NCBI GenBank assembly: GCA_944324395.1
Contig: CALUWC010000002.1
Span: forward strand, 1 to 64,000
Length of the DNA: 64,000 nt
Direction: 5' to 3'
Origin: Candidatus Gastranaerophilales bacterium
GTDB taxonomy: Bacteria; Cyanobacteriota; Vampirovibrionia; Gastranaerophilales; Gastranaerophilaceae
Shown: piece by piece, positions 1 to 64,000 of the stretch
How positions within the stretch are numbered: the first letter of the stretch is position 1
Layout: each line of letters starts with the position of its first letter
Translations under genes and position numbers: made by a program
Notes under the pieces: model-generated
The model's input: only the letters and a program-made list of their open reading frames with translations
What the model was told of the DNA's origin: nothing
Databases searched by the model: none

Positions 1-30
1 TTAAATTTCTAAAATTATCTGTCCCAAAAT

Positions 31-68
31 TCCCGAACTGGCTGTCAAATATTCCTGAACTGGTTGTT
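31..68. repeat. Short direct repeat, two ~16-bp units
   Basis: Two near-identical units of the form TTCCYGAACTGGYTGT lie at 31-46 and 53-68, differing by C/T changes only. No gene can be supported in the first 221 bases; on the minus strand there is only a short open stretch without a start. The repeat may be the remnant of a larger element cut by the window edge, or a binding site. Confidence 0.4.
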
Positions 69-221
69 CTTTTACACAGACATTTCAATCCTGTACGGTT
101 AAAATGATTTTACCCCTTAAAGTGGCTTTGTGTTTAGGTTTTAACCTGCCGGAAGTGTCCGAAAATAATCAAACCATGCGTTTCTTTACATCTGTTACTT
201 CTCATCAAATCAACGGATTAT

Positions 222-1307
222 TTACAATTGGCTGTATATTTTTTCTTTTTCTTTTTGAATCAGTTCAGCCAATATTTTATTTATTTTTGCCTGTGATTTA
301 TAAGTCCTGTCTATAATTCTCGAATTAATTTTAATCTGATGAGTTTGATTGTATTTTTCAATATCTTTTTGGGCTTTTTCTATTATTGTATCAGTTTTTG
401 CCAGAAGTTGTTTATATGTATGATGAATTTCTTCTTCCGAAAGATTTGTCGTATGGTAATATTTATTTTCAGATAAAAATTTGTCAATCGTCTCAAATAC
501 AACAGCGTTGTCTTTTTCATTCTCTTCAAATTTTTGAATTTTATAATTTAATTTTTCAAACCTTTTTATTGTGTCATAAGAAATCTTCTTACTTTTGTAA
601 TCTTTAATAATTTGTTCTGCTTCTGTTGTTATATCTGCGGCATCAGTATATCCGGAAATAAGAAACAGCATTACGGCTGTTTTATTTTGTTCATTAAGCT
701 GTTTTATCTTTTCATGAAATTCCGGAAGATTTTTGGACGAAATGTTGTCTAAATCTTCATCTAGATTTTGTTTAATCTCAATATATTTGTCATGATACGG
801 CTTTAGAGTTTGAAAATAACCATCATCTCTATGCATTTTTACCCTGCTCTTATTTATTTCATTTAGAATTCTGTCTGTTGAATATGTCGGGTGAGCCTCA
901 ACAAACCTGACGGTTCTTTCAAATTCTTGAATATTAGATGCATATTTTTCATACAACATAGCATTTTGCACTGACTTTTTAAATTTTTCACCACGCATAG
1001 CCGAAAATTTTTTATTCATCAGTTCTGTTTCATATTTGTTTATAAGTTTCAATTTTTCCTGCGAATCATAACCGATTTTACCAAGCAGCCTAAATTGCTC
1101 CTTATGCTGCTCTTGATATGGAAGAATAATATTTTGAACATCTTTTTGTAATTGATTTACCTGATTGTCAAAAAAATCTCCGGAATGGTAAAAGCGATCC
1201 TCTCCTGTGAAAACAGGTTTTATATTATAACTGCTGCTATTGTTATTTACATTTTTATTTTGTAATCCTGAAGAATAAATATTAACACTGATTGGCAGAA
1301 TTTTCAT
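222..1307 (-). CDS. Coiled-coil hypothetical protein, 361 aa
   Basis: I do not recognise a family. The protein is rich in Lys, Glu, Gln and Asn and almost entirely helical in character, with long heptad-like stretches (roughly residues 45-130 and 160-361), so a coiled-coil or helical-bundle protein is likely. The first ~35 residues are Asn/Ser-rich and low-complexity, ending near KPVFTG. There is no signal peptide and no membrane segment. The start is well supported by an AGGAGG Shine-Dalgarno six bases upstream. It stands alone; the tRNA region lies upstream of it on the other strand. It is probably cytosolic, function unknown. Confidence 0.75.
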   Translation of the reverse strand: MKILPISVNIYSSGLQNKNVNNNSSSYNIKPVFTGEDRFYHSGDFFDNQVNQLQKDVQNIILPYQEQHKEQFRLLGKIGYDSQEKLKLINKYETELMNKKFSAMRGEKFKKSVQNAMLYEKYASNIQEFERTVRFVEAHPTYSTDRILNEINKSRVKMHRDDGYFQTLKPYHDKYIEIKQNLDEDLDNISSKNLPEFHEKIKQLNEQNKTAVMLFLISGYTDAADITTEAEQIIKDYKSKKISYDTIKRFEKLNYKIQKFEENEKDNAVVFETIDKFLSENKYYHTTNLSEEEIHHTYKQLLAKTDTIIEKAQKDIEKYNQTHQIKINSRIIDRTYKSQAKINKILAELIQKEKEKIYSQL

Positions 1308-1461
1308 ATAAAACCTCCTGTTGTTTTATTCTCTATCTTTTTAGAAAACCTGTCAAGATAAATTTTTGCCGGTTTAATATATTGCTGCATTCTATTGTAA
1401 AAACAGATATTTTGACATACTTGCTCAAAATATTTGGATTAAATTCGAATAAATAAAAAAA

Positions 1462-1610
1462 GGGACTTATGTAGCAAATCCCACTAAAAATTTTCAAAAC
1501 AACGTCATCCAGAGCGTTAGCAAAGTATCTCAATATATAGATTTTTCGGACTATAGTCCTCAGAATGACGGGCTTTTATAGTATCTGTGAAATTTGTTAT
1601 ATAAGTTCCT
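1462..1610 (+). repeat. Inverted-repeat element (MITE-like), copy 1
   Basis: About 149 bp, closely matching a second copy at 2257-2409 in the same orientation. Its ends form an imperfect terminal inverted repeat (GGGACTTATGTA at the left, TATATAAGTTCC at the right). A nested inverted pair (GTCATCCAGAG with CTCAGAATGAC) and a central palindrome GGACTATAGTCC lie inside. No coding capacity. Structurally it resembles a miniature inverted-repeat element or a dispersed palindromic repeat; no target-site duplication is obvious. A 66-codon reading frame crossing it on the minus strand is not a believable gene. Confidence 0.75.
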
Positions 1611-1660
1611 AAAAAAAACTCTTGTATTTAAATTTTTAAGGACTAAAATAGATATTGTAA

Positions 1661-1731
1661 TCCCGGATCGTCTAGCGGCAGGACTGAAGATTCTGGCTCT
1701 TCCAACGGTGGTTCGAATCCATCTCCGGGAG
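1661..1731 (+). tRNA. tRNA-Gln (anticodon CTG)
   Basis: A full cloverleaf can be drawn: 7-bp acceptor stem TCCCGGA/TCCGGGA, D arm, anticodon stem GAAGA/TCTTC with loop TTCTGGC (anticodon CTG, reading CAG), and T arm with GTTCGAATC. The U1-A72 pair and G73 are typical Gln identity elements. CCA is not encoded. A strong intrinsic terminator follows at once. Confidence 0.9.
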
Positions 1732-1734
1732 TTT

Positions 1735-1768
1735 AAAAAACGGCATTTTTAGATGCCGTTTTTTTTAT
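1735..1768 (+). terminator. Intrinsic terminator of tRNA-Gln
   Basis: Nine-bp stem AAACGGCAT/ATGCCGTTT with a six-base loop, followed by an unbroken T tract, directly after the tRNA. Confidence 0.9.
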
Positions 1769-2066
1769 TTGTGAGAATATCGAGTTTACTAAAATCGAAG
1801 ATTTTAAAAACGAGACTATTCGAGCGTGGAGGAAATCAAAGACAGGCAAGAACGAAGTGAGAGCCGAGGAGTGAATATACTAAAAAAGACACCCGAAGGT
1901 GTCTTTAAAATGGCGGGAACGACGAGGCTGTCTTGGCCTACTCGCGATAAACGGGACTCCAAACTTTCTTTTCAGCAACAAAGTTGCTTCCAAAGAAAGC
2001 TCCTTCGCCCTCTGCTCGCAGGCCGCTCAAACTCAAAAAGAGTTTTCGTCTCTATCATTCAAAATT
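1769..2066. other. Non-coding stretch between the two tRNAs with a tRNA-like fragment
   Basis: I see no credible gene here. It holds a terminator-like hairpin at 1885-1906 (AAAGACACC/GGTGTCTTT, loop CGAA). This is followed at 1914-1929 by sixteen bases identical to the complement of the tRNA-Asp 3' end (CGGGAACGACGAGGCT), and after an interruption by ACTCGCGA at 1940-1947, also found in the tRNA. The order hairpin plus tRNA end repeats the arrangement of the intact tRNA-Asp at 2067-2176. It is probably a truncated tRNA copy, as often left by integration at a tRNA gene. Confidence 0.55.
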
Positions 2067-2097
2067 AAAAAGCGGTAGAAAAAATCTACCGCTTTTT
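2067..2097 (-). terminator. Intrinsic terminator of tRNA-Asp
   Basis: Thirteen-bp stem AAAAAGCGGTAGA/TCTACCGCTTTTT with a five-base loop, just downstream of the tRNA on the minus strand. The A and T runs on both sides would let it work in either direction. Confidence 0.9.
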
Positions 2098-2101
2098 AAT
2101 T

Positions 2102-2176
2102 CGGGAACGACGAGGCTCGAACTCGCGACCTCATGCGTGACAGGCATGCGCTCTAACCAAACTGAGCTACGCTCCC
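2102..2176 (-). tRNA. tRNA-Asp (anticodon GTC)
   Basis: Read on the minus strand it gives a 75-nt cloverleaf: acceptor stem GGGAGCG/CGTTCCC (one G-T pair), D arm GCTC/GAGC, anticodon stem CATGC/GCATG with loop CTGTCAC (anticodon GTC), T arm GCGAG-TTCGAGC-CTCGT, discriminator G73. CCA is not encoded. Followed by its own terminator. Confidence 0.92.
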
Positions 2177-2256
2177 ATAAATTGGTTACTTCTTTATTAT
2201 ATTTGCTAAAAAAAAAATTGCAATAACTTTTTTCAATTATTTAAACCTGAAACTTT

Positions 2257-2409
2257 GGAACTTATGTAGCAAATTCCAACAAAAATTTTCAAAATAGCGT
2301 CATACTGAGCGTTAGCAAAGTATCTCAATATATAGATTTTTCGGACTATAGTTCTCAGAATGGCGGAATTTTATAGTATCTTTGAAACTTACTTTACTAT
2401 ATAAGTTCC
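2257..2409 (+). repeat. Inverted-repeat element (MITE-like), copy 2
   Basis: Second copy of the element at 1462-1610, same orientation, about 153 bp. The terminal inverted repeat is cleaner here (GGAACTTATGTA at the left, TATATAAGTTCC at the right). The middle (GTTAGCAAAGTATCTC and the following AT-rich part) is almost identical in both copies. The two copies bracket the tRNA pair and the tRNA fragment. Confidence 0.75.
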
Positions 2410-2424
2410 GAAATTTTATATATA

Positions 2425-2455
2425 ATAAAAAGCCTTGATTTTCACCAAGGCTTAT
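2425..2455 (-). terminator. Terminator of the branching-enzyme gene
   Basis: Stem AAGCCTTG/CAAGGCTT with a T-rich run on the minus-strand 3' side, a short distance after the stop codon of the GH57 gene. Confidence 0.8.
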
Positions 2456-2486
2456 AAAATGAATTGTAAAATATTATATTATATCT

Positions 2487-4211
2487 TTAATCTGCGTATA
2501 ATGGTGCAAGCTTTTTAGACTGCTGCGGAATTATACCCTCTTCTATTGACATATACACACGATAATCAATATCTGAGAAGCAGTTATCTATACTCTCTAT
2601 ACCTTTTAATTCTGCATCATCAATATTACCGCTTTCAATCATATCAGCAATTTTTTCAAATCTGTCAACATGCTCTCTGAATCTATCAGTAGCATAATCT
2701 TTTGCCTGCCATGTTGTAATCAAGAACGGCCAATCTGAACTTTGCAATAATAGATTTTCTCTTGCCAATTGATTTAATGCTCTATGCAGCAGCTTATCTT
2801 CCGGAATTGTAGAATACTTATCTGCAATGGCTGTAATTCTCTTTTCACAGGCATGAATAATTGGCCACATCCATTCGGTTAAATGGTTATTCCATACATA
2901 GAAATGTCCACCCTGACCCCAAGAAGATTCAGGAATCTGAATTGCTTCAACCGGAGGATGAGAATGTAAATATTCGCCCGCAGTCATTCTTTCTACGTCA
3001 GGAACATATTGATGGAATTTTTTAATAACCTGTTTAATAAATTCAATACCTTCAAACCACCAGTGTCCAAACAACTCTGTATCAAATGACACCATTACCA
3101 AACCTTCTTTACCGTTATGTGACATCTTATAATCATTTAGCAGGTGGTAAATCAAAGTTGTATAATGATCTGAATTTTCATTGATTTTATTTAGTGCTAA
3201 AACAGGATCATACAGCATCTTATCCCCTAAATCCGTTTTAGGAGATGTAATCCTCCAGTAATGCATACCGGATTTATCATCTTTTTTGTGAAATTCTCTG
3301 AAACAGCCGTCACCCGGATAACCGTCAGCAGCAGACCAAACCTGATATCCTGCTCTGTCGTTTCTGCCCATAACAGCAACCTGAGCATCAGGCAGCCAGT
3401 ATGCAGAATATGTATCATAACCGGTAGGTTCACGTTCCGGCAGAGGTATATATTCAATATTACCGTAAATACCGACTACACGTCTGCAGCCTATAGAATT
3501 TCCGCCTTCAATAACATGAGATTCGGTAAAGAAGTATTCAATATCATTATTTTGTAATGTAACTTCTATTGCAGGCCGCCAGTGCTTTTGACCGTCCTTG
3601 CCGACATATTCATAACCTTGTCTGTATGCACATTCAGGAAGCCAGCAGCCGATTGCTTTCTTACCAAACAATCTTTTTGTAGTATCTGATCCGACTTTAA
3701 ATTGAGCATTCAAATTATTATCAGTTGCCAGCAAAGGAGAAAAACCATGAGTAGCACCTGAGGTTGTAATTTCAATACAGCCTAAGTCCTGGAATTTTTT
3801 GAATGCACTGATTAAATCCATATTATATTTATTAACAAATGAATTTTTAATATTGTTGAACCAATCAAAATAATATTTAGCCAAATATTTCAAATGTTGA
3901 GAATGCGGAACTTTAGGATCGGGATATCTGTCAAGATCCTTGGCTACACTTTCAATTCTGGAATCCAAATATTTAACAAATCCGTATTTTAAATGTTCGT
4001 CATTTAATTGTTCAGCCAATATCGGAGTAATTCCGACAGTTAATTTAGCCTTGATACCTTCATCATACAATTCTGAAATTGCATTAAGAAGAGGAACATA
4101 TGTTTCTGCCATACATTCATAAAGGTTTTCTTCACCAAACGGCCACATTCCGGCTTTTCTGTAATACGGAAGATGACTGTGTAACATAAAAACGAATTGA
4201 CCTACTGTCAT
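2487..4211 (-). CDS. 1,4-alpha-glucan branching enzyme, GH57 family (DUF1957 type)
   Basis: Makes alpha-1,6 branch points in glycogen by cutting and transferring alpha-1,4 chains; cytosolic. The 574-residue length and the N-terminal FVFMLHSHLPYYRKAG fit GH57 branching enzymes. The expected nucleophile is Glu193 in WLPECAY, and the expected acid/base Asp lies in VSFDTELFGHWW (about residue 377). I start at the ATG giving MTVGQ, because a GGAGG lies seven bases before it; an upstream TTG would place that Shine-Dalgarno inside the gene. Glycogen synthase is encoded elsewhere in the window (about 36.5 kb), so glycogen genes are scattered rather than in one operon. GH57 rather than GH13 branching enzyme is common in cyanobacteria-related and anaerobic lineages. 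Confidence 0.93.
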   Translation of the reverse strand: MTVGQFVFMLHSHLPYYRKAGMWPFGEENLYECMAETYVPLLNAISELYDEGIKAKLTVGITPILAEQLNDEHLKYGFVKYLDSRIESVAKDLDRYPDPKVPHSQHLKYLAKYYFDWFNNIKNSFVNKYNMDLISAFKKFQDLGCIEITTSGATHGFSPLLATDNNLNAQFKVGSDTTKRLFGKKAIGCWLPECAYRQGYEYVGKDGQKHWRPAIEVTLQNNDIEYFFTESHVIEGGNSIGCRRVVGIYGNIEYIPLPEREPTGYDTYSAYWLPDAQVAVMGRNDRAGYQVWSAADGYPGDGCFREFHKKDDKSGMHYWRITSPKTDLGDKMLYDPVLALNKINENSDHYTTLIYHLLNDYKMSHNGKEGLVMVSFDTELFGHWWFEGIEFIKQVIKKFHQYVPDVERMTAGEYLHSHPPVEAIQIPESSWGQGGHFYVWNNHLTEWMWPIIHACEKRITAIADKYSTIPEDKLLHRALNQLARENLLLQSSDWPFLITTWQAKDYATDRFREHVDRFEKIADMIESGNIDDAELKGIESIDNCFSDIDYRVYMSIEEGIIPQQSKKLAPLYAD

Positions 4212-4381
4212 TTTTGCCTCCAATCTGCTGAACTATACTTAATATAATTCATTTATGTACATAATATATATACCACAAAAGGACAAAAAATATAATCCTA
4301 TTTAACTAGTTCGGCTGAATAATTTTACAAATATTAACAGGAATGTATAAATACAAGAAAACATAAAAAATAAAATAACAT

Positions 4382-4702
4382 TTATAATAAACTTTTTATA
4401 AAAGAGTTAATTGCACAGAGTTTTGTCTTATCATTTTTAAGAAATTTAACCGCAGAAATAATTTCATTTTGATAATCTTCACAAGAAAGATTTTCTTTAA
4501 AACAAAACAGGTCTGATATAGAAACATTTAATGCGTTTGCAATTTTTACAAGATTATCTGGCGACGGAAAATATTTTCCTCTTTCTATAGAACTTATGCT
4601 ATTAATCTCCAAATCAATAATTTCCGCAAGTTTTTCCTGCGTAATTTTATTTAATTTCCGGTATTTCTGAATATTCTTGCCGAGATTTTCTTTAAGATTC
4701 AT
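4382..4702 (-). CDS. XRE-family transcriptional regulator
   Basis: A 106-residue DNA-binding protein. The helix-turn-helix domain (HTH_3/Cro-C1 type) covers about residues 6-62, with the typical TQEKLAEIIDLEINSISSIE recognition region and the closing PDNLVKIANALNVSISDLF. The C-terminal ~40 residues are a short helical tail of unknown role, perhaps for dimerisation. A good Shine-Dalgarno (GAGAGG) precedes the start. It is divergent from the glycosyltransferase pair at 4867-6755 with a 164-bp gap, so regulation of that pair is possible but unproven. Confidence 0.85.
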   Translation of the reverse strand: MNLKENLGKNIQKYRKLNKITQEKLAEIIDLEINSISSIERGKYFPSPDNLVKIANALNVSISDLFCFKENLSCEDYQNEIISAVKFLKNDKTKLCAINSFIKSLL

Positions 4703-4855
4703 TGCACCTCTCTTAGTAAGAATTCTATATGTTTATTTAATTCAAAATAACAATGTATCACTTGTATTTTTATATTGAAAATAAAAGTTTTGCATGTAAT
4801 ATATACATGTATTACTGTTAAAAAAACACTCAAATTACATCTAACACAGAGAAAA

Positions 4856-4866
4856 TATAGTATATT
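4856..4866 (+). promoter_or_regulatory. -10 box abutting the glycosyltransferase start
   Basis: TATAGT ends five bases before the ATG and no Shine-Dalgarno is present, so the message would begin at or very near the start codon. The -35 region is weak. Confidence 0.45.
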
Positions 4867-5898
4867 ATGCAGCAAAATATTGAAATTTCTATTATCATAC
4901 CGGTATATAATACTCAAGAATATTTGAAACAATGCTTGAATAGTATAATAAATCAATCCTATAAAGTATCTTATGAAATTATATGTATTGATGACGGTTC
5001 TACGGATAAAAGTGTTGATATACTAAATCAATATAAATCGAAATATCCGGATAACTTTAAAATTTTATATCAAAAACATTCCGGGCAAGCTGAAGCCAGA
5101 AATCTTGGAATAAAATCTGCAGCCGGGAATTTTATAATGTTTATAGATTCAGATGATTTTATCGCTGAAAATTTACTTAAAGAATGTTCTAATAAACTAA
5201 AATTTCAACCGGATGTAATTATTTTTGGAGTTAAAAAATTTTATTCTCAAAAAAACGCTTTCAAAAAAGGTCAATATTCTTCCCAATATTTTCCGGCTAA
5301 ATTTTCTATAAATAAACTATTTAAGTTTCACACAATTTGTTTCAACAAAATTTATAAAAAATCATTCTTAATTGATAACAATATTTATTTTTCAAATTTA
5401 AATACAGGAGAAGAGCAATTATTTTTCATAAAAACAGCTCTCCTTAGCAATAAAACAGAAATTATAAAAAAAGACCTGTACATCTACAGAAAACAACGTC
5501 AAAATGCTCTAACAGCAACCAAGAAGAAAAAAGACATCTCCCCAATTATTAACTGTTATGATATAGAAAAATTTCTGCAAACAGCCAATATAAATTTGGA
5601 TTTAAAACTTAAAATATTAAGCAAATACATGTTAAAAGCAATTTCATGGTATGGAAAAACAGAAAAAGATTTTGCCGATACTTATTTTTGTGAATTAGAT
5701 AAGCTGCTAAAGTACATAAAAACAACAAAAGGAAAATATTGGTGGGATTACTTCACTTTAAACCAAACTAATTCATATATACGACAAAAAACAGAATATA
5801 TAAAAGCTCAAATCATATTTTTCGTAAGAGAAAAACTTTTATATATTCCAGCAGTTATATTTTTCTTTTTATACTTAACAACTTCAGGAGATGAATAA
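4867..5898 (+). CDS. Glycosyltransferase family 2
   Basis: A 343-residue GT-A fold enzyme that moves a sugar from a nucleotide-sugar to a glycan or lipid acceptor. The N-terminus has the GT2 signature (SIIIPVYNTQEYLKQCLNSI, then IDDGSTD) and the metal-binding motif DSDD near residue 98. A C-terminal hydrophobic stretch (about 318-338, IIFFVREKLLYIPAVIFFFL) may anchor it to the membrane. It is translationally linked to the next glycosyltransferase, only two bases downstream. There is no clear Shine-Dalgarno. Donor and acceptor cannot be told from sequence; surface polysaccharide or protein glycosylation is likely. Confidence 0.88.
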   Translation: MQQNIEISIIIPVYNTQEYLKQCLNSIINQSYKVSYEIICIDDGSTDKSVDILNQYKSKYPDNFKILYQKHSGQAEARNLGIKSAAGNFIMFIDSDDFIAENLLKECSNKLKFQPDVIIFGVKKFYSQKNAFKKGQYSSQYFPAKFSINKLFKFHTICFNKIYKKSFLIDNNIYFSNLNTGEEQLFFIKTALLSNKTEIIKKDLYIYRKQRQNALTATKKKKDISPIINCYDIEKFLQTANINLDLKLKILSKYMLKAISWYGKTEKDFADTYFCELDKLLKYIKTTKGKYWWDYFTLNQTNSYIRQKTEYIKAQIIFFVREKLLYIPAVIFFFLYLTTSGDE

Positions 5899-5900
5899 CA

Positions 5901-6755
5901 ATGAATAAAATTTCAGTAATTGTACCGGTTTATAACGTTGAAAAATATTTAAAAAGGTGTTTAGACAGTATAATAAACCAAACATTCAAAGATATTGAAA
6001 TTATTTGTATTAACGACGGTTCTACAGATAATTCCGGAGAAATTCTAAATTCTTATGCCCAAAAAGATAAGCGTATCAAAATAATCGAACAAACAAATTC
6101 TGGGTTATCCGCTGTACGAAATAAAGGTATAGATATTGCATCAGGAGAATATATAAGCTTTATTGATTCTGATGATTGGATTGACAAAAACTTTTATGAA
6201 AAATTATACAATGCAGCCTGCAAAAATGATGCCGACATAGCCGCATGCGGAATAATCAGACTTAGTGAATATAGAAAAAAATACCTTCTTCAATTTGAAA
6301 AAGAAATAACCTTAGAAAACCCTGACAAAAAATTTGAAATATGTGATATACCTGACATAAATTATGTATGGAATAAAATATATAAATTAGATAAAATAAG
6401 AAAATATAATCTTAAATTTTTAGAAGGCTATGTATACGAAGATGTATTATTTACCCCACAGACAGTATTCTATTTAAAAAAACTGGTGACAGTACCTGAT
6501 ACATATTACTACTACTGGAGAACTCCTAACTCAATTGTTGCGAAGAAATCTAATAAAAAAGATCTTGAACATACAAGAACATTAGCATTAGAATTTATAA
6601 AAAAACATAAAATCAGCATTGAAAAACATATAACAAAAGTAAAACGATATAAAATTTTCGGAATATCATTTTTAAAAATAAGAACAAAAGGCAACAAAAA
6701 ACAATATCTTTTATTTAATATAATAAAATTTGGCAAAATAAAAAAGAGAGGTTAA
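5901..6755 (+). CDS. Glycosyltransferase family 2
   Basis: A 284-residue GT2 enzyme, paralogous to its upstream neighbour: ISVIVPVYNVEKYLKRCLDSI, INDGSTDNSG, then FIDSDDWID with the metal-binding Asp residues. The C-terminal third is Lys-rich and basic, without a membrane segment. The Shine-Dalgarno AGGAG sits inside the last codons of the preceding gene, so the two are probably translated together from one message. The substrate is unknown. Its stop codon lies within the loop of a strong bidirectional terminator. Confidence 0.88.
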   Translation: MNKISVIVPVYNVEKYLKRCLDSIINQTFKDIEIICINDGSTDNSGEILNSYAQKDKRIKIIEQTNSGLSAVRNKGIDIASGEYISFIDSDDWIDKNFYEKLYNAACKNDADIAACGIIRLSEYRKKYLLQFEKEITLENPDKKFEICDIPDINYVWNKIYKLDKIRKYNLKFLEGYVYEDVLFTPQTVFYLKKLVTVPDTYYYYWRTPNSIVAKKSNKKDLEHTRTLALEFIKKHKISIEKHITKVKRYKIFGISFLKIRTKGNKKQYLLFNIIKFGKIKKRG

Positions 6756-6776
6756 TTTCAACCTCTCTTTTTTATT
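6739..6776. terminator. Bidirectional terminator
   Basis: Stem of about twelve bp (AAAAGAGAGGTT/AACCTCTCTTTT) flanked by A and T runs, between the convergent glycosyltransferase and transglycosylase genes. Confidence 0.88.
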
Positions 6777-6793
6777 TTAATAATCAACAAAAC

Positions 6794-7441
6794 CTATATA
6801 GCAACTGATTGGGATTTAACCTCGACTTCCATAGGTATTTCTTTAACCAGTTCAGCATTTAAATTTCTTGCCTGCTCAATCTTAACCATTGGCAAAGGAG
6901 CCGGAGTTCCTGGCGTTGAAGCCAAAACCTTTGCTGAGCCGGATATTGAAGTCGGAATACCCTTCTTTGCTGCAACCATTGCCGGATCAGGATGAGCTTT
7001 TAGATGTCTGTAATCTGACATGATTTTTGCTACAAATCTTTTTGTTTCACCAAACGGAGGAACCGCTCTGTATTTTTTCACATTGCCGGGCCCTGCATTG
7101 TATGCTGCTAATGCCAGCTCTACAGAACCAAACATTTTGTACATGGACTTGTAATACATAATTCCGCCTTTGATGTTATCATCAAGTGAATACGGATTTA
7201 AGCCCATTCTTCTTGCTGTGGAAGGCATCAGTTGGAAGACCCCGACGGCACCATGAGAACTTCTTGCCTCGTGTCTATAACCTGATTCTGTTTTTGCAAT
7301 ACTTAATGCAATTGCCGGATCTACGCCCATTTCGATAGAATGTTTTACTATCGCTGCCTTCACTGTACTTACATTGGCCGCCTGCACAGGTGCAATAGAA
7401 ATGCACACTAATGCAATAGTGAATAGTAATAATTTTTTCAA
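6794..7441 (-). CDS. Lytic transglycosylase, SLT domain (secreted)
   Basis: A 215-residue exported enzyme that would cleave peptidoglycan between MurNAc and GlcNAc. The first ~21 residues form a signal peptide (MKKLLLFTIALVCISIAPVQA). The SLT domain covers about residues 25-135: catalytic Glu in KTESGY, then the family motifs GAVGVFQLMPSTA and ALAAYNAGPGNV. The last ~60 residues are a Pro/Ala-containing tail of unknown role. The start codon is TTG; a GAGGA Shine-Dalgarno eight bases upstream and the signal peptide right after it support this choice. Likely roles are wall turnover or opening the wall for pili or flagella. Confidence 0.92.
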   Translation of the reverse strand: MKKLLLFTIALVCISIAPVQAANVSTVKAAIVKHSIEMGVDPAIALSIAKTESGYRHEARSSHGAVGVFQLMPSTARRMGLNPYSLDDNIKGGIMYYKSMYKMFGSVELALAAYNAGPGNVKKYRAVPPFGETKRFVAKIMSDYRHLKAHPDPAMVAAKKGIPTSISGSAKVLASTPGTPAPLPMVKIEQARNLNAELVKEIPMEVEVKSQSVAI

Positions 7442-7641
7442 AATGTAATCCTCTAGTTGTAAATTGAAAATTCTCCAAAGACTACTTTTTTCTTACGTTT
7501 TTATAAGATTTCATCTTTCTTGAATATGTTTATGCAATCATCATATTACAAAAATTTAAAATTTCAACCCCAACAGAAAATACTTGCAAATCCATAATTC
7601 CGAAAAACCTCTTCTTGTAAAGGTTTTGACTATGTAAATTT

Positions 7642-7669
7642 AGTGTAAATTTTACATTAAATTTGTCAA
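7642..7669 (-). promoter_or_regulatory. Promoter for the transglycosylase gene, with palindromic operator
   Basis: On the minus strand a perfect -35 TTGACA is followed after 16 bases by TACACT. The -10 overlaps an imperfect palindrome (GTGTAAA-T-TTTACAT on the plus strand, 7643-7657). The same palindrome is perfect upstream of typA. The predicted leader is about 190 nt and carries a small hairpin (AAAACCT/AGGTTTT) near 7604-7629, which could be an attenuator or the comEC terminator. Confidence 0.5.
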
Positions 7670-7689
7670 GTTTCCCAATTATTGAATTA

Positions 7690-10083
7690 TCATTTTGATA
7701 TAAATTCATCTCTCAATTCATAATTTTTATCATGCGAATTGTATGAATAAATTTTATACAGATTTCCGTCTGTAGAAATCTTTATTGAATTTAATAAATC
7801 GGTTCTCAAAATCTCTGTATTTCTTAATATATCAAGAGTTCCTTTATTAGGATGTCCAAAATAATTTATACCGGTCGAAATTAAAGAAACCTTATTGCCA
7901 AGATATTCAAGCATTGAAGAATCCACAACCCCGGCTCCGCCATGATGACCAACTTTTAAGACCTCTACATTATGCGGAATATCATGTTTTATAAGATTAA
8001 AGGTTTCAACTCCGGCATCGCCCATAAAAAGCATGTCAAAGTTTTTATAAGACAAAAGCGTTATTATTGAATTTTCATTATCAGAATCTTTTCTCTCAAT
8101 ATTTGCTCTGTACAAAGTTACAGCAAGATTATCTTCTTTGTATACCTCTTTTTTAGCGGTAACTATTTTAACATTTTGATTAAGAGAGGAAACTGTTTCA
8201 AAAATTTTCTTTGAAGTTTGTGAATTTGCTTTATCAGAATTTAAATATAAAGTTTTTACTTTCACACCGGAAATTATATCAGCTGCACCGCCTGAGTGAT
8301 CATTATCAAAATGAGTAACGATTACTCCTTCCAGATTTTTAATACCATGGTCTTTTAAATATTTTAAAATGATAACTTTAGCCTGAGAACTTGAACTGCC
8401 GTATGAGGCTTTGCCTGTATCTATTATAAAATACTTATTTTCAGGAGTTTTAATCAGAAAAGAGTCAGCATTTTGAACATCAAATGCTATAATTTCCAAA
8501 TCTTTCGAAACAGGTTTTATTGATGTAAAAATCAGAATGGTTGAAATCAATATAAAAGCTGTCAGAGCCTTTTTATATTTATCAAACTTTATCAAATACG
8601 TAACACCCGTAAGCATCAGATAATATAGAATCAATTGAATAACATCCGGGTGCGGAGTCTGTACAATACAATATTTTAACCCCCCGAAAAAATTTGAAAT
8701 TAAAACCAGTAAATCAAGTAAATATCTCAAAAAGAAATCAAATATACAGCAAACAAATTCCGAAATTTGCGGAATTACTGCAAGTGTAGAACTTACAAAA
8801 CCGCCAAAGCTTATTACACTCAATAAACTGACGGTGGAAATGTTAGCAAAAACAGAATATACACTGAATGTATTAAAGTAAAACATCTGAACAGGAGCAA
8901 CCCATAATTGTGCAACTACAGGTATCAAAATCAAGGCTTTAAGCCAGTCCGGAACATTGGACAATTTTTGAGAAATTATATTTGCAGTCGTCAACAATCC
9001 GAAAGTCACAAGAAAGGACAATTGGAAACTAACATCATTTATATAAGCAGGGTTATAAATAAGCATTAAAACCGCAACAAATGATAACAACGAAACACTA
9101 TGAGCATCCCTATCTATCAATTTTCCGGCCATAACAAACAAAAGCATCAATGCAGCTCTTATTACGGACGGTCCTAATCCTGTCATCAAAGTGTACAAAA
9201 TAACAACAAGCATTCCTGAAATTACACGAGGCTTATACGGAACCTTAAAATACTGGAGAATATAAAACCAGAATGTAAATATAAAAGCTACATTCATACC
9301 GGACGCAGCTAATATATGCAATAAACCGGAATTTATAAATGAGTTTTTGATATATTCAGGAGGAGAAACAGCATCATCGCCAAACACAATTCCGCCAAGT
9401 ATTTCAAGATTAGGACTCTTTAAAAATTTTGCATGCTCCTTTAGAATTCTGATTCTTGTATTGTTTAAAGCCTGAAGAAATTTCCATTTTATTCCTGCAT
9501 CATTTTGCAAAATCCGAACACCATCTCCGGAAGCATATAATACGGTAAATACATTAAAATTTCTCAAATATGCACTATAATCAAATTGAGAAGGATTTGC
9601 AGACGAAAAAGGCTTTCTTAATTTTCCTTTAACAGAAATATTTTCTCCAATATTGAACTCTTGAGATGAATCCTCCCGCAAAAGAGAAACAAGAAGTTTT
9701 GCTTTAATATTTTGACCTCCCGCCTGATTAGTTTCCACAAAAAATCTAACCTTATTTTCGTCCTGATAAGATGGAATACTCACTATTCTTCCAGTTATTG
9801 AAATATTAGCCGGAGCAATCTGCAGCAACTCATCATAATTTTTTATTTTAAAAAATGTTAAGAAAAATCCGGAATAAAAAATAAATGTAAATATTAAAAT
9901 TTTACGAATATCAAAAATTCGAAAAACAAGAAATAATATCATCAATATCGTAAATATTACAGCTGATAACAGTGCAGAACCGCCAAAACAGGCTAATATC
10001 CCGAACATAAAAATTAAAGATGCAAAAAACATCAGTAAATTTTTATTCTGAAAAATATCCCTGAAGTGATTTATATCTATCAT
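7690..10083 (-). CDS. comEC: DNA-uptake channel protein ComEC/Rec2
   Basis: About 797 residues. It forms the inner-membrane channel that takes up single-stranded DNA during natural transformation. An N-terminal pair of membrane helices precedes a soluble DUF4131/OB-like part. Next comes the multi-helix Competence domain (LHILAASGMNVAFIF signature). A C-terminal metallo-beta-lactamase domain follows, with VTHFDNDHSGGAADI and a later KVGHHGG. The gene is full-length and intact. I prefer the ATG giving MIDINHF; a TTG ten codons upstream lacks a Shine-Dalgarno. It is divergent from pilT, fitting the known link between type IV pili and DNA uptake. Confidence 0.92.
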   Translation of the reverse strand: MIDINHFRDIFQNKNLLMFFASLIFMFGILACFGGSALLSAVIFTILMILFLVFRIFDIRKILIFTFIFYSGFFLTFFKIKNYDELLQIAPANISITGRIVSIPSYQDENKVRFFVETNQAGGQNIKAKLLVSLLREDSSQEFNIGENISVKGKLRKPFSSANPSQFDYSAYLRNFNVFTVLYASGDGVRILQNDAGIKWKFLQALNNTRIRILKEHAKFLKSPNLEILGGIVFGDDAVSPPEYIKNSFINSGLLHILAASGMNVAFIFTFWFYILQYFKVPYKPRVISGMLVVILYTLMTGLGPSVIRAALMLLFVMAGKLIDRDAHSVSLLSFVAVLMLIYNPAYINDVSFQLSFLVTFGLLTTANIISQKLSNVPDWLKALILIPVVAQLWVAPVQMFYFNTFSVYSVFANISTVSLLSVISFGGFVSSTLAVIPQISEFVCCIFDFFLRYLLDLLVLISNFFGGLKYCIVQTPHPDVIQLILYYLMLTGVTYLIKFDKYKKALTAFILISTILIFTSIKPVSKDLEIIAFDVQNADSFLIKTPENKYFIIDTGKASYGSSSSQAKVIILKYLKDHGIKNLEGVIVTHFDNDHSGGAADIISGVKVKTLYLNSDKANSQTSKKIFETVSSLNQNVKIVTAKKEVYKEDNLAVTLYRANIERKDSDNENSIITLLSYKNFDMLFMGDAGVETFNLIKHDIPHNVEVLKVGHHGGAGVVDSSMLEYLGNKVSLISTGINYFGHPNKGTLDILRNTEILRTDLLNSIKISTDGNLYKIYSYNSHDKNYELRDEFISK

Positions 10084-10118
10084 AATTCCAACACATGAAT
10101 GATAACATATCAATATGG

Positions 10119-10147
10119 TTGTGCAAAACTAAAAAAAATGATATACT
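10119..10147 (+). promoter_or_regulatory. Promoter of pilT-recO
   Basis: TTGTGC and TATACT separated by 17 bases, followed about 20 bases later by the pilT start with a GAGGAAGA ribosome site. Confidence 0.7.
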
Positions 10148-10168
10148 ACATGGTGAGGAAGAAGATTA

Positions 10169-11269
10169 ATGAGCAGTAATGATTTCTATATTGAGGATTT
10201 TTTAAGACAAGCAGTATCTGTAGGTGCTTCTGATGCTCACATTTGCGAAGGAGAAAGACCGGCAATCAGAGTTTCCGGACAGATTATGAGAATTAACCTG
10301 CCGCCTTTAACAAGTGAAGATATAGAGTTTGTCATCAGAACCGTTGCTCCTCCTCACTTAAAAGACAGAATTACAAGATTTTTTGATATTGACTTTTCAT
10401 ACGAAATTCCGGGTTGTTCACGTTTCCGTATAAATATGAGCCGTCAGCTCGGAAAAACCGCAATGGTTATTCGTGCTATTCCATATTATATTAAAACATT
10501 TAAAGAATTATTCTTACCTACAACGCTGGAAGAATTTGCAAGCTTTAACAACGGACTGGTGCTGGTTACAGGGCCTACAGGATCCGGTAAATCAACAACA
10601 ATTGCTTCTTTGATTGACTATATAAATGCTACAACTTCAAAACATATTGTTACAATTGAAGACCCTGTCGAATTTATATTTTCAAACAAAAAATCTATTG
10701 TATCTCAAAGACAATTGTTAATTGATACTCCGTCATTCTCAGATGGTGTAAAATACGCGTTAAGACAAGACCCCGATGTTATATTCATCGGTGAAATTCG
10801 TGACAGGGAAACTGTTGAGTCTGCACTGAAGGCTGCAGAAACAGGTCACCTTGTAGTATCTACAATTCACACAAATGATTCTGTTCAAACTGTTGCCAGA
10901 ATTATCAACCTGTTTGATCCGAATGAAAGACCGTTTGTCAGAAGCCAGATAGCTAACACTCTGAGAGGTACTATATCTCAAAAACTAGTACCGACAGCAG
11001 AAGGAGGCACTCGAGTTCCCGCAACTGAAATTCTTGTCGTAACCCCAACTGTTAAAGACTTTATTCAAAAAGATGAACTTGAACAAATTTATGAACTTGT
11101 TAAGAAGGGTTCATTTAATAATATGACTACAATGAATATGTCACTTTATAAACTGTTTAATGAAGGTAAAATAACTCAGGAAACAGCTCTGACATATTCT
11201 GATAACAAATCTGAACTTGAACAAATGATGAGAGGTATTTATCACGGCACAAGTGCCAATTTAGGATAA
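10169..11269 (+). CDS. pilT: Type IV pilus retraction ATPase PilT
   Basis: A 366-residue hexameric AAA-like motor that depolymerises pili and drives twitching and DNA uptake; cytoplasmic, at the pilus base. Residues 1-105 form the N-terminal PAS-like domain. The ATPase domain has Walker A GPTGSGKS (135-142), an Asp box around IEDPVEF, Walker B VIFIGEIRD and the His box GHLVVSTIHT. The retraction-type AIRVSGQIMRI start separates it from PilB. The stop codon overlaps the recO start by one base (TAATG). Its presence supports active pili in this organism, relevant to the pilin-like fibre genes at 24.8-32.2 kb. Confidence 0.95.
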   Translation: MSSNDFYIEDFLRQAVSVGASDAHICEGERPAIRVSGQIMRINLPPLTSEDIEFVIRTVAPPHLKDRITRFFDIDFSYEIPGCSRFRINMSRQLGKTAMVIRAIPYYIKTFKELFLPTTLEEFASFNNGLVLVTGPTGSGKSTTIASLIDYINATTSKHIVTIEDPVEFIFSNKKSIVSQRQLLIDTPSFSDGVKYALRQDPDVIFIGEIRDRETVESALKAAETGHLVVSTIHTNDSVQTVARIINLFDPNERPFVRSQIANTLRGTISQKLVPTAEGGTRVPATEILVVTPTVKDFIQKDELEQIYELVKKGSFNNMTTMNMSLYKLFNEGKITQETALTYSDNKSELEQMMRGIYHGTSANLG

Positions 11270-12042
11270 TGCAGAACAGTTTTATTACAGATGCAATTAA
11301 TCTAAAGTCCTATAACTTGAGCGAATCAGATAAAATTATCGTAATGTACTCAAAAGAAAAAGGACTTATAAGGGGAGTAGCTAAAGGGGTCAAAAAACCT
11401 AAAAGTAAATTAGGTGCTCGTATGGATTTGCTTGTCGCAAATACTCTTATGCTCCATAAGGGGAGAAACCTTGACACTATCTGTCAGGCTGAAGTTGTTA
11501 ATTCTTTTTACAAAACAAGACAAGATATTGATAAAATATGTTATTCAATGTATGTAACAGAGGTTGTTCACAATTTCGGGGTAGAAGAAGATCCATGCTC
11601 CGAAACGATATACAATCTTTTATATAAAACATTAAATACAATTTCATCAGCCGAATCTAAAGTCGAAATTCTGCTTGCAGTCATAAAATTCCAATTAAAA
11701 ATGATGATTGAATCGGGTTTTTCTCTGGAGCTTGAAAAATGCCTTTGCTGCCACAAAACTGTACAAGATGAAACGATGTACTTTGTACCTGCTATGGGCG
11801 GAATAATTTGCAGCAACTGTGCATCTCATATCAATTATCATAAAAAACAGTTACCTTACAAATTAAGAGATTTCTTTAGACAAATGTCCATAAATGACTT
11901 TGATGAAAAAGGAGATTTTGAAACTAAGGCAAATGAAAAAGTTTGTATGGTAACATTTGAAGTTCTAAAAGAGTATATAACAATGAAGTCGCCTAAAAAA
12001 TTCAAGTCAACAAATATTCTACAAGAAATGCCAACAGCATAA
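11269..12042 (+). CDS. recO: DNA repair protein RecO
   Basis: A 257-residue recombination mediator that helps load RecA onto gaps with RecF/RecR. The N-terminal OB fold (DAINLKSYNLSESDKIIVMYS, then GVAKGVKKPKSKLG) is typical. A zinc site follows in the C-terminal half (CLCCHKT and CSNC). It overlaps pilT by one base and is surely cotranslated with it. The pairing of a repair gene with pilT is probably only an operon convenience, though both matter for transformation. Confidence 0.93.
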   Translation: MQNSFITDAINLKSYNLSESDKIIVMYSKEKGLIRGVAKGVKKPKSKLGARMDLLVANTLMLHKGRNLDTICQAEVVNSFYKTRQDIDKICYSMYVTEVVHNFGVEEDPCSETIYNLLYKTLNTISSAESKVEILLAVIKFQLKMMIESGFSLELEKCLCCHKTVQDETMYFVPAMGGIICSNCASHINYHKKQLPYKLRDFFRQMSINDFDEKGDFETKANEKVCMVTFEVLKEYITMKSPKKFKSTNILQEMPTA

Positions 12043-12113
12043 TATTTCAGCCAACAAGGTTATATTATTTGCTGGACAAAATTTATATAATCATTTTAAA
12101 AAGGACGGTAACA

Positions 12114-14699
12114 ATGAAAAAATTTATATTAATTGCAGCAATAATGATTTGCGGAAATACAGTCTGGGCAGCAAGTGCTCAAATGTTTAAACTTGACAAC
12201 GGACAAACAGTAATCATCCAAGAAGTACGCAACAACCCGATAGTGACTATTGATACCTGGATAAAAACGGGTTCTATCGATGAAGATGACTCTAATAACG
12301 GAGTTGCACACTTTTTGGAGCATTTATTTTTCAAAGGTACAACAAATCATGAACCCGGAGAGTTTGACAGAATATTAGAAACCAAAGGAGCCATAACAAA
12401 TGCTGCGACCAGTAAAGATTTTACCCACTACTATGTAACTATACCGTCTAAAGATTTTGATTTAGCTATGGAATTGCATGGAGATATGATGATGCATCCG
12501 CTTATCCCAAGAAACGAACTCGAAAAAGAACGCAAAGTAGTACTTGAGGAAATAAATAAAGATCTGAATGATCCAAGCAGAATTCTTCAGGAAAACTTAA
12601 ATGAAATGATGTACACTGTCCATCCTTATAAAAGAAAAGTCATAGGCAAAAGCGAAGTAATTGAAACTATAACAAGAGATCAAATACTAAATTTCTATGA
12701 TGCACATTATTCACCTTCAAATATGGTAACGGTAATTATCGGTGATGTTGATACAACACATGCACTTGATAAAGTTAAAGAAGTATTTAATGCACCATAT
12801 AAAAAACAAGTTAAAAATACATATCCCAAAGAAGAACCTCTGACAACGCAGCAAAAAAAAGTTGACTATATAAAAACAGAATCAGGATACATGGTAATAG
12901 GATTCAGAGGAACTCCGATAGATAAAAAAGATTCTTATGCTTTAGATATCCTTGCAACAATACTTGGCGACGGAAGATCTTCAATCTTATATCAGGTATT
13001 GAAAGATCAAAAAAGACTTGCTTTTTCGGTTGATGCAGGAAATGCAACTTATAGAGATGACGGAATGTTCTATATTTCAGCCAACTTTGAACCTGACAGA
13101 TGCAAACAAATCCAAGATACTATCTTTGAAGAAATCAAAAAAATTCAAAACAAAGGAATAACAGATGAACAATTAAAACTTGCTAAAAATATTATAGAAA
13201 GAGATACTTACTATTCCAGAGAATCTATCACAAATATAGCTACTGAAATCGGTTATACAACAGCATTGACCAATGACCTGAAATTTTACGACACATATAT
13301 TGATAACATTAAAAAAGTAACAAAAAGCGATGTAAAACATGTTGCAAATAAATATTTAGGAATAAATAAAAGTGCAGTGTCCATAATTTTACCGGAAACA
13401 GCCAAAGATATACCTGTAGCAAATATAACAAAAACTCCAGGAACAGCAGAAATGATAAGCAAAAACGCTGAAACCGAAAAATACAAACTTTCAAACGGTG
13501 CGGCTCTTTTATATACTCCAAACACCTCAAATGACATAATTGCAATAAGTATATATGCAAAGGGCGGACAATTGCTTGATAAAGTTCCGGGAACAGCAAA
13601 TCTAACAGCCTCTGCAATCCTGAAAGGTACCAAAAATTACACTCCGCTTGAACTTTCTCAAACTCTGGAAGATAACGGGATAAAAATAATGCCGGGATTA
13701 AGTGCTGATGCTTTTTCAATATCAGTATTAACAACAAAAGATCAATATGAAAAAACTCTTGAACTATTAAATGAAATAGTAAACAATGCTACTTTTGATG
13801 ATTTTGAATTGGATAAGATTAAATCAGACAAATTAAATGCAATAAAAAGTGCTAAAGATATCCCGCTTCAACAAGCACTTGAGGAATACAGAGATTTATT
13901 ATACAAAGATACTCCTTATTCAATTTCATCAAAAGTTTTAGAAAAAAATGTTCCAAATATTACAAGAACTGATATTCTGGAATACTACAGCAAAATTTTT
14001 ACTCCGGAAAATCTTGTAATTTCAATCAACGGAAATATTGATAAAGAAAAAACTATACAAGAACTAAACAAAATATTTTCTAAAAAAGGAAACGGTGAAA
14101 GCTTTGACTATACAAAGCATAACAATCAAATAACAAGAATTACCTCACCAAGAACCAATATCAAAAATATGCCGACAACTGAAACAGCCTGGATAATGTT
14201 AGGCTGGCAGACAGACGGAGTACTAAATGAAAAAGATTATGCAACTCTGCAGGTTATAGATGCAATACTTGGAACAGGCATGAGTTCCAGATTATTCAAA
14301 GATTTGAGAGAGCAGGAAGGACTTGCTTACCAGCTTGGAACAAGCTTTTCCCCGAATATATTGAGAGGAAGTTTTATGCTGTATATCGGAACAAATCCTG
14401 CAACATTAGACAAAGCTAAAAAGGGTTTATTTGATGAAATTACACGATTAAAAACCGAATACGTAGGCGATAAAGAACTAAAAGATGCAAAAGAAAAACT
14501 CCTCGGCAACTATGTAATAGGACTTGAAACCAATCTTGATAAAGCCTCAAACACAGGCTGGTACGAAGCATCTACAAGAGGATATGAATTCAAAGACAAA
14601 TATGAAGCTTTGATAAACGGAGTAACAGATTCAGATATAATAGAAGCCGCAAACAGATACTTTACAGAAAATTATATAATGTCAATAGTGACAAAATAA
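12114..14699 (+). CDS. M16-family zinc metallopeptidase (exported)
   Basis: An 861-residue exported processing peptidase of the insulinase/pitrilysin family. I start at the ATG with Shine-Dalgarno AAGGACGG, which gives a clean signal peptide (MKKFILIAAIMICGNTVWA). The first M16 half holds the inverted zinc motif HFLEH (66-70) and a downstream Glu in the ERKVVLEEINKD region. The second half keeps the fold (AWIMLGWQTDGV, LREQEGLAYQLGTSF) but lacks HxxEH, as usual for two-domain, single-chain members. Probable role: degradation or processing of peptides outside the inner membrane. Promoters are not obvious. Confidence 0.9.
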   Translation: MKKFILIAAIMICGNTVWAASAQMFKLDNGQTVIIQEVRNNPIVTIDTWIKTGSIDEDDSNNGVAHFLEHLFFKGTTNHEPGEFDRILETKGAITNAATSKDFTHYYVTIPSKDFDLAMELHGDMMMHPLIPRNELEKERKVVLEEINKDLNDPSRILQENLNEMMYTVHPYKRKVIGKSEVIETITRDQILNFYDAHYSPSNMVTVIIGDVDTTHALDKVKEVFNAPYKKQVKNTYPKEEPLTTQQKKVDYIKTESGYMVIGFRGTPIDKKDSYALDILATILGDGRSSILYQVLKDQKRLAFSVDAGNATYRDDGMFYISANFEPDRCKQIQDTIFEEIKKIQNKGITDEQLKLAKNIIERDTYYSRESITNIATEIGYTTALTNDLKFYDTYIDNIKKVTKSDVKHVANKYLGINKSAVSIILPETAKDIPVANITKTPGTAEMISKNAETEKYKLSNGAALLYTPNTSNDIIAISIYAKGGQLLDKVPGTANLTASAILKGTKNYTPLELSQTLEDNGIKIMPGLSADAFSISVLTTKDQYEKTLELLNEIVNNATFDDFELDKIKSDKLNAIKSAKDIPLQQALEEYRDLLYKDTPYSISSKVLEKNVPNITRTDILEYYSKIFTPENLVISINGNIDKEKTIQELNKIFSKKGNGESFDYTKHNNQITRITSPRTNIKNMPTTETAWIMLGWQTDGVLNEKDYATLQVIDAILGTGMSSRLFKDLREQEGLAYQLGTSFSPNILRGSFMLYIGTNPATLDKAKKGLFDEITRLKTEYVGDKELKDAKEKLLGNYVIGLETNLDKASNTGWYEASTRGYEFKDKYEALINGVTDSDIIEAANRYFTENYIMSIVTK

Positions 14700-14743
14700 A
14701 AAAGGAATTTTTGTGACCAAAGCATGAGGGGTAAAAATCAAAA

Positions 14744-15628
14744 CTACCCCTCTTCAAGATACACCAGCTTTTTCCGAAGGTTCCATTGTATTAGCGTTAA
14801 TACAAGAATTATCACAAACAGCACATACGCTATTGCACTTGCTCTTCCCACATTAAAGTACTCAAACGCTTCTTTATATATTGCATAAACAAGCACATTT
14901 GTGCTGTCAAATGGACCGCCCTGCGTCATTAAATATATTAAGTCAAATATCTGAAAAGAACTTATTGCAGTTATTATTACCACAAAAAATATTGTCGGCG
15001 ACATTAAAGGTATAGTCACATTTTTAAATATCTGAAAAGAATTTGCACCGTCTATCTTCGCTGCCTCAAACAAACTCTGCGAAATTGTTGATAATGATGA
15101 TAGAAAAATTATCATATTATACCCAATCAACTTCCATACAGATACAATAATCAACGCAGGCATTGCATAGCAGCTGTCATACAGCCAATTTATATGTATA
15201 TTTAAAACTTGATTTAATAATCCAATATTCGGATCAAATATCCACGACCAAATTATCCCTATAACAACCATCGGTGTTATAAACGGCATAAAATACGCAC
15301 TCTTATAAAATTCTGCACCGCGAATTTTTGTATTTAATATTGAAGCCAGTATTAACGGGATTATAACCCCTAAAATTGAAGTAGAAAGGGCAAATACCAC
15401 AGTATTTAACAAAATTTTCCAAAATATATTCTGGTGAAAAAGCTCCGAATAATTCTTTAATCCGACAAACTCAATAGGATTCAACAAATCCCACTTTGTA
15501 AAACTCAAAGAAAATGAACATACCACAGGAATTATTATGAAAATAAATGTCCCTATCAATGCCGGCATTATAAATATCCATGCCACAGCCGTTTTGTTAT
15601 TTAATAATTTTTCCACAAACTTTTTCAT
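14744..15628 (-). CDS. Sugar-type ABC transporter permease (MalF/UgpA family)
   Basis: A 294-residue inner-membrane permease with six hydrophobic segments. The EAA loop that docks the ATPase is clear (EAAKIDGANSFQIFKNVTIPLMSP). This subunit normally pairs with a second permease, an ATPase and a solute-binding protein. None is next to it: it sits alone between an M16 peptidase and a phosphomannomutase. It therefore either works with subunits encoded elsewhere or is the remnant of a lost operon. The sequence looks intact. No Shine-Dalgarno is present and a TATAAT ends 11 bases before the start. Confidence 0.88.
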   Translation of the reverse strand: MKKFVEKLLNNKTAVAWIFIMPALIGTFIFIIIPVVCSFSLSFTKWDLLNPIEFVGLKNYSELFHQNIFWKILLNTVVFALSTSILGVIIPLILASILNTKIRGAEFYKSAYFMPFITPMVVIGIIWSWIFDPNIGLLNQVLNIHINWLYDSCYAMPALIIVSVWKLIGYNMIIFLSSLSTISQSLFEAAKIDGANSFQIFKNVTIPLMSPTIFFVVIITAISSFQIFDLIYLMTQGGPFDSTNVLVYAIYKEAFEYFNVGRASAIAYVLFVIILVLTLIQWNLRKKLVYLEEG

Positions 15629-15639
15629 GATATGATTTA

Positions 15640-15668
15640 ATTATAGTCAAAACTTTTGGAGATGTGAA
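15640..15668 (-). promoter_or_regulatory. Promoter of the ABC permease gene
   Basis: On the minus strand TTCACA, 17 bases, TATAAT, then 11 bases to the ATG. It overlaps the 5' end of the divergent phosphomannomutase gene's leader. Confidence 0.55.
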
Positions 15669-15670
15669 TT

Positions 15671-17110
15671 ATGCAAAAATATGAACACGCTTTCGGGAAA
15701 AACGATATCAGAGGGATTTATAATGATGATATTACTGAGGAACTATTCTACAACATAGCCTCCGGCTACATAAAATGGATTACTAAGCAAAATAACAAAC
15801 CCGCTCAAGATTTGAAAATAAGCGTGTGCATGGACGCAAGACTGCATTCTCCAAGTCTTAAACAAGCTTTAATTAACGGTCTTGTTGATAACAATGCCGG
15901 ACATATTGAAGATTTAGGACTTGCTCCAACCCCAATCGGATATTATTCCGAAGTTGCCCACAATCTCGATGGTGCAATGATTATTACTGCAAGCCACAAC
16001 CCTAAAGAATACAACGGGCTTAAAATGACTTTTGGAAAACGTACACTTAATGAAAAACAAATTAAGGAAGTAAAAGAATTAACCTTCCAAAATTGGAAAA
16101 CTCTTCCGCAGAATTTGAAATCATATAATTTTCATACAGAAATTCTACCCGAATACATAAAAGAAATGAAAGAAAAATTCGGAAACATCGGAGAAGGGAT
16201 TAAAGTAGTTGTAGATAGTGCAAACGCAACAGGCGGAATTGTCGGTCCACAGTTGTACAAAGAATTAGGCTGTGACGTTATAGAACTTTTCTCTCAACCC
16301 GACGGCACTTTTCCTAATCATCACCCGAACCCGAGTGTTTTATCAACTCTTGAAACTCTTTCAAAAACTGTTATTGAAAATAATGCAGACCTTGGAATAG
16401 CTTATGACGGTGACAGTGACAGAATAGGTGTTGTTGATTCAAAAGGCAAACCGTTAACAGGAGATAAGCTGCTTTTAATTTACGCTATGGATATTATTGA
16501 TAAAAAACCGACAGTTGTTTCTGAAGTTAAATGCTCACAAGTACTTTTTGATACAATTAACAATGCCGGCGGGAATGCAGTTATGTGCAAAACAGGACAC
16601 GGCTATATTAAAGATAAAATGAAAGAAACTAACGCAATTCTGGGCGGAGAAATGAGCGGTCATACATTCTTCAAAGACAGATACTACGGGTTTGATGATG
16701 CAATTTACGCAGGCTGCAGAATGATTGAAATTGTCGCAAAACATAAAAAAGCAGACAAAGATTTCAAACTCGAACAACTTTTGGAACCTTTTAACAAAGT
16801 TTACACAAGTGATGAAGTGAGATTTCCATGTCCTAATGAATTGAAAAAAGAAACTCTTGAAGCAATGAAACAAGAAGTTCAAGACAATCCCGATATGTTC
16901 GGCTCTCCAATTAAAGAGATAGTTACACTGGACGGAATGAGAATTGTATTTGACGGAGGTTTTGCCCTTATTAGACAAAGCAACACCGAACCTGTATTTA
17001 CTTTAAGGTTTGAAGCAAAAACCAAAGAAGAATGCGACAGATTTAAAAATACAATGGTGAATTATCTGGACAAATTTATCAATTCAAAATTAGAAAATAA
17101 AAAAAACTAA
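15671..17110 (+). CDS. Phosphomannomutase/phosphoglucomutase
   Basis: A 479-residue alpha-D-phosphohexomutase that interconverts sugar-6-phosphate and sugar-1-phosphate, feeding glycogen or surface glycans. The phosphoserine loop is TASHNP (Ser108), the metal loop DGDSDR lies near residue 245, the sugar-specificity loop is GEMSGHTFF, and the phosphate-binding loop is RQSNTEP close to the C-terminus. This ManB/AlgC-type layout suggests activity on mannose- and/or glucose-phosphate. A GGAG Shine-Dalgarno precedes the ATG. Confidence 0.92.
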   Translation: MQKYEHAFGKNDIRGIYNDDITEELFYNIASGYIKWITKQNNKPAQDLKISVCMDARLHSPSLKQALINGLVDNNAGHIEDLGLAPTPIGYYSEVAHNLDGAMIITASHNPKEYNGLKMTFGKRTLNEKQIKEVKELTFQNWKTLPQNLKSYNFHTEILPEYIKEMKEKFGNIGEGIKVVVDSANATGGIVGPQLYKELGCDVIELFSQPDGTFPNHHPNPSVLSTLETLSKTVIENNADLGIAYDGDSDRIGVVDSKGKPLTGDKLLLIYAMDIIDKKPTVVSEVKCSQVLFDTINNAGGNAVMCKTGHGYIKDKMKETNAILGGEMSGHTFFKDRYYGFDDAIYAGCRMIEIVAKHKKADKDFKLEQLLEPFNKVYTSDEVRFPCPNELKKETLEAMKQEVQDNPDMFGSPIKEIVTLDGMRIVFDGGFALIRQSNTEPVFTLRFEAKTKEECDRFKNTMVNYLDKFINSKLENKKN

Positions 17111-17129
17111 CAAAAACTTTGTTAGCAAA

Positions 17130-17331
17130 TTGATAACATGTATTCTTTTAATAAGCCTGGCTTTTACAGTAGGAATACCGCTTACTCTGGCGTTTCTTTT
17201 TATGAGTATCTTTGCCTTTTATATTTAGTGCAGGAATAATACTCGGGAATTTTTCAAATAAAAAATTCTATCTGCTGGCAGCAATATTTCCAATAGCTTT
17301 GCTTATTATTTATATAATATTTAATACATAA
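17130..17331 (+). pseudogene. Frameshifted small membrane protein gene
   Basis: Two overlapping reading frames encode pieces of one plausible two-helix membrane peptide. The first gives LITCILLISLAFTVGIPLTL and more hydrophobic residues up to a TAG at 17226. The second, one frame over from about 17204, continues with SAGIILGNFSNKKFYLLAAI and ends in TAA at 17329. Neither alone makes a sensible protein, so a one-base frameshift near 17204-17228 is likely. It is either a decayed gene, a sequencing error or a programmed frameshift. No close homologue is recognised. It lies just after the phosphomannomutase stop. Confidence 0.45.
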
Positions 17332-17333
17332 TA

Positions 17334-17729
17334 TTATTTATTATATTCACTATAATCTTTTGCAACTTCACGCCATTCATCTTCCAGCACACTATAAGCA
17401 TGGCTCCAGAATTTTTCAATGGCATAAGCTTCACGCTCTTCCTTATGAAGAATATGAACAACAACATCACCGTAATCAATTAAATTCCAGCGATTTTTCA
17501 AATCGTTTTCCTGTCTGAGCGGAAGTCGTGAAAATTTCGTTTTGACCTTATCTTTAACAGTTTCCATCAAAGCTTTTACATGTGGAGTTGAATCTCCTGT
17601 TGCAATTACAAAATAATCAGCCAAAGACGAAACATTACTTATATTTAGTATAGTAATATCTTTTGCAAGTTTATCATCTAAAAATTGTGCAATAATACAG
17701 GCTAACTTATGAGAACTTAATTCTTCCAA
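17334..17729 (-). CDS. rsfS: Ribosomal silencing factor RsfS
   Basis: A 131-residue RsfS/Iojap protein that binds ribosomal protein uL14 and blocks joining of the subunits when nutrients are short. The family core is clear: LADYFVIATGDSTPHVKALM and LIDYGDVVVHILHKEEREAY followed by IEKFWSHA. The start is TTG with a GGGGG-rich ribosome site about nine bases upstream. It follows rpiB by 18 bases in the same orientation and probably shares its message. Confidence 0.92.
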   Translation of the reverse strand: MEELSSHKLACIIAQFLDDKLAKDITILNISNVSSLADYFVIATGDSTPHVKALMETVKDKVKTKFSRLPLRQENDLKNRWNLIDYGDVVVHILHKEEREAYAIEKFWSHAYSVLEDEWREVAKDYSEYNK

Positions 17730-17747
17730 AATATTTTCCCCCGCAAA

Positions 17748-18182
17748 TTACTCAATCATATCAAGACGACGTTTATGTCTGCCGCCTTCAAAACCTGTTT
17801 TTAACCAGATATCTACAATATCCAAGGCTAAATGTTCGCCAATAACTCTTTCGCCGAGGCATAATATATTTGCATTGTTATGAGCTCTTGAAACTCTGGC
17901 AGAATATGTATCTCCGCAAAGTGCAGCCCTGACACCATGAACCTTATTGGCTGCAATTGACATACCAATACCTGTACCGCAAACTAAAATACCTCTGTTT
18001 ACTTCTCCTGAGATAACCTTCTCTGCTACTTTATGTGCAATTACCGGATAATCACAAGATTCCGGAGTATAAGTTCCGACATCAACATATTCTATATTTC
18101 TGGATTTTAAATAATCAATAATACTTTCTTTGTAACGAAATCCGCCATGATCTGAACCAATCGCAACTTTTAAATTTTCCAT
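17748..18182 (-). CDS. rpiB: Ribose-5-phosphate isomerase B
   Basis: A 144-residue RpiB/LacAB-family isomerase that converts ribulose-5-phosphate to ribose-5-phosphate in the pentose phosphate pathway. Visible features are the N-terminal AIGSDHGGFRYKE, the active-site region GILVCGTGIGMSIAANK with its Cys, and the family stretch RAALCGDTYSARVSRAHNNA. I use the ATG before ENLKVAIG because AAGGAG lies seven bases upstream; a longer frame nine codons upstream has no ribosome site. First gene of a two-gene unit with rsfS. Confidence 0.95.
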   Translation of the reverse strand: MENLKVAIGSDHGGFRYKESIIDYLKSRNIEYVDVGTYTPESCDYPVIAHKVAEKVISGEVNRGILVCGTGIGMSIAANKVHGVRAALCGDTYSARVSRAHNNANILCLGERVIGEHLALDIVDIWLKTGFEGGRHKRRLDMIE

Positions 18183-18273
18183 AAAATACTCCTTTTTATA
18201 ACTATACAAAAAACTTATACATTAATTTTACAATTATTTTTATAATAAGTAAATATGATAAACAAAAATTGAA

Positions 18274-18299
18274 ACAAAAAAGAGGCAAAAGCCTCTTGT
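18274..18299 (-). terminator. Terminator of the flagellar operon
   Basis: Stem AAGAGGC/GCCTCTT with an AAAA loop and a T run on the minus-strand 3' side, just after the last flagellar gene. Confidence 0.85.
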
Positions 18300-18333
18300 A
18301 TAATTAAAATGGAGTTTAACATCACGCAACAGT

Positions 18334-19173
18334 CTAAGAACTGCTTACCATCTGCATAGCTTGTTGTAATAATTCTTTATTAGAAGATATCAATTTATTA
18401 ACAACTTCCATTTGAACTTTTGCCATTTGATAATATGAAATATTTCCCTTAAAATCGGCATTAGAAAGTTCCAATAATCCGGAACGAATTTCTCCGCATC
18501 CTAACACAGGCTTTCCGGATTCTTCGGTTTCTAAAAACCAGCCGTCTTTATATTCGTACAAACCTGCAGAATTATGAAAATTTCTTGTTGTAATTCTATA
18601 TAAAGGTACTACTTTTTTCCCGCTTTCCGCTTTACCAACAATTGTACCGTCATTTTTGATTTCATATTCATCATATTTACCAAGATATTTACCATTATTC
18701 GGGTCAATCCATAATTTAATATTTGTTGTAGGAATATCTAAAGCACCGCCTTTTAATGCAGTTTCCTGATATAAATCTGCACTTATCGGTTTGGTACCCT
18801 GCATAATTTCACCTTTATCATTAAGAATATACCCCTGAACAGTATTACCGTTACTTGCACGATAAACACCCTCTCCATCAAAAGTAAACTCGCCTAAACG
18901 GGTGTAAACACTTTTCCCTTCAGGAGTTTTTGTGAGAAAGAAACCTTTTCCTTCCAAAAATACATTATCTTTTGAAGTTCCGGGAGTAGATTTTCCCTGT
19001 CCCATATTTTTTGTATAATCGTCATTTATTGCACCATTCAAAAACGTTTTAAAATTCACCTGCTTTTCTTTAAAGCCGGGGGTATAAACGTTTGTCATAT
19101 TATCAGCAATTACGTCCATCCAGTTGACCGTCGCATATTGCGTGTTTATAGCTGTAATAAATGCGTCATTCAT
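18334..19173 (-). CDS. Flagellar hook/basal-body protein (FlgE/FlgG family)
   Basis: A 279-residue axial flagellar protein. The N-terminus carries the rod/hook signature (TVNWMDVIADNMTNVYTPGFK) and the C-terminus the matching helix (LSNADFKGNISYYQMAKVQM and onward). Both ends pair to build the rod or hook. The length is near FlgG (~260) and shorter than many hook proteins; the middle domain is divergent, so I do not choose between FlgE, FlgF and FlgG. It is exported by the flagellar type III apparatus, with no signal peptide. Last gene of the fliJ-fliK-like operon; its Shine-Dalgarno overlaps the upstream stop. Confidence 0.85.
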   Translation of the reverse strand: MNDAFITAINTQYATVNWMDVIADNMTNVYTPGFKEKQVNFKTFLNGAINDDYTKNMGQGKSTPGTSKDNVFLEGKGFFLTKTPEGKSVYTRLGEFTFDGEGVYRASNGNTVQGYILNDKGEIMQGTKPISADLYQETALKGGALDIPTTNIKLWIDPNNGKYLGKYDEYEIKNDGTIVGKAESGKKVVPLYRITTRNFHNSAGLYEYKDGWFLETEESGKPVLGCGEIRSGLLELSNADFKGNISYYQMAKVQMEVVNKLISSNKELLQQAMQMVSSS

Positions 19174-19188
19174 AGAAGTTCTCTCTCC

Positions 19189-20088
19189 TTATTTATTATT
19201 ATTTCTTCTTTCTTTTTGTTGTTTGCTTCCTCTGTTTGAATATGACAAATCAGAATACGGAAGATCATTTTGAGCAAATGTTGCTTTTAAAGAATCAATA
19301 TTAGTTCTCAAATACTGTTCAACAGCCTTATCTCCAGGAATAAAGTTTGCTGAAATGACACCGTCTTTATTTACCCGCAAAATAACAGATACATTCTGGT
19401 CAAAATCAATTCTGACAGGCTGGTTTGTTTCTCTGGAATTAGAAAGGGCATTAAGCAATGTCTGCGAAACCTGCATATTCTGTTTTACTTCTCTTGCCTC
19501 AGCTCCGTTATCAACCATAGTTTGAGCTTGAGCTGTTATATTTTGCATTGAAACATCATTTTTCTGAGTCAAATTGATGAAAAAGTCTGCATCACTTTGA
19601 GTCATATTTATGCTGTTTGAAAAATCTAAGCCGCCTTTACCCAAAGCTCTGCTTGCAGATGAAACATCCGAAACTGCAGCCAGTGAAGAATTTGCATTGT
19701 TTGTATTCATCATTTGCTGAATATCATTTGATAACATTGAATTTACATCATTCATTGACATTGATGCAAATTTGCTGTAGTCAATATTACCGTCCAAAGT
19801 CATATTCTGTTGTAACAAATCATCATTTTCTGATTTACCGGTGTCAGTTTTTGAATCTGTATTTTTATCCTGCTTATTATCTACAGCTTCAACTTTATTA
19901 TCTGATTTTACAGATTCTTCTTTTTCTGTTTTTGTTTCATTTTCAGAAGAAACCTTATCCATTTCTTTTTTAAAAGAAGAATCCGCTGATGATTTTTTTG
20001 CACTTTCAGAATTTGCAGTATTTGAAACCTGAGCAGCTGATGAAGCTGAACTTGCTGATGATGATGAAGTTGTTGCGTTAATACTCAT
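19189..20088 (-). CDS. FliK-like flagellar hook-length control protein
   Basis: A 299-residue protein. Residues 1-100 are disordered and extremely Ser/Asp/Lys-rich. The C-terminal part (about 225-285, PVRIDFDQNVSVILRVNKDG then ISANFIPGDKAVEQYLRTNI) matches the pattern of the FliK C-terminal domain, which contacts FlhB to switch export specificity. Function therefore follows from position and this pattern rather than strong identity. The start lies one base after the fliJ stop. It is shorter than typical FliK. Confidence 0.75.
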   Translation of the reverse strand: MSINATTSSSSASSASSAAQVSNTANSESAKKSSADSSFKKEMDKVSSENETKTEKEESVKSDNKVEAVDNKQDKNTDSKTDTGKSENDDLLQQNMTLDGNIDYSKFASMSMNDVNSMLSNDIQQMMNTNNANSSLAAVSDVSSASRALGKGGLDFSNSINMTQSDADFFINLTQKNDVSMQNITAQAQTMVDNGAEAREVKQNMQVSQTLLNALSNSRETNQPVRIDFDQNVSVILRVNKDGVISANFIPGDKAVEQYLRTNIDSLKATFAQNDLPYSDLSYSNRGSKQQKERRNNNK

Positions 20089-20089
20089 T

Positions 20090-20578
20090 TTAATTACCTT
20101 CTGTTTCTTTCAAATGTTTTAATATATCTATTTGTTCTTCGGCATTTCGTTCCTGACTTTGCTTAAAGAATCTGGTTACACCAAGTTCGGAAAACTGTTT
20201 CAATTCTGCTGCTTTTTCTTCCGCAATATAAATTTCTTTGTTTTTTTCTTTGTGCTTCTCAAGAACCTTAACTGCCTGCTCGCATTTTACAAGTTTTGCA
20301 AGCTCTATATCCAATTTTTGTTGAAGATCCTGCCTCACTGCTTCTAATTCTTCGGCTTTTTTCCATAGATGCCTTAAATAATTATCGTACGACTCATACA
20401 TCATAGGATCAGCCTGACGCATACCTTCTTTTGTGTCCAGAATATCCTGATTATTTTTTTTGATATCCTGTTCCGCTTGATACACTGCCTGCTGTGCTCT
20501 TTGAACCCTCATTAACTGTTCTTCTTTCTGGTTAATACGAAAGTCCAAAATCTTCTGCAATCTGTATCGAAACGGCAT
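20090..20578 (-). CDS. fliJ: Flagellar export chaperone-like protein FliJ
   Basis: A 162-residue, highly charged, all-helical coiled-coil protein. The start FRYRLQKILDFRINQKEEQL is characteristic of FliJ, the stalk protein of the flagellar export ATPase complex. The rest is a long antiparallel coiled coil. First gene of the three-gene flagellar operon. The ribosome site is weak (GAAAGAG). No flagellar regulator or export gate gene lies in the window. Confidence 0.85.
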   Translation of the reverse strand: MPFRYRLQKILDFRINQKEEQLMRVQRAQQAVYQAEQDIKKNNQDILDTKEGMRQADPMMYESYDNYLRHLWKKAEELEAVRQDLQQKLDIELAKLVKCEQAVKVLEKHKEKNKEIYIAEEKAAELKQFSELGVTRFFKQSQERNAEEQIDILKHLKETEGN

Positions 20579-20697
20579 ATCTACTACTCTTTCTTACCTA
20601 TTATGTATTACTTTTCAAGAGTAATAAACATCTAAATGTATGATATTCTTTTAATGACAAGTTTTGTAAAGTCAATATTAATTTTAAAAATGTAAAC

Positions 20698-20732
20698 AAA
20701 AAACAGAGTCTTTGTTAGACTCTGTTTTTTGT
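20698..20732 (-). terminator. Terminator of the S1-domain protein gene
   Basis: Twelve-bp stem AAAACAGAGTCT/AGACTCTGTTTT with a five-base loop and T run. Confidence 0.9.
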
Positions 20733-20750
20733 ATTATATCTTTTTATCAA

Positions 20751-21860
20751 TTATTCGTCAGCTGACTGCTCCTGTTCAGATGCCTCCACTTCCTTTGGCT
20801 CTGAAGATTGATCGTGTACTGACAATGCAATTCTTTTATCTTCAGGATTGAATTTTAATATGTAAGTGTCAATATTATCACCAACTTTAAGAATTGTCTT
20901 ATTTTCATTTTGATATTCAACAACTTCATTGTGCGGAAGCAGGGCTTCTACACCCGGAAATACTTCAATAAATGCACCGAAATGTTTCAATCTGGTTACA
21001 GTTCCGGCAACTTTATCGCCTTCCTTAATTGTTTTTGCAGCTTCAATCCATGGATCAGGCTCAAGATTTTTCAAACTCAAAGAAACACGCTGTTTGTCAT
21101 GATCTACGGAAATTACTTCAACGTCAATTTTATCTCCAACTTTCAAAATATCTGTCGGATGATCAATCCAACGCCAGGACAATTGAGATAAAGGAAGTAA
21201 GCCATCTAAACCGCCCAAATCAATAAATGCACCAAAGTCAGTAATTCTGACAACTTCGCCCTTAACAACCTGACCGGGTTCAATTTGTGAAAATATATTC
21301 TTTCTTGCTTCTTCTACAGTATCTTCATAAACCTTTTTGTTAGATAAAATAAAGTTATTCTGCTGAACATCAAGCGTCAATATCTTGAGTTCAAGTTTTG
21401 AACCAACTTCAATTTCAGTTTCTCTTGTCCTGAGCTGAGATGACGGTATAAACCCTCTTACCCCAGAAACTTCAACTAAAATACCGCCTTTTACAATATT
21501 AACAACAGTACCCAGAATAGTTTCATCAGCGGCTTTGGCTTTTTCCAACTCTTTCCATGCATACGCAAAATCAACTTTCTTCTTAGACAATAAGAATTTA
21601 CCATCTTCATCTTCTTCTCTGATAATCAGGAATTCACCTTCCTGCCCTTTTTGGTATTTATCTTCAATATTTTCACCTTTATCAACGGCTTCATACGTAG
21701 GGATTACAGCCATAGTCTTGGCTCCAATATCAACCATGACTCCCTGACTGTCAAAACCGCATACAACACCTTTAACAAGATCTCCTTTTTGAAAATTATA
21801 GTCATATTTTGCTAATAATGCTTCAAAATCTAAATCCGATGTTTCCTTTTTTGTTACCAT
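20751..21860 (-). CDS. rpsA: S1 RNA-binding protein (30S ribosomal protein S1)
   Basis: A 369-residue protein with four S1/OB repeats, e.g. GDLVKGVVCGFDSQGVMVDI, GTVVNIVKGGILVEVSGVRG, GEVVRITDFGAFIDLGGLDG and GTVTRLKHFGAFIEVFPGVE. Four repeats is the short form also found in cyanobacteria and Firmicutes; E. coli S1 has six. It would help unfold and load mRNA onto the 30S subunit. The acidic Gln/Glu-rich tail is disordered. I use the ATG giving MVTKKE, with GGAG seven bases upstream; the upstream ATG overlaps that site. If many messages are leaderless, an S1 with limited mRNA reach would fit. Confidence 0.88.
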   Translation of the reverse strand: MVTKKETSDLDFEALLAKYDYNFQKGDLVKGVVCGFDSQGVMVDIGAKTMAVIPTYEAVDKGENIEDKYQKGQEGEFLIIREEDEDGKFLLSKKKVDFAYAWKELEKAKAADETILGTVVNIVKGGILVEVSGVRGFIPSSQLRTRETEIEVGSKLELKILTLDVQQNNFILSNKKVYEDTVEEARKNIFSQIEPGQVVKGEVVRITDFGAFIDLGGLDGLLPLSQLSWRWIDHPTDILKVGDKIDVEVISVDHDKQRVSLSLKNLEPDPWIEAAKTIKEGDKVAGTVTRLKHFGAFIEVFPGVEALLPHNEVVEYQNENKTILKVGDNIDTYILKFNPEDKRIALSVHDQSSEPKEVEASEQEQSADE

Positions 21861-21973
21861 GATTAACTCCATTGTCTAATAGACACTACCATTATGTTAC
21901 CTGAACATACTACCAGATTTTTGCAAATATGTAAAGGTTTGTAACGATTACTTAATAATTTTAGATGCAAACA

Positions 21974-22007
21974 GAAAAAGAGGCCAATATAAATGACCTC
22001 TTTTAAT
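21974..22007 (-). terminator. valS terminator
   Basis: Stem AAAAGAGG/CCTCTTTT followed by T-rich sequence on the minus strand, just after the valS stop. Confidence 0.8.
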
Positions 22008-22024
22008 TTATAATTTTAAATTTA

Positions 22025-24673
22025 TTAAGCCTTCAAAGAAGTAATCAATTCATTTATTGAATTTTCTTGAATTTCAATTTCTTCTATTCTGCTTTTTGTC
22101 TGCTGTATTAAATCAGCCGGAGCATTGGCTACAAATTTAGGATTATTTATTCTGCCTTCCAGTGATTTTTTCTCATTTTGAAGTTTGCCTAATTTCTTTT
22201 CCTGTCTTGCTATTTCTTCGTTAAAATCGATTAGATTTTCTAACGGAATAACAATTTTTGAAGCTGATACAACTGCGGTTGCTGATTTTTTAGCGACAGG
22301 CACATCAACATCAGCATAAGAAATTTCTTCAACTTTAGCCATACGTTTAATATAACTTTCTATAGCCTCAAATACCGGTTTTTCTTCATTTGTAGCATGT
22401 ATAGTTATATTAAATTTCAATCCCATTGGAATATTGAAACTCTGTCTGACATTTCGCAAAGATTTGATTGTTTCAAAAACAAGTTCCATCTCTTTTGCTT
22501 CAGTAGGGAAACTTAACTGATCCTGATATACAGGATAATCAGCAAGCATAATAGCCTTAAATTCAGACTTTTTAGGTATCAGCTGCCATACTCTTTCCGT
22601 AATATGAGGCATTATCGGGTGGAGTAATCTTAATGACATATCTAATACATACCTTAAAACTCTTTGAGTATTAAGTTTTATATCCGAATCCTGCAATTGA
22701 ACTTTTGCAATTTCAACATACCAGTCACAATATGAATTCCAGAAGAAATCATATAATACATGAGCAGTTTCTCCGATTCTGTAATTTTCAATATTTGCAT
22801 TAACTTCTTTTGCTACATTATTTAATTTATCAAGAATCCATTTATCTGCAATGGTAAGTTTTGAGAAATCAATATCATTATTATCTACACCATCAAGATT
22901 CATCAAAACAAATCTTGAAGCATTCCAAATTTTATTAGCAAAATTTCTGCCGTATTCAAAACGCTCATCACTTATTTTGATGTCCTGACCGCCATAAGTA
23001 CACAATGAAGTCATTGTAAATCTCAAAGCGTCACAACCGTATTTATCAATAATCACAACAGGGTCAATAGTATTTCCCTTAGATTTAGACATTTTCTGAC
23101 CTTTTTCATCACGAATTAAACCATGGATATAAACTGTAGAAAACGGTGCTTTTCCTGTGAATTCCAGCCCCATAGTAATCATTCTTGCAACCCAGAAAAA
23201 TATAATATCAAAACCGGTTACAAGAGTAGTTGTGGGATAGAATTTCTTAAAATCTTCGCTATCCGTATTCGGCCAGCCTAAAGTCGAAAACGGCCACAAA
23301 CCAGATGAAAACCAAGTATCTAACACATCAGTTTCTTGTTCCCAAACTGACGGATCAGGATTTTCTTTAGCAACTACCATTTCACCGGTAAGTTTATTAT
23401 GATAAGCCGGAATTTGGTGTCCCCACCACAATTGACGAGAAATACACCAATCTCTTATATTTTCCATCCAGCCAAGATAATTTTTCTCCCAGCGTTCAGG
23501 AATAAACTTAATTCTGCCGTCTTTAACAGCTGCAATAGCTTCTTTGGCAAGCGGTTTCATCTTTACAAACCACTGTTCAGATAATAACGGCTCAATAGTA
23601 GTACCGCATCGCTGACATTTACCAACATTATGTTCATGCTCTCTTACTCTTAATAAGAAGTGATTATATTCAAGCATACCGATAATTTTTTCTCTGGCTT
23701 CATATCTGTCAAGCCCATGAAGTTCAGGCGGAACCTCGCCGCAAGCTTTCATTCTGCCCTGTTCATCTATAACCCAGATAGGCTCAAAACCATGACGTTT
23801 GCCAACTTCAAAATCGTTAGGATCATGTGCCGGAGTAATTTTAACAGCACCTGTACCAAAGGTCTTATCAACATATTCATCAGCAATAATTGGGATTTCC
23901 CTGCCAGTTAGAGGAACAACAACAGTTTTTCCGACAAGCTCTGAATACTTATGATCCGTAGGATGTACAGCAATAGCAACATCACCGAATATCGTTTCCG
24001 GTCTTGTTGTCGCAACAATAATTGCACCTGACTCACCTTTCAAAGGATATGAAATTTCCCACAAATGACCTTTTTCAGTTTCGTATTCTGTTTCTACATC
24101 AGAAATTGCAGACTGACATCTGGGACACCAGTTTACAATATAAGCACCCTTATATATCAGCCCCTTTTCGTAAAGCCGTACAAAAACCTCTTTAACAGCT
24201 TCAGAACAGCCTTTATCAAAGGTAAAACGTTCTCTTGACCTGTCAAAAGATGCTCCCAAACGCTTGCACTGGTCTAAAATTCTTGACTTATGCTCATTAG
24301 CCCATTCCCATGTCATTTCAAGAAATCTATCACGCCCTACTTCCTGACGTGTAAGACCTTGTTCTCTTAACTTCTTTTCAACAACATTCTGAGTAGCAAT
24401 ACCGGCATGGTCTGTTCCCGGAACCCATAATGCTTCATATCCTGACATTCTGTGGTATCGTATCAAAATATCCTGCAAAGTTTCATCTAAAGCATGACCC
24501 ATATGCAATACCCCCGTTACATTTGGAGGAGGAATTACAATAGAATACGGTTTCTTAGGACTTTTTGCATCAGCCTTGAAAAAGCCGTTATCTTCCCAGA
24601 ATTTGTAAATATCTTCTTCTGTTTCTTTTGCATTGTAAACTGTAGGTAAATCATCAATATTAGTTGCTAGCAT
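22025..24673 (-). CDS. valS: Valyl-tRNA synthetase
   Basis: An 882-residue class I synthetase that charges tRNA-Val. The HIGH motif appears as HMGH in PPPNVTGVLHMGHALDE and the KMSKS loop as KMSKSKGN. The editing domain follows the N-terminal catalytic half (ATTRPETIFGDVAIAVHP, removing Thr-AMP/tRNA), and a C-terminal coiled coil (about 815-882) is present as in other ValRS. I start at the ATG giving MLATNIDD, preceded by AGAGGA; a TTG 19 codons upstream is less likely. Monocistronic, with its own terminator. Confidence 0.96.
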   Translation of the reverse strand: MLATNIDDLPTVYNAKETEEDIYKFWEDNGFFKADAKSPKKPYSIVIPPPNVTGVLHMGHALDETLQDILIRYHRMSGYEALWVPGTDHAGIATQNVVEKKLREQGLTRQEVGRDRFLEMTWEWANEHKSRILDQCKRLGASFDRSRERFTFDKGCSEAVKEVFVRLYEKGLIYKGAYIVNWCPRCQSAISDVETEYETEKGHLWEISYPLKGESGAIIVATTRPETIFGDVAIAVHPTDHKYSELVGKTVVVPLTGREIPIIADEYVDKTFGTGAVKITPAHDPNDFEVGKRHGFEPIWVIDEQGRMKACGEVPPELHGLDRYEAREKIIGMLEYNHFLLRVREHEHNVGKCQRCGTTIEPLLSEQWFVKMKPLAKEAIAAVKDGRIKFIPERWEKNYLGWMENIRDWCISRQLWWGHQIPAYHNKLTGEMVVAKENPDPSVWEQETDVLDTWFSSGLWPFSTLGWPNTDSEDFKKFYPTTTLVTGFDIIFFWVARMITMGLEFTGKAPFSTVYIHGLIRDEKGQKMSKSKGNTIDPVVIIDKYGCDALRFTMTSLCTYGGQDIKISDERFEYGRNFANKIWNASRFVLMNLDGVDNNDIDFSKLTIADKWILDKLNNVAKEVNANIENYRIGETAHVLYDFFWNSYCDWYVEIAKVQLQDSDIKLNTQRVLRYVLDMSLRLLHPIMPHITERVWQLIPKKSEFKAIMLADYPVYQDQLSFPTEAKEMELVFETIKSLRNVRQSFNIPMGLKFNITIHATNEEKPVFEAIESYIKRMAKVEEISYADVDVPVAKKSATAVVSASKIVIPLENLIDFNEEIARQEKKLGKLQNEKKSLEGRINNPKFVANAPADLIQQTKSRIEEIEIQENSINELITSLKA

Positions 24674-24760
24674 ATATATATCCTCTCTAATGCTTATAAT
24701 AATACAAACATAACACAAAGACACATTCAAAATTTACTATGTAACAAAATTTGTAAGCTG

Positions 24761-24789
24761 TTGAAATATATGTAAAAATGTGTTATACT
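24761..24789 (+). promoter_or_regulatory. Promoter of the first fibre gene
   Basis: TTGAAA and TATACT separated by exactly 17 bases, followed by a leader of about 30 nt with GGAG seven bases before the ATG. One of the strongest promoters in the window by eye. Confidence 0.75.
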
Positions 24790-24827
24790 AGTATACAAGA
24801 TAGATTGTTTTTAAATGGAGTTTGAGA

Positions 24828-26540
24828 ATGAGATTATACCTATTTAAACGAGCCTATACTCTTGCAGAGATAATGCTTGTACTTCTGATTTTATCAATTA
24901 TATTTGCTGCATTTGCACCAATATTTACAAAAAGAAAAATATCTTCATATACAAGCAAATATAATGTCTGGGAATACGCTGACAGAGTATCTTTAGATGC
25001 ATACTATGAATCAGGTGATCCTTCTTTTACCGGCGAATTGTTCTTTGGACTTACACCAAAGGGTAAAAGTGATATTACAACAACATTCGCACCTGTTTCA
25101 AAAGTAGTTATCAGGTCAGGAGAAGTTACTTCACAAGCTGCAAAACAACGCCAGATCCAATTTAGATACGGCAGAACTTCTACTACAGATATAGGTGACT
25201 TTGCAGGTTCCTGGCTTATGGACGGAGATAACGCTTTATTAGGCGGTCAATATCGAAATTTAGCAACATCACAGGATGATGGGGCAAGATATAATGTCGG
25301 TATCGGATATCTGGCAATGAGCAAGCTGCAAAACGGACAAAGTAACACTGCTGTCGGGTATAATGCTCTCGGAAACGCTACAACAGCATCAAAAAACGTA
25401 GCTATCGGTTATAATGCCGGTGCAACACTCACAACAAATGAATCTAATACATTTGCAGGAGCCGGTGCCGGATACAGAAAAACAGGTAAAGGCAATACAA
25501 TTATAGGTTATAATGCCGGTGCAAACAGTGCTAACGGTTCAAATAGCTTATATATTGGTTATTATGCCGGATACAATGCCGGCGGAAATTACAATACGGC
25601 AATTGGGTATAATACTATGCAAAAGGTATCCGGGCGTTATAATATCGCACTTGGTGCCAATGCTTTACAAAATGTAACTTCAGGAAATTATAACGTTGCA
25701 ATAGGTGCCAATGCTTGCTCTGAGGTAACTTCAGGTTCTTACAAAACTTGTATTGGTGCTAACTCCGGACCACATAGCGGAACTTCTGCAGAAAACTATT
25801 TAAGTGGCAGAACTAATTCGAACCAGGTTACATATATCGGTGGAAAACCATACAATTATGGCGGTGATGCAGTTTTAGAAATTCATAATGTTGAAACCCG
25901 AGAAAGTGGAATCATAAAGCACGCAAAAGCATCTACAGATTCTAGTGTTACAACAGTAGTTAATGGTAATTTAATAGTTCGCGGCAGACCATTTTTCACT
26001 GTTGGAAACACTCTTTACCATTTCCATGATCAGAATCCGCTAACAAAACAAGCAGGAAGCCGATTATACGGCTCCGGGAATGCTCTGAATAGTAAATATT
26101 ATAAAGCATGTATTTCCAGCCAAAAAGGTTATAGTTTTGGTTCTTGTGTTTCTTTATCTTCCTCTGACAGAAGATTAAAAAATATCACATCAAGAAATAA
26201 TGACGGTATAGATGAAATTCTTAAATTAAAAGTATATAATTATACATTCAAAGATGACCCGGATAAAAAACCGCATGTTGGTGTAATTGCTCAGGATTTG
26301 CAAAAAGTATTTCCTAATGCAGTTGTCCAAGGCTCTGACGGATATTTAAGAATTCGCTGGGACGATATGTTCTATGCTGCAATCAATGCAATAAAAGAGC
26401 TTGATAAAAAAATTGTTGCTATCGCAAAACGAATAACAGATGTTGAAGCTAAAATTGCAGATCTTGAAAAAGAAAATGCAACATTAAAATCTCAAGTTGA
26501 CAGTATTGCAATGAGAATAAATAAATTGAAAGCACAATAA
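24828..26540 (+). CDS. Prepilin-anchored repeat fibre with S74 self-cleaving chaperone (paralogue 1)
   Basis: A 570-residue three-part protein. (1) Residues 1-9 form a short basic leader, cut by prepilin peptidase before YTLAE (Glu at mature position 5), followed by the pilin-type helix to about residue 32. (2) About 140-320 is a repeat array of the form xNxAIGYNAxxxVTSGxYN, like YadA-head or tail-fibre solenoids, followed by the conserved linker VVNGNLIVRG. (3) A peptidase S74 domain starts at Ser446 (SDRRLKN, predicted self-cleavage before Ser with the Lys as partner) and ends in a coiled coil. The -1 residue is Ala, not the usual Gly. Start chosen by GGAG spacing. Surface fibre is the likely role; not a characterised protein to my knowledge. 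Confidence 0.85.
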   Translation: MRLYLFKRAYTLAEIMLVLLILSIIFAAFAPIFTKRKISSYTSKYNVWEYADRVSLDAYYESGDPSFTGELFFGLTPKGKSDITTTFAPVSKVVIRSGEVTSQAAKQRQIQFRYGRTSTTDIGDFAGSWLMDGDNALLGGQYRNLATSQDDGARYNVGIGYLAMSKLQNGQSNTAVGYNALGNATTASKNVAIGYNAGATLTTNESNTFAGAGAGYRKTGKGNTIIGYNAGANSANGSNSLYIGYYAGYNAGGNYNTAIGYNTMQKVSGRYNIALGANALQNVTSGNYNVAIGANACSEVTSGSYKTCIGANSGPHSGTSAENYLSGRTNSNQVTYIGGKPYNYGGDAVLEIHNVETRESGIIKHAKASTDSSVTTVVNGNLIVRGRPFFTVGNTLYHFHDQNPLTKQAGSRLYGSGNALNSKYYKACISSQKGYSFGSCVSLSSSDRRLKNITSRNNDGIDEILKLKVYNYTFKDDPDKKPHVGVIAQDLQKVFPNAVVQGSDGYLRIRWDDMFYAAINAIKELDKKIVAIAKRITDVEAKIADLEKENATLKSQVDSIAMRINKLKAQ

Positions 26541-26561
26541 TTAAAATAACAAATATAAATA

Positions 26562-26597
26562 AAAAGATGCATTACTAAATAATGCATCTTTTTTATT
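26562..26597 (+). terminator. Terminator of fibre gene 1
   Basis: Twelve-bp stem AAAAGATGCATT/AATGCATCTTTT with a seven-base loop and T run. Confidence 0.9.
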
Positions 26598-26632
26598 AAC
26601 TTATATTATCAAAAATAAATATAAAATTTGCT

Positions 26633-26661
26633 TTACAAAATTATTTGCACTAAACTATATA
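26633..26661 (+). promoter_or_regulatory. metK promoter and leader
   Basis: TTTACA, 17 bases, TATATA. The leader that follows (to 26729) contains a CCGG...CCGG pair around an A-rich loop, which could form a small hairpin. It does not match a SAM riboswitch class that I can recognise. Confidence 0.5.
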
Positions 26662-26729
26662 GGAAAATGGAGTGCCGGGTTGGAATTAAAAAACTTACCG
26701 GAGTAGAAATAAATTAAGGAGAAAAAGAA

Positions 26730-28004
26730 ATGACATCAAAAAAATTTTTGTTTACCTCTGAATCAGTAACAGAAGGACATCCGGACAAAGTATGTGATCA
26801 AATATCAGATGCTATTCTGGACGAATTCTTAACAAAAGATCCGCATTCAAGAGTTGCTGCAGAAACAACAGTTACAACAGGTATGGCTCTGGTTTGCGGA
26901 GAAATTACCGCTGATTGTTATGTCGATATCCCGCAGGTTGTAAGATCAACAATCCAAAATATCGGCTATATCGGTACAAGTTCAGGCGGATTTGATGCAA
27001 ATACCTGTGCTGTATTAACAAGTATTGATGAACAATCAACAGATATCGGAAACGGTGTAAATAAAGCTCTTGAAGCAAGACAAAATAATGCTGATACATC
27101 CTCTGTAGAAACTGAAGATATCGGAGCAGGCGATCAGGGTATTATGTTCGGTTTTGCCTGCAATGAAACCCCTGAATTAATGCCGCTGCCTATAAGTCTG
27201 GCTCACAAACTTTCGCACAGACTTGCTCAGGTTAGAAAAGAAGGTATTCTAAATTACTTAAGACCGGACGGAAAATCTCAGGTCACAGTTGAATATGTTG
27301 ATGGAAAACCTTCAAGAATACATACAGTTTTACTGTCTACACAGCATAATCCGACTATAAACGGTATCTCAGATAATGAAAAAGTCCAAGAAATTATACA
27401 AAAAGACCTGAAAAAATTCGTAATAGATTATGTATTTGAAAATGAAGCAATAAAACTTGATGCAGATACAATAATTTTAATTAACCCGTCAGGCAGATTT
27501 GTTATTGGCGGACCTCAAGGTGATTCAGGTTTAACCGGAAGGAAAATTATCGTCGATACTTATGGCGGATATTCAAGACATGGCGGAGGAGCTTTTTCAG
27601 GAAAAGACCCGACAAAAGTTGACAGATCTGCAGCTTATGCCGCAAGATACGTTGCTAAAAATATTGTTGCAGCAGGTCTTGCTGATAAGTGTGAAATAGA
27701 ATTATCTTATGCAATCGGTGTTGCTGAACCATTATCAATTATGGTTGATACCTTCGGCACAGGTAAAATTTCAGATGATGAAATATCTGAATTAGTCTAC
27801 AAAAATTTCGACCTGAGACCGGCTGCTATTATCAATAAATTTGATTTAAGAAATCTGCCTGCTAAAAACGGAGGTAAATTCTATCAATTACTGGCAGCAT
27901 ACGGACATATGGGCCGTACTGATATTGACGTTCCATGGGAACATATTGATAAAGCTGAAACATTGAAAAATCAAGCTTGTTCTACAGGCTGTAGCTGCAT
28001 ATAA
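26730..28004 (+). CDS. metK: S-adenosylmethionine synthetase
   Basis: A 424-residue tetrameric enzyme making SAM from methionine and ATP. The signatures are [16 protein letters not shown], the [10 protein letters not shown] hexapeptide region, and the P-loop-like [17 protein letters not shown]. The length is slightly above the usual ~390-400 because of a short C-terminal Cys-rich tail (ACSTGCSCI). AAGGAG provides a good ribosome site. It sits between fibre gene 1 and the two minus-strand fibre genes and is insulated by terminators on both sides, so a functional link is not implied. Confidence 0.96.
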
Positions 28005-28032
28005 ATTTTCATATAAAAAGAAAATATATGAA

Positions 28033-28069
28033 ACAAAAAAGGTATCTCTTATTGAGATACCTTTTTTAT
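28033..28069. terminator. Bidirectional terminator, metK / fibre gene 2
   Basis: Long stem AAAAAAGGTATCTC/GAGATACCTTTTTT with a short loop between the convergent genes; T runs on both strands. Confidence 0.92.
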
Positions 28070-28089
28070 TATGCATTATTCAAAACTAA

Positions 28090-30174
28090 TTATTTTCTTT
28101 TAGCCTCGATTTGCTCTAATTCACCGGCTAATTTGTCTAATCTTGCATTTAACTCGGCATTATCATTTTTCAATGCAGATAATCTCTGTCTATCATTAGC
28201 AATTTTAGAAGCTAATTTTTCAATTTTAGTATTCAATTCTTTAATAGAATTGATAGCCGCATAGAACATTTCGTCCCAGCGAATCATATAATAGCCATGA
28301 CTATCTTTAAATACGGCAGACGGGAATACTTTTTTCAAGTCTTGAGCAATAACACCGACACGCGGAGTCTTATTCGGATCATTTTTGAATGTAAAGTTAT
28401 AAACATTCAAATTTCTGATTTCATTCAAACCGGCAGTAAATTTCTCACCGACATTTTTCAATCTGATATCTGATTTCAAATTCGGACAGCAAGAATTCTG
28501 CCCTTTCATATGTGCATAAGGTAAGTCTGTGAATTTTGTAGCTGCATTGCCTCCTTCCGGAGTACGTGCTAAACAAATATTCTTCCCAGTAGAACCATCA
28601 GTATAACAAGACTGATTACTGCTGTTTCCATTTGCATCACAACCTGTAGTCCCATTAGAATTATTTGTTTTAGTAGTCCAGTCATAAGATGTACTTACAG
28701 TGTAAGAACCCAGATTATAATCCGTAGTTGTAGCACCGCCGCCTACAACGGTACAAACACAACCTGGAGCTATATCTTTGAATACATGCGTCTTACAATC
28801 ACCAGCACAATCGTCCCTAGATTGTCCAGTTCTTTGTGTTCCATCATAACCGGAAAAACCTTTTAAGGAGCCTGATTCATTTAATCTGAATAAAACAAGC
28901 CCTTTTGGAATTCTGGAAACTGCCGGAAAATTCTTCTCTCCATTAAAATGTCTCTGCCTGATTAAAGGAAATTCTAAATATGTCTGCCCTCTCACAATCA
29001 AGTTTCCGTTTATTACCACAGAAGAATTACCGGCATTAGTAATAGGACTTGCATTGCTGTTTGTACTATTGATATTATGTACCTCTAAAACAGCTCCTGG
29101 CTTAACATCTCCACCCATATTGCTGGTAGGAATAGAACCTATGAAAACTCTTTCATCACTTCCCGAAAATAACTTATCCGAAGGCTTGAAATTAGTTCCC
29201 TCACCTTCTTTTACACTACCAGAGAACGAACCAATACATGTTTTATTTGAACCATTTGTCAGTTGTAAACATGAATTATCACCAAAAGCTGTATTGTTAC
29301 TGCCTGATGTTAATTTTGACATAGAATTATAACCAATAGCAGTATTATTGTTGCCTGAAGACAAAACTTTCAAAGCATAATTTCCGGCAGCAGTGTTATA
29401 ACTGCCGGTGGATTTTTGTAAAGCAAAGTTACCGACTGCAGTATTACCGGTACCACCGTTACCTGCAGAATAACCAACTATAGTATTCTTATTAGCCGTA
29501 GCATTATTAAGAGAATGGCTACCTATAACAGTGTTATAACTGCCATTTTGCACTTTAGTACCCGAATCAACACCAACAACAGTGTTATAAGAACCGCTTT
29601 TCATAGCTGTTAATGCATTTGTACCCACAGCAGTATTACCGATACCGCTGGTCAAAGCAGATAATGACGCAGAACCAAACGAAGTATTAGCCCTTGCGGT
29701 ATCAGAAATAGATTCATACTTACCGCCTACTAACATATTTTGATTACCTGCAAATAACGCACCAACTATAGAACCGGCTGTAGAATTGTTACTGGTTGCA
29801 TATCTGAATTGCAATTGGTTTTGTAAACTGTTGCCATAAGTACCACCAAGTTTATTCGCTCTTAAAATAAGTTTTGAATATAACGGAGTAGTTTCATTAT
29901 AAGCCGGATTTTTTACATTAGAAGCATTCATAACATCAAGCTTATTGGCAGGAGAAATACCGACAAAAGCCTGAGCTGTATGGGTCTTGCTTGGGACATC
30001 AAAATAAGCATCATTATTGTCATCCCCCGGAACAAATGTCCAAACCTCATCAGCAGAATAATTATCTGCTCTGCGCGTAAATACAGGAGCAAATGCAGCC
30101 ATTAATATTGATAATGTTAATAACAATATCATAACCTCTGCTAAAGTAAACGCTTTTAATTTATTAAATCTCAT
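28090..30174 (-). CDS. Prepilin-anchored repeat fibre with S74 self-cleaving chaperone (paralogue 2)
   Basis: A 694-residue paralogue. Leader of 8 residues, then KA|FTLAEVMILLLTLSILMAA (again Ala at -1 and Glu at +5). About residues 150-330 is the longest and most regular repeat array of the three, with units such as GSGNTAVGxNAL and GSYNTVIGxxSL. The linker VVINGNLIVRG follows. Unlike paralogue 1, a ~140-residue Cys-rich module (with DDCAGDCKTHVF, GCVCTVVGGG, SCCPN) precedes the S74 domain at Ser568 (SDIRLKN). The C-terminus is a coiled coil. ATG chosen six bases after GGAG; the ribosome site overlaps the upstream stop, so it is translated with paralogue 3. Confidence 0.85.
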   Translation of the reverse strand: MRFNKLKAFTLAEVMILLLTLSILMAAFAPVFTRRADNYSADEVWTFVPGDDNNDAYFDVPSKTHTAQAFVGISPANKLDVMNASNVKNPAYNETTPLYSKLILRANKLGGTYGNSLQNQLQFRYATSNNSTAGSIVGALFAGNQNMLVGGKYESISDTARANTSFGSASLSALTSGIGNTAVGTNALTAMKSGSYNTVVGVDSGTKVQNGSYNTVIGSHSLNNATANKNTIVGYSAGNGGTGNTAVGNFALQKSTGSYNTAAGNYALKVLSSGNNNTAIGYNSMSKLTSGSNNTAFGDNSCLQLTNGSNKTCIGSFSGSVKEGEGTNFKPSDKLFSGSDERVFIGSIPTSNMGGDVKPGAVLEVHNINSTNSNASPITNAGNSSVVINGNLIVRGQTYLEFPLIRQRHFNGEKNFPAVSRIPKGLVLFRLNESGSLKGFSGYDGTQRTGQSRDDCAGDCKTHVFKDIAPGCVCTVVGGGATTTDYNLGSYTVSTSYDWTTKTNNSNGTTGCDANGNSSNQSCYTDGSTGKNICLARTPEGGNAATKFTDLPYAHMKGQNSCCPNLKSDIRLKNVGEKFTAGLNEIRNLNVYNFTFKNDPNKTPRVGVIAQDLKKVFPSAVFKDSHGYYMIRWDEMFYAAINSIKELNTKIEKLASKIANDRQRLSALKNDNAELNARLDKLAGELEQIEAKRK

Positions 30175-30185
30175 ATTCGACTCCA

Positions 30186-32204
30186 TTATTTATTATTTTC
30201 AAGACTATCTAACTTTTCATTTAATTTGCTGATTCTATCTTTTATATTGTGCTGGGCATCAGCAACACTATCAGTATCTTGTTCAACAACCTGAAGATCA
30301 GCTGTGACAGCATTAACGTTTGCATTCAGTTCTTTTACGGAATTTATAACAGCAAAGAACATTTCATCCCAGCGAATATTCAAGTAGCCGTCTTTATCCT
30401 CACTAACTGAATCCGGAAATACTTTCTGTAAATCCTGAGCCATAACACCGACTTGAGCAAGAGCATCCTTATCAGCCTTAAATGTATAATTATAAGGAAC
30501 CAACATCATAATTTTTTCTAATGCCGCAACATTTTCAGAACCAATATTTTTCAATCTGGCATCTGATAAGTTTAAATTTGGACAATGAGAACCGCTACTG
30601 GTAGGATATTGGTCTCTATAGTCACCGCAATAGTAACTCCTACCTTTATCATCTGAATCCTGATAAGTCAACCAAGTCATAGAAACAGGATCTTTAGGTC
30701 TGGAATAGTCACTGCCGTTAAAAATCGTACCAACGGTTGCTCCAAAACCTCCGCTCCATAGTGTAAAGTAAATAGCACCAGCAAGAGGAGCTGCCAAACC
30801 ACCAGTAATAACAGTAACAAACCCGGCGACAAGACCTATAATAGCACCTAGAATAGTACCTAAAAACTTACACTTGGGAGAATCTCTAAACGTCTTGCGT
30901 CCAAAAGGACCGCAACGACGTCCGCATCTATCACCACCCGTTTCTCCGCCATTGAATAAGGATTGAGTCAAAGCAGGGTTGCCAGACGAAGCTATAAGCC
31001 TACCATCAGTAGAAGGAATAAATAAGTTACCTCTTACTACAAGATTAGAATTTAATAGAACTGTAGGACGAAGCTGAGGGCTAACTATTCCCGACAACAC
31101 ATCTGAATTAGGAATCATATTATGAACTTCCAGAACAGAACGTCCGCCAAAACCAACAGGAGATCCACCTAAGAAAATATGATCATACTTATCAGTTTCC
31201 AAAGAAGTCAAAGTACCGCCTGCACCTCTATTTTTAGCTGAGCCATAACCTAAACATGTTCTTCTTCCAGGATTTTTCAAATCCCCATTATATTGCATGG
31301 ATAAACAAGCTTCATAACCGGCAACTGAAAGATTTTTTGCCTCATGCTTGCCACCTACAAAAGAATCATAACCGGCAATTGTATTATTAGCAGCGGTTGT
31401 ACCATAATATGTAGAACCCAAAATTGTGTTATTTATTGATTTATCATGATTATCAAAACCGGCAAAGCCTGCAAAATAACCGGCAAAAACATTATCATTA
31501 CCTGATGATGAACTAATACCCAGAACATTTGAACCAATACCAACAGTATTAGAAATAGTAGCGGATTCAGCTCTGCCTGAGTTAGTTCCCATAAAGGTAT
31601 TTCTTCCGGCATGACTCATATATTGTCCGGAATTAGCACCAACTGCAACAATTTCACTGGGACTGCTGCCGCCTTGTTTGCCCATAACAGCATTTGAACC
31701 CAGAGCAAGCACAGATTCCGGGGTTAACGTCCTTGAAAAAGCTCCCATACCTGCTACAGTATTGTTACGTCCGCCTATAAAATAATTCTCATCAGGATTA
31801 GAACGAGTATCGATTTTTCCGCCCATCATTATATTCTTGCTTCCGTCCATAGAGAATACACCTGTAAACAAACCGTTGCCGGATCCGTAACGGAACTGAA
31901 TCATGTGCTGATTAGGACGAGTTTTTATGACCATTTTAGAATAAGGTTTAACATTACTTGCAATATTATCAGGACTAATTCCGACATACGCTGTAGATGT
32001 CTGTCCTGTAGTACCAGGATCATAAAATGCATCTTTCTGGTCGTTATTTGCAACAAAGCTCCAAACAGGTTCGTTTGCAATCGTATCACCCGAACGACGT
32101 TTCGTCATAATAGGAAGCAACGCAGCAAATAATATACCTATAATAACCATTACTATCAATAGTTCTGTAAGCGAAAAAGCTTTCTTAAATGTAATTGATT
32201 TCAT
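30186..32204 (-). CDS. Prepilin-anchored repeat fibre with S74 self-cleaving chaperone (paralogue 3)
   Basis: A 672-residue paralogue, first of a two-gene unit. Leader then KKA|FSLTELLIVMVIIGIL (Ala at -1). The repeats (about 150-340) are less regular, e.g. SEIVAVGANSGQYMSHAG and SNTVGIGSNVLG. The linker is VLLNSNLVVRG. A Cys-rich piece (DRCGRRCGPFG) is followed by a strongly hydrophobic, glycine-zipper-like stretch at about 447-497 (GTILGAIIGLVAGFVTVITG and more). The S74 domain begins at Ser547 (SDARLKN), with a C-terminal coiled coil. Start is ambiguous between two ATGs six bases apart; I chose the inner one because its leader length matches the paralogues. Confidence 0.82.
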   Translation of the reverse strand: MKSITFKKAFSLTELLIVMVIIGILFAALLPIMTKRRSGDTIANEPVWSFVANNDQKDAFYDPGTTGQTSTAYVGISPDNIASNVKPYSKMVIKTRPNQHMIQFRYGSGNGLFTGVFSMDGSKNIMMGGKIDTRSNPDENYFIGGRNNTVAGMGAFSRTLTPESVLALGSNAVMGKQGGSSPSEIVAVGANSGQYMSHAGRNTFMGTNSGRAESATISNTVGIGSNVLGISSSSGNDNVFAGYFAGFAGFDNHDKSINNTILGSTYYGTTAANNTIAGYDSFVGGKHEAKNLSVAGYEACLSMQYNGDLKNPGRRTCLGYGSAKNRGAGGTLTSLETDKYDHIFLGGSPVGFGGRSVLEVHNMIPNSDVLSGIVSPQLRPTVLLNSNLVVRGNLFIPSTDGRLIASSGNPALTQSLFNGGETGGDRCGRRCGPFGRKTFRDSPKCKFLGTILGAIIGLVAGFVTVITGGLAAPLAGAIYFTLWSGGFGATVGTIFNGSDYSRPKDPVSMTWLTYQDSDDKGRSYYCGDYRDQYPTSSGSHCPNLNLSDARLKNIGSENVAALEKIMMLVPYNYTFKADKDALAQVGVMAQDLQKVFPDSVSEDKDGYLNIRWDEMFFAVINSVKELNANVNAVTADLQVVEQDTDSVADAQHNIKDRISKLNEKLDSLENNK

Positions 32205-32351
32205 CCTCATCAAACTCCAAATATAATATTATATTTTCTATTATATCATATAATACCCGACATTTCAATAACCGATACGATTTGTAAACTAAAATAAACA
32301 ACATTTGTGTATTTTCTTCTGAAAATATAAATCTTATTCAATACACAAAAG

Positions 32352-32378
32352 TTTACAATTTTACTAATTTGATATGCT
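32352..32378 (+). promoter_or_regulatory. Promoter of the MFS transporter gene
   Basis: TTTACA and TATGCT, with a short 15-base spacer; the -10 ends 11 bases before the ATG and there is no Shine-Dalgarno, implying a leader of only a few nucleotides. Confidence 0.5.
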
Positions 32379-32389
32379 AGAATAAAATT

Positions 32390-33784
32390 ATGACAAGCAA
32401 AAGTATTAAATGGACAATTTGCCTCTTTATTATAGCCGGAAATTTTTTAGGAATGCTTGATTCAAGTACGGTTAACCTTGCACTTTACCCTATTGCACAG
32501 GGTTTAAATGTAACGCTGGCTGAAGTTCAATGGGTTGTAATTGCTTACATGCTTGTTTTAACAATATTTTTACCATTTTTCGGTAAATTAGGGGACATAT
32601 TTCCAAAAAATAAAATTTACTGCTCCGGCTTCTTAATATTTGCACTCGGAGCTTTTTTAAATTCGACAGCAAATAATTTCTATCTGTTAATCATATATCG
32701 ATGCATAGAAGCGATGGGAGCTTCCGTAATGATAGCAAACGGACCTGCAGCCATAGCTTCTATATTCAAAGGAGAAGATCGGGGTAAGGCTCTTGGCATA
32801 AATGCATGCCTTGTTGCTATCGGGGGAATGAGCGGGCCGGCTGTAGGCGGATTACTGATAAATTATTTCGGATGGCATACAATATTTTTACCTTCCGTTC
32901 CGATTGCCATAATTGGTGCGTATGTTTCATATAAAATTCTGCCAAACTACGTACACCCGAAATCTTTTAAATTTGATTACAAAGGATTTTTCTACTTTAC
33001 AATTGCGTTATTTGCACTATTATTAGCAATTTCAGAAGGACACAGCTGGGGTTGGAAGTCAATCCGAATTCTAGCTTTAGGAGTTATGACATTAATATTT
33101 GGTGCATTATTTTATTTTAGAGATAAAAAAATCAACTACCCCTTAATAAATTTTAAAATGTTTAAAATAAAAACTTTTACATTCGGAAATATCGCCGTAA
33201 TGCATTCATATATGTGCATGTTCACAAACGGAATTTTGCTGCCGTTATTTTTGCAGGAAATCGTTAAATACAACGCATTTATAACCGGGCTTTTGATTTT
33301 GCCGTACTCGATTGCATCATCAGCAGTTGCACCTTTTGCGGGAAGCTATGCTGGGAAAAACGGCAGCAGAGGATTAACCCTGCTTGGACCTGCAATTTAT
33401 ATAATAGCATTGATAATATTTACAACATTTAATACTTCAACTCCAATGTGGGAAATAGTTCTGGCATCAGTTATTATGGGAATAGGAAACGGCTGCTTTC
33501 AATCTCCGTCTAACAATGCAATTATAACATGTGTTAATAAAGAAGAACTAGGAATTGCAAGCGGAATTCTATCTTTGTCAAGAAATCTTGGCAATATTTT
33601 GGGAGTAGCATTAACTATTACTTTATTTGACAGCTTCAGAAATATGTTTGTTGAAAAAGGAATGCTGTATCAAAAAGCTTTTCTAACTTCATATCACTGG
33701 ACTATGTGTTTCGGGATAGGTTTCGGGGTAATTTGTCTTGTTTGTGCATATATTGCTTACAAACCCCAAAATAAAAATATCTAG
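32390..33784 (+). CDS. MFS transporter, DHA2 (14-helix drug:proton antiporter) type
   Basis: A 464-residue inner-membrane exporter with about 14 hydrophobic segments. The start NFLGMLDSSTVNLALYPIAQ with the conserved Asp and the loop GKLGDIFPKNKIY (motif A) are typical of the EmrB/QacA group; motif C is GGMSGPAVGGLL. Likely role is proton-driven export of hydrophobic or toxic compounds; the substrate cannot be read from sequence. It stands alone and no regulator is adjacent. Confidence 0.88.
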   Translation: MTSKSIKWTICLFIIAGNFLGMLDSSTVNLALYPIAQGLNVTLAEVQWVVIAYMLVLTIFLPFFGKLGDIFPKNKIYCSGFLIFALGAFLNSTANNFYLLIIYRCIEAMGASVMIANGPAAIASIFKGEDRGKALGINACLVAIGGMSGPAVGGLLINYFGWHTIFLPSVPIAIIGAYVSYKILPNYVHPKSFKFDYKGFFYFTIALFALLLAISEGHSWGWKSIRILALGVMTLIFGALFYFRDKKINYPLINFKMFKIKTFTFGNIAVMHSYMCMFTNGILLPLFLQEIVKYNAFITGLLILPYSIASSAVAPFAGSYAGKNGSRGLTLLGPAIYIIALIIFTTFNTSTPMWEIVLASVIMGIGNGCFQSPSNNAIITCVNKEELGIASGILSLSRNLGNILGVALTITLFDSFRNMFVEKGMLYQKAFLTSYHWTMCFGIGFGVICLVCAYIAYKPQNKNI

Positions 33785-33830
33785 CAAATTTTATTTTCAC
33801 GAGTTTTAAACTAATTAAAGGAGAAACCCA

Positions 33831-34535
33831 ATGAAAATAAAATTTAACCCGGGACAGATTAAACATAACCCGTCAGCAGCCTTTGACATCTTTAGAAGTA
33901 AAATTACAAGAAATTTAAAGAATAAAGAAGAAATACCTCAAAAAGCATTCTATGCAGAATTAGGAACAATAGGAGATGCCTTTGTTGCACAAAACAACCT
34001 GCAGACTATGAACAACAAATCCAACCAGTTTGCTGAATTTTTAGTAAGCAAAGGCTGTAACAATCTTGCCGGAATAGTATACAGTTTTTTAATTAAAATA
34101 AATAAAAATAATCCGGAAGAAGTCGAAAAATTGGCAACAAAAGCCTTAGCGATAGCAAAGAGGCATCACGATCCTGTACACATAATGGCAAGAGCAAACG
34201 ACTTAAGAAATATTTACAAAAAGACTGAACCCGGAAGTGATAGACTTTTAAAAATTTTATACACGGAAAGAAGAGCTTTAGTAGACATTTGTAATAACTA
34301 CAACGGATCCAAAAACAGATTCCGCACCGGTGAAACTGAAATGAAACCTGTTGAAAAATATGAAATTCTACTTGGTATGGTCAAATTAGATATTGCACAA
34401 ATTATAAAGAAGCAAAACAGAACTGAAGCCTTAACTGAAATAACAGAGGCTTATGAGCTTCTGAAAAAACATAACATAACAAAATTTCTCAGTGATGCTA
34501 AAAATTTATTAACAGAACTTCAATCAGGAAAATAA
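33831..34535 (+). CDS. Helical, TPR-like hypothetical protein
   Basis: A 234-residue protein with no family that I recognise. It is all-helical in appearance; paired helices such as AGIVYSFLIKINKNNPEEVE and ALTEITEAYELLKKHN look like tetratricopeptide-type repeats, so a scaffold role is possible. There is no signal peptide or membrane segment. The N-terminus (MKIKFNPGQIKHNPSAAF) is basic. AAAGGAG gives a good ribosome site. It lies between the MFS transporter and typA with no clear link to either. Confidence 0.7.
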   Translation: MKIKFNPGQIKHNPSAAFDIFRSKITRNLKNKEEIPQKAFYAELGTIGDAFVAQNNLQTMNNKSNQFAEFLVSKGCNNLAGIVYSFLIKINKNNPEEVEKLATKALAIAKRHHDPVHIMARANDLRNIYKKTEPGSDRLLKILYTERRALVDICNNYNGSKNRFRTGETEMKPVEKYEILLGMVKLDIAQIIKKQNRTEALTEITEAYELLKKHNITKFLSDAKNLLTELQSGK

Positions 34536-34557
34536 TATTAATATCTTATAAAATATA

Positions 34558-34586
34558 TTGAAAATAAAAAATATCTGGAGTATTAT
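34558..34586 (+). promoter_or_regulatory. typA promoter
   Basis: TTGAAA, 17 bases, TATTAT. A perfect palindrome lies four bases downstream, around the expected transcription start. Confidence 0.65.
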
Positions 34587-34590
34587 ATAA

Positions 34591-34605
34591 GTGTAAAATT
34601 TACAC
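34591..34605. promoter_or_regulatory. Perfect palindromic operator candidate
   Basis: GTGTAAA-A-TTTACAC, a seven-base inverted repeat around one base, placed just after the typA -10 box where a repressor would block initiation. A one-mismatch version overlaps the promoter at 7642-7669. Confidence 0.5.
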
Positions 34606-34635
34606 TAAACAAAATATATGATTGGCAGGATATGT

Positions 34636-36432
34636 ATGACTTGTAATGAAAACATTAGAAATATAGCAATAATAGCACACGTTGACCATGGAAAAACAAC
34701 ACTGGTTGACTGTTTGTTAAAACAAGCCGGAGTTTTCGGTGCCCACCAGCACGTTGAAGAACGAGTTCTCGATAGCAACGACCTTGAAAGAGAAAGAGGA
34801 ATTACAATTCTTTCTAAAAACATTTCAATAACTTACAACGGGACCAAAATCAATGTTGTTGACACCCCGGGACACGCTGATTTCGGCGGTGAAGTTGAAC
34901 GTGTACTTGGAATGGTAGACGGTGCGTTACTAATTGTTGATGCTGCAGAAGGTCCGATGCCGCAAACGAGATTTGTCTTATCAAAAGCGTTAGAATTAGG
35001 TTTAAAAATTATTGTTGTTATAAATAAAATAGACAAACCTGCCGCTGAACCTTTAACTGCATTGGATAAAGTATTTGACCTGTTTACAGAATTAACGGAC
35101 AGAGAAGATTTGATAGATTTCCCATTTATTTTTGCAAGCAGCCTGCAAGGGTTTGCTATCAATGATTTGGAAGATGAAAGAAAAGATATGGTTCCGCTGT
35201 TTGACTGTATAATCAAAAATATCCAACCGCCTGAAGGTGATGAAAATGAACCGTTCCAATTCAGGGCAACAACGCTTGATTACAATGAATATGTAGGAAG
35301 AATTGTTATAGGACGTATTGCTCACGGTAAAGTAAATTCTCAAGATCAGGTATGTCTTATACACGCTGACGGAAGCCAGGAAAGAGGGAAAATTGTAAAA
35401 TTATTCGGATTTAAAGATCTTGGCAGGGTAGAAATTGAAAGTGCATCTGCCGGAGATATCGTTGGAATTGCAGGATTTTCAGATATACAAATCGGCGAAA
35501 CCATTTGTGATCCGAATAACCCGAAAGCTCTTCCTTTAATTCAGGTGGATGAACCGACACTGCAGATGAATTTTTCAGTGAACGACAGCCCGTTTGCAGG
35601 TCAGGAAGGGAAATTTGTAACTTCCCGCCAATTAAGAAAACGCTTATACAATGAATTAGAAAAAAATGTAAGTTTAAGAGTCGAAGATACTGATTCCACT
35701 GACTGTTTTAAAGTTTCAGGAAGAGGAGAATTACATTTAAGTATCTTAATAGAAACAATGCGTCGTGAAGGATATGAATTTTCAGTTTCAAAACCTGAAG
35801 TTATTTATAAACATATTAACGGAGAACTTTGCGAACCCTATGAAAATTTAATTATTGATGTTCCTGAAGAATATGCAGGAAGTGCAATAGAACGTTTGTC
35901 TTCCAGAAAAGCCGAAATGAAGGATATGCAAACATCAAAAGGCAGAACAAATTTGATATTCCATATTCCGGCAAGAGGACTTATAGGATTCAGAAGTGAA
36001 TTTATAAGAATGACCAGAGGTGAAGGAATAATGTATCATACATTCCTTCATTACAGGCCCTATGCAGGTGATATTCCAAGACAAAGAAGCGGATCCATCA
36101 TTGCTTTTGAACAAGGTGAAGCCATTCCGTACGCTCTAGCACAATTTGAAGATAGAGGAGTATTCTTTATAACTCCCAAAACTAAAGTCTACAGAGGTAT
36201 GATTATCGGGGAATGCAACAGACCTCAAGATATTCAGGTTAATATCTGCAAAACTAAAAAACTTACCAATATGAGAAGTTCAACTGCAGATGTAATGGTT
36301 ACACTTCAGGCTCCGAAATTATTAACTCTTGAAGAAGCTTTGGAATATATCGGAGATGATGAACTTGTCGAAATTACACCTGAAAATATTCGACTTAGAA
36401 AAGCTGACTTAACTAAAAAAATATATAATTAA
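34636..36432 (+). CDS. typA: Translational GTPase TypA/BipA
   Basis: A 598-residue ribosome-associated GTPase of the EF-G family, important under stress and low temperature. G motifs: AHVDHGKTT (G1), the RGITI switch (G2), DTPGHADF (G3), NKIDK (G4). Domains II, III, V and the TypA-specific C-terminal domain follow, including RGLIGFRSEFIRMTRGEGIM. I use the ATG giving MTCNEN, five bases after AGGA; an ATG six codons upstream lacks a site. Possibly controlled through the palindrome just upstream. Confidence 0.95.
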   Translation: MTCNENIRNIAIIAHVDHGKTTLVDCLLKQAGVFGAHQHVEERVLDSNDLERERGITILSKNISITYNGTKINVVDTPGHADFGGEVERVLGMVDGALLIVDAAEGPMPQTRFVLSKALELGLKIIVVINKIDKPAAEPLTALDKVFDLFTELTDREDLIDFPFIFASSLQGFAINDLEDERKDMVPLFDCIIKNIQPPEGDENEPFQFRATTLDYNEYVGRIVIGRIAHGKVNSQDQVCLIHADGSQERGKIVKLFGFKDLGRVEIESASAGDIVGIAGFSDIQIGETICDPNNPKALPLIQVDEPTLQMNFSVNDSPFAGQEGKFVTSRQLRKRLYNELEKNVSLRVEDTDSTDCFKVSGRGELHLSILIETMRREGYEFSVSKPEVIYKHINGELCEPYENLIIDVPEEYAGSAIERLSSRKAEMKDMQTSKGRTNLIFHIPARGLIGFRSEFIRMTRGEGIMYHTFLHYRPYAGDIPRQRSGSIIAFEQGEAIPYALAQFEDRGVFFITPKTKVYRGMIIGECNRPQDIQVNICKTKKLTNMRSSTADVMVTLQAPKLLTLEEALEYIGDDELVEITPENIRLRKADLTKKIYN

Positions 36433-36472
36433 AAGGCTGCGGATGACAATTTTTGTAAATTTGTGCAGCCAT
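36433..36472 (-). terminator. Probable glgA terminator
   Basis: GGCTGC/GCAGCC stem with a long loop that can pair further (ACAA/TTGT), then TTTT on the minus strand. Lies between the convergent typA and glgA genes. Confidence 0.55.
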
Positions 36473-36494
36473 TGGATAATGTCAGACGAATTTC

Positions 36495-37940
36495 TTATTT
36501 ACTCGTTATTTCATGGTACATCTTCAAATATTCTTTTGAACTGCGTTTCCATGAAAAATCAGATTCCATTGCAGATTTTCTCATTGCATTAAACACATAT
36601 TTATCAGAATAAACATACAATGCACATTTTATCGCATTAAGCATATCCCAGCCGTTATATACCCAGAATTTAAAACCTGTAGAATTATCCAGAGGATAGC
36701 CGGTTACAGTATCTTCAAGTCCGCCTGTTGCTCTGACAATAGGCAAAGATCCGTAATGCATCGCAATAAGCTGACTCAATCCGCAAGGTTCAAATTTTGA
36801 AGGCATTAGGAAAAAGTCGCTACCGCCATATACAAGATTTGCCAGATCTGATTTATATCCGACATACGCTCTTATATTTTTTGTATTATTTGAAAGCCAG
36901 ATAAACAGATTTTCATAATCCTTATCGCCGCTTCCGATAAATACAAAATCCGCATTTAAGTTTTGTAATTCATACTGCATATCTCTGATTAAATCAATAC
37001 CTTTTTGTGCAACAAGGCGTGAAATAAATGCAATTAAAGGTCTGTCAGGATTATACTCAAGTCCAAAATATTTGCATACTGCTTTTTTATTCTCTTCTTT
37101 GTTATTTAATGAATTTATATCAAAATTTTTAACGAGAGATTTATCAGTTTTAGGATTGAAAACATCATAATCAATACCATTAAGAATACCTTTCAATTTA
37201 TATTGAATTCCTCGCAGGGTATAATCCATATTTTCGCCGTATTCAGAACCTAAAATTTCTCTTGCATAAGTAGGAGAAACAGCCACAACTCTATCTGCAT
37301 AATTTATTGCACCCTTCATCCAATTTACACGACCGTAATGCTCGCATCCCCACTGATTATAAACAATATCCTTACGCATATTAGCAAAATCCAGAACATC
37401 CTCAAACCATATTCCCTGATATGCAAGGTTATGAATTTCAAATACACATTTCGTATTTTTCCAGAAATCATCAAATTTATAATTTGAATGCAAATATAAA
37501 GGAATCATTGCGGTATGCCAATCATTTGCATGAATAACATCCGCTCTGAAATTAAGAGCCTTAGCATATTCCATAACCGCCAGAGAAAAAGAAATATATC
37601 TTTCATGTTCGTATCTCGGGTCAAGATATTTAGGATAAACTTCTTTAAAACAAGAAAAATACCAATCATTTTTTACAAAGAAAACATTTATATTTGTCCC
37701 CGGGAGTTTTGTCATATAAAGATTAAACTTCTGGGGAGATGAGCCGAAAGTTATCCACATTTCGGAATTTTCAAGTTCTTTAATATTGTATTTATCTTTG
37801 TCTATACAGCCATGAAGCGGAGTAAAAATTGCAATTTCCGCATCTTTTTCAAGCTCTTTTGGCAGACTTCCGATAACATCAGCAAGTCCTCCTGCTTTTG
37901 AAAACGGTGCGACTTCAGCAGATGCGAATAAAATTTTCAT
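36495..37940 (-). CDS. glgA: Glycogen synthase
   Basis: A 481-residue GT5 enzyme that adds glucose from ADP-glucose (or UDP-glucose) to glycogen. The N-terminal substrate loop is SKAGGLADVIGSLPKEL. The GT-B C-terminal half has the retaining motif SKFEPCGLSQLIAMHYGSLP and ATGGLEDTV. A GAGAGGAAAA ribosome site supports the start. It follows the large zinc-ribbon gene by 38 bases in the same direction and may share its message. The GH57 branching enzyme at 2.5-4.2 kb is its natural partner. Confidence 0.94.
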   Translation of the reverse strand: MKILFASAEVAPFSKAGGLADVIGSLPKELEKDAEIAIFTPLHGCIDKDKYNIKELENSEMWITFGSSPQKFNLYMTKLPGTNINVFFVKNDWYFSCFKEVYPKYLDPRYEHERYISFSLAVMEYAKALNFRADVIHANDWHTAMIPLYLHSNYKFDDFWKNTKCVFEIHNLAYQGIWFEDVLDFANMRKDIVYNQWGCEHYGRVNWMKGAINYADRVVAVSPTYAREILGSEYGENMDYTLRGIQYKLKGILNGIDYDVFNPKTDKSLVKNFDINSLNNKEENKKAVCKYFGLEYNPDRPLIAFISRLVAQKGIDLIRDMQYELQNLNADFVFIGSGDKDYENLFIWLSNNTKNIRAYVGYKSDLANLVYGGSDFFLMPSKFEPCGLSQLIAMHYGSLPIVRATGGLEDTVTGYPLDNSTGFKFWVYNGWDMLNAIKCALYVYSDKYVFNAMRKSAMESDFSWKRSSKEYLKMYHEITSK

Positions 37941-37978
37941 TTTTCCTCTCTTTCCGAACTCTTATGAAAACATTCCGC

Positions 37979-40900
37979 TTAATCAGAGAAAAATGCAGAA
38001 GGATCTACTACATCATTGTCATTTTCATCAAATTCCGCAGAAGTTTCTATTCCTTGTTCTGATACACTCTCTTGCTTATTTACAACAACTGACCCGGCAG
38101 GTTTTTGAACTTTTGGGACCTGATTGCTGCTACTTGAATTTTCTAACAGAATTTTCTTTATGTCAATATTCAAATTAAAATTTAATCCGTATTTTTGAAC
38201 AATATAAGATGCCTGATTTAAACAAATTTGTGCCTGTTCCTGAGCATTTGTACACATCAAAACTTTATACATATTTACTTTATTAAGCATAGTTAAATAT
38301 TCACTTATGCCGCCTTGTTTTTCCATTTGTATATTAGAATTATTCAAAACTCCGTATGCAATATCAAATTTTCCTTCTTTGATATTCAAAATACTCATTA
38401 CATACCAGCCCAAATGGACAATTGCATTCATACCTTTTTCTTTAGCTGATTTAATTATTTTATAAATCATTGTAGAAGCTTTCTTGAATGAATTTAATTG
38501 AATATATGCATATCCAATCATTAAATCCGCAAAAATTTCAAATTGTATCATCTGAGATTCATGAGCAATCAATTTAGCTTTATATATTTCCTGGGCAAAA
38601 GCTGTTGGATTTGATTTATATGCCACAAAAGCATTCATTATATAATACAGGATTGAAGAAAACATATCTTCGCCTGCCATAGCAGGATTTATTGATGCAG
38701 TCTGACCTTTTATGAGATTTTGGAGCTGAATAAAAATATCGTATTTTTGCGGAATAAAATCCAATAATTTTCTCGAAATATCCAAAAATTCACCAACATC
38801 TTCTTTCAATGACAAAACATCGACCAGTGCAACATATCCTACACACTCAGATACCAAAAACTTAAACTCAGCTTTTGAAATAATCGTATATTTTATAGAA
38901 TTTATTTTCTCGGAATCCAGAACATTTAAAACATTATAACCAATATCAAGACAATCGCCGTATGCACCTATATTAAATAAAATTTTCACATAAATAACTG
39001 ACATCAAAAGTACATACAGACTGAAATCAGGAGATGCAGGATCAATAGAAAATTTATCCATTGACGATAATACGCTGTGGGTAAGATTCATAGCATACAT
39101 ATAATCACCATGAGCCATTGCACCTTGAATCATTTTCGTACAAAATGAAACATAATTATCATGATTTCCGGAAGTTTTTAAACTGACAAGAGTTTTTTCA
39201 GCCAAATCTTTTGTCTGCTCCGGATCGTATTCATACATATTATTTGCAACATTCTCATATAAAGATAATTTATATTTCATCAAATCTGCTTCCGACCACG
39301 AAGAAGAATATTTTTCCAGAGTGTTTAATATTTTTGCAGAACAATTTAAATATCCGGAGAAATCACCCATTGAAAGATTAATATTTGCAAGCTTTTCCCA
39401 TTCAAAAACTACTTTCTCGCCCATTCCAAGAACATCATACAAAAAGCCTTTAACAGGATTTGGCATATCTTCTACGAAAACCTTATTAAATAAGTCTGTT
39501 GCAACTTTATTCAAATCTTCAGGCTTAATTACCTCCAGCAAGCATTCACGTAAAATATTGTAGTTAGAGAAATAAACACAATTGTTATATGAATATATAT
39601 ACCCCATGCCGGCAAGAGCTTCCCCTATTTTCTCCCAATTTTTAAAGCCCAGAGAATTTATAGTTTTTTCATCAATTCTTGTACCCAGAAGAACAAGCAT
39701 TGTCAAAAATCTCATAGTTTCCTCTTCATCTTTCATGAGATTTAAACGACGCTTCATCAATTTTGGTAAACCCGATGGTATAATTATAGTTTTAGGGTTT
39801 ACCATAGTCAGGGAATCTTCAGTATACTCGTAAATACCTGACTCCAGAAGATATTGAATTGCAAAATCCAAAAACAACGTACTTCCGCAGGCATACTTAG
39901 CAATCCGTTGAAAATAGAAATCCGTCATAATATTTTTATAAAATTCAGGATCACCCATTACTATTGTTTCAAACGGAGTCGGAGTCAAAGTAACTTCGGC
40001 ATAATAAGGTCTTGATAAAAGAAAATGAGAATCTTTATGCAAAGCATAAGTTTTATCATAAGAAACCAAGTAACTTATATTCAATTCGTCAAAATGGTCG
40101 AATAATTGTTCCAGTACGAATTTAGAACTGTCATCAATTTTTTCGTAATTTTCAATATAAATCAATGTATTCGGAATAGATTTCAACAATGCAAAAAATA
40201 TCTGGCAGTACTCTTCTCTAGTATCCTCCATGTTTGCCATTTTTCGTTGATTTAGAGTTATCAAATCTTTGACCAAACCTGACTTATCGACAGAAGAAAA
40301 CATAGAAAAATCATTTGTATCAAACAATTTTTGAGAAACTGTATATTCAAAAATTGAAGATAGTAAATCTCTAAAAAAGGAATAGGGGGAATACTTCATA
40401 TCATCATGACAGGTAACGGGAATAACATTATCATAAATACCCATTTCATCAACTGCAGATAACAATTTCAATGTATACGGCTGATACATCGGAGAAGCCT
40501 TCAATGCCAGAATACCCATCGGAATCTGTTCAAGCATTTTCACCACACAATCCAAAACATTGATACTTTCTGTTTTGACAAAAGAACAATTTATTTCATC
40601 AAAATTTATCATATCAATATCATAGATATCATCATCTTCAATATTATTTTCTTCCTTCAATGCATCTTGGGTAATTTTTGCCTGATCAATAAGTGCGGAT
40701 TGGATAAATACAGGCACATCTGTTTCATCAGAATTTTCCTGCTCCTTTTGAGCCTCATTACGCAAAAACTCTCCGATATTAACAAATTCTTTTAAATCCA
40801 TTTCAAAGAATCTTTTCATTACCCCGTCAACCATTGCGGAATTTAAAGAATCCAGCTTGTAATGCTCTTTATAAATATCGTAAAAATTTTCATCTGTAAT

Positions 40901-41575
40901 TACCTGGAAAGAATCCAAAGCCTTCATTTCTTTACTTGAACTCTGATAAACCATATTTGCATGGAATCTTGTATCAATATCATAAGGATTTTGTTCTGCT
41001 TCACGTTTCATTATCGTGAAATTACACTTTAAACCAACCCCTTTTTTCTTTAATAACTTTACATTTAATTTAGTAATTAAATTAACAAGCTCAATAGTAG
41101 CTTGAATAGCAGAATTAGCAGAAGCGGAAAATGTATAATCTTTATTAAATCTTATTATATAAATATCATTATTTATAATCTGTCGTCTAACATTTAAAGT
41201 ATTAACATAAGACACAATCATAGCATCCAGATTTGTTCTGAATTTTTGGAATAATTTATTTGAGCCGAGTTTTGCTTTAACAACATCACTATTCGGAAAA
41301 TCTATTCTCAATACCGCAAAATTATCAGTATTAGATTCGCCCATCACAGCACTTACTTCATTAGAAAATCCGCATTTTATACATTTCGGATTTTTCATCA
41401 AGTTAATTTTGCCGCATTTTGCACATTTTGTAACAAGAATTTCGCCGCATTTCTTGCAGGTATTTTTTGTATTTATGGTTTTACAAACAGGGCAGACAAT
41501 TTTGAGTACCTTCTTACAATTAGGGCACACCATTGCATTTTTACTAATTTCCGCTCCGCATTTAGGACATTCCAT
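37979..41575 (-). CDS. Large zinc-ribbon / degenerate cyclase-like / AAA-like / helical-repeat protein
   Basis: A 1198-residue protein. Residues 3-68 hold six CxxC pairs, forming three zinc ribbons. About 85-260 resembles the fold pattern of class III nucleotide cyclases (FAVLRIDFPNSDVVKAKLG, then DIYIIRFNKD) but without clear catalytic Asp pairs. About 340-620 resembles a STAND/AAA module with a Walker-B-like TLIYIENYEKID but no recognisable P-loop. The rest is helical, TPR-like, ending in a disordered acidic tail. It looks like a signalling scaffold that has lost enzymatic motifs; this is inference. No signal peptide. TATAAT ends six bases before the ATG and there is no Shine-Dalgarno. Confidence 0.7.
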   Translation of the reverse strand: MECPKCGAEISKNAMVCPNCKKVLKIVCPVCKTINTKNTCKKCGEILVTKCAKCGKINLMKNPKCIKCGFSNEVSAVMGESNTDNFAVLRIDFPNSDVVKAKLGSNKLFQKFRTNLDAMIVSYVNTLNVRRQIINNDIYIIRFNKDYTFSASANSAIQATIELVNLITKLNVKLLKKKGVGLKCNFTIMKREAEQNPYDIDTRFHANMVYQSSSKEMKALDSFQVITDENFYDIYKEHYKLDSLNSAMVDGVMKRFFEMDLKEFVNIGEFLRNEAQKEQENSDETDVPVFIQSALIDQAKITQDALKEENNIEDDDIYDIDMINFDEINCSFVKTESINVLDCVVKMLEQIPMGILALKASPMYQPYTLKLLSAVDEMGIYDNVIPVTCHDDMKYSPYSFFRDLLSSIFEYTVSQKLFDTNDFSMFSSVDKSGLVKDLITLNQRKMANMEDTREEYCQIFFALLKSIPNTLIYIENYEKIDDSSKFVLEQLFDHFDELNISYLVSYDKTYALHKDSHFLLSRPYYAEVTLTPTPFETIVMGDPEFYKNIMTDFYFQRIAKYACGSTLFLDFAIQYLLESGIYEYTEDSLTMVNPKTIIIPSGLPKLMKRRLNLMKDEEETMRFLTMLVLLGTRIDEKTINSLGFKNWEKIGEALAGMGYIYSYNNCVYFSNYNILRECLLEVIKPEDLNKVATDLFNKVFVEDMPNPVKGFLYDVLGMGEKVVFEWEKLANINLSMGDFSGYLNCSAKILNTLEKYSSSWSEADLMKYKLSLYENVANNMYEYDPEQTKDLAEKTLVSLKTSGNHDNYVSFCTKMIQGAMAHGDYMYAMNLTHSVLSSMDKFSIDPASPDFSLYVLLMSVIYVKILFNIGAYGDCLDIGYNVLNVLDSEKINSIKYTIISKAEFKFLVSECVGYVALVDVLSLKEDVGEFLDISRKLLDFIPQKYDIFIQLQNLIKGQTASINPAMAGEDMFSSILYYIMNAFVAYKSNPTAFAQEIYKAKLIAHESQMIQFEIFADLMIGYAYIQLNSFKKASTMIYKIIKSAKEKGMNAIVHLGWYVMSILNIKEGKFDIAYGVLNNSNIQMEKQGGISEYLTMLNKVNMYKVLMCTNAQEQAQICLNQASYIVQKYGLNFNLNIDIKKILLENSSSSNQVPKVQKPAGSVVVNKQESVSEQGIETSAEFDENDNDVVDPSAFFSD

Positions 41576-41581
41576 ACTAAA

Positions 41582-41587
41582 ATTATA
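41582..41587 (-). promoter_or_regulatory. -10 box for leaderless start of the zinc-ribbon gene
   Basis: TATAAT on the minus strand ends six bases before the ATG, so transcription should start at or within a base or two of the start codon. The -35 is weak. Confidence 0.6.
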
Positions 41588-41736
41588 ACATAGCATCAGG
41601 GTTTTAAACTAATTCAAAAAGATGAAATTCCGCTTCTTAAAATTAAGTTTTGTATATTTTAGCTTCAAAAATAGCAATTTTATATGTTTACAATCATTAA
41701 ACAAAGTATAATCGTAGAAGGTAAAAGGATACTGCC

Positions 41737-44040
41737 ATGGGAAATAATATTGCAATAACCGCACAAAACACACAATCTCCAGCTGTAAGAGAAAAACTAA
41801 GCCAGGATTTAGCTGAACAAAACAAGATTGTGTACAGACGTCAGGGATTGACGGCACAAGGTTTCGATAAAATCAAATCTCTGACAGGACTTGGCAGATC
41901 TCAAAAAAAAATTCTACAAAAAATTGAAGATTACAAAGCCGGAAAAACAGATTACGAAAGTACCGACAAGTATATAAAAGATTACAAATACGGTCAGCGT
42001 GATGCAACGGAAATTACACTTGATATTCTGACAGGAGCATCAAGCTTTGGTATGTATTCTGCCAGCAGAAAGCTTATGGCATTTGCACGTCCATTCTTAG
42101 ATGAAAAAATTAGCCTTAAAGCCGGTAAATACTCAAAAATTGCAGGAGTAGGACTGGCCGTATTAACAGGTATGACAGTAAAGCCTTTACTTAGATTTAT
42201 TGACAGAATTTATCTGAAACGCAAAGAGAAAAAAGATAATAAAACATTCTGGAAAGATACTTTAACAGGAGCACTTGATGGTGCAATGGCTCCTGTTGCC
42301 ATACTGAAAAACGGACTTCTTGGAGTACCTTTAGTATTAGGGGAAAACACAATCCAGCGTTATCTTGCAGTAAAACGCGACGATAAAAAATCAGTAAATG
42401 ATTTTATTGATAAACAAAAAGACAACCTTGCAATAAAAGCTGCCGGTGCAGGCTTGCTTGCATACAAAAGTCATAAACTTACCTCATCTTTAAAAAGCTG
42501 GGAAAAAGCTGCAAATAAAGCTTTAGAAAATATTAAAGACTTGAAACCTTTTGAAAAAGTTGAAAATACCCAAGGGTTTACGGAACTAGCAAAACAAGCA
42601 CAAATATTACTTGATCCGAAATTTATAATGGAAATTTTGGGCAACGGAAAAACAATTGAAGAAAAAATGAGATTGATTGAAGAAAAGAATATTTTCCTTC
42701 CGAAATTTCTTCAAACAATTCCTGAAAATGTTTTAGGTATGCTAAAAGGATTCCAGCCGGAGTTTATGGGTATGAAGTTAAGCAATCTTGATGATTTGCA
42801 AACTATCATAACAAGATTCAAAAGCGACTGCCCGCAATCAAGAACTGTTAAAGAAGCTCAAGAATTTATCTCTAAAACATACGGAGATAAATATACAATA
42901 ATACAGGATAAAGCACTTGGAGTTGGAACAGTTGCCGAAACATTCCTTGCAAAAGATAATACAACAGGCAAAGAAGTAGTTTTGAAATTCCTTAAAAAAG
43001 GTATCTCTAAAGAAAAAATAGAAAATGACAGAAAAGTATTTATTGATGCTCTGAAAGAAGCAAATAAAGACAATCCCGAAAAAGCAGACTATCTTGCAAG
43101 AAAAATAAATTCATTATATGATGCGTGGGTTCAGGAAACCGATATGGCTAAAGAAATGGAAGCAACACAAATCTTAGGCAGGAATGCCCGCCATTATAAT
43201 GCAGTTAAACCAATTGAAGTAAAAGACAACATTTACGTAATGGAAAAAGCTCCCGGAGTTCAATTTAATGAATTTATAGACGATATGATGAAACAAAACA
43301 AAAAAATATCTGAAAAAGATATGTTTTCTATTCTTACAAACTACTTCCAGGTATTTTTTGAACAATTGTTATCTGTACCTAAAAAAGGAATGAAGGTAAT
43401 GCATGCAGACCCGCACCCGGGCAATGTATTCATTGATGTAACCAATCGGGAAAAACCGTTTACCTTTATTGATACCGGTAATGTTCTCAGATACTCTCCG
43501 GAAGAAGCTATTGAAAACACTCTTAATCATTTGGATTACTTTATCGGAAATACAACAGGTATTGCTAAAGCTCTGTTAAGAAATGCAAACCTTCCGGAAG
43601 GAATGACAATGAAACAGGCTCAAAAAATCGTTGAAGACGGGCTGAAAGAAAAAGTCTACAACGGTCATACAAATTTATTCGGAGAAAACTTATTCAAAGA
43701 AGTTAACAATGTCGGACTTAAAGTAATGGAAGAAAATAATATTATTCCTAATATAAATAATACTAACCTGCTGAAAGCCGAAATAACTTATTTGTCTAAC
43801 TTAACCTGCCTAAAAGACATTCAAAAAATTATTGATAAAAACTCAGACAGACTAACTCAAGTTGAAGCAAAAGAACAATTGAAACTTATGCTCAATGAAA
43901 TTCGTGAGTCTGTTATAAATTCCGCAATAAACAATAAACGATACACAACAAAACAAATAAAAGAAAGATTGAAATTTATTGACGAAAACAAAGAACAATT
44001 CTACTCAACAGTTCTTACATTCATTCAGGGAATGAAATAG
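41737..44040 (+). CDS. ABC1/UbiB-family protein kinase-like protein, extended form
   Basis: A 767-residue protein whose middle (about 380-590) is an ABC1/UbiB atypical kinase. The nucleotide loop is ALGVGTVAETFLAKDN with a Lys in VVLKFLKK, the catalytic loop is VMHADPHPGNVFID, and the metal motif is FIDTGNVLR. The Ala-rich loop and the KxGQ signature of classic UbiB are not obvious. It is longer than usual family members (~450-550) because of an N-terminal ~300-residue region with two or three weakly hydrophobic stretches. Family members support lipid or quinone metabolism at membranes. The Shine-Dalgarno AAAGGA is somewhat distant. Confidence 0.78.
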   Translation: MGNNIAITAQNTQSPAVREKLSQDLAEQNKIVYRRQGLTAQGFDKIKSLTGLGRSQKKILQKIEDYKAGKTDYESTDKYIKDYKYGQRDATEITLDILTGASSFGMYSASRKLMAFARPFLDEKISLKAGKYSKIAGVGLAVLTGMTVKPLLRFIDRIYLKRKEKKDNKTFWKDTLTGALDGAMAPVAILKNGLLGVPLVLGENTIQRYLAVKRDDKKSVNDFIDKQKDNLAIKAAGAGLLAYKSHKLTSSLKSWEKAANKALENIKDLKPFEKVENTQGFTELAKQAQILLDPKFIMEILGNGKTIEEKMRLIEEKNIFLPKFLQTIPENVLGMLKGFQPEFMGMKLSNLDDLQTIITRFKSDCPQSRTVKEAQEFISKTYGDKYTIIQDKALGVGTVAETFLAKDNTTGKEVVLKFLKKGISKEKIENDRKVFIDALKEANKDNPEKADYLARKINSLYDAWVQETDMAKEMEATQILGRNARHYNAVKPIEVKDNIYVMEKAPGVQFNEFIDDMMKQNKKISEKDMFSILTNYFQVFFEQLLSVPKKGMKVMHADPHPGNVFIDVTNREKPFTFIDTGNVLRYSPEEAIENTLNHLDYFIGNTTGIAKALLRNANLPEGMTMKQAQKIVEDGLKEKVYNGHTNLFGENLFKEVNNVGLKVMEENNIIPNINNTNLLKAEITYLSNLTCLKDIQKIIDKNSDRLTQVEAKEQLKLMLNEIRESVINSAINNKRYTTKQIKERLKFIDENKEQFYSTVLTFIQGMK

Positions 44041-44107
44041 AAATCCTCAAAAGTATTTTCTTAATATCACAAATTGTGCTATTATAAAATAAAGGCGGAT
44101 TCTAAAA

Positions 44108-45181
44108 ATGAGTATAATTACAGACGACAATGATTTTCAACAAACTCATACAACAGAAAAGAAAAATCCTGTTGTTAAACCTGAAGCTGCTGACTTTGAT
44201 AAAAATTTTGAAAACTGTATCCGCCCGAAATCATTCGATACATATATCGGGCAATCGGCCCTGAAAGATACTTTAAAAATTACAATTCAGGCTGCCCAAA
44301 AAAGAGAACTTCCGCTTGACCATTTATTATTTTACGGCCCTCCGGGACTCGGAAAAACGACACTGGCTGGAGTTATAGCTCAGGAAATGGGAGTTGATAT
44401 AAAAATAACATCAGCTCCGGCTCTTGAACGTCCGAGAGATATTATAGGTATTCTAATGTCATTACAGGGTGGCGAGATATTATTTATTGACGAAATTCAC
44501 AGGCTTAATAAAGTTGCGGAAGAAATTTTATATCCGGCAATGGAAGATTTTTATCTTGATATGACAACAGGAAAAAGTCAAACTGTTAAAACATTGCGGG
44601 TACCGCTTCCGAAATTTACTCTTATAGGAGCAACAACAAAAGCCGGTGAATTGTCAGGGCCATTGAGAGATAGGTTTGGAATTATCCACAGACTTGAATT
44701 TTATACCGACGAAGAACTTGCTCTGGTAATTAAAAGGACAGCCGGAATATTAAATATTGAAATAGATGAAGACGGAGCCTATGCAATTGCAAGACGTTCG
44801 AGAGGAACCCCTCGTATTGCAAACAGACTTGTAAAAAGAGTCAGTGACTATGCAATCGTAAAACATAACGGTAAAATTACAAAAGATATTGCCAACAAAT
44901 CACTTGATATTTTAAAAATAGATGAATTTGGTCTTGATACAACTGATAGAAATTTGTTAAAACTAATAATTGAAAAATATGACGGAGGCCCTGTCGGAAT
45001 TGAAACTATAGCCGCTGCTATAGGAGAAGATGTCAGAACTCTTGAAGATGTTTGTGAACCTTTTTTATTACAAGCAGGTTTGCTGCAAAGAACCCCCAGG
45101 GGCAGAAAAGTTTCTCCTGCGGGATACAGACACCTTGGCTATAAAACCAAAAATCAATCTGCCCAGCAAAGCTTATTTTAA
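44108..45181 (+). CDS. ruvB: Holliday junction branch migration ATPase RuvB
   Basis: A 357-residue AAA+ motor that drives Holliday junction migration with RuvA. Walker A is GPPGLGKTT, Walker B FIDEIHRL, sensor [18 protein letters not shown], and the winged-helix C-terminus ends with [14 protein letters not shown]. The N-terminal ~40 residues before [12 protein letters not shown] form a longer than usual, charged extension. AAAGGCGG is the ribosome site. Followed by recG with its own promoter; both handle branched DNA. Confidence 0.96.
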
Positions 45182-45194
45182 AATATTATATTAT

Positions 45195-45223
45195 TTGTGT
45201 TCATTTAAATCTTAATGTAAAAT
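45195..45223 (+). promoter_or_regulatory. recG promoter, leaderless arrangement
   Basis: TTGTGT, 17 bases, TAAAAT, then seven bases to the ATG. With normal spacing, transcription would start at the A of the start codon. Confidence 0.65.
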
Positions 45224-45230
45224 TATAAAT

Positions 45231-47624
45231 ATGATTGAAAATCTGGACAAAATAAAAGCCGCTATTGATATTGAAGTAAAATATCGTTACATTGATATCC
45301 ATGGTAAGACTCAAAAATTTTCAAGCTTCATAAAAACAATTGCAAAAGAGAACTATAAAAAATCAAAAAAAAATCCTCGCTGGGCAGTTGTTATAGAAGC
45401 TTTTGAACAATATCCGTTTGCCTCCATCACAGAACGACGCAAATCTATCGAACATTTTGTAAAAGTAATAAAAGCAGAACTTCAAAAAGAAGCCGCAGAA
45501 AAACAGGAAGAAGAATCCTTCAAACAGCAAAGATTAAAACACCCGTCAGAAGTTGACGTTATGTATATAAAAGGTGTCGGTCCAAAAGTAGCGTATAAGT
45601 TCAATAAACTCGGAATATTTACAGCTCAGGATTTAATGATGTATTTTCCTAAAAAACACATCGACTATTCTTCCAGAACCCTTATCAGAGATTTAAAGGA
45701 AGGGCAAAACACAACAGTTTTCGGATATATCAAATCCGTATCTTCTTTTAATACAAGAAATAACCTTGCAATAACAAAAGTAGTAATTGCAGATGAAAGC
45801 GGGAAATTTGAACTGAATTTCTTCAATGCAAAAGGCAACAAATATCTTCTTGAAAGAATGAAAGCTCAATTTCCGCAAAATGCCGGGATTATGGTATCCG
45901 GAACGGTCAAACGCAATAATTATGATAACCGGTTGACAATGGATAAGCCGACTTATTCAATCATGAGCGGAGAATTTTTGGAAAATCCTGATTCAAATCT
46001 CAACATCGCAAGAATTGTCCCGATATATACAATTTGCGAAGGTCTAAGTATAAAAACACTCCGAAAAGCGATATTTAATGCCATAGAACTTTATAAAAAC
46101 GATATTAAAAATATTATACCGGATTCAATAAGAGAGCGGCTCGGGATATTAGATAAAAAAGTTGCAGTAGAACAAATTCATTTTCCTAATTCAATGGATA
46201 TGCTTGAACATGCCAGATTTTCTTTAATTTTTGAAGAACTGTTTTTAATTCAATTAAAATTGATAAGATTAAGAGAAAATACTGCAAAAAATATCTCCTC
46301 TTATGCCTTAAAAGTTCACAAAGACGGACTTGTACAGCAATTTATAAAAAATCTTCCTTTTGAATTAACTTCAGGTCAAAAACAGGCAGTAAATGAAATT
46401 TTAAACGATATGGATTCCGATACCCCAATGCAAAGGCTTCTTCAGGGTGATGTCGGAAGCGGGAAAACAGTTGTTGCAACAATAATGCTTCTTGCTGCAG
46501 TTGAAAACGGATATCAGGGAGCGTTTATGGCACCTACTGAAATTCTTGCCCAGCAGCATTACAACAATCTTGTTCAATGGCTGACACCAATGGGATTAAG
46601 TGTAGGATTATTTTTAGGAAGCCAGAGCAAAAAAATTCGGAATAAATTTGAAACAGATTTAAAAAACGGTCAGACACATATTGCAGTCGGAACACATGCT
46701 TTAATTCAGGAAAATATTGAGTTTAATAATCTTGGAGCCATTGTTGTGGATGAACAACACCGTTTCGGAGTAAAACAGAGAAATATACTAAAGAAAAAAT
46801 CCCAAAATCCGCAGATGCTTACAATGACAGCAACGCCAATCCCAAGGACTCTGGCACTAACTGTCCATGGGGACTTAGATTTAACTGTAATAAACGAACT
46901 GCCCAGAGGAAGAAAGCCTATAAAAACCGCACTTACAGGGTCTCACAAACAAGTCTGGGATTTAATCAAAAAAGAGGTTGAAGAAGGACGGCAGGCATAT
47001 ATTGTTTACCCGCTTATAGATGAAAGTGAAACTTTATCTGCAAAAGCAGCAACAATAGAAGCAGAAAAGCTTCAGCAGGAAGTATTCCCGCAATTCAAAA
47101 TCGGACTTTTGCATGGCAAATTAAAAAACGATGAAAAAGAAGAAGTAATGAAAGACTTTAAAGACGGCAAATATGATATTCTGGTATCAACAACAGTTGT
47201 TGAAGTCGGGGTAGACGTTCCGAATGCCACTGTTATGGTAATAGAAAATGCCGAAAGATTCGGCTTATCCCAGCTGCATCAATTAAGAGGACGAGTAGGA
47301 CGAAGCAGTCTGCAATCATACTGTGTTTTAATAACATCTTCAAGAAGCCAGGAAACCAGAGAACGATTAAGCATCATGACAGAAACTAACGACGGCTTCG
47401 TCATAGCTGAAAAAGATTTGCAATTAAGAGGTCCTGGAGAATTCTTAGGAACAAGGCAATCAGGTCTTCCTGATTTAATAATTTCTGATATTGTTAGAGA
47501 TGCAAAAATACTTGAACTGGCAAGAAATGAAGCTATTGATTTTGTAAAAAAATATGATATAGAACAATTCCCGCTATTACAAAATGTCACATCTCTGGAA
47601 ATGTTTACGGGACTCGATATTTAA
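45231..47624 (+). CDS. recG: ATP-dependent DNA helicase RecG
   Basis: A 797-residue helicase that regresses stalled forks and processes branched DNA. An N-terminal ~110-residue extension, typical of longer RecG forms, precedes the wedge/OB domain (IKGVGPKVAYKFNKLGIFTA). Helicase motifs: LLQGDVGSGKTVVA (I), VDEQHRFG (II), TMTATPIPRTLAL (III), later VEVGVDVPNATVMV and QLRGRVGRS (V/VI). No Shine-Dalgarno. Its stop overlaps the end of the convergent regulator gene by four bases. Confidence 0.95.
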   Translation: MIENLDKIKAAIDIEVKYRYIDIHGKTQKFSSFIKTIAKENYKKSKKNPRWAVVIEAFEQYPFASITERRKSIEHFVKVIKAELQKEAAEKQEEESFKQQRLKHPSEVDVMYIKGVGPKVAYKFNKLGIFTAQDLMMYFPKKHIDYSSRTLIRDLKEGQNTTVFGYIKSVSSFNTRNNLAITKVVIADESGKFELNFFNAKGNKYLLERMKAQFPQNAGIMVSGTVKRNNYDNRLTMDKPTYSIMSGEFLENPDSNLNIARIVPIYTICEGLSIKTLRKAIFNAIELYKNDIKNIIPDSIRERLGILDKKVAVEQIHFPNSMDMLEHARFSLIFEELFLIQLKLIRLRENTAKNISSYALKVHKDGLVQQFIKNLPFELTSGQKQAVNEILNDMDSDTPMQRLLQGDVGSGKTVVATIMLLAAVENGYQGAFMAPTEILAQQHYNNLVQWLTPMGLSVGLFLGSQSKKIRNKFETDLKNGQTHIAVGTHALIQENIEFNNLGAIVVDEQHRFGVKQRNILKKKSQNPQMLTMTATPIPRTLALTVHGDLDLTVINELPRGRKPIKTALTGSHKQVWDLIKKEVEEGRQAYIVYPLIDESETLSAKAATIEAEKLQQEVFPQFKIGLLHGKLKNDEKEEVMKDFKDGKYDILVSTTVVEVGVDVPNATVMVIENAERFGLSQLHQLRGRVGRSSLQSYCVLITSSRSQETRERLSIMTETNDGFVIAEKDLQLRGPGEFLGTRQSGLPDLIISDIVRDAKILELARNEAIDFVKKYDIEQFPLLQNVTSLEMFTGLDI

Positions 47625-47836
47625 TCAAATTTAGTTAAGTCAGAAACTGAGATTTCCAATTTTTGAGCAATGTCAATCAGAGTATCTAACGACGGCTTTG
47701 AAAATGCAACTTCGATTTTCCCCATAAAATTCAATGAGATATTTAAACGATCTGCAAGCTGCTGCTGTGTAAGATGCAATTCTTTCCTGCGTTTTTTTAT
47801 ATTTTTCCCTAACTTTATATAGAAATCATCATGCAT
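47621..47836 (-). CDS. Small XRE-family repressor
   Basis: A 71-residue protein that is essentially one Cro/C1 helix-turn-helix domain: LGKNIKKRRKELHLTQQQLA, then ISLNFMGKIEVAFSKPSLDT and a short helix. It binds DNA, probably as a dimer. It is divergent from a pilin gene, and the intergenic region holds four TACGTA boxes in two equally spaced pairs, the first only two bases upstream of its start codon. This strongly suggests autoregulation and control of the pilin. Confidence 0.85.
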   Translation of the reverse strand: MHDDFYIKLGKNIKKRRKELHLTQQQLADRLNISLNFMGKIEVAFSKPSLDTLIDIAQKLEISVSDLTKFD

Positions 47837-47837
47837 A

Positions 47838-47890
47838 TACGTACAGTTTATACGTAAATTTTTGTAAATTATACGTACTGCCTGTACGTA
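47838..47890. promoter_or_regulatory. Duplicated TACGTA-N7-TACGTA operators
   Basis: TACGTA occurs at 47838, 47851, 47872 and 47885. The pairs are each 13 bases apart start to start, and the two pairs are 34 bases apart. The second pair covers the -35 region of the pilin promoter (-10 TATAAT at 47898-47903); the first touches the start of the repressor gene. Each pair is a 19-bp palindrome. Confidence 0.7.
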
Positions 47891-47912
47891 AATATAGTAT
47901 AATTATTTTGTT

Positions 47913-48644
47913 ATGAAGAAGGAATATTCAAACGGATTTACCTTGGCAGAGGTACTAATAACACTTGGAATTATAGGAGTTGTTGCGGCAATAACAATTC
48001 CAGGATTAATGACGAAATTAAATAATATAAAACTCAAATCACAGTTTAAAGAAGCATATTCTCTATTAGCACAGGCTGTAAGAATGTATAATGAAGACTG
48101 CGAAAGAATAGAATACATAGCAAACTCAAACAATTACATATATAAATCATTTATGAAATACTTTACAGGAGTAACAGATTGCGGAGACACAGGAGGAGTA
48201 GCCGACGATTCAAAATTTTGTATAGTAAGGCAATCAAATGTAGATGATACTCCTAATACAGTGACAAATAAAGATTATGATTACAGTAATTATGCAAAGA
48301 ATGCAGAATTTATAACAACAAATTATTTGGATGACGGGCAATTTTTCCTCAATAACGGAATGCTTATAATGTTTGACCATAACCATGCTAACCCATTTAT
48401 AAGCATTGATATCAATGGGAAATTACACAAACCTAATGCCTGGGGTCATGATGTTTTTACATTTGAATTGATAATGAGTGATAAAGAAGGCGGTTACGAA
48501 CTCGTACCAATGGGAGCACCAAGAACAGTCTACGCAAATAAGTATGACAGCTATTGTTCGGAAACAAGTACTAATACAATGAACGGACTCACCTGTGCTT
48601 ATAAGGCCATGACTGTTGGAGATTATTTCAAAACTCTGCCATAA
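47913..48644 (+). CDS. Type IV pilin / type II secretion pseudopilin-like protein
   Basis: A 243-residue prepilin with a canonical cleavage site: leader MKKEYSNG, then FTLAEVLITLGIIGVVAAIT with Gly at -1 and Glu at +5. The globular part has four to six Cys residues (e.g. VTDCGDTGG, KFCIVRQ, SYCSETS, LTCAYKA) that may form disulfides. It fits the large class of minor-pilin or pseudopilin proteins. It sits alone beside its probable repressor, so it may be expressed only under certain conditions. The leader is only a few bases (TATAAT, nine bases, ATG), with no Shine-Dalgarno. Confidence 0.88.
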   Translation: MKKEYSNGFTLAEVLITLGIIGVVAAITIPGLMTKLNNIKLKSQFKEAYSLLAQAVRMYNEDCERIEYIANSNNYIYKSFMKYFTGVTDCGDTGGVADDSKFCIVRQSNVDDTPNTVTNKDYDYSNYAKNAEFITTNYLDDGQFFLNNGMLIMFDHNHANPFISIDINGKLHKPNAWGHDVFTFELIMSDKEGGYELVPMGAPRTVYANKYDSYCSETSTNTMNGLTCAYKAMTVGDYFKTLP

Positions 48645-48647
48645 ATT

Positions 48648-49064
48648 TTAGTAAATAATTTGAACATTTACCTGCCTTGCTCTGGCTTTATTATCAAAAT
48701 CAACCAGCACAACCTGCTGCCACTGTCCTAATTGCAAAACCCCGTTTATTAAAGGCACATGAGTCGAATTTCCAACTATTGAGGCTCTTATATGAGCATA
48801 ACCGTTGCCGTCATGCCACATTTCATCATGATGATAATTTGCATTAACCGGAGCAACTCTGTCTAATACCTCAGGAAAATCCACTAGCAATCCCGGTTCA
48901 AATTCAATATTTGTAACAGAAACAGTACTTCCTTGAGCATAAATAAACACTACAGCATTTTGTAATTCATGACTGTAAACGATATTACGAATCTGCGGTG
49001 TAATATCAATTATATCAGTATTCCCTTTTGTATGAACGGTGAAAACATCATTAATAATTGTCAT
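48648..49064 (-). CDS. YjbQ/UPF0047 family protein
   Basis: A 138-residue member of the YjbQ family, some of which show weak thiamine-phosphate synthase activity; the physiological role is unsettled. The family's conserved His-rich parts are visible: NANYHHDEMWHDGNGYAHIR and ASIVGNSTHVPLINGVLQLG followed by GQWQQVVLVDFD. Full length. It converges with the pilin gene with only a three-base gap. Confidence 0.88.
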   Translation of the reverse strand: MTIINDVFTVHTKGNTDIIDITPQIRNIVYSHELQNAVVFIYAQGSTVSVTNIEFEPGLLVDFPEVLDRVAPVNANYHHDEMWHDGNGYAHIRASIVGNSTHVPLINGVLQLGQWQQVVLVDFDNKARARQVNVQIIY

Positions 49065-49139
49065 AACCCAATTCTATATACCCCTTTTTATTTAATTCTA
49101 CAAGGTCAAAACTAAATTTCAATTATAAATATAAAAATA

Positions 49140-49730
49140 TTAAAAACGTTTAATAATAATTAAATTTCTTGTAAGTTTTTCTTTAAGAGGCAAGTCATAT
49201 TCAATAATATCAACTATTTTAGAATTATATTTTTTCAAAACATTTTTTGCATCATCAATTTCTTCGGGAGTTTTTCTTGACTTATAAGCAACGAAATAAC
49301 CGTTTTTTTTAAGTTTTGGCAGAGCATATTCACAAATATTTTTCAAAGCTGAAACTGCTCTAGAGGTGACAACATCAAAGGTTCCGTCCATATTCTCAAC
49401 TCTTGAACAAACAGGAGTTAAATTTTTTAATCCCAATTGTTCTTTGATTGAAACAATTGCCCTGATTTTCTTTGCAATACTATCTACCGCAGTAACTTTT
49501 ATACCGCTATATGCCAACGCAACAGGAACAGCGGGAAAACCTCCGCCTGTACCTATATCCAAAAGAGTTTTACATTCTCCGTATTTATCAAAAAATTTTT
49601 CAATAGAAAGAGAATCAAAAACGTGCTTTTCCCATAATAATTTTTCATCATTTTTAGAAATTAAATTAACTTTGGAATTCTCTTCCAGAAAAATTTCCAT
49701 ATATCTTTTATAAAAATCTTTATTTTCCAT
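49140..49730 (-). CDS. rsmG: 16S rRNA (guanine527-N7)-methyltransferase RsmG
   Basis: A 196-residue SAM-dependent enzyme that methylates G527 of 16S rRNA. SAM-binding motif LLDIGTGGGFPAVPVAL; the following acidic motif VTAVDSIAKK and the late VTSRAVSALKNICEYALPKL are typical. The chosen ATG (MENKDFY) has CAGGA at good distance and overlaps the end of the upstream AAA-TPR gene by 11 bases, so it is cotranslated. A start 13 codons upstream would overlap more and lacks a site. Confidence 0.93.
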   Translation of the reverse strand: MENKDFYKRYMEIFLEENSKVNLISKNDEKLLWEKHVFDSLSIEKFFDKYGECKTLLDIGTGGGFPAVPVALAYSGIKVTAVDSIAKKIRAIVSIKEQLGLKNLTPVCSRVENMDGTFDVVTSRAVSALKNICEYALPKLKKNGYFVAYKSRKTPEEIDDAKNVLKKYNSKIVDIIEYDLPLKEKLTRNLIIIKRF

Positions 49731-52140
49731 ATTTTTCCTGAAATATTTTATAATTCTGTTCGGTGACACGTTTTTTTACATCTTCAAGCCGGACTGTAAT
49801 TTTATCTGTATTATCCTTTGAAAAAGAACTTTTCGCAATATTATAAGCTTCAATAAAATATTTGTAAGAATTTTCCATATCACGTCTGACAAAATAAAAA
49901 TCACCGAGTTCCAAAGCCGCACCGGCAGTATAGAAAGGTTCTTTCATTATTTTAGCATATTCTAAAGCCATATTCAGATATTCTAAAGCTTTGTTATCAT
50001 CTTTTGATGCAAAAATTTCAGCAAGGTGAATAGACGAATTATACAAACCGTTATAATTTTTCATTATATTATCTACTTTTATACTTTCACTGTAATATTT
50101 CACAGCAAGCTTCGGACTGCCGGCATCATCGTATAGCTGTGCTATATTTGACAATGCTCTTGATAAATAATTATTATGTTTCGGATTTGAATCTGTTTCA
50201 ATACACTTTTTATAATACTTTGCAGCATCATTAAGTTCGTCTTTTTCATCACAAACGGCAGCATATTTATAATACAATTCCGTAACAATAGCCTTATCAA
50301 CAGATATATCCGTAATTAAAATAGCTTCTTTATAATATTTATATTCCAAATTCACATCATCTGATAATTTTGCCAGTGCCATTTTAGTTCGGATTGCAAG
50401 CTCATTAGGTAAATCCGGAGTTTTTTCCAATTCTTCAAGAATAAATCTGGCATTATCATGTTTATACATCAGATAATATATATTAGCTATTGATAATTTT
50501 GTTTCAGAAACTTTCACCATGTTTGATGCATTATAATAAAAATCCTGAGCCTGTGTATAATATTCCAAAGCCTCATACCAGTGTGAAAGCTTCTGATATG
50601 CCTGTGCAAGTTTTGTATAAATAACCGGTAAAAATGTATAAAAATCATCATCGTTCTTTTTGGTCAGAGCAGATTGATATAACATTATAACCCTTTTGTA
50701 ATTATACTGTTGTTCTTCATGCTTTGCCGCATTCAAAATCTGCTGCAGTGACATACTTGAACTTTCTTTTTCAAGTTTTGAATCTTCCGTTGCCGAAGTT
50801 ATAAAATCTTTTATTGAATCTGCAATATCTTCAAGAACATTTTCATCTTCTATTATAAAACTGATTTTATTTATTTTTTCTTCTTTTGATTCCGGAAGCT
50901 CAGCAGGAGATTCTGATTTTACTTCCGGTTTTGCAGGCTGTGTATCAACAACAGGAACCGCAGGTCTTTGAATAGCAAACGGCTGAATTGCATTAGGATT
51001 TACCACCGGCTTTTTAGGTATAAACATACTATGATATTCGATTTCATTTCTCATAGTCTGGCGTGAAAGTTTCAAATCTCTCTCCAGCGGCTTCAACGGA
51101 AGCTGGGTATTATATAAATCAATACAAGCTGTATGAAGTTTTATCATTACATTTTCAGGAATCTGATTTTCCAGAACACTTCTGAAATTATCCTTCAAAT
51201 ATAAACATTCTCCGTCAACAGATAATATAGAATTTGAAACAAAGAAGAATACTCGTGATTCATCATATAAATGCAATGATTTTAAAAGATTTATATGAAT
51301 TGGAATTCTCATAACCGTAAGAAGTCTGAATAAATGAGCACTCACAGGATCAACCAGAGATAATGCCTCTCTTATTATAAATTCCGGAAAACCCATATAA
51401 CTTTTGGAAAATAATTCCAAAAAATTAACCAGAGATAACTGCCTTAAATTCATAATATTCAAACTCAACGTAAGATAATTATAATATCCTTTTGATAATT
51501 TATATAATTCATTTGAAAAAACACCTATCTGTTTTACATCATGCTCTTTCAAATATTTTTCAAAAATTTTCTGGGAAAATGCAAGCATCGTGACTCTATC
51601 ATACTCAACATCAACAAAGTCTTCATAGTTGAAAGTCTTTGCTGCCATTATAATTTTTATATTCGGGAATTTCATCAAATGTTTAATAAAATTCAATATT
51701 TCTGATTTATTACCCTTAACAATATCATCAAAAGCATCTAATACAATTAAAATAGGACGATTTATTGTATTAAAATAAGAACTTATCTTTTGAGTAAAAT
51801 TTTCAACTTTAATCTTTGGCGGAACAATTTTTCCCATAAGAGAATAATTTCTAAAAGTTTCAAAAAAACTCAAAAACATATCATCTAAAATAGTAGTTTC
51901 TAAGCAGGTATAATGGAGCAGCAATGCCCCGGGAGATATATGGGATATAGTATAGTCAACAACAAGAGTCTTTCCGCTGCCTTTAAAACCGTTAACTAAA
52001 AGCAGGCTTTTATCTCCCTGCAAAAATTCACAAATCTGGCATATTTGTTTTTCATTATTTTCTAACAAACATGGATCTACCGGACAATCCTTCGGTAAAT
52101 CTTTCAGGTTTATAATTTTTTCTAAAAAATCTGTTCTCAT
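49720..52140 (-). CDS. STAND/AAA ATPase with TPR repeats
   Basis: An 806-residue signalling-type ATPase. Walker A GFKGSGKT is at 51-58 and Walker B is PILIVLDAFDDI; the layout resembles MalT-like STAND proteins. A Pro-rich disordered linker (about 375-415) leads to eight or so TPR units (e.g. YTKLAQAYQKLSHWYEALEY, AAKYYKKCIETDSNPKHNNY). No output domain is visible; TPR partners are probably proteins. It follows a membrane diguanylate cyclase by six bases and precedes rsmG, so it may act with that cyclase. It is also a distant look-alike of the zinc-ribbon protein at 38-41.6 kb, but here the P-loop is intact. Confidence 0.82.
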   Translation of the reverse strand: MRTDFLEKIINLKDLPKDCPVDPCLLENNEKQICQICEFLQGDKSLLLVNGFKGSGKTLVVDYTISHISPGALLLHYTCLETTILDDMFLSFFETFRNYSLMGKIVPPKIKVENFTQKISSYFNTINRPILIVLDAFDDIVKGNKSEILNFIKHLMKFPNIKIIMAAKTFNYEDFVDVEYDRVTMLAFSQKIFEKYLKEHDVKQIGVFSNELYKLSKGYYNYLTLSLNIMNLRQLSLVNFLELFSKSYMGFPEFIIREALSLVDPVSAHLFRLLTVMRIPIHINLLKSLHLYDESRVFFFVSNSILSVDGECLYLKDNFRSVLENQIPENVMIKLHTACIDLYNTQLPLKPLERDLKLSRQTMRNEIEYHSMFIPKKPVVNPNAIQPFAIQRPAVPVVDTQPAKPEVKSESPAELPESKEEKINKISFIIEDENVLEDIADSIKDFITSATEDSKLEKESSSMSLQQILNAAKHEEQQYNYKRVIMLYQSALTKKNDDDFYTFLPVIYTKLAQAYQKLSHWYEALEYYTQAQDFYYNASNMVKVSETKLSIANIYYLMYKHDNARFILEELEKTPDLPNELAIRTKMALAKLSDDVNLEYKYYKEAILITDISVDKAIVTELYYKYAAVCDEKDELNDAAKYYKKCIETDSNPKHNNYLSRALSNIAQLYDDAGSPKLAVKYYSESIKVDNIMKNYNGLYNSSIHLAEIFASKDDNKALEYLNMALEYAKIMKEPFYTAGAALELGDFYFVRRDMENSYKYFIEAYNIAKSSFSKDNTDKITVRLEDVKKRVTEQNYKIFQEKYGK

Positions 52141-52146
52141 ATATAG

Positions 52147-53856
52147 TTAATTAACTCGATTTCTTCCGTTTTCTTTTGCATTATACAATCTTTTATCAGC
52201 TGCCTCTATAATTTTAGCCGGTTCTGTACCATCTTCTCCGAACGAGGCAACACCCAGACTTATTGTCACATTGCTTTCTCTGTTGCTGCTTAGTTTATAT
52301 TTTTTTGATGCAATTATTGTACACAGTTTATTTGCAATCCCGACAGCTTCCTCATATTTTGTATTCGGGAGAATTATACTCATTTCTTCTCCGCCGTATC
52401 TGCATACTATATCGGACGATCTTACATTTTTCTTTAATTCCATGGCAACTTGCCTTAATACAGCATCTCCTGACTGGTGGCCGTATGTATCATTAAACTT
52501 TTTGAAAAAGTCTATATCAATTATTATCAATGACAATGGAACTTCATAACGCTTCGCATGCAAAACAAGCTGCTGCAGCTGTTCCTGAAAATATCTGTGG
52601 TTATAAAGTTCCGTTAAGCCGTCAGTTGTAGCTAATTTATACTGCTGGTCAAAATCTCTGGATTTTATTAAATATTTTATAATTACTGTAATAATAAATG
52701 CAAACAATGCAAAAGTGAGCGGAGAAACGATTTCAAACCACAAATTTTTAAATTGCATAGCATAATATGTAAATAAAACATACACAGCATAAATTGTTAC
52801 TGCCCCCCCAAATGCCACAGGCATTGAACTAATACGCAAAACACAAAAAACAGTAATAGCCGCAAGGAGAAAAGCAAGTAAAATATTTATTGATAAAGGT
52901 ACTCGCTGAATAAGACTGCCGTCAAGAAGATTATTTACATAAGTTGCCTGCACCTCAACTCCGGGATAAACTTTATCAACAGGAACTGTTTTTATATCAA
53001 ACAAGCTTGCAGCAGTAGCACCGAAATATACAATTTTATTACTAAAATCATAATCTAAAGTTTCTTTGCCTTCTGCAGCTTTCAACAACTTATAAATAGG
53101 AATATTTTCAAAAGTTCCGGCTGGACCGTACCAATTAAGAATAACACTTGCTTCATCATCGGGACGGATATTTTTTAATCCGCTATTCCCGCTTAACTTA
53201 TTTGCAAGCAAATACCCGAGCTGCGGATAAAATTTATCCTGATATTTCAGATACAACGGCATTCTTCGCAATACTCCGTCATTCGAACGTGAAACATTAA
53301 TCATTCCGATATTTGAAGTTGCATCTAATATTCCCCGCAGTATAATTCTGCAATTTGAATATTCTACAGTATTATCTGTATCAGGATAAGGTTCTATATC
53401 AGGTAAAGATAATTTCGGCGGAGTACGCAAATCTTGCGGCTGATCATCAAGATTCATTGCAGTGTAAACATTGTCATATTTTTTAAATATATTTACTAAT
53501 GCACTGTCAGCAGCATCTTCACTTTTCATTGATTTAACAAACATCAAATCAAAGGCAATACTCTTCGGATTTTGAGCCTCAATATAGTCGACCATTTTTG
53601 CATACAAATCTCTGCGAAGCGGCCATTCTCCATAAGTATCAAGAATATATTCATAACTCCCGTCATCTATTGCAACAATAACTATATCCGGATTATGTTT
53701 TCTTACCTGCGAATTTACAAGAACTCTTTGTCTTATATCAAAAGTTCTTGCCTCCATTGAATTGATAAAAGTTATAAAACTTCCGTTTTTAAGCCCCAGA
53801 AACATTAAAATAAGAAATACAAAAATCCATAAAAAATATAAAAACTTTTTAAACAT
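52147..53856 (-). CDS. CHASE2-GGDEF diguanylate cyclase
   Basis: A 569-residue membrane sensor making c-di-GMP. One N-terminal helix, then a CHASE2 sensor domain outside the membrane (DIRQRVLVNSQ, IVIVAIDDGS, WPLRRDLYAKMVD, FGATAASLFDIK), then three membrane helices (about 320-400), then GGDEF. The active site is GGEEM at 488-492, a working variant. The product-inhibition site RSSD (479-482) lies exactly five residues before it. It should control the choice between moving and attached life; pili and flagella are both encoded nearby. AAGGA lies nine bases before the ATG. Confidence 0.93.
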   Translation of the reverse strand: MFKKFLYFLWIFVFLILMFLGLKNGSFITFINSMEARTFDIRQRVLVNSQVRKHNPDIVIVAIDDGSYEYILDTYGEWPLRRDLYAKMVDYIEAQNPKSIAFDLMFVKSMKSEDAADSALVNIFKKYDNVYTAMNLDDQPQDLRTPPKLSLPDIEPYPDTDNTVEYSNCRIILRGILDATSNIGMINVSRSNDGVLRRMPLYLKYQDKFYPQLGYLLANKLSGNSGLKNIRPDDEASVILNWYGPAGTFENIPIYKLLKAAEGKETLDYDFSNKIVYFGATAASLFDIKTVPVDKVYPGVEVQATYVNNLLDGSLIQRVPLSINILLAFLLAAITVFCVLRISSMPVAFGGAVTIYAVYVLFTYYAMQFKNLWFEIVSPLTFALFAFIITVIIKYLIKSRDFDQQYKLATTDGLTELYNHRYFQEQLQQLVLHAKRYEVPLSLIIIDIDFFKKFNDTYGHQSGDAVLRQVAMELKKNVRSSDIVCRYGGEEMSIILPNTKYEEAVGIANKLCTIIASKKYKLSSNRESNVTISLGVASFGEDGTEPAKIIEAADKRLYNAKENGRNRVN

Positions 53857-53870
53857 ACAACCAATCCTTG

Positions 53871-54038
53871 TTAATCTATGTTTTCAGTATAGTTTAACTT
53901 GGCTGCATTGGCAAGAATGTTTTTTACAACAAACTTCTGTTCCAAAATTTTATTATTTAGCTTTAAAATTTCAGTAGCATATAATAACTCATCAGGGTGT
54001 TTTAAATAACGAAGTAAACATTGCTCGTGTAAATTCAT
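53871..54038 (-). CDS. Small hypothetical protein, 55 aa
   Basis: A short open frame, MNLHEQCLLRYLKHPDELLY followed by 35 more residues and TAA, immediately upstream of the diguanylate cyclase. It is amphipathic and helical with no membrane segment. Ribosome site AGGA, somewhat far from the ATG, with GAAGA closer. The spacing to the cyclase (14 bases) and same strand suggest the same message. Perhaps a small regulator; no family recognised. Confidence 0.55.
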   Translation of the reverse strand: MNLHEQCLLRYLKHPDELLYATEILKLNNKILEQKFVVKNILANAAKLNYTENID

Positions 54039-54168
54039 TCTTCAAAATTCCTATAAGGATATCAACAATATTATTATTTCAAAATTGAATAAAAATTAAA
54101 TCAACCTTTTAAAGAATTTGAACAAACATTTCTAATACAAGTATATGAATATACTGTCTATAACAAAT

Positions 54169-54195
54169 GGCGGCGGGTTAAAATAACCCGCCGCC
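54169..54195. terminator. GC-rich hairpin after ctpA
   Basis: Perfect twelve-bp stem GGCGGCGGGTTA/TAACCCGCCGCC with an AAA loop, unusually GC-rich for this window. It lies downstream of the S41 peptidase gene. There is no T tract on either side, so it may be an RNA-stabilising hairpin rather than a classical terminator. Confidence 0.6.
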
Positions 54196-54216
54196 AAACA
54201 TTTACACTTATAAATT

Positions 54217-55437
54217 TTATTTATTCACTACATAAGTTCCGTTAGAAAGTTCTTGAGCAATTTCTATAGCTTTTTTCAACTGTACGTCATTTTTATTTTT
54301 AATATCTTCTTCTGTCAACTCAACAACAACGTCGGGAGTAATTCCTTTTTTATGAATATCAGTACCGTTTGGAGTCAAATATTTTTGAATTGTAATATTT
54401 ATACCGGCATTATCAGGAAGCTTGTTAATTTCCTGAACCAGACCTTTGCCGAAAGACTGTGTTCCGACCAAAACCCCTCTCTTGTTATCTTTGATAGCAC
54501 CTGAGAAAATTTCACTTGCTGAAGCTGAACCTTTATTTAAAAGGACAACAACAGGCTTGGTAGTCAACACTCCTCTTACAGCTTTTGTTGTTTCTTTGTA
54601 ACCGTCACGATCAACAGTACTTACGATATCTCCGCCGTTTAAAAACATGTCGGAAATATAAACCGCGTTACTCAACAATCCTCCGGGATTTGATCTTAAA
54701 TCAATAATGAAAGCTTTTTTATCAGGAGAATTAGTCAGAATATCTGCAAATTCTTTTGATGCATTACGACTGATAAAAGAGCTTAATCGGATATACGAAA
54801 TATCTTTCGGCATATTGATATTTTCCGGAATTTTCTGTGAAATAGATTTAATCTCTATTTCAGCACGTGTAATTGTATATGTTTTAGGCTCTGCACTTCC
54901 TCTTTTTACAAGCAGCGTAACTTGAGTACCTTCTTCTCCTCTGATTTGGTCAGCAGCCTTATCTACAGTAATACCTTTAGTACTTTTACCGTCAATTGCC
55001 AGAATTTCATCATCCGCCATCAAACCTGCTTTTGCAGCCGGAGTATCTTCAATCGGAGCGATAACTGTAAGCTTACCGTCTTTTACAGCAATTTGAATAC
55101 CAATACCTTTCAATGAACCCTTAATTGAACCTGTTTCTTCCGCAAAATCTTTAGGATTCAAGAATTTAGTATATGGATCATTTAAACTTGCAATCATCGT
55201 ATCAATAGCGACATAAGCATCTTCATTTGTCTTAATCACATGATCATACTTATGACGCCACTTGCCCCAATCTTGTTCATTATTGGTCTGATCAACATAT
55301 TTGGTATTGATTAAACGCCATACATTATCGTATAGTTCCACTGGAGTAGAAGCTTGAACATTTGAACGAATAACCCAGCCAAACATTACAACAAATACTC
55401 CTAAAAATATAATACTTTTCTTCATCAGTTTTCTCAT
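54217..55437 (-). CDS. S41-family carboxy-terminal processing peptidase (CtpA type)
   Basis: A 406-residue serine protease working outside the inner membrane. N-terminal signal or anchor helix (KKSIIFLGVFVVMFGWVI), then a PDZ domain (about 100-185, GIGIQIAVKDGKLTVIAPIE) and the S41 core. The catalytic Ser is in NKGSASASEIFSGA and the Lys about 25 residues on in TQSFGKG. Relatives trim C-termini of exported proteins or degrade envelope proteins. GGAGG lies upstream of the chosen ATG (11 bases); a second ATG four codons in is possible. Confidence 0.92.
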   Translation of the reverse strand: MRKLMKKSIIFLGVFVVMFGWVIRSNVQASTPVELYDNVWRLINTKYVDQTNNEQDWGKWRHKYDHVIKTNEDAYVAIDTMIASLNDPYTKFLNPKDFAEETGSIKGSLKGIGIQIAVKDGKLTVIAPIEDTPAAKAGLMADDEILAIDGKSTKGITVDKAADQIRGEEGTQVTLLVKRGSAEPKTYTITRAEIEIKSISQKIPENINMPKDISYIRLSSFISRNASKEFADILTNSPDKKAFIIDLRSNPGGLLSNAVYISDMFLNGGDIVSTVDRDGYKETTKAVRGVLTTKPVVVLLNKGSASASEIFSGAIKDNKRGVLVGTQSFGKGLVQEINKLPDNAGINITIQKYLTPNGTDIHKKGITPDVVVELTEEDIKNKNDVQLKKAIEIAQELSNGTYVVNK

Positions 55438-55590
55438 TCTTATCTACACCTCCAATAATCCTTCTTAGAATTAGACGAAAATTTAAATAAAAAGTTTCCG
55501 AATATTCAGGACTATTACTGTGAACATATTAACACATACACAAAAAAATGTGAAATTTTATATTTTACCTGCCTTTGAATACTATATAAA

Positions 55591-56208
55591 CTAGTCTTTA
55601 TTAAACTGTAAAAGCTTTAAGCCAAGAGCCTTTTTCTTGGATTTAACATCCGGAAGCTCGTAGCATTTTATACATCTGGCTTCATAAGTTTCGTCCCCGC
55701 CAATCATAATAAGCGGAGAGCTTTTATCAGCAGGACGTCCGTCGATTAAACGCTGGGTTCTTGTAGCATGTTCACAGCCGCATTTCATACACACAGCATG
55801 TAATTTATCAACTTTTGTTGCTATACACATCAAATCAGGCATTGAGCCGAACGGTTCAGCTTTAAAATCAAGCTCCAATCCTGTACCGATAACTTTTTTA
55901 CCATCATTCATCAGTTGTGTAACAACCTTTACTATATTTGAATCGAAAAATTGAAGTTCATCTATTGCAACAACCTGAGCATCTTTAACAAAGCTCATAA
56001 TCTGAATTGAATGTTTTACTTTGATTGCATCAAGCCATAATCCGCTTCTTGATTCTATATAATCGCCTTTCGTTCTGGTATCGACATCAGGTGAAATCAC
56101 TACAACTTTCTTCTTGGCAATAATACAGCGTCTTACTCTTCTTAAAAGTTCCTCGGTTTTTCCACAACTCATCGGACCTGTAATCAATTCAAAACTATAC
56201 CCGTCCAT
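55591..56208 (-). CDS. tdk: Thymidine kinase
   Basis: A type II thymidine kinase, 205 residues from the chosen ATG, salvaging thymidine to dTMP. P-loop GPMSCGKTEEL, Walker B AIDELQFFD with the catalytic Glu, a lasso region with the zinc site CMKCGCEH and CIKC. An upstream TTG start, seven codons longer, cannot be excluded. Follows the TrmB-like regulator by about 90 bases. Confidence 0.92.
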   Translation of the reverse strand: MDGYSFELITGPMSCGKTEELLRRVRRCIIAKKKVVVISPDVDTRTKGDYIESRSGLWLDAIKVKHSIQIMSFVKDAQVVAIDELQFFDSNIVKVVTQLMNDGKKVIGTGLELDFKAEPFGSMPDLMCIATKVDKLHAVCMKCGCEHATRTQRLIDGRPADKSSPLIMIGGDETYEARCIKCYELPDVKSKKKALGLKLLQFNKD

Positions 56209-56298
56209 ATTCTCTTTTACTTCTCCCAAAATACATGTTCAATATACACTTAATTATAAATCTTAATTTAAAATATTGAAAGTAAAAATTTGTAAAGG

Positions 56299-57099
56299 TT
56301 AAAATCTTTTATAACTTATATTTCTATCACCAATTTTATCTTTAAGTTTTTTAAAACCTGCTCCGTAAAAATATCGCAGCTGTTCGGGGAAATGCTCATA
56401 AACATCAAGTAAATACATTTCATGCATAACAAATTCTTTCAAAAGATAAGAAATATCATCATTTTTAGACCAAACAATACTATTTTCAATTCTGCCGAAA
56501 ACAGATTCACAATTATCAGCAACAAGATAAATCAATCTGCTGCCTATATTCCGTTCAATCTCTCTTGCTCCGTCATGAGGATATACAGTTCCGTATATAG
56601 ACTTCAAATTATCATACCCGACAAATTTAATACTCACACCTCTGTCATAAGCCTGTGCAATTTCTTTTTCCAACTGATTATAATCAGCTGCCCAGATAAC
56701 AAGATAAATAGAGGTCTTAGAATTTCTGATAACCTCTTTGAGCTTTTCTAAAATATTGTCATATCCTGAAATAGTATGAATAGGTTCATTATAATCTTCC
56801 TTAACGTTGGGAAGTTTCTTTTCCAGAATATCAATGGTGGAATTTATTTTTCTTTTAAATCTTTGAGTAAGTTCTTTAGGAGAAATCGGGCTGAACTTTT
56901 GCGGCTTTTCATCATTTGAAAACACAAATCCCGAAGCAGTCATAGATTTCAAAGTGTCGTAAGCCCTTGACTGCGGAATATCTGCAATCTGCGAAACTTC
57001 ATATCCGGTTGCAGGATACTTCTTCAATAAAGCCAGATACACCTTGGCTTCATAAGAATTAAAGCCCAATTCTTTTAAATTCGCAATCAAATCATCCAT
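56299..57099 (-). CDS. TrmB-family transcriptional regulator
   Basis: A 266-residue regulator. The N-terminal winged helix (NLKELGFNSYEAKVYLALLK, then QIADIPQSRAYDTLKSMTAS) matches TrmB. The C-terminal ~150 residues carry the phospholipase-D-like TrmB sugar-binding type domain (SIYLVIWAADYNQLEKEIAQ, RGVSIKFVGYDN). TrmB proteins mostly sense sugars in archaea; bacterial members are less known. Possible targets here cannot be named. Start at MDDLIANL; TACAAT ends seven bases before it with no Shine-Dalgarno. Confidence 0.85.
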   Translation of the reverse strand: MDDLIANLKELGFNSYEAKVYLALLKKYPATGYEVSQIADIPQSRAYDTLKSMTASGFVFSNDEKPQKFSPISPKELTQRFKRKINSTIDILEKKLPNVKEDYNEPIHTISGYDNILEKLKEVIRNSKTSIYLVIWAADYNQLEKEIAQAYDRGVSIKFVGYDNLKSIYGTVYPHDGAREIERNIGSRLIYLVADNCESVFGRIENSIVWSKNDDISYLLKEFVMHEMYLLDVYEHFPEQLRYFYGAGFKKLKDKIGDRNISYKRF

Positions 57100-57106
57100 G
57101 ACAAGG

Positions 57107-57135
57107 ATTGTAACAGATTTAATAAACACTTGCAA
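57107..57135 (-). promoter_or_regulatory. Promoter of the TrmB-like gene, leaderless arrangement
   Basis: On the minus strand TTGCAA, 17 bases, TACAAT, then seven bases to the ATG. Confidence 0.6.
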
Positions 57136-57138
57136 TGA

Positions 57139-57342
57139 AAATCCCGTTTATTAACTTTTGTAACAGAGGCAAAAGTATTACCAACAGGAGATTTAAGTGT
57201 TTTTTATACAAAAGCAGTCCCGATTTTATTAAAGTTTGAACTTAAAAATACCGACATTACGAATATACAAGGTAGAACTGTACATTTATGTGCAGAAAGG
57301 CAGAAGGTAATGTTTTACATAAACGTAAGAGGTCAACCTTAA
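57139..57342 (+). pseudogene. 5'-truncated ORF remnant
   Basis: An open frame of 67 codons, without a usable start at its 5' end, ends in TAA. It reads LTFVTEAKVLPTGDLSVFYT, then KAVPILLKFELKNTDITNIQ and HLCAERQKVMFYINVRGQP, which looks like real protein. It lacks a start codon and a ribosome site, so it is probably the tail of a lost gene. The rest of this 430-bp gap (57343-57529) is AT-rich and seems to hold only the promoter of the next gene. Confidence 0.4.
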
Positions 57343-57529
57343 AATATCTTAGCAAAACAAACGGAGTTAACAATTCTTAACACTTTAAAATATACGCTAT
57401 ATCTGTGTCTTAGGTATTAAGTATATAAAAAGTAAATATTTATTGTAAATTTTTAAATGCAAAAAACGTTTATAAAAACATAGTGAAATTAAATACAAGA
57501 TTTCTATAAGAAAAGAAAGGACAAGAAAG

Positions 57530-59716
57530 ATGGAACCAAACAGTGTGACAGTGAACGGACTAACGCTTAGCAGCGTTACTGATGTGCAAGCTGCATTGAA
57601 AGCCGGGAAAATTACTCAGGCACAAGCACAAGCTTTTGCTCTGCTATTCCCTCCAAAGGAAGAAAATAAAGGCGGAACAGAAGTTGAACATGCAGAAGAT
57701 CAGCCATTAACAGAAGAACAACAGACAGCAAAAAATGATGCCCGTCAAAAGGAATTAGAAGAAATTGCTGCAATGAAAGAAAAATCTAAAAATGCATCAG
57801 ATGCAGGCAGATTTGCAACAGATGTTGACGCATTAATTGAGCAACAAAAACTATATGACACAAAAGAAGAAGCACAGGAAAGATTTGAACTTGGTGACAA
57901 ATTCAAAGATAAACGAGCTGCTAAAAAGATTGCAAAAGCTGCAAGACAAAATGTTGAAAGTATGACCGGCTTTAAATCATTAGAAAAGGTATATACAAAT
58001 AAAGAAGAATATAAAGCAGCTGTTGAAAAAGCAAAACAAGACGGCACCTGGGATAAAGACAATCCTAAATACACATTGCTTGACGGCAAACCGTTAGAAG
58101 GTGCAAGACACTTGCAAGAAGCAGCAGCTAAAAAAGTTGAAGATGCATTAAAATCTTATAGACTGAATGAAGAAATATACAACAATGCAAAAACACCAGA
58201 AGATAAACAGGCTGCATTTGAAATTATGACACAAGCCGCAACAGAAATCAGCAAGAATTATTTGGCTTCTCAAATGTTTGATAAAGACGGCAATATTAAT
58301 ACAGAAGTTTATCAAAAAGCAATGTTACAGTATGCAGGATCTGACTTCAAAGGTAATATTGATGAACGTAAAGTATTAGCAAAAGATGCTGATGTTAAAA
58401 AACGTCATACCGATAATATGTTAGAAGCAGCAGGACTTGATGCAGAAAAAGACTACACTTGGGCAATGAGAGCCGGAGTATTGGCAGCCGGTCTTGGATC
58501 AGGTGCTTTAGTTGGATTGCTAGGCGGAGGTGCAGTAGCAACAGCAGTAGCAACAGCAGTTTCAACATCTCACTCATCTGCAACTGCAGAACTTAATGTA
58601 AGTATTCCAACTCCTGGTGGTGAATATAACGCATTTATAACTACAACAGTTGAAAATACTTCAACTAATGTAGTAACTCAAACTGCTTCAAAGGCTATTA
58701 GTAATGGTACCAAAGCTCTTAATGGCTTATTAGGTGCAGCTATTCCAAGTATTCTTGCTGCATTATCAATGAAAGATAACGGCGGTAAAGACGTATTCAA
58801 CGGTGCAGCTGTTATGGATGTCTTAGAAAATCCTGATCAAGTAAAAGGCAGACAAAATAAAGCTATTATGAACAAACTTGTTGATATGGAAATCACAGGT
58901 GACCCTGTCAGAGATAAAATTATCAAAGCTGCAATATTAACTGAAGCAATGAGTGATAAGACAGGCAAAAAAGTCAATACAAGAGAACTTACAGCAGCGT
59001 TTGCCGCAGTTGATTACTTGAAAGACCATCCTGAACTTGTAACTCCGGAGAAAAATGAAGAAGTAACCACTCCTCCTTCAACTACACCTCCGGCACCTCA
59101 GCCGACAACAACTGAAGTAGACGTATTTGATATTACAGGCAACGGTTTCACCGATGAAAACGGAGGTGCTGTAGCTGTAATTGAAAACGGAAAAACTAAA
59201 GAAGCTCAAGGTTCAAGAGGTCATGCAAGAGATATCGAATTACTAAAAAAACGTAATGCTCCTGTAGATTCAAATGACCCGAATGCAAAAGCTCAATACG
59301 TAATTGCAAATGAAAAAGGTGAAATATCAGTAACCGGTAATTACGAATCACCTGATACAATAACAATTAAAGATAACACTAACAACAAGGTAAACAGCTA
59401 CGAGTACAGAAAACTTACAGATGCTGAAATTGCAGCAGGCAAAACAAAAGACGGACAAACAATTTCCGGACTTGAAGGACGCCAGGGACCGTTCTATGTA
59501 CTTGTAAGTGCAACCGATGCTAAAGGTTCATTGAAAACTAAACACCTTGAGGTATTCCAGTTGAACCTTGTTCCGAAAGAAGAAGTCATCGAAGAAAAAG
59601 ATGAAAAAGGCAACATTGTAAGAACAACAATCCACCGTTATGATTACCAATTAGAACAATACAAAGGTATGAGCGGTTCCGGAACAAGCAGTATGTTCTG
59701 GTGGAGAAGAAAATAA
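57530..59716 (+). CDS. Large hypothetical protein with glycine-zipper segment, 728 aa
   Basis: No family recognised. Parts seen: a SHOCT-like start (VQAALKAGKITQAQAQAFAL, 19-38), a charged helical region (60-300), a Gly/Ala-rich hydrophobic segment at 311-344 (AGVLAAGLGSGALVGLLGGG), a Thr/Val-rich region, a Pro/Thr linker (about 510-535), and a beta-rich C-terminal domain (TDENGGAVAVIENGKTKEAQ, then YVLVSATDAKGSLKTKHLEV) ending in WWRRK. No signal peptide. The segment could insert in a membrane or form oligomers. A GAAAGGA ribosome site precedes the ATG. A strong terminator follows. Confidence 0.75.
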   Translation: MEPNSVTVNGLTLSSVTDVQAALKAGKITQAQAQAFALLFPPKEENKGGTEVEHAEDQPLTEEQQTAKNDARQKELEEIAAMKEKSKNASDAGRFATDVDALIEQQKLYDTKEEAQERFELGDKFKDKRAAKKIAKAARQNVESMTGFKSLEKVYTNKEEYKAAVEKAKQDGTWDKDNPKYTLLDGKPLEGARHLQEAAAKKVEDALKSYRLNEEIYNNAKTPEDKQAAFEIMTQAATEISKNYLASQMFDKDGNINTEVYQKAMLQYAGSDFKGNIDERKVLAKDADVKKRHTDNMLEAAGLDAEKDYTWAMRAGVLAAGLGSGALVGLLGGGAVATAVATAVSTSHSSATAELNVSIPTPGGEYNAFITTTVENTSTNVVTQTASKAISNGTKALNGLLGAAIPSILAALSMKDNGGKDVFNGAAVMDVLENPDQVKGRQNKAIMNKLVDMEITGDPVRDKIIKAAILTEAMSDKTGKKVNTRELTAAFAAVDYLKDHPELVTPEKNEEVTTPPSTTPPAPQPTTTEVDVFDITGNGFTDENGGAVAVIENGKTKEAQGSRGHARDIELLKKRNAPVDSNDPNAKAQYVIANEKGEISVTGNYESPDTITIKDNTNNKVNSYEYRKLTDAEIAAGKTKDGQTISGLEGRQGPFYVLVSATDAKGSLKTKHLEVFQLNLVPKEEVIEEKDEKGNIVRTTIHRYDYQLEQYKGMSGSGTSSMFWWRRK

Positions 59717-59763
59717 AACCGGACACAGCTGATTGAACAATAGTAAATATATGTTCATAAAGG

Positions 59764-59801
59764 ATATAGGATACAGACAAAAACTGTATCCTATATTTTT
59801 T
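59764..59801. terminator. Bidirectional terminator
   Basis: Thirteen-bp stem ATATAGGATACAG/CTGTATCCTATAT with a seven-base loop and T tract, overlapping the stop codon of ispE. Confidence 0.9.
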
Positions 59802-60609
59802 CAACTTCTTTTACTCCTAAATCTGTTGATTTTAAACCGTTTATTACAAGAAAACCGGCTTCGGGGAAAAATTCTTCTTCCAGTGAATAATAAGCAGAAC
59901 CGGAACCTGTCATAACAGATGACGGATATTTATTTTTTATAAATTGCAGCTGAGGATAATCATCAATCACAGCCCATTCTAAATCATTTACAAAAGTTTT
60001 ACGCAATTCTGTTGAAATATTATTTTCTATTTTGTAAGAAAACTTTGTATAAGCTTCTTTTGCGGATATGCCGAAATTTAACGGCTTAATTAAATTTACA
60101 TCCAAATCTTCAAACTCCAGAGGCTCAATAATTTCACCTCTGCCTTTTGCAAGCAGTCTGCCGCCTTTTAAACAAACATTCAAATCAGAACCTAACCTTG
60201 CACATAACTTATGTAAGTCACATTCGTCTAACCGATTGCCAAACAGTTTATTAAGCCCGAATATCATGCCTGCAGCATCTGTACTGCCTCCTGCCAGACC
60301 GGCAGAAATCGGAATATTTTTTTCAATAAAAACTTCGATTTTATAACCTGATAGTCCACACTCAACCAAAAACGATTTTGCAGCCTTATAGACAAGATTT
60401 GACTCACTATAAGGTATTTCGCTGCTGTTTCCAGACAATAAAATTAAATTATCATCTGCTTCACTAATACTAATAGTCAAATAATCAAACAAATCAATAG
60501 TCTGCATAATACTTTCTATATTATGAAACCCGTCATCACGTTTATTTAAAACTCTAAGACTTAAATTAATTTTTGCGGGGCATTGAACTTTTATTGAATT
60601 ATTTTCCAT
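59791..60609 (-). CDS. ispE: 4-diphosphocytidyl-2-C-methylerythritol kinase
   Basis: A 272-residue GHMP kinase of the MEP isoprenoid pathway. Substrate motif PAKINLSLRVLNKRDDGFH, ATP loop PISAGLAGGSTDAAGMI, and the late GSGSAYYSL. It overlaps rsmA by 11 bases and is translated with it; ksgA-ispE pairs are seen in several phyla. No other MEP gene is in the window. Confidence 0.94.
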   Translation of the reverse strand: MENNSIKVQCPAKINLSLRVLNKRDDGFHNIESIMQTIDLFDYLTISISEADDNLILLSGNSSEIPYSESNLVYKAAKSFLVECGLSGYKIEVFIEKNIPISAGLAGGSTDAAGMIFGLNKLFGNRLDECDLHKLCARLGSDLNVCLKGGRLLAKGRGEIIEPLEFEDLDVNLIKPLNFGISAKEAYTKFSYKIENNISTELRKTFVNDLEWAVIDDYPQLQFIKNKYPSSVMTGSGSAYYSLEEEFFPEAGFLVINGLKSTDLGVKEVEKI

Positions 60610-61441
60610 ATTTTAACAATTCCTCGGATAATCTGCCAAAATCTTCTATAGAAAGTTTTTCACCTCTGGTATTTTCATTCATACCCAGATTTTCCATTGC
60701 TTTTACGATACTCTCTTTTGAAAACCCGCCGCTTAACAGACAATTTTTAATATTTTTTCTGCGTTGGGCAAATGCAGTTTTAACTGTTTTTCTAAAATGA
60801 GAATAGTCAGACAAACTTAATCTCGGAGACTTGCGGACATCCAACTTAACCAGAGCTGAGTTTACCTTTGGAGCAGGATAAAAACATTTTCTGCCTACAC
60901 GTCTTAATACTCTCACATCAGCCCAGAATTGAGATAATATTGACAATAATCCATATTGTTTATTTGGAGAAGTTTCATCAGCAGTCATTCGATTTGCAAC
61001 TTCTTCCTGAACCATCAAAATTATATCTTTAATTTTGTTCCGGTTTTTATTATCTAAATCATCGACTTCACCAAGCAAAAGAGCAATAATAGGACTTGTA
61101 ATATAATACGGGATATTTGCAACAACTTTGAATTCTCCGTCGCACAATGAAAATAAATCTGTTTTCAAAATATCCTGATGAATAATTTCCAAATTCGGAG
61201 CATTTAATTTTTGTAATTCTTTTATAGCTTCTTCATCAAGTTCAATAGCAATAACTTTTTTAGCATATTTAACAAGCTGCTCCGTTACAAATCCAACTCC
61301 CGGCCCGATTTCAACAATAATATCATCCTGTGAGATTTGAGCGTAATCAATAATATCTTGAATAACTTCCCCGTCAACAAGGAAATTTTGACCAAGACGT
61401 TTTTTAGTTCTAAAAAATTTTGCCCGTTCAAAATAATTCAT
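60599..61441 (-). CDS. rsmA: 16S rRNA dimethyladenosine transferase RsmA
   Basis: A 280-residue SAM-dependent enzyme dimethylating A1518/A1519 of 16S rRNA. Start region FRTKKRLGQNFLVDGEVI, SAM loop VEIGPGVGFVTEQL, catalytic NIPYYITSPI, and a C-terminal HTH-like domain (FAQRRKNIKNCLLSGGF). I use the ATG giving MNYFERAK; a longer frame seven codons upstream has no ribosome site either. Upstream gene of the rsmA-ispE pair. Confidence 0.94.
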   Translation of the reverse strand: MNYFERAKFFRTKKRLGQNFLVDGEVIQDIIDYAQISQDDIIVEIGPGVGFVTEQLVKYAKKVIAIELDEEAIKELQKLNAPNLEIIHQDILKTDLFSLCDGEFKVVANIPYYITSPIIALLLGEVDDLDNKNRNKIKDIILMVQEEVANRMTADETSPNKQYGLLSILSQFWADVRVLRRVGRKCFYPAPKVNSALVKLDVRKSPRLSLSDYSHFRKTVKTAFAQRRKNIKNCLLSGGFSKESIVKAMENLGMNENTRGEKLSIEDFGRLSEELLKYGK

Positions 61442-61520
61442 CTTGAATAAATAATAACACATACATAAATAATATGCAGAGCGATTTCAAAACAAACACC
61501 CGGCAACTGACAAATTAACT

Positions 61521-61542
61521 TTCTCTCCGGAGGTGGAGAGAA
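61521..61542. other. Hairpin of unknown role
   Basis: Eight-bp inverted repeat TTCTCTCC/GGAGAGAA with a six-base loop in the rsmA-gshA gap. No T run follows, so it is not a typical terminator; it may be an operator or an RNA structure. Confidence 0.4.
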
Positions 61543-61643
61543 GAGAGGTTAGGAAGATAATTTACCCCCTGTACGGTAATATTTAAATCCAATCTTCTTT
61601 GATAATTTAAATAATGTTATAATAATATTCAGAAGGGGAAGGC

Positions 61644-62969
61644 ATGTTTAAACTTAAAGAAAGACTAGAAAAATCAGACATTATAAAATTATACACAAAA
61701 GGATTTACAAAACCTGAAGATTTTAAAATAGGTATCGAATATGAACGTCTGCCGATAAATATAAACACCTTTAAAAATGTAGATTATTGGAGTGATTATG
61801 GTATAAAAAATCTATTAGAAACCTTTGCCAAAGAAGAAACCTGGGATTATATCACTGACAATAAAAATATCATAGGTTTAAAACATAAACATGACACTTT
61901 GACTCTTGAACCCGGCTGCCAGATTGAAATCAGTGCAAAACCGGAACGTACGATTTTTGAACTTAAAAATAAAATTGAGAATATAAATGCACTTTTATCA
62001 CCAATAACGGAAAGAAGAAATATTGCTCTGCTAAATTACGGGGTTTCTCCGTACACTACTTATAATGCAATCAATCTTATTCCCAAAAAGCGTTATAGAA
62101 TCATGGCGAAATACTTATGGGGAATACTATCGGATGTAATGATGAGAGAAACTGCGGGGATACAGTGCTGCATAGATTTTAAATCTGAAGAAGATGCCGT
62201 AAGAAAATTTAAACTTGCTAATAAATTATCACCGTTTATGACTGCAATGTTTGCCAATTCTCCGATAAGAGGCGGGGTAGACACAGGATACAAATCTTTC
62301 AGAGCGTTAAGCTGGCTCAATACAGATAATGACCGATGCGGATTTTGCGGAAAAATCAGTGATGAATTTTCATTTGAAGAATATATCAACTGTATTATGA
62401 AAACTCCAATGATTTTTATTCAGCGGGAAGGACTGCCTTTTGAAATAAACGGAAATATAACATTTGAAGAGTTTATTCAAAACGGCTGGGAAGGTGCAAA
62501 CGCAACTATAGATGATTATGAACTTCATGCAAACTTATATTTCCCAGAAGTCAGAATGAGAAATTTTATAGAAATCAGAAACCACGATTGTGTCGGCGGA
62601 GATTTAAAATATGCCATTTTAGCAATCTATAAAGGTATAATGTATGATAATCAGGCAATAGAAGAATGTGAAGAGTTATTCAAACCGCTTCAATACAAAG
62701 ATTTTTCTGAACTTCGCTTTAACGTACCTAAAAATGCACTACAAAGCAAGGTAAAAAAAGCAAAAGCTTCAGATTATGCAAAAGAAATTATATCAATTGC
62801 GGAAAACTCTTTAAAGAAAGCTCAAACAGGCGAAGAATTATTTTTAGAATCTATAAAAGAATACACTTACAAAAACCTGTGTCCTGCAGATATAATACTC
62901 AAAAACTGGAACGGCTCCTGGAATAAAAAACTAAACAAACTAATTAATTATCTTTCAGAATTCAGTTAA
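61644..62969 (+). CDS. Glutamate-cysteine ligase, GCS2 family
   Basis: A 441-residue enzyme of the plant/proteobacterial-type GCS2 group, forming gamma-glutamylcysteine. Conserved parts: FKIGIEYERLP at the N-terminus (metal-binding Glu), LKHKHDTLTLEPGCQIEISA, MFANSPIRGG, and VRMRNFIEIRNHDC. No glutathione synthetase is beside it; related GCS2 proteins make other gamma-glutamyl compounds, so the exact product is uncertain. A GAAGGGGAAGG ribosome site supports the start. Its end overlaps that of the convergent CDF gene by eight bases. Confidence 0.88.
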   Translation: MFKLKERLEKSDIIKLYTKGFTKPEDFKIGIEYERLPININTFKNVDYWSDYGIKNLLETFAKEETWDYITDNKNIIGLKHKHDTLTLEPGCQIEISAKPERTIFELKNKIENINALLSPITERRNIALLNYGVSPYTTYNAINLIPKKRYRIMAKYLWGILSDVMMRETAGIQCCIDFKSEEDAVRKFKLANKLSPFMTAMFANSPIRGGVDTGYKSFRALSWLNTDNDRCGFCGKISDEFSFEEYINCIMKTPMIFIQREGLPFEINGNITFEEFIQNGWEGANATIDDYELHANLYFPEVRMRNFIEIRNHDCVGGDLKYAILAIYKGIMYDNQAIEECEELFKPLQYKDFSELRFNVPKNALQSKVKKAKASDYAKEIISIAENSLKKAQTGEELFLESIKEYTYKNLCPADIILKNWNGSWNKKLNKLINYLSEFS

Positions 62970-63861
62970 CTTTTTCGCTGCAAATATCACAAGTTTCCGG
63001 TTCCAAGTGGATTGAGGCTGAAATATCTCCAAATCGCTCAGCCAATTTATGCTCAACCTGATCGCATACAGCGTGGCAGTCATAAATGGTCATATCTTTC
63101 GGAAATAAAAATGTAACTTCAACATTTTTATGCGGTCCGAGTCTGCGGGCTTTTAAATTTTTATAATCGACAATACCATTATTCTTAAACCCGTCAAAGA
63201 AATGACATATTTCAGCCATATCAGCTTCAGGCAAAGAACAATCGAGCAAATTATCCATAGTAGTTTTGGAGATAGAAAAACCGGTCTTAAAGATAATAAC
63301 AGCAACAACAATTGCAATCAGCGGATCGAGAATATATATTCCGGTAAATTTTATCAAAAGCAAACCCGCAAAAACACCGAAAGCAGAAATAACATCTGCT
63401 CTAAGATGCTCCGCATCAGCAAATAAAGAAACAGAATCAGTTTGTTTTGCGACCTTGAACAGAATAGAGCTGACCAGAATATTAACAATTACCGAAATAC
63501 CCATAACTACCATACCCCAGGTAGTATCAATTTCCATATTGCCGCCGAAAAATATTTTTTTTGCAGCTTCATAAATAATATACAGTGCGGCAAATATAAT
63601 CAGCCCGCCTTCAATAAATCCGGACATATCTTCATATTTGCCATGTCCGAAAGGGTGCTTGCTGTCAGCAGGTTCTGCCGATTTTATTACAGAAAAAAAC
63701 GTTATTATTGAAGCCAAAAAATCACTCATTGAATGAATTGCCTCAGATATAATACTTATACTGCCTGATAAAAGTCCGACAATCAGCTTCAATAATATTA
63801 TGAAAGAATTTGAAACAATAGATAAAGTAGCAGCCGATTTTTTAGTAAATAACGTTTCCAT
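62962..63861 (-). CDS. Cation diffusion facilitator metal exporter
   Basis: A 299-residue CDF protein exporting Zn, Fe, Mn or similar ions by proton exchange. Six membrane helices; metal site pairs HSMSDFLAS (helix II) and DAEHLRADVIS (helix V). The His/Asp set H-D/H-D suggests a Zn/Cd/Fe type. The cytoplasmic domain ends in ETCDICSEKVN with CxxC. Start at METLFTKK; a longer frame adds a hydrophobic piece that is not part of the family. TATAAT ends ten bases before the start with only a weak AGAG site. Confidence 0.9.
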   Translation of the reverse strand: METLFTKKSAATLSIVSNSFIILLKLIVGLLSGSISIISEAIHSMSDFLASIITFFSVIKSAEPADSKHPFGHGKYEDMSGFIEGGLIIFAALYIIYEAAKKIFFGGNMEIDTTWGMVVMGISVIVNILVSSILFKVAKQTDSVSLFADAEHLRADVISAFGVFAGLLLIKFTGIYILDPLIAIVVAVIIFKTGFSISKTTMDNLLDCSLPEADMAEICHFFDGFKNNGIVDYKNLKARRLGPHKNVEVTFLFPKDMTIYDCHAVCDQVEHKLAERFGDISASIHLEPETCDICSEKVN

Positions 63862-63968
63862 AACATCTCTAATTATAGCAATAATCATATAAAAATCAAT
63901 CAAATATATCATTTTAGGTATTAAACAAAAATATATAATAATCAAAAAGGACAAAAGAAAGGAATAAT

Positions 63969-64000
63969 ATGAAAAAATTTTTGCTAATCGGAACATTATT
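63969..64000 (+). CDS. Start of an exported protein gene (cut by window edge)
   Basis: AGAAAGGA ribosome site, six bases after which an ATG begins MKKFLLIGTL, typical of a signal peptide. Only ten codons lie inside the window. Confidence 0.55.
   Translation, partial: MKKFLLIGTL

Follow-up and report, generated by a model that had tools for sequence, protein, structure and literature searches.

What does a long hydrophobic stretch do near the end of a large, pilin-like fibre? The fibre, here called fibre C, is encoded in a window of 64,000 nucleotides (the whole stretch of DNA analysed) from a Candidatus Gastranaerophilales genome, along with two paralogues, fibres A and B. It carries an S74 chaperone domain towards its C-terminus. 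S74 chaperones are familiar chiefly from phage tail fibres and MyRF; in this case they would fold large fibres of pilin type throughout an entire family of uncultured gut bacteria. An initial annotation noted a glycine-rich hydrophobic insert of about 50 residues just before the S74 domain of this third fibre. It suggested that the insert could be a membrane-inserting tip, making the fibre a delivery or pore device.

The reading favoured here is that fibre C may be an S74-processed, pilin-like fibre with a membrane-inserting glycine-zipper hairpin as its tip, a grapple that anchors to a membrane. This is held tentatively, at a probability of roughly 0.45. The parts of fibre C are as follows.

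30186..32213 (-), fibre C, the third paralogue, 675 aa, an S74 fibre with a prepilin N-terminus (ORF, Pfam, NCBIfam, orthologues)
32094..32186 (-), type IV prepilin signal and helix, residues 10-40, KKA/FSLTE... (PF07963, TIGR02532)
30945..32078 (-), repeat-rich head and stalk, residues about 46-423 (alignment; phrog_1980 tail fibre match)
30867..30941 (-), Cys/Arg-rich collar, residues 425-449, with C430, C434 and C448 (net positive in orthologues)
30720..30866 (-), hydrophobic stretch, putative glycine zipper, residues 450-498 (shuffles, hydropathy, low-confidence AF2, Gly i,i+4)
30567..30719 (-), tail segment, residues 499-549, with C529 and C544 (conserved KDP...YP...CPNL motifs)
30405..30566 (-), Peptidase_S74 domain, residues 550-603, with a Ser550/Lys555 dyad (profile; comparison with MyRF S587/K592)
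30189..30404 (-), C-terminal long helix, residues 604-675 (AF2 helix; weak coiled-coil profile matches)

At the N-terminus, PF07963 scores 22.4 bits against a cut-off of 21.2, and TIGR02532, which describes the prepilin cleavage/methylation motif, scores 23.9 against 16.3. The repeat-rich head resembles phage fibre heads, as its phrog_1980 match indicates, and head and stalk include a conserved NSNLVVRGN motif. Peptidase_S74 (PF13884) scores 48.5 bits against a curated cut-off of 22. Its S550 and K555, a serine followed by a lysine five residues on, are invariant in 10 aligned relatives. The long helix that follows is, going by the model, a probable trimeric coiled coil.

In MyRF the dyad is Ser587/Lys592, and the cut falls just before the serine (PMC8326128). 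If the S74 domain of fibre C acts like that of MyRF-type proteins, the mature fibre would end at residue 549. This predicted autocleavage point is where the tail segment stops, and it would place the hydrophobic stretch some 50 residues ahead of the new C-terminal end. The intact dyad and the position of the insert, shortly before the expected cleavage site, make it possible that the insert is exposed only after S74 release.

The hydrophobic stretch itself is real. The coordinates first given for it, 30714-30866, correspond to residues 450-500 of the ORF at 30186-32213 (-). Residues 450-498 (30720-30866) read FLGTILGAIIGLVAGFVTVITGGLAAPLAGAIYFTLWSGGFGATVGTIF, 49 residues in which D, E, K, R, H, N and Q are all absent. 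When the fibre C body was shuffled 20,000 times, the longest run free of these residues was 46, and none reached 49. Kyte-Doolittle hydropathy over 19 residues peaks at 2.39, compared with 3.06 for fibre C’s own pilin helix and 1.6-2.2 for the helices of the neighbouring MFS transporter, so that the stretch equals real transmembrane helices. Fibres A and B have no peak of at least 1.6 outside their own pilin helix, which bears out that the insert is missing from both. The cysteine flanks once described hold on one side: C448 immediately precedes the stretch, whereas the next cysteines downstream, C529 and C544, are 30-45 residues off.

Glycine is the most frequent residue, with 11 within residues 448-498. 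Across eight diverged members, glycine pairs at i,i+4 are in excess, with 30 observed against 17.9 expected (z 3.6, P 0.0008, a P value that is optimistic because the members are related). Pairs at i,i+8 are also in excess (z 2.35); spacings of 2, 3, 5, 6 and 7 show no excess in the same eight members. A spacing of i,i+4 is what a glycine face on a helix would have. Fibre C on its own counts against a zipper, as its GxxxG spacing is not significant (P 0.12). The Pfam glycine zipper 2TM family (PF05433) weakly matches 5 of 15 relatives, at best with E 7.9e-4, and the fibre C module itself matches no family at E <= 1, PF05433 included. Searched against profiles of solved structures, the module gives chance-level matches only, the best being SmhB at E 3.2; PADLOC gives no match.

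Polyglycine-II tips occur in phage gp38 adhesins. Such a tip was considered for fibre C and rejected, since its glycines recur at i,i+4 with large aliphatic residues in between.

AF2 models the stretch, with low confidence, as two helices of 23-24 residues. For the 288-residue C-terminal region (15 sequences, mean pLDDT 47) the helices span 445-473 and 479-497. For the module alone (mean pLDDT 54, first helix about 66-68) they span 446-469 and 476-498. Both runs point, at that low confidence, to a helical hairpin of membrane-spanning length; their poor quality was counted against the hairpin reading.

Helices rich in glycine and alanine can also pack tightly. The stretch could then be a buried core, in which the hairpins of three chains pack together under a cover of collar and tail, or of a partner protein, and touch no lipid. 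Fibre tips are trimeric, and the Cys-rich flanks could make a disulphide-bonded shell. Such a core is nevertheless unlikely: with neither charged nor amide side chains in these 49 residues, a six-helix bundle would have no polar surface to turn outwards, and a covering shell is absent from both AF2 runs, low in confidence as these are.

Relatives of fibre C come from Gastranaerophilales (‘Melainabacteria’) genomes. The module is present in full, and in the same place, in 15 of 46 species (genomes) of the genus, at E about 1e-17 or better with the module profile. Across 383 genomes of the order, other genera yield only weak matches to small glycine-rich ORFs. Of 26 S74 fibres retrieved through an S74 search, none has a comparable stretch. 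In a quick tree of the head regions (SH-aLRT 95), all 14 module-bearing rows form one clade, and the nearest relatives lack the module. Because the bearers form one clade, a single gain followed by vertical inheritance is suggested. L016, in the sister group, has an apparent piece of the collar, GLFGRKGW, and no stretch. The collar may therefore predate the stretch, or L016 lost it.

What these relatives keep is character more than letters. Identity of the stretch between close pairs is 59-86%, with dN/dS of 0.07-0.42. In the 12 relatives listed, runs free of D, E, K and R measure 39-58 residues, with hydropathy peaks of 1.95-2.61. The letters of the stretch diverge while its hydrophobic nature is kept. 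The exceptions are L044 and L047, with several acidic residues in the stretch, and L036, with one Glu. No relative was found in which it is an ordinary polar globular piece, and no buried soluble core was predicted; either outcome had been named at the outset as evidence against a membrane-inserting tip.

Some observations made during these searches stand on their own. In sister genera (L134-L138), ORFs of 109-136 aa have a glycine-rich, two-helix-like segment resembling the fibre tip, for example LSGGLATPIAYLGYSALFGTAGGMIG. These were set aside as look-alikes in composition, given a weak match, no evident export signal and no collar. Among the 26 fetched S74 ORFs, 10 have a prepilin motif and most others are cut before the N-terminus. 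Of 382 genomes sampled from the class, 156 have S74 domains, with 1-12 copies each and widely differing tips. Two records labelled Muribaculaceae (L052, JAMPCZ010000013.1) and Acinetobacter (L069, CAMZGT010000001.1) carry S74 fibres of Gastranaerophilales type, so these labels are probably binning errors.

Hydropathy, helix length, the i,i+4 glycines and the hydrophobicity kept in relatives together argue well for membrane affinity, and this much of the original proposal stands. Insertion as such would be a further step, and so would the choice of membrane. Export through Sec might first lodge a stretch this hydrophobic in the cell’s own inner membrane, which counts against the grapple. The main rival builds on this. 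In it, the hairpin anchors fibre C a second time, in the cell’s own envelope (inner or outer membrane), having been inserted during export, and fibre C is a multi-pass or tethered base or stop subunit. Hydropathy is at the level of the cell’s transporter helices, hence standard Sec insertion would be expected, and the pilin N-terminus is already in the inner membrane. This anchor is still judged rather unlikely. The 25 residues preceding the stretch have a net charge of +2 to +7 in the orthologues measured. A collar so strongly cationic, placed before helix 1, would be periplasmic, contrary to the positive-inside rule, and insertion from the periplasm into the own inner membrane is thereby disfavoured. 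The stretch also occupies the tip position, where relatives of fibre C bear other, variable tips.

The surroundings of fibre C bear on its origin and on what it might deliver. Its neighbours include the following.

28090..30186 (-), paralogue B, 698 aa, with a Cys-rich tip without hydrophobic stretch, directly after fibre C
26730..28004 (+), S-adenosylmethionine synthetase (metK), inside the conserved cluster
24822..26540 (+), paralogue A, 572 aa, with a short tip without hydrophobic stretch

Genomes with and without the module largely share one gene order, MFS, C, B, metK, A, valS, and this makes the locus chromosomal core and not prophage. L036 and L043 differ in having other genes after B, and L044 has no MFS gene beside C. 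In the former two (about 9000-12700), genes that look ExbD/TolR-like, and others, replace metK and fibre A. A phage or prophage tail fibre origin was rejected on the grounds of these core neighbours, and because phage likeness is confined to S74. Phage records match the S74 part only, at 33-40% identity among the matches listed, and viral contigs give two weak matches, again to S74 only.

The usual arrangement in genomes of the genus is three S74 prepilin fibres in one cluster, as at 24822-32213 in the window. Most complete genomes have three S74 fibres, some have four, and two have none. A mixed trimer of A, B and C is conceivable, because S74 forms trimers. The tip of fibre B (28456-28953, (-)) is strongly conserved and Cys-rich (C..C, NCICT, STSYDW, PYAH, SCCP), and also lies just before S74. 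A common origin of the B and C tips was considered and dropped, as profile comparison aligned only the last 15 residues (CPNL and the start of S74).

Machinery to export such a fibre is encoded in the same 1.9 Mb genome. Contig C3 carries a secretin and a PilB/GspE-type (T2SSE) ATPase no more than 3 kb apart, and the genome has 30 prepilin-like ORFs. Several of these are in tandem (contig C4, 36.8-38.3 kb), and some are large (826 aa, C7).

The original idea of a delivery or pore device fares worst. It would make the tip either a contact-dependent pore or killing device, as in the glycine-zipper bacteriocins, or a hairpin through which a payload is translocated. There is precedent, since glycine zippers permeabilise membranes in Cdz proteins (PMC5380434) and in the T6SS effector Tde1 (PMC10240207). 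But fibre C has no cargo or toxin domain, and its module has no above-chance match to a known pore-former. Comparing genomes with and without the module, the neighbourhood is much alike, hence no immunity gene candidate is apparent beside fibre C. Vertical inheritance in a core locus is also unlike mobile bacteriocins. A pore or killing device is accordingly judged quite improbable, and an anchor is preferred over killing or delivery because neither immunity gene nor toxin domain is seen.

The membrane-anchoring grapple would then work as follows. The prepilin N-terminus would hand fibre C to a type IV pilus or type II secretion-like machine. Head and stalk would trimerise into a fibre, with the S74 chaperone at the C-terminus directing the folding and cutting itself off before Ser550. 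Left at the distal end would be the Cys/Arg-rich collar, the glycine-zipper hairpin (450-498) and the Cys-bearing tail. Copies of the hairpin would pack via their glycine face and insert into the bilayer of a touched surface, most likely that of a contacted cell, with the cationic collar resting on lipid head groups. A bolder version combines all of this: a non-phage fibre joining pilin export, S74 self-processing and a membrane-inserting zipper tip, acquired a single time in a gut lineage, possibly three-chain with its paralogues, that grips or perforates the membranes of other cells. Taken as a whole that version is doubtful. If the grapple is true, a tip that seeks membrane, not sugar or protein, would be an unusual mode of attachment. 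The module would offer a practical way to approach the interactions of Gastranaerophilales with other cells, and it can be tested on its own.

Several known systems share features with fibre C. The glycine zipper 2TM family (PF05433) also has two Gly-rich apolar helices; unlike it, the fibre C hairpin is embedded in a fibre. Cdz bacteriocins have an apolar segment rich in GxxxG, comparable to the stretch discussed here, which is kept on the surface of the producer (PMC5380434). They are peptides of 84-86 aa, secreted by a type I route and accompanied by an immunity gene (PMC5380434). No small peptide, type I secretion genes or immunity gene of that kind is seen at the fibre C locus, where the neighbours are MFS, metK, valS and the fibres. 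The T6SS effector Tde1 has a glycine-zipper segment with a presumed action on the target membrane (PMC10240207), and SseC-type translocators weakly match 2 relatives (E 0.12). Unlike Tde1 and SseC, fibre C lacks an effector domain and has a different secretion route.

Type IV pilin-like minor pilins and tip adhesins resemble fibre C in their class III prepilin signal, which in fibre C scores above curated cut-offs, with machinery in the genome. Fibre C differs from these in being very large (675 aa), of S74 type, and hydrophobic at its tip. No paper joining S74 with pilins was found in the literature covered, with subscription journals mostly outside that coverage. S74 fibres (endosialidase NF, phage long tail fibres, the MyRF ICA domain) share with fibre C the Ser and Lys five apart and the helical C-terminus that follows, and the best solved relatives of its S74 domain are MyRF (7dc3) and a phage fibre (6f45). 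Where phage S74 fibres attach to a virion, the N-terminus of fibre C is a type IV prepilin. Unlike known S74 fibres, it also has a putative hydrophobic hairpin shortly before the predicted cut. Taken singly, the parts are all known; what looks new is their combination, tipped by a conserved hydrophobic segment.

What the first reader, a model, noticed from the sequence alone, without database searches (positions are those of the whole stretch)
57530..59716. 728-residue protein of unknown family with a glycine-zipper helix
No family recognised, yet a strong ribosome site and terminator suggest real expression. The layout (charged helical head, hydrophobic Gly/Ala zipper, Pro/Thr linker, beta-domain ending in WWRRK) without signal peptide resembles toxins or structural proteins exported by a non-Sec route.
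Basis: partly seen in the sequence, partly recalled or inferred. Interest (0 to 1): 0.5.

Follow-up and report, generated by a model that had tools for sequence, protein, structure and literature searches.

The report
Gut-bacterium protein with swappable tail
This is a real, unstudied protein of non-photosynthetic gut cyanobacteria: its body is conserved and often sits at one chromosomal spot while its tail, in some relatives a cell-wall-binding LysM module, is exchanged again and again, and it carries no ordinary export signal.

Summary
The ORF is real, 728 aa, exactly as stated, and under purifying selection (dN/dS 0.15), in a Gastranaerophilales MAG. It belongs to an unnamed family matched in 44 of 46 same-genus genomes and 99 of 286 of the order, often beside ispE. 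No Pfam match for the protein and no clear PDB or fold match were found.

Shown: the body (helical head, two hydrophobic Gly/Ala segments, helical domain, Pro/Thr linker) is conserved while the C-terminal module is exchanged. Two tandem copies in one genome share 456 of 500 body residues but 43 of 227 after that. On a tree of 39 bodies the tail type needs 20 changes. LysM is over Pfam's cut-off in 6 of 20 relatives scanned singly; the window has an unrelated beta module. Only 74 bp separate the gene from convergent ispE.

Inferred: an exported, wall- or glycan-facing protein. None of 63 members has a hydrophobic N-terminus. The genome keeps fliMN, O, P, Q, R, a rod/hook gene and FliJ- and FliK-like genes, but no flagellin was found: a filament-less flagellar exporter is a candidate route, unproven.

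The parts
57517..57521 (+). Shine-Dalgarno-like AAGGA, 8 nt before ATG
   Evidence: sequence
57530..59716 (+). 728-aa gene
   Evidence: dN/dS 0.148; family match in 44 of 46 genus genomes
57530..57649 (+). residues 1-40: small N-terminal beta-hairpin plus helices; no hydrophobic signal
   Evidence: AF2. A SHOCT-like match in 2 of 26 members, best E 0.0034, is weak
57713..58429 (+). residues 62-300: charged helical head
   Evidence: AF2 (101-300 confident; 61-100 low)
58463..58564 (+). residues 312-345: hydrophobic Gly/Ala segment 1 (GxxxG at 321, 325, 329)
   Evidence: AF2 unresolved there; relative L147 has a weak Gly-zipper match, E 0.00054, below cut-off
58715..58771 (+). residues 396-414: hydrophobic segment 2
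   Evidence: at least two such segments in 59 of 62 members tested
58784..59029 (+). residues 419-500: conserved helical domain
59042..59137 (+). residues 505-536: Pro/Thr linker, the exchange boundary
   Evidence: identity falls here
59198..59713 (+). residues 557-728: exchangeable C-terminal beta module, type A
   Evidence: alignment A3; AF2 pLDDT 85.8, pTM 0.82; clusters
59759..59801 (+). terminator-like stem-loop, overlapping the ispE 3' end
59791..60609 (-). ispE, convergent neighbour marking the locus
   Evidence: TIGR00154 E 1.8e-53, over cut-off
56299..57135 (-). TrmB-like regulator, other conserved neighbour
   Evidence: TrmB model E 3.8e-25, below its cut-off; neighbour in 17 of 43 genus loci
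18334..19173 (-). FlgE/F/G rod/hook-family protein (candidate export system)
   Evidence: TIGR03506 E 1.8e-32 over cut-off; PF22692 E 4e-10
19189..20088 (-). FliK-like (Flg_hook) protein, match below cut-off
   Evidence: PF02120 E 2.6e-5; no NCBIfam match
20090..20578 (-). FliJ-like protein, matches below cut-off
   Evidence: TIGR02473 E 4.8e-9; PF02050 E 0.0085

Best explanation
A lineage-specific, modular, probably exported envelope protein of Gastranaerophilales. SHOWN: a conserved body, often kept at one locus, carries C-terminal modules that are exchanged at the Pro/Thr linker. Some modules are LysM; others are linked to LysM-bearing ones only by profile comparison; the window has an unrelated beta module, type A. 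SHOWN by a simple hydrophobicity test: no Sec-type signal in 63 members. INFERRED: the module is a wall- or glycan-contacting tip and the linker a spacer. INFERRED: the two hydrophobic segments form a membrane-associating hairpin, which would leave head and tip on the same side of a membrane, so a wall-contacting tip would need the whole protein exported without Sec. INFERRED, weakest step: the route is the flagellar-type III export apparatus that this genome keeps while no flagellin was found.
For: Family and locus: 44 of 46 genus genomes; 99 of 286 in the order; ispE within 400 bp in 19 of 43 genus loci, convergent in 14, and within 100 bp, convergent, in 13 of 19 loci of other genera. Exchange: tandem pair in G009, 456/500 then 43/227 identical residues; window against L041, 388/500 then 37/228; window against L043 the reverse, 137/500 then 139/228; 20 changes of tail type on a 39-row tree, minimum 6, shuffled mean 22.5. 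LysM: over Pfam's cut-off in 6 of 20 relatives scanned singly, below it in 3 more. No signal: 0 of 63. Two hydrophobic segments: 59 of 62. Exporter: FliP E 1.7e-68, FliMN, FliO, FliQ, FliR, FlgE/F/G and FliJ-like in the window, flagellin in 0 of 34 good-quality genus genomes and 1 of 46 overall. Lysozyme and L,D-transpeptidase proteins of the genome show no signal as read here; a LysM amidase may lack one too, but its start is uncertain.
Against: No export or binding is measured. The window's own module is not a LysM, and 11 of 20 relatives scanned singly show no LysM at E 0.1; among 26 members only 2 matched LysM. The wall-facing reading therefore rests on a minority of clear cases. The FHIPEP profile found only the cytosolic part of FlhA, so the membrane gate may be missing or lost in an assembly gap. 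FlhB, FliF and FliI were not searched. AF2 does not resolve the hydrophobic region, and those segments are only weakly hydrophobic. FliP was searched in the own genome only, so co-occurrence is untested. LysM domains also occur in cytoplasmic proteins (recalled).
Confidence: 0.35

Rival explanations
1. Contact-type polymorphic toxin: the body delivers, and the exchanged C-terminus is a toxin or other effector.
For: Conserved body, Pro linker and freely exchanged C-terminus; an ADP-ribosyltransferase-like ORF elsewhere in the genome (weak).
Against: Several modules are LysM (6 of 20 scanned over the cut-off). Only 74 bp lie between the stop and the ispE stop, so no immunity gene fits here. No toxin family was found in the window protein.
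Confidence: 0.13
2. Membrane-anchored protein inserted by Sec/YidC through an internal signal anchor, with a periplasmic wall-binding tip; no special export route.
For: Internal hydrophobic segments. Another protein of the same genome, L071:4128-5297, has by eye a head, one Gly-rich hydrophobic segment and a Pro linker, with a LysM match below cut-off at its end.
Against: 59 of 62 members have at least two segments, and two spanning segments would put head and tip on the same side. Uncalibrated insertion sums are unfavourable in all 63 members.
Confidence: 0.25
3. Cytoplasmic scaffold or structural protein; the tails bind something inside the cell.
For: No signal peptide; charged helical head; many tails without a LysM match.
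Against: Rapid tail exchange is typical of surface-exposed or interacting parts (established knowledge); LysM mostly binds wall glycans (established knowledge).
Confidence: 0.23

Closest known systems
Polymorphic toxin systems (C-terminal exchange)
   Same: Conserved N-terminal body, linker, exchangeable C-terminus
   Different: Modules include LysM and an unassigned beta domain; no immunity gene fits beside the window gene; a housekeeping locus; no known trafficking domain
LysM wall-binding proteins (PF01476)
   Same: C-terminal LysM over the curated cut-off in 6 of 20 relatives scanned singly
   Different: The window protein itself has no LysM; no signal peptide; a lineage-specific body
Flagellar type III export without a filament (Lysobacter enzymogenes OH11, PMC7277350, abstract read; Buchnera basal bodies, PMC8109811, search listing only)
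   Same: Export genes kept where no flagellin was found
   Different: Here only a candidate exporter; the transmembrane part of FlhA was not found; substrates unknown
Glycine-zipper envelope proteins (PF13441 and related)
   Same: Gly/Ala-rich hydrophobic segments; one relative, L147, matches weakly (E 0.00054, below cut-off)
   Different: The window protein has no Pfam match

Membership tests
Polymorphic toxin system | Exchangeable C-terminal module on a conserved body | tested here: met
Polymorphic toxin system | Immunity gene directly downstream | tested here: not met
   74 bp to convergent ispE in the window; convergent ispE within 300 bp in 14 of 43 genus loci and 13 of 19 other loci
Polymorphic toxin system | Recognisable toxin family in the window protein | tested here: not met
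   No Pfam family at E 10
Polymorphic toxin system | Toxin-like fold of the C-module | tested here: inconclusive
   No clear match, best E 0.31 and Z 3.7
LysM wall-binding protein | LysM domain in the window protein | tested here: not met
   type A profile matches other tail clusters at most 4.7%
LysM wall-binding protein | LysM domain in homologues | tested here: met
   6 of 20 scanned singly over cut-off, 3 below, 11 none
LysM wall-binding protein | Binds peptidoglycan or chitin | not testable with these tools
   needs a binding assay
Flagellar type III export substrate | No Sec signal peptide | tested here: met
   0 of 63 with a hydrophobic N-terminus; no dedicated signal-peptide predictor was available
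Flagellar type III export substrate | Export core (FliP, FliQ, FliR) in the genome | tested here: met
Flagellar type III export substrate | Full FlhA gate with membrane part | tested here: not met
   FHIPEP matches only positions 308-654
Flagellar type III export substrate | N-terminus directs export | not testable with these tools
   needs an export assay
Flagellar type III export substrate | FlhB, FliF, FliI present | not tested

The most novel reading that the evidence does not exclude
Gastranaerophilales without flagellin keep a flagellar rod/hook-and-export apparatus as a dedicated secretion system, and its cargo includes this tail-swapping protein and other signal-less wall-active proteins of the genome.
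Probability: 0.2. Interest if true: 0.82.

Novelty: new variant of a known kind. Interest (0 to 1): 0.55.

Why it matters
A near-universal protein of a mostly uncultured gut genus exchanges its tip almost independently of the descent of its body, often at one fixed locus, which suggests recognition of, or escape from, something variable such as wall types, host glycans, phages or competitors. If its exporter is a filament-less flagellar apparatus, this would offer a reason why some Gastranaerophilales keep only partial flagellar gene sets, as Soo et al. 2014 reported (PMC4040986, passages read).

Tried and rejected
Known family: Pfam, NCBIfam, PHROGs. The only NCBIfam hit, chloramphenicol acetyltransferase at E 0.11, is chance. 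PHROGs gave nothing for the window protein; its hits came from other members of A1, best to transglycosylase and endolysin families. Solved structures by sequence: best E 0.01 with A2 (a Huntingtin fusion, in the linker region) and 0.12 with A3. Fold searches: full model best E 0.41; C-module best E 0.31 and best Z 3.7, rmsd 4.3 over 80 residues. None is meaningful, and none shows that the fold is new.

Phage or plasmid origin: no match in phages or plasmids; none in viral contigs for the whole protein or for one type-A module, both searches limited to close relatives.

Contractile injection system: no match to one tail-sheath profile. Type IV secretion: no match to one VirB4-type profile.

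FHIPEP first looked like a full export gate, but the ORFs hold only the cytosolic FlhA part.

That most tails are LysM: I first thought so. A recheck of nine LysM-like-cluster members and one type-B member found only one LysM match, below cut-off, so I lowered the claim and the confidence of the best explanation from 0.40 to 0.35 and of the novel case from 0.22 to 0.20, and shifted two rivals slightly.

Literature searches for this family or exporter: Gastranaerophilales with LysM (1 paper, unrelated by its abstract), Gastranaerophilales with flagellar and type III (unrelated by its abstract), LysM with type III secretion and 'without signal peptide' (unrelated by title), Melainabacteria with flagella and secretion (17 papers, 12 listed, 3 searched for passages), non-flagellated type III export (340 papers, 12 listed, 1 abstract read).

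Rows dropped: L033 (same record as L116, judged from contig length and coordinates), L052 and L059 (fragments) before clustering; L160, where no ORF matched, from then on; L037 and L124 before profile comparison; L037, L047, L048 from the tree and signal tests because they lack the body; L163 also.

Full report
WHAT IS THERE. The ORF at 57530-59716 (+) encodes 728 residues without a stop. It has an AAGGA site 8 nt upstream and an 18-pair terminator-like stem at 59759-59801 that also overlaps the end of the convergent ispE. Against its nearest relative L033, dN/dS is 0.148 over 724 codons and below 0.28 in each of six segments. The gene is real and constrained.

WHERE IT COMES FROM. The genome is 1.89 Mb in 25 contigs. 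One of four records found with this protein is titled Candidatus Gastranaerophilales.

THE FAMILY. With the single sequence, 22 of 59 relatives matched, all in the same genus. With a 26-row profile, 44 of 46 genomes of the genus matched, the own genome included. With a 41-row profile, 99 of 286 genomes of the order and 18 of 50 genera matched; every match listed is in the same taxonomic family, and none of the 22 genomes of other families (their number, a draw of the same size) appears among them. The neighbour ispE is confirmed by its NCBIfam model. Of 43 genus loci with a family ORF, ispE lies within 400 bp in 19, convergent in 14 and on the same strand in 5; the TrmB-like gene is the immediate neighbour in 17. 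Of 20 stretches fetched from other genera, 19 gave a family ORF, and in 13 of these 19 a convergent ispE lies within 100 bp. I then looked beside ispE in 20 genomes where the profile had found nothing, viewing only the nearest convergent ORF: 5 hold an ORF of the same layout by eye (L169, L170, L172, L174, L187), one stretch was cut by a contig end, and the other 14 showed none that I recognised. So the family is wider than the profile hits but not shown to be universal. No match was found in phages, plasmids or viral contigs.

ARCHITECTURE. The AlphaFold2 model of the whole protein has mean pLDDT 69.3 and pTM 0.50. It is confident between about 101 and 300, for 421-470 and 481-500, and for most of 591-720, low for 41-100, and unresolved for 311-418. 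At least two hydrophobic segments between residue 100 and the linker occur in 59 of 62 members tested, at least one in 61. They are only moderately hydrophobic, and a simple insertion sum was unfavourable in all 63 members. No member of 63 has a hydrophobic stretch in its first 60 residues by the threshold used; start codons were trimmed by rule in some rows. One relative, L147, has a weak Gly-zipper match (E 0.00054, below cut-off).

MODULE EXCHANGE, THE MAIN RESULT. The C-termini of 66 proteins fall into ten single-linkage BLAST clusters: a LysM-like one of 20, type B 14, type A 13 (the window's), canonical LysM 6, and smaller ones of 3, 3, 2, 2, 2 and 1. In genome G009 two tandem copies have 456 of 500 body residues identical and 43 of 227 after that; window against L041 gives 388/500 then 37/228; window against L043 gives the reverse, 137/500 then 139/228. 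On DNA the drop falls near nt 1500-1560, at the linker. On a tree of 39 genus bodies the tail type needs 20 changes; the minimum is 6, shuffled labels need 22.5 on average, and 18 of 200 shuffles were as low. Type A alone needs 7, all forced by starred branches. Two rows had very long branches (L049, L124), and the tree is a quick one. The tail is therefore nearly independent of the body's descent. Type A also ends two proteins that lack the body (L047, L048); L047 begins with a LysM-like stretch by eye. In the own genome type A occurs once; the only other match is 36 residues at E 0.033.

WHAT THE TAILS ARE. LysM is the only domain recognised over a cut-off. Of 20 relatives scanned singly, 6 pass Pfam's LysM cut-off (five of the six canonical-LysM cluster, and L125 of the LysM-like cluster), 3 fall below it (L187, L119, L121) and 11 show none. 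Among the 26 members of A1 only 2 matched LysM at E 0.1. Profile comparison links the LysM-like cluster with type B (94.6%), cluster 5 (93.3%) and cluster 7 (86.6%), and type B with cluster 8 (93.5%); its link to the canonical LysM cluster was weak (11%, E 0.0028). So a common LysM ancestry of these tails is likely for some and unproven for the rest. Type A matches no other cluster (at most 4.7%).

THE TYPE-A MODULE. Alone it folds with pLDDT 85.8 and pTM 0.82 as a beta-rich domain. Foldseek's best E is 0.31 and the best Z on a second look is 3.7. Its fold is unassigned; this does not show that it is new.

HOW IT MIGHT WORK. LysM binds wall glycans (established knowledge). If the two segments form a hairpin, head and tail lie on one side of the membrane, so a wall-contacting tail implies export of the whole chain without Sec. 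A candidate route exists. The genome has FliP (E 1.7e-68), FliMN, FliO, FliQ and FliR in one cluster. The window itself holds a FlgE/F/G-family gene over its cut-off and FliJ- and FliK-like genes below theirs. Flagellin was found in 1 of 46 genus genomes, a draft with 6% contamination, and in 0 of 34 good-quality ones. Against this, the only FlhA matches are cytosolic parts, and FlhB, FliF and FliI were not searched. Di Rienzi et al. 2013 called the group flagellated (PMC3787301, passages); Soo et al. 2014 found complete sets in only three of nine Gastranaerophilales genomes (PMC4040986, passages); a termite-gut genome had more flagellar genes and was called likely motile (PMC5877343, passages). 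A non-flagellated Lysobacter keeps a working flagellar exporter (PMC7277350, abstract), so the idea has a precedent.

WHY NOT A TOXIN. The exchange pattern resembles polymorphic toxins, but only 74 bp separate the stop codon from that of ispE, so no immunity gene fits, and the only tail domain recognised is LysM. It works like a module-swapping surface protein and is not a member of a known toxin system by the tests made.

VERDICT. An ordinary-looking unknown ORF turns out to be a lineage-specific family with well-supported tail exchange. Its location, ligand and exporter remain inference.

Noticed in passing
window 18334-20578 (-): FlgE/F/G-family, FliK-like and FliJ-like genes in a row, in a genome where no flagellin was found.
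   Followed up: partly
L189:8532-12291 (G000 C9): Cluster of fliMN-like, fliO, fliP, fliQ, fliR: export core in a genome where no flagellin was found.
   Followed up: partly
L107:1228-2709 and L108:7146-8036: Two proteins with only the cytosolic FlhA/FHIPEP part; the membrane part was not found in the genome.
   Followed up: partly
L069:8816-14776 (G000 C3): 1986-aa protein with EF-hand-like start (below cut-off), LysM, a Gly/Ala-rich hydrophobic region and a long C-terminus that looked ADP-ribosyltransferase-like by eye only.
   Followed up: no
L068:5868-9192, L072:4129-5361: LysM phage-type lysozyme and L,D-transpeptidase without an obvious signal peptide, and a LysM amidase whose start is uncertain.
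   Followed up: partly
L072:6311-7003: Small ORF with a weak ADP-ribosyltransferase match (PF03496, E 0.0026, below cut-off).
   Followed up: no
L123, L163 and L160: Large ORFs related to one beside the L123 family member, whose start resembles a filamentous-haemagglutinin-type adhesin by eye; L038 has a related partial ORF.
   Followed up: no
window 24822-26540, 28090-32213, 47913-48644: Proteins with prepilin-like N-termini; three of them end in tails that look like intramolecular chaperones (by eye).
   Followed up: no
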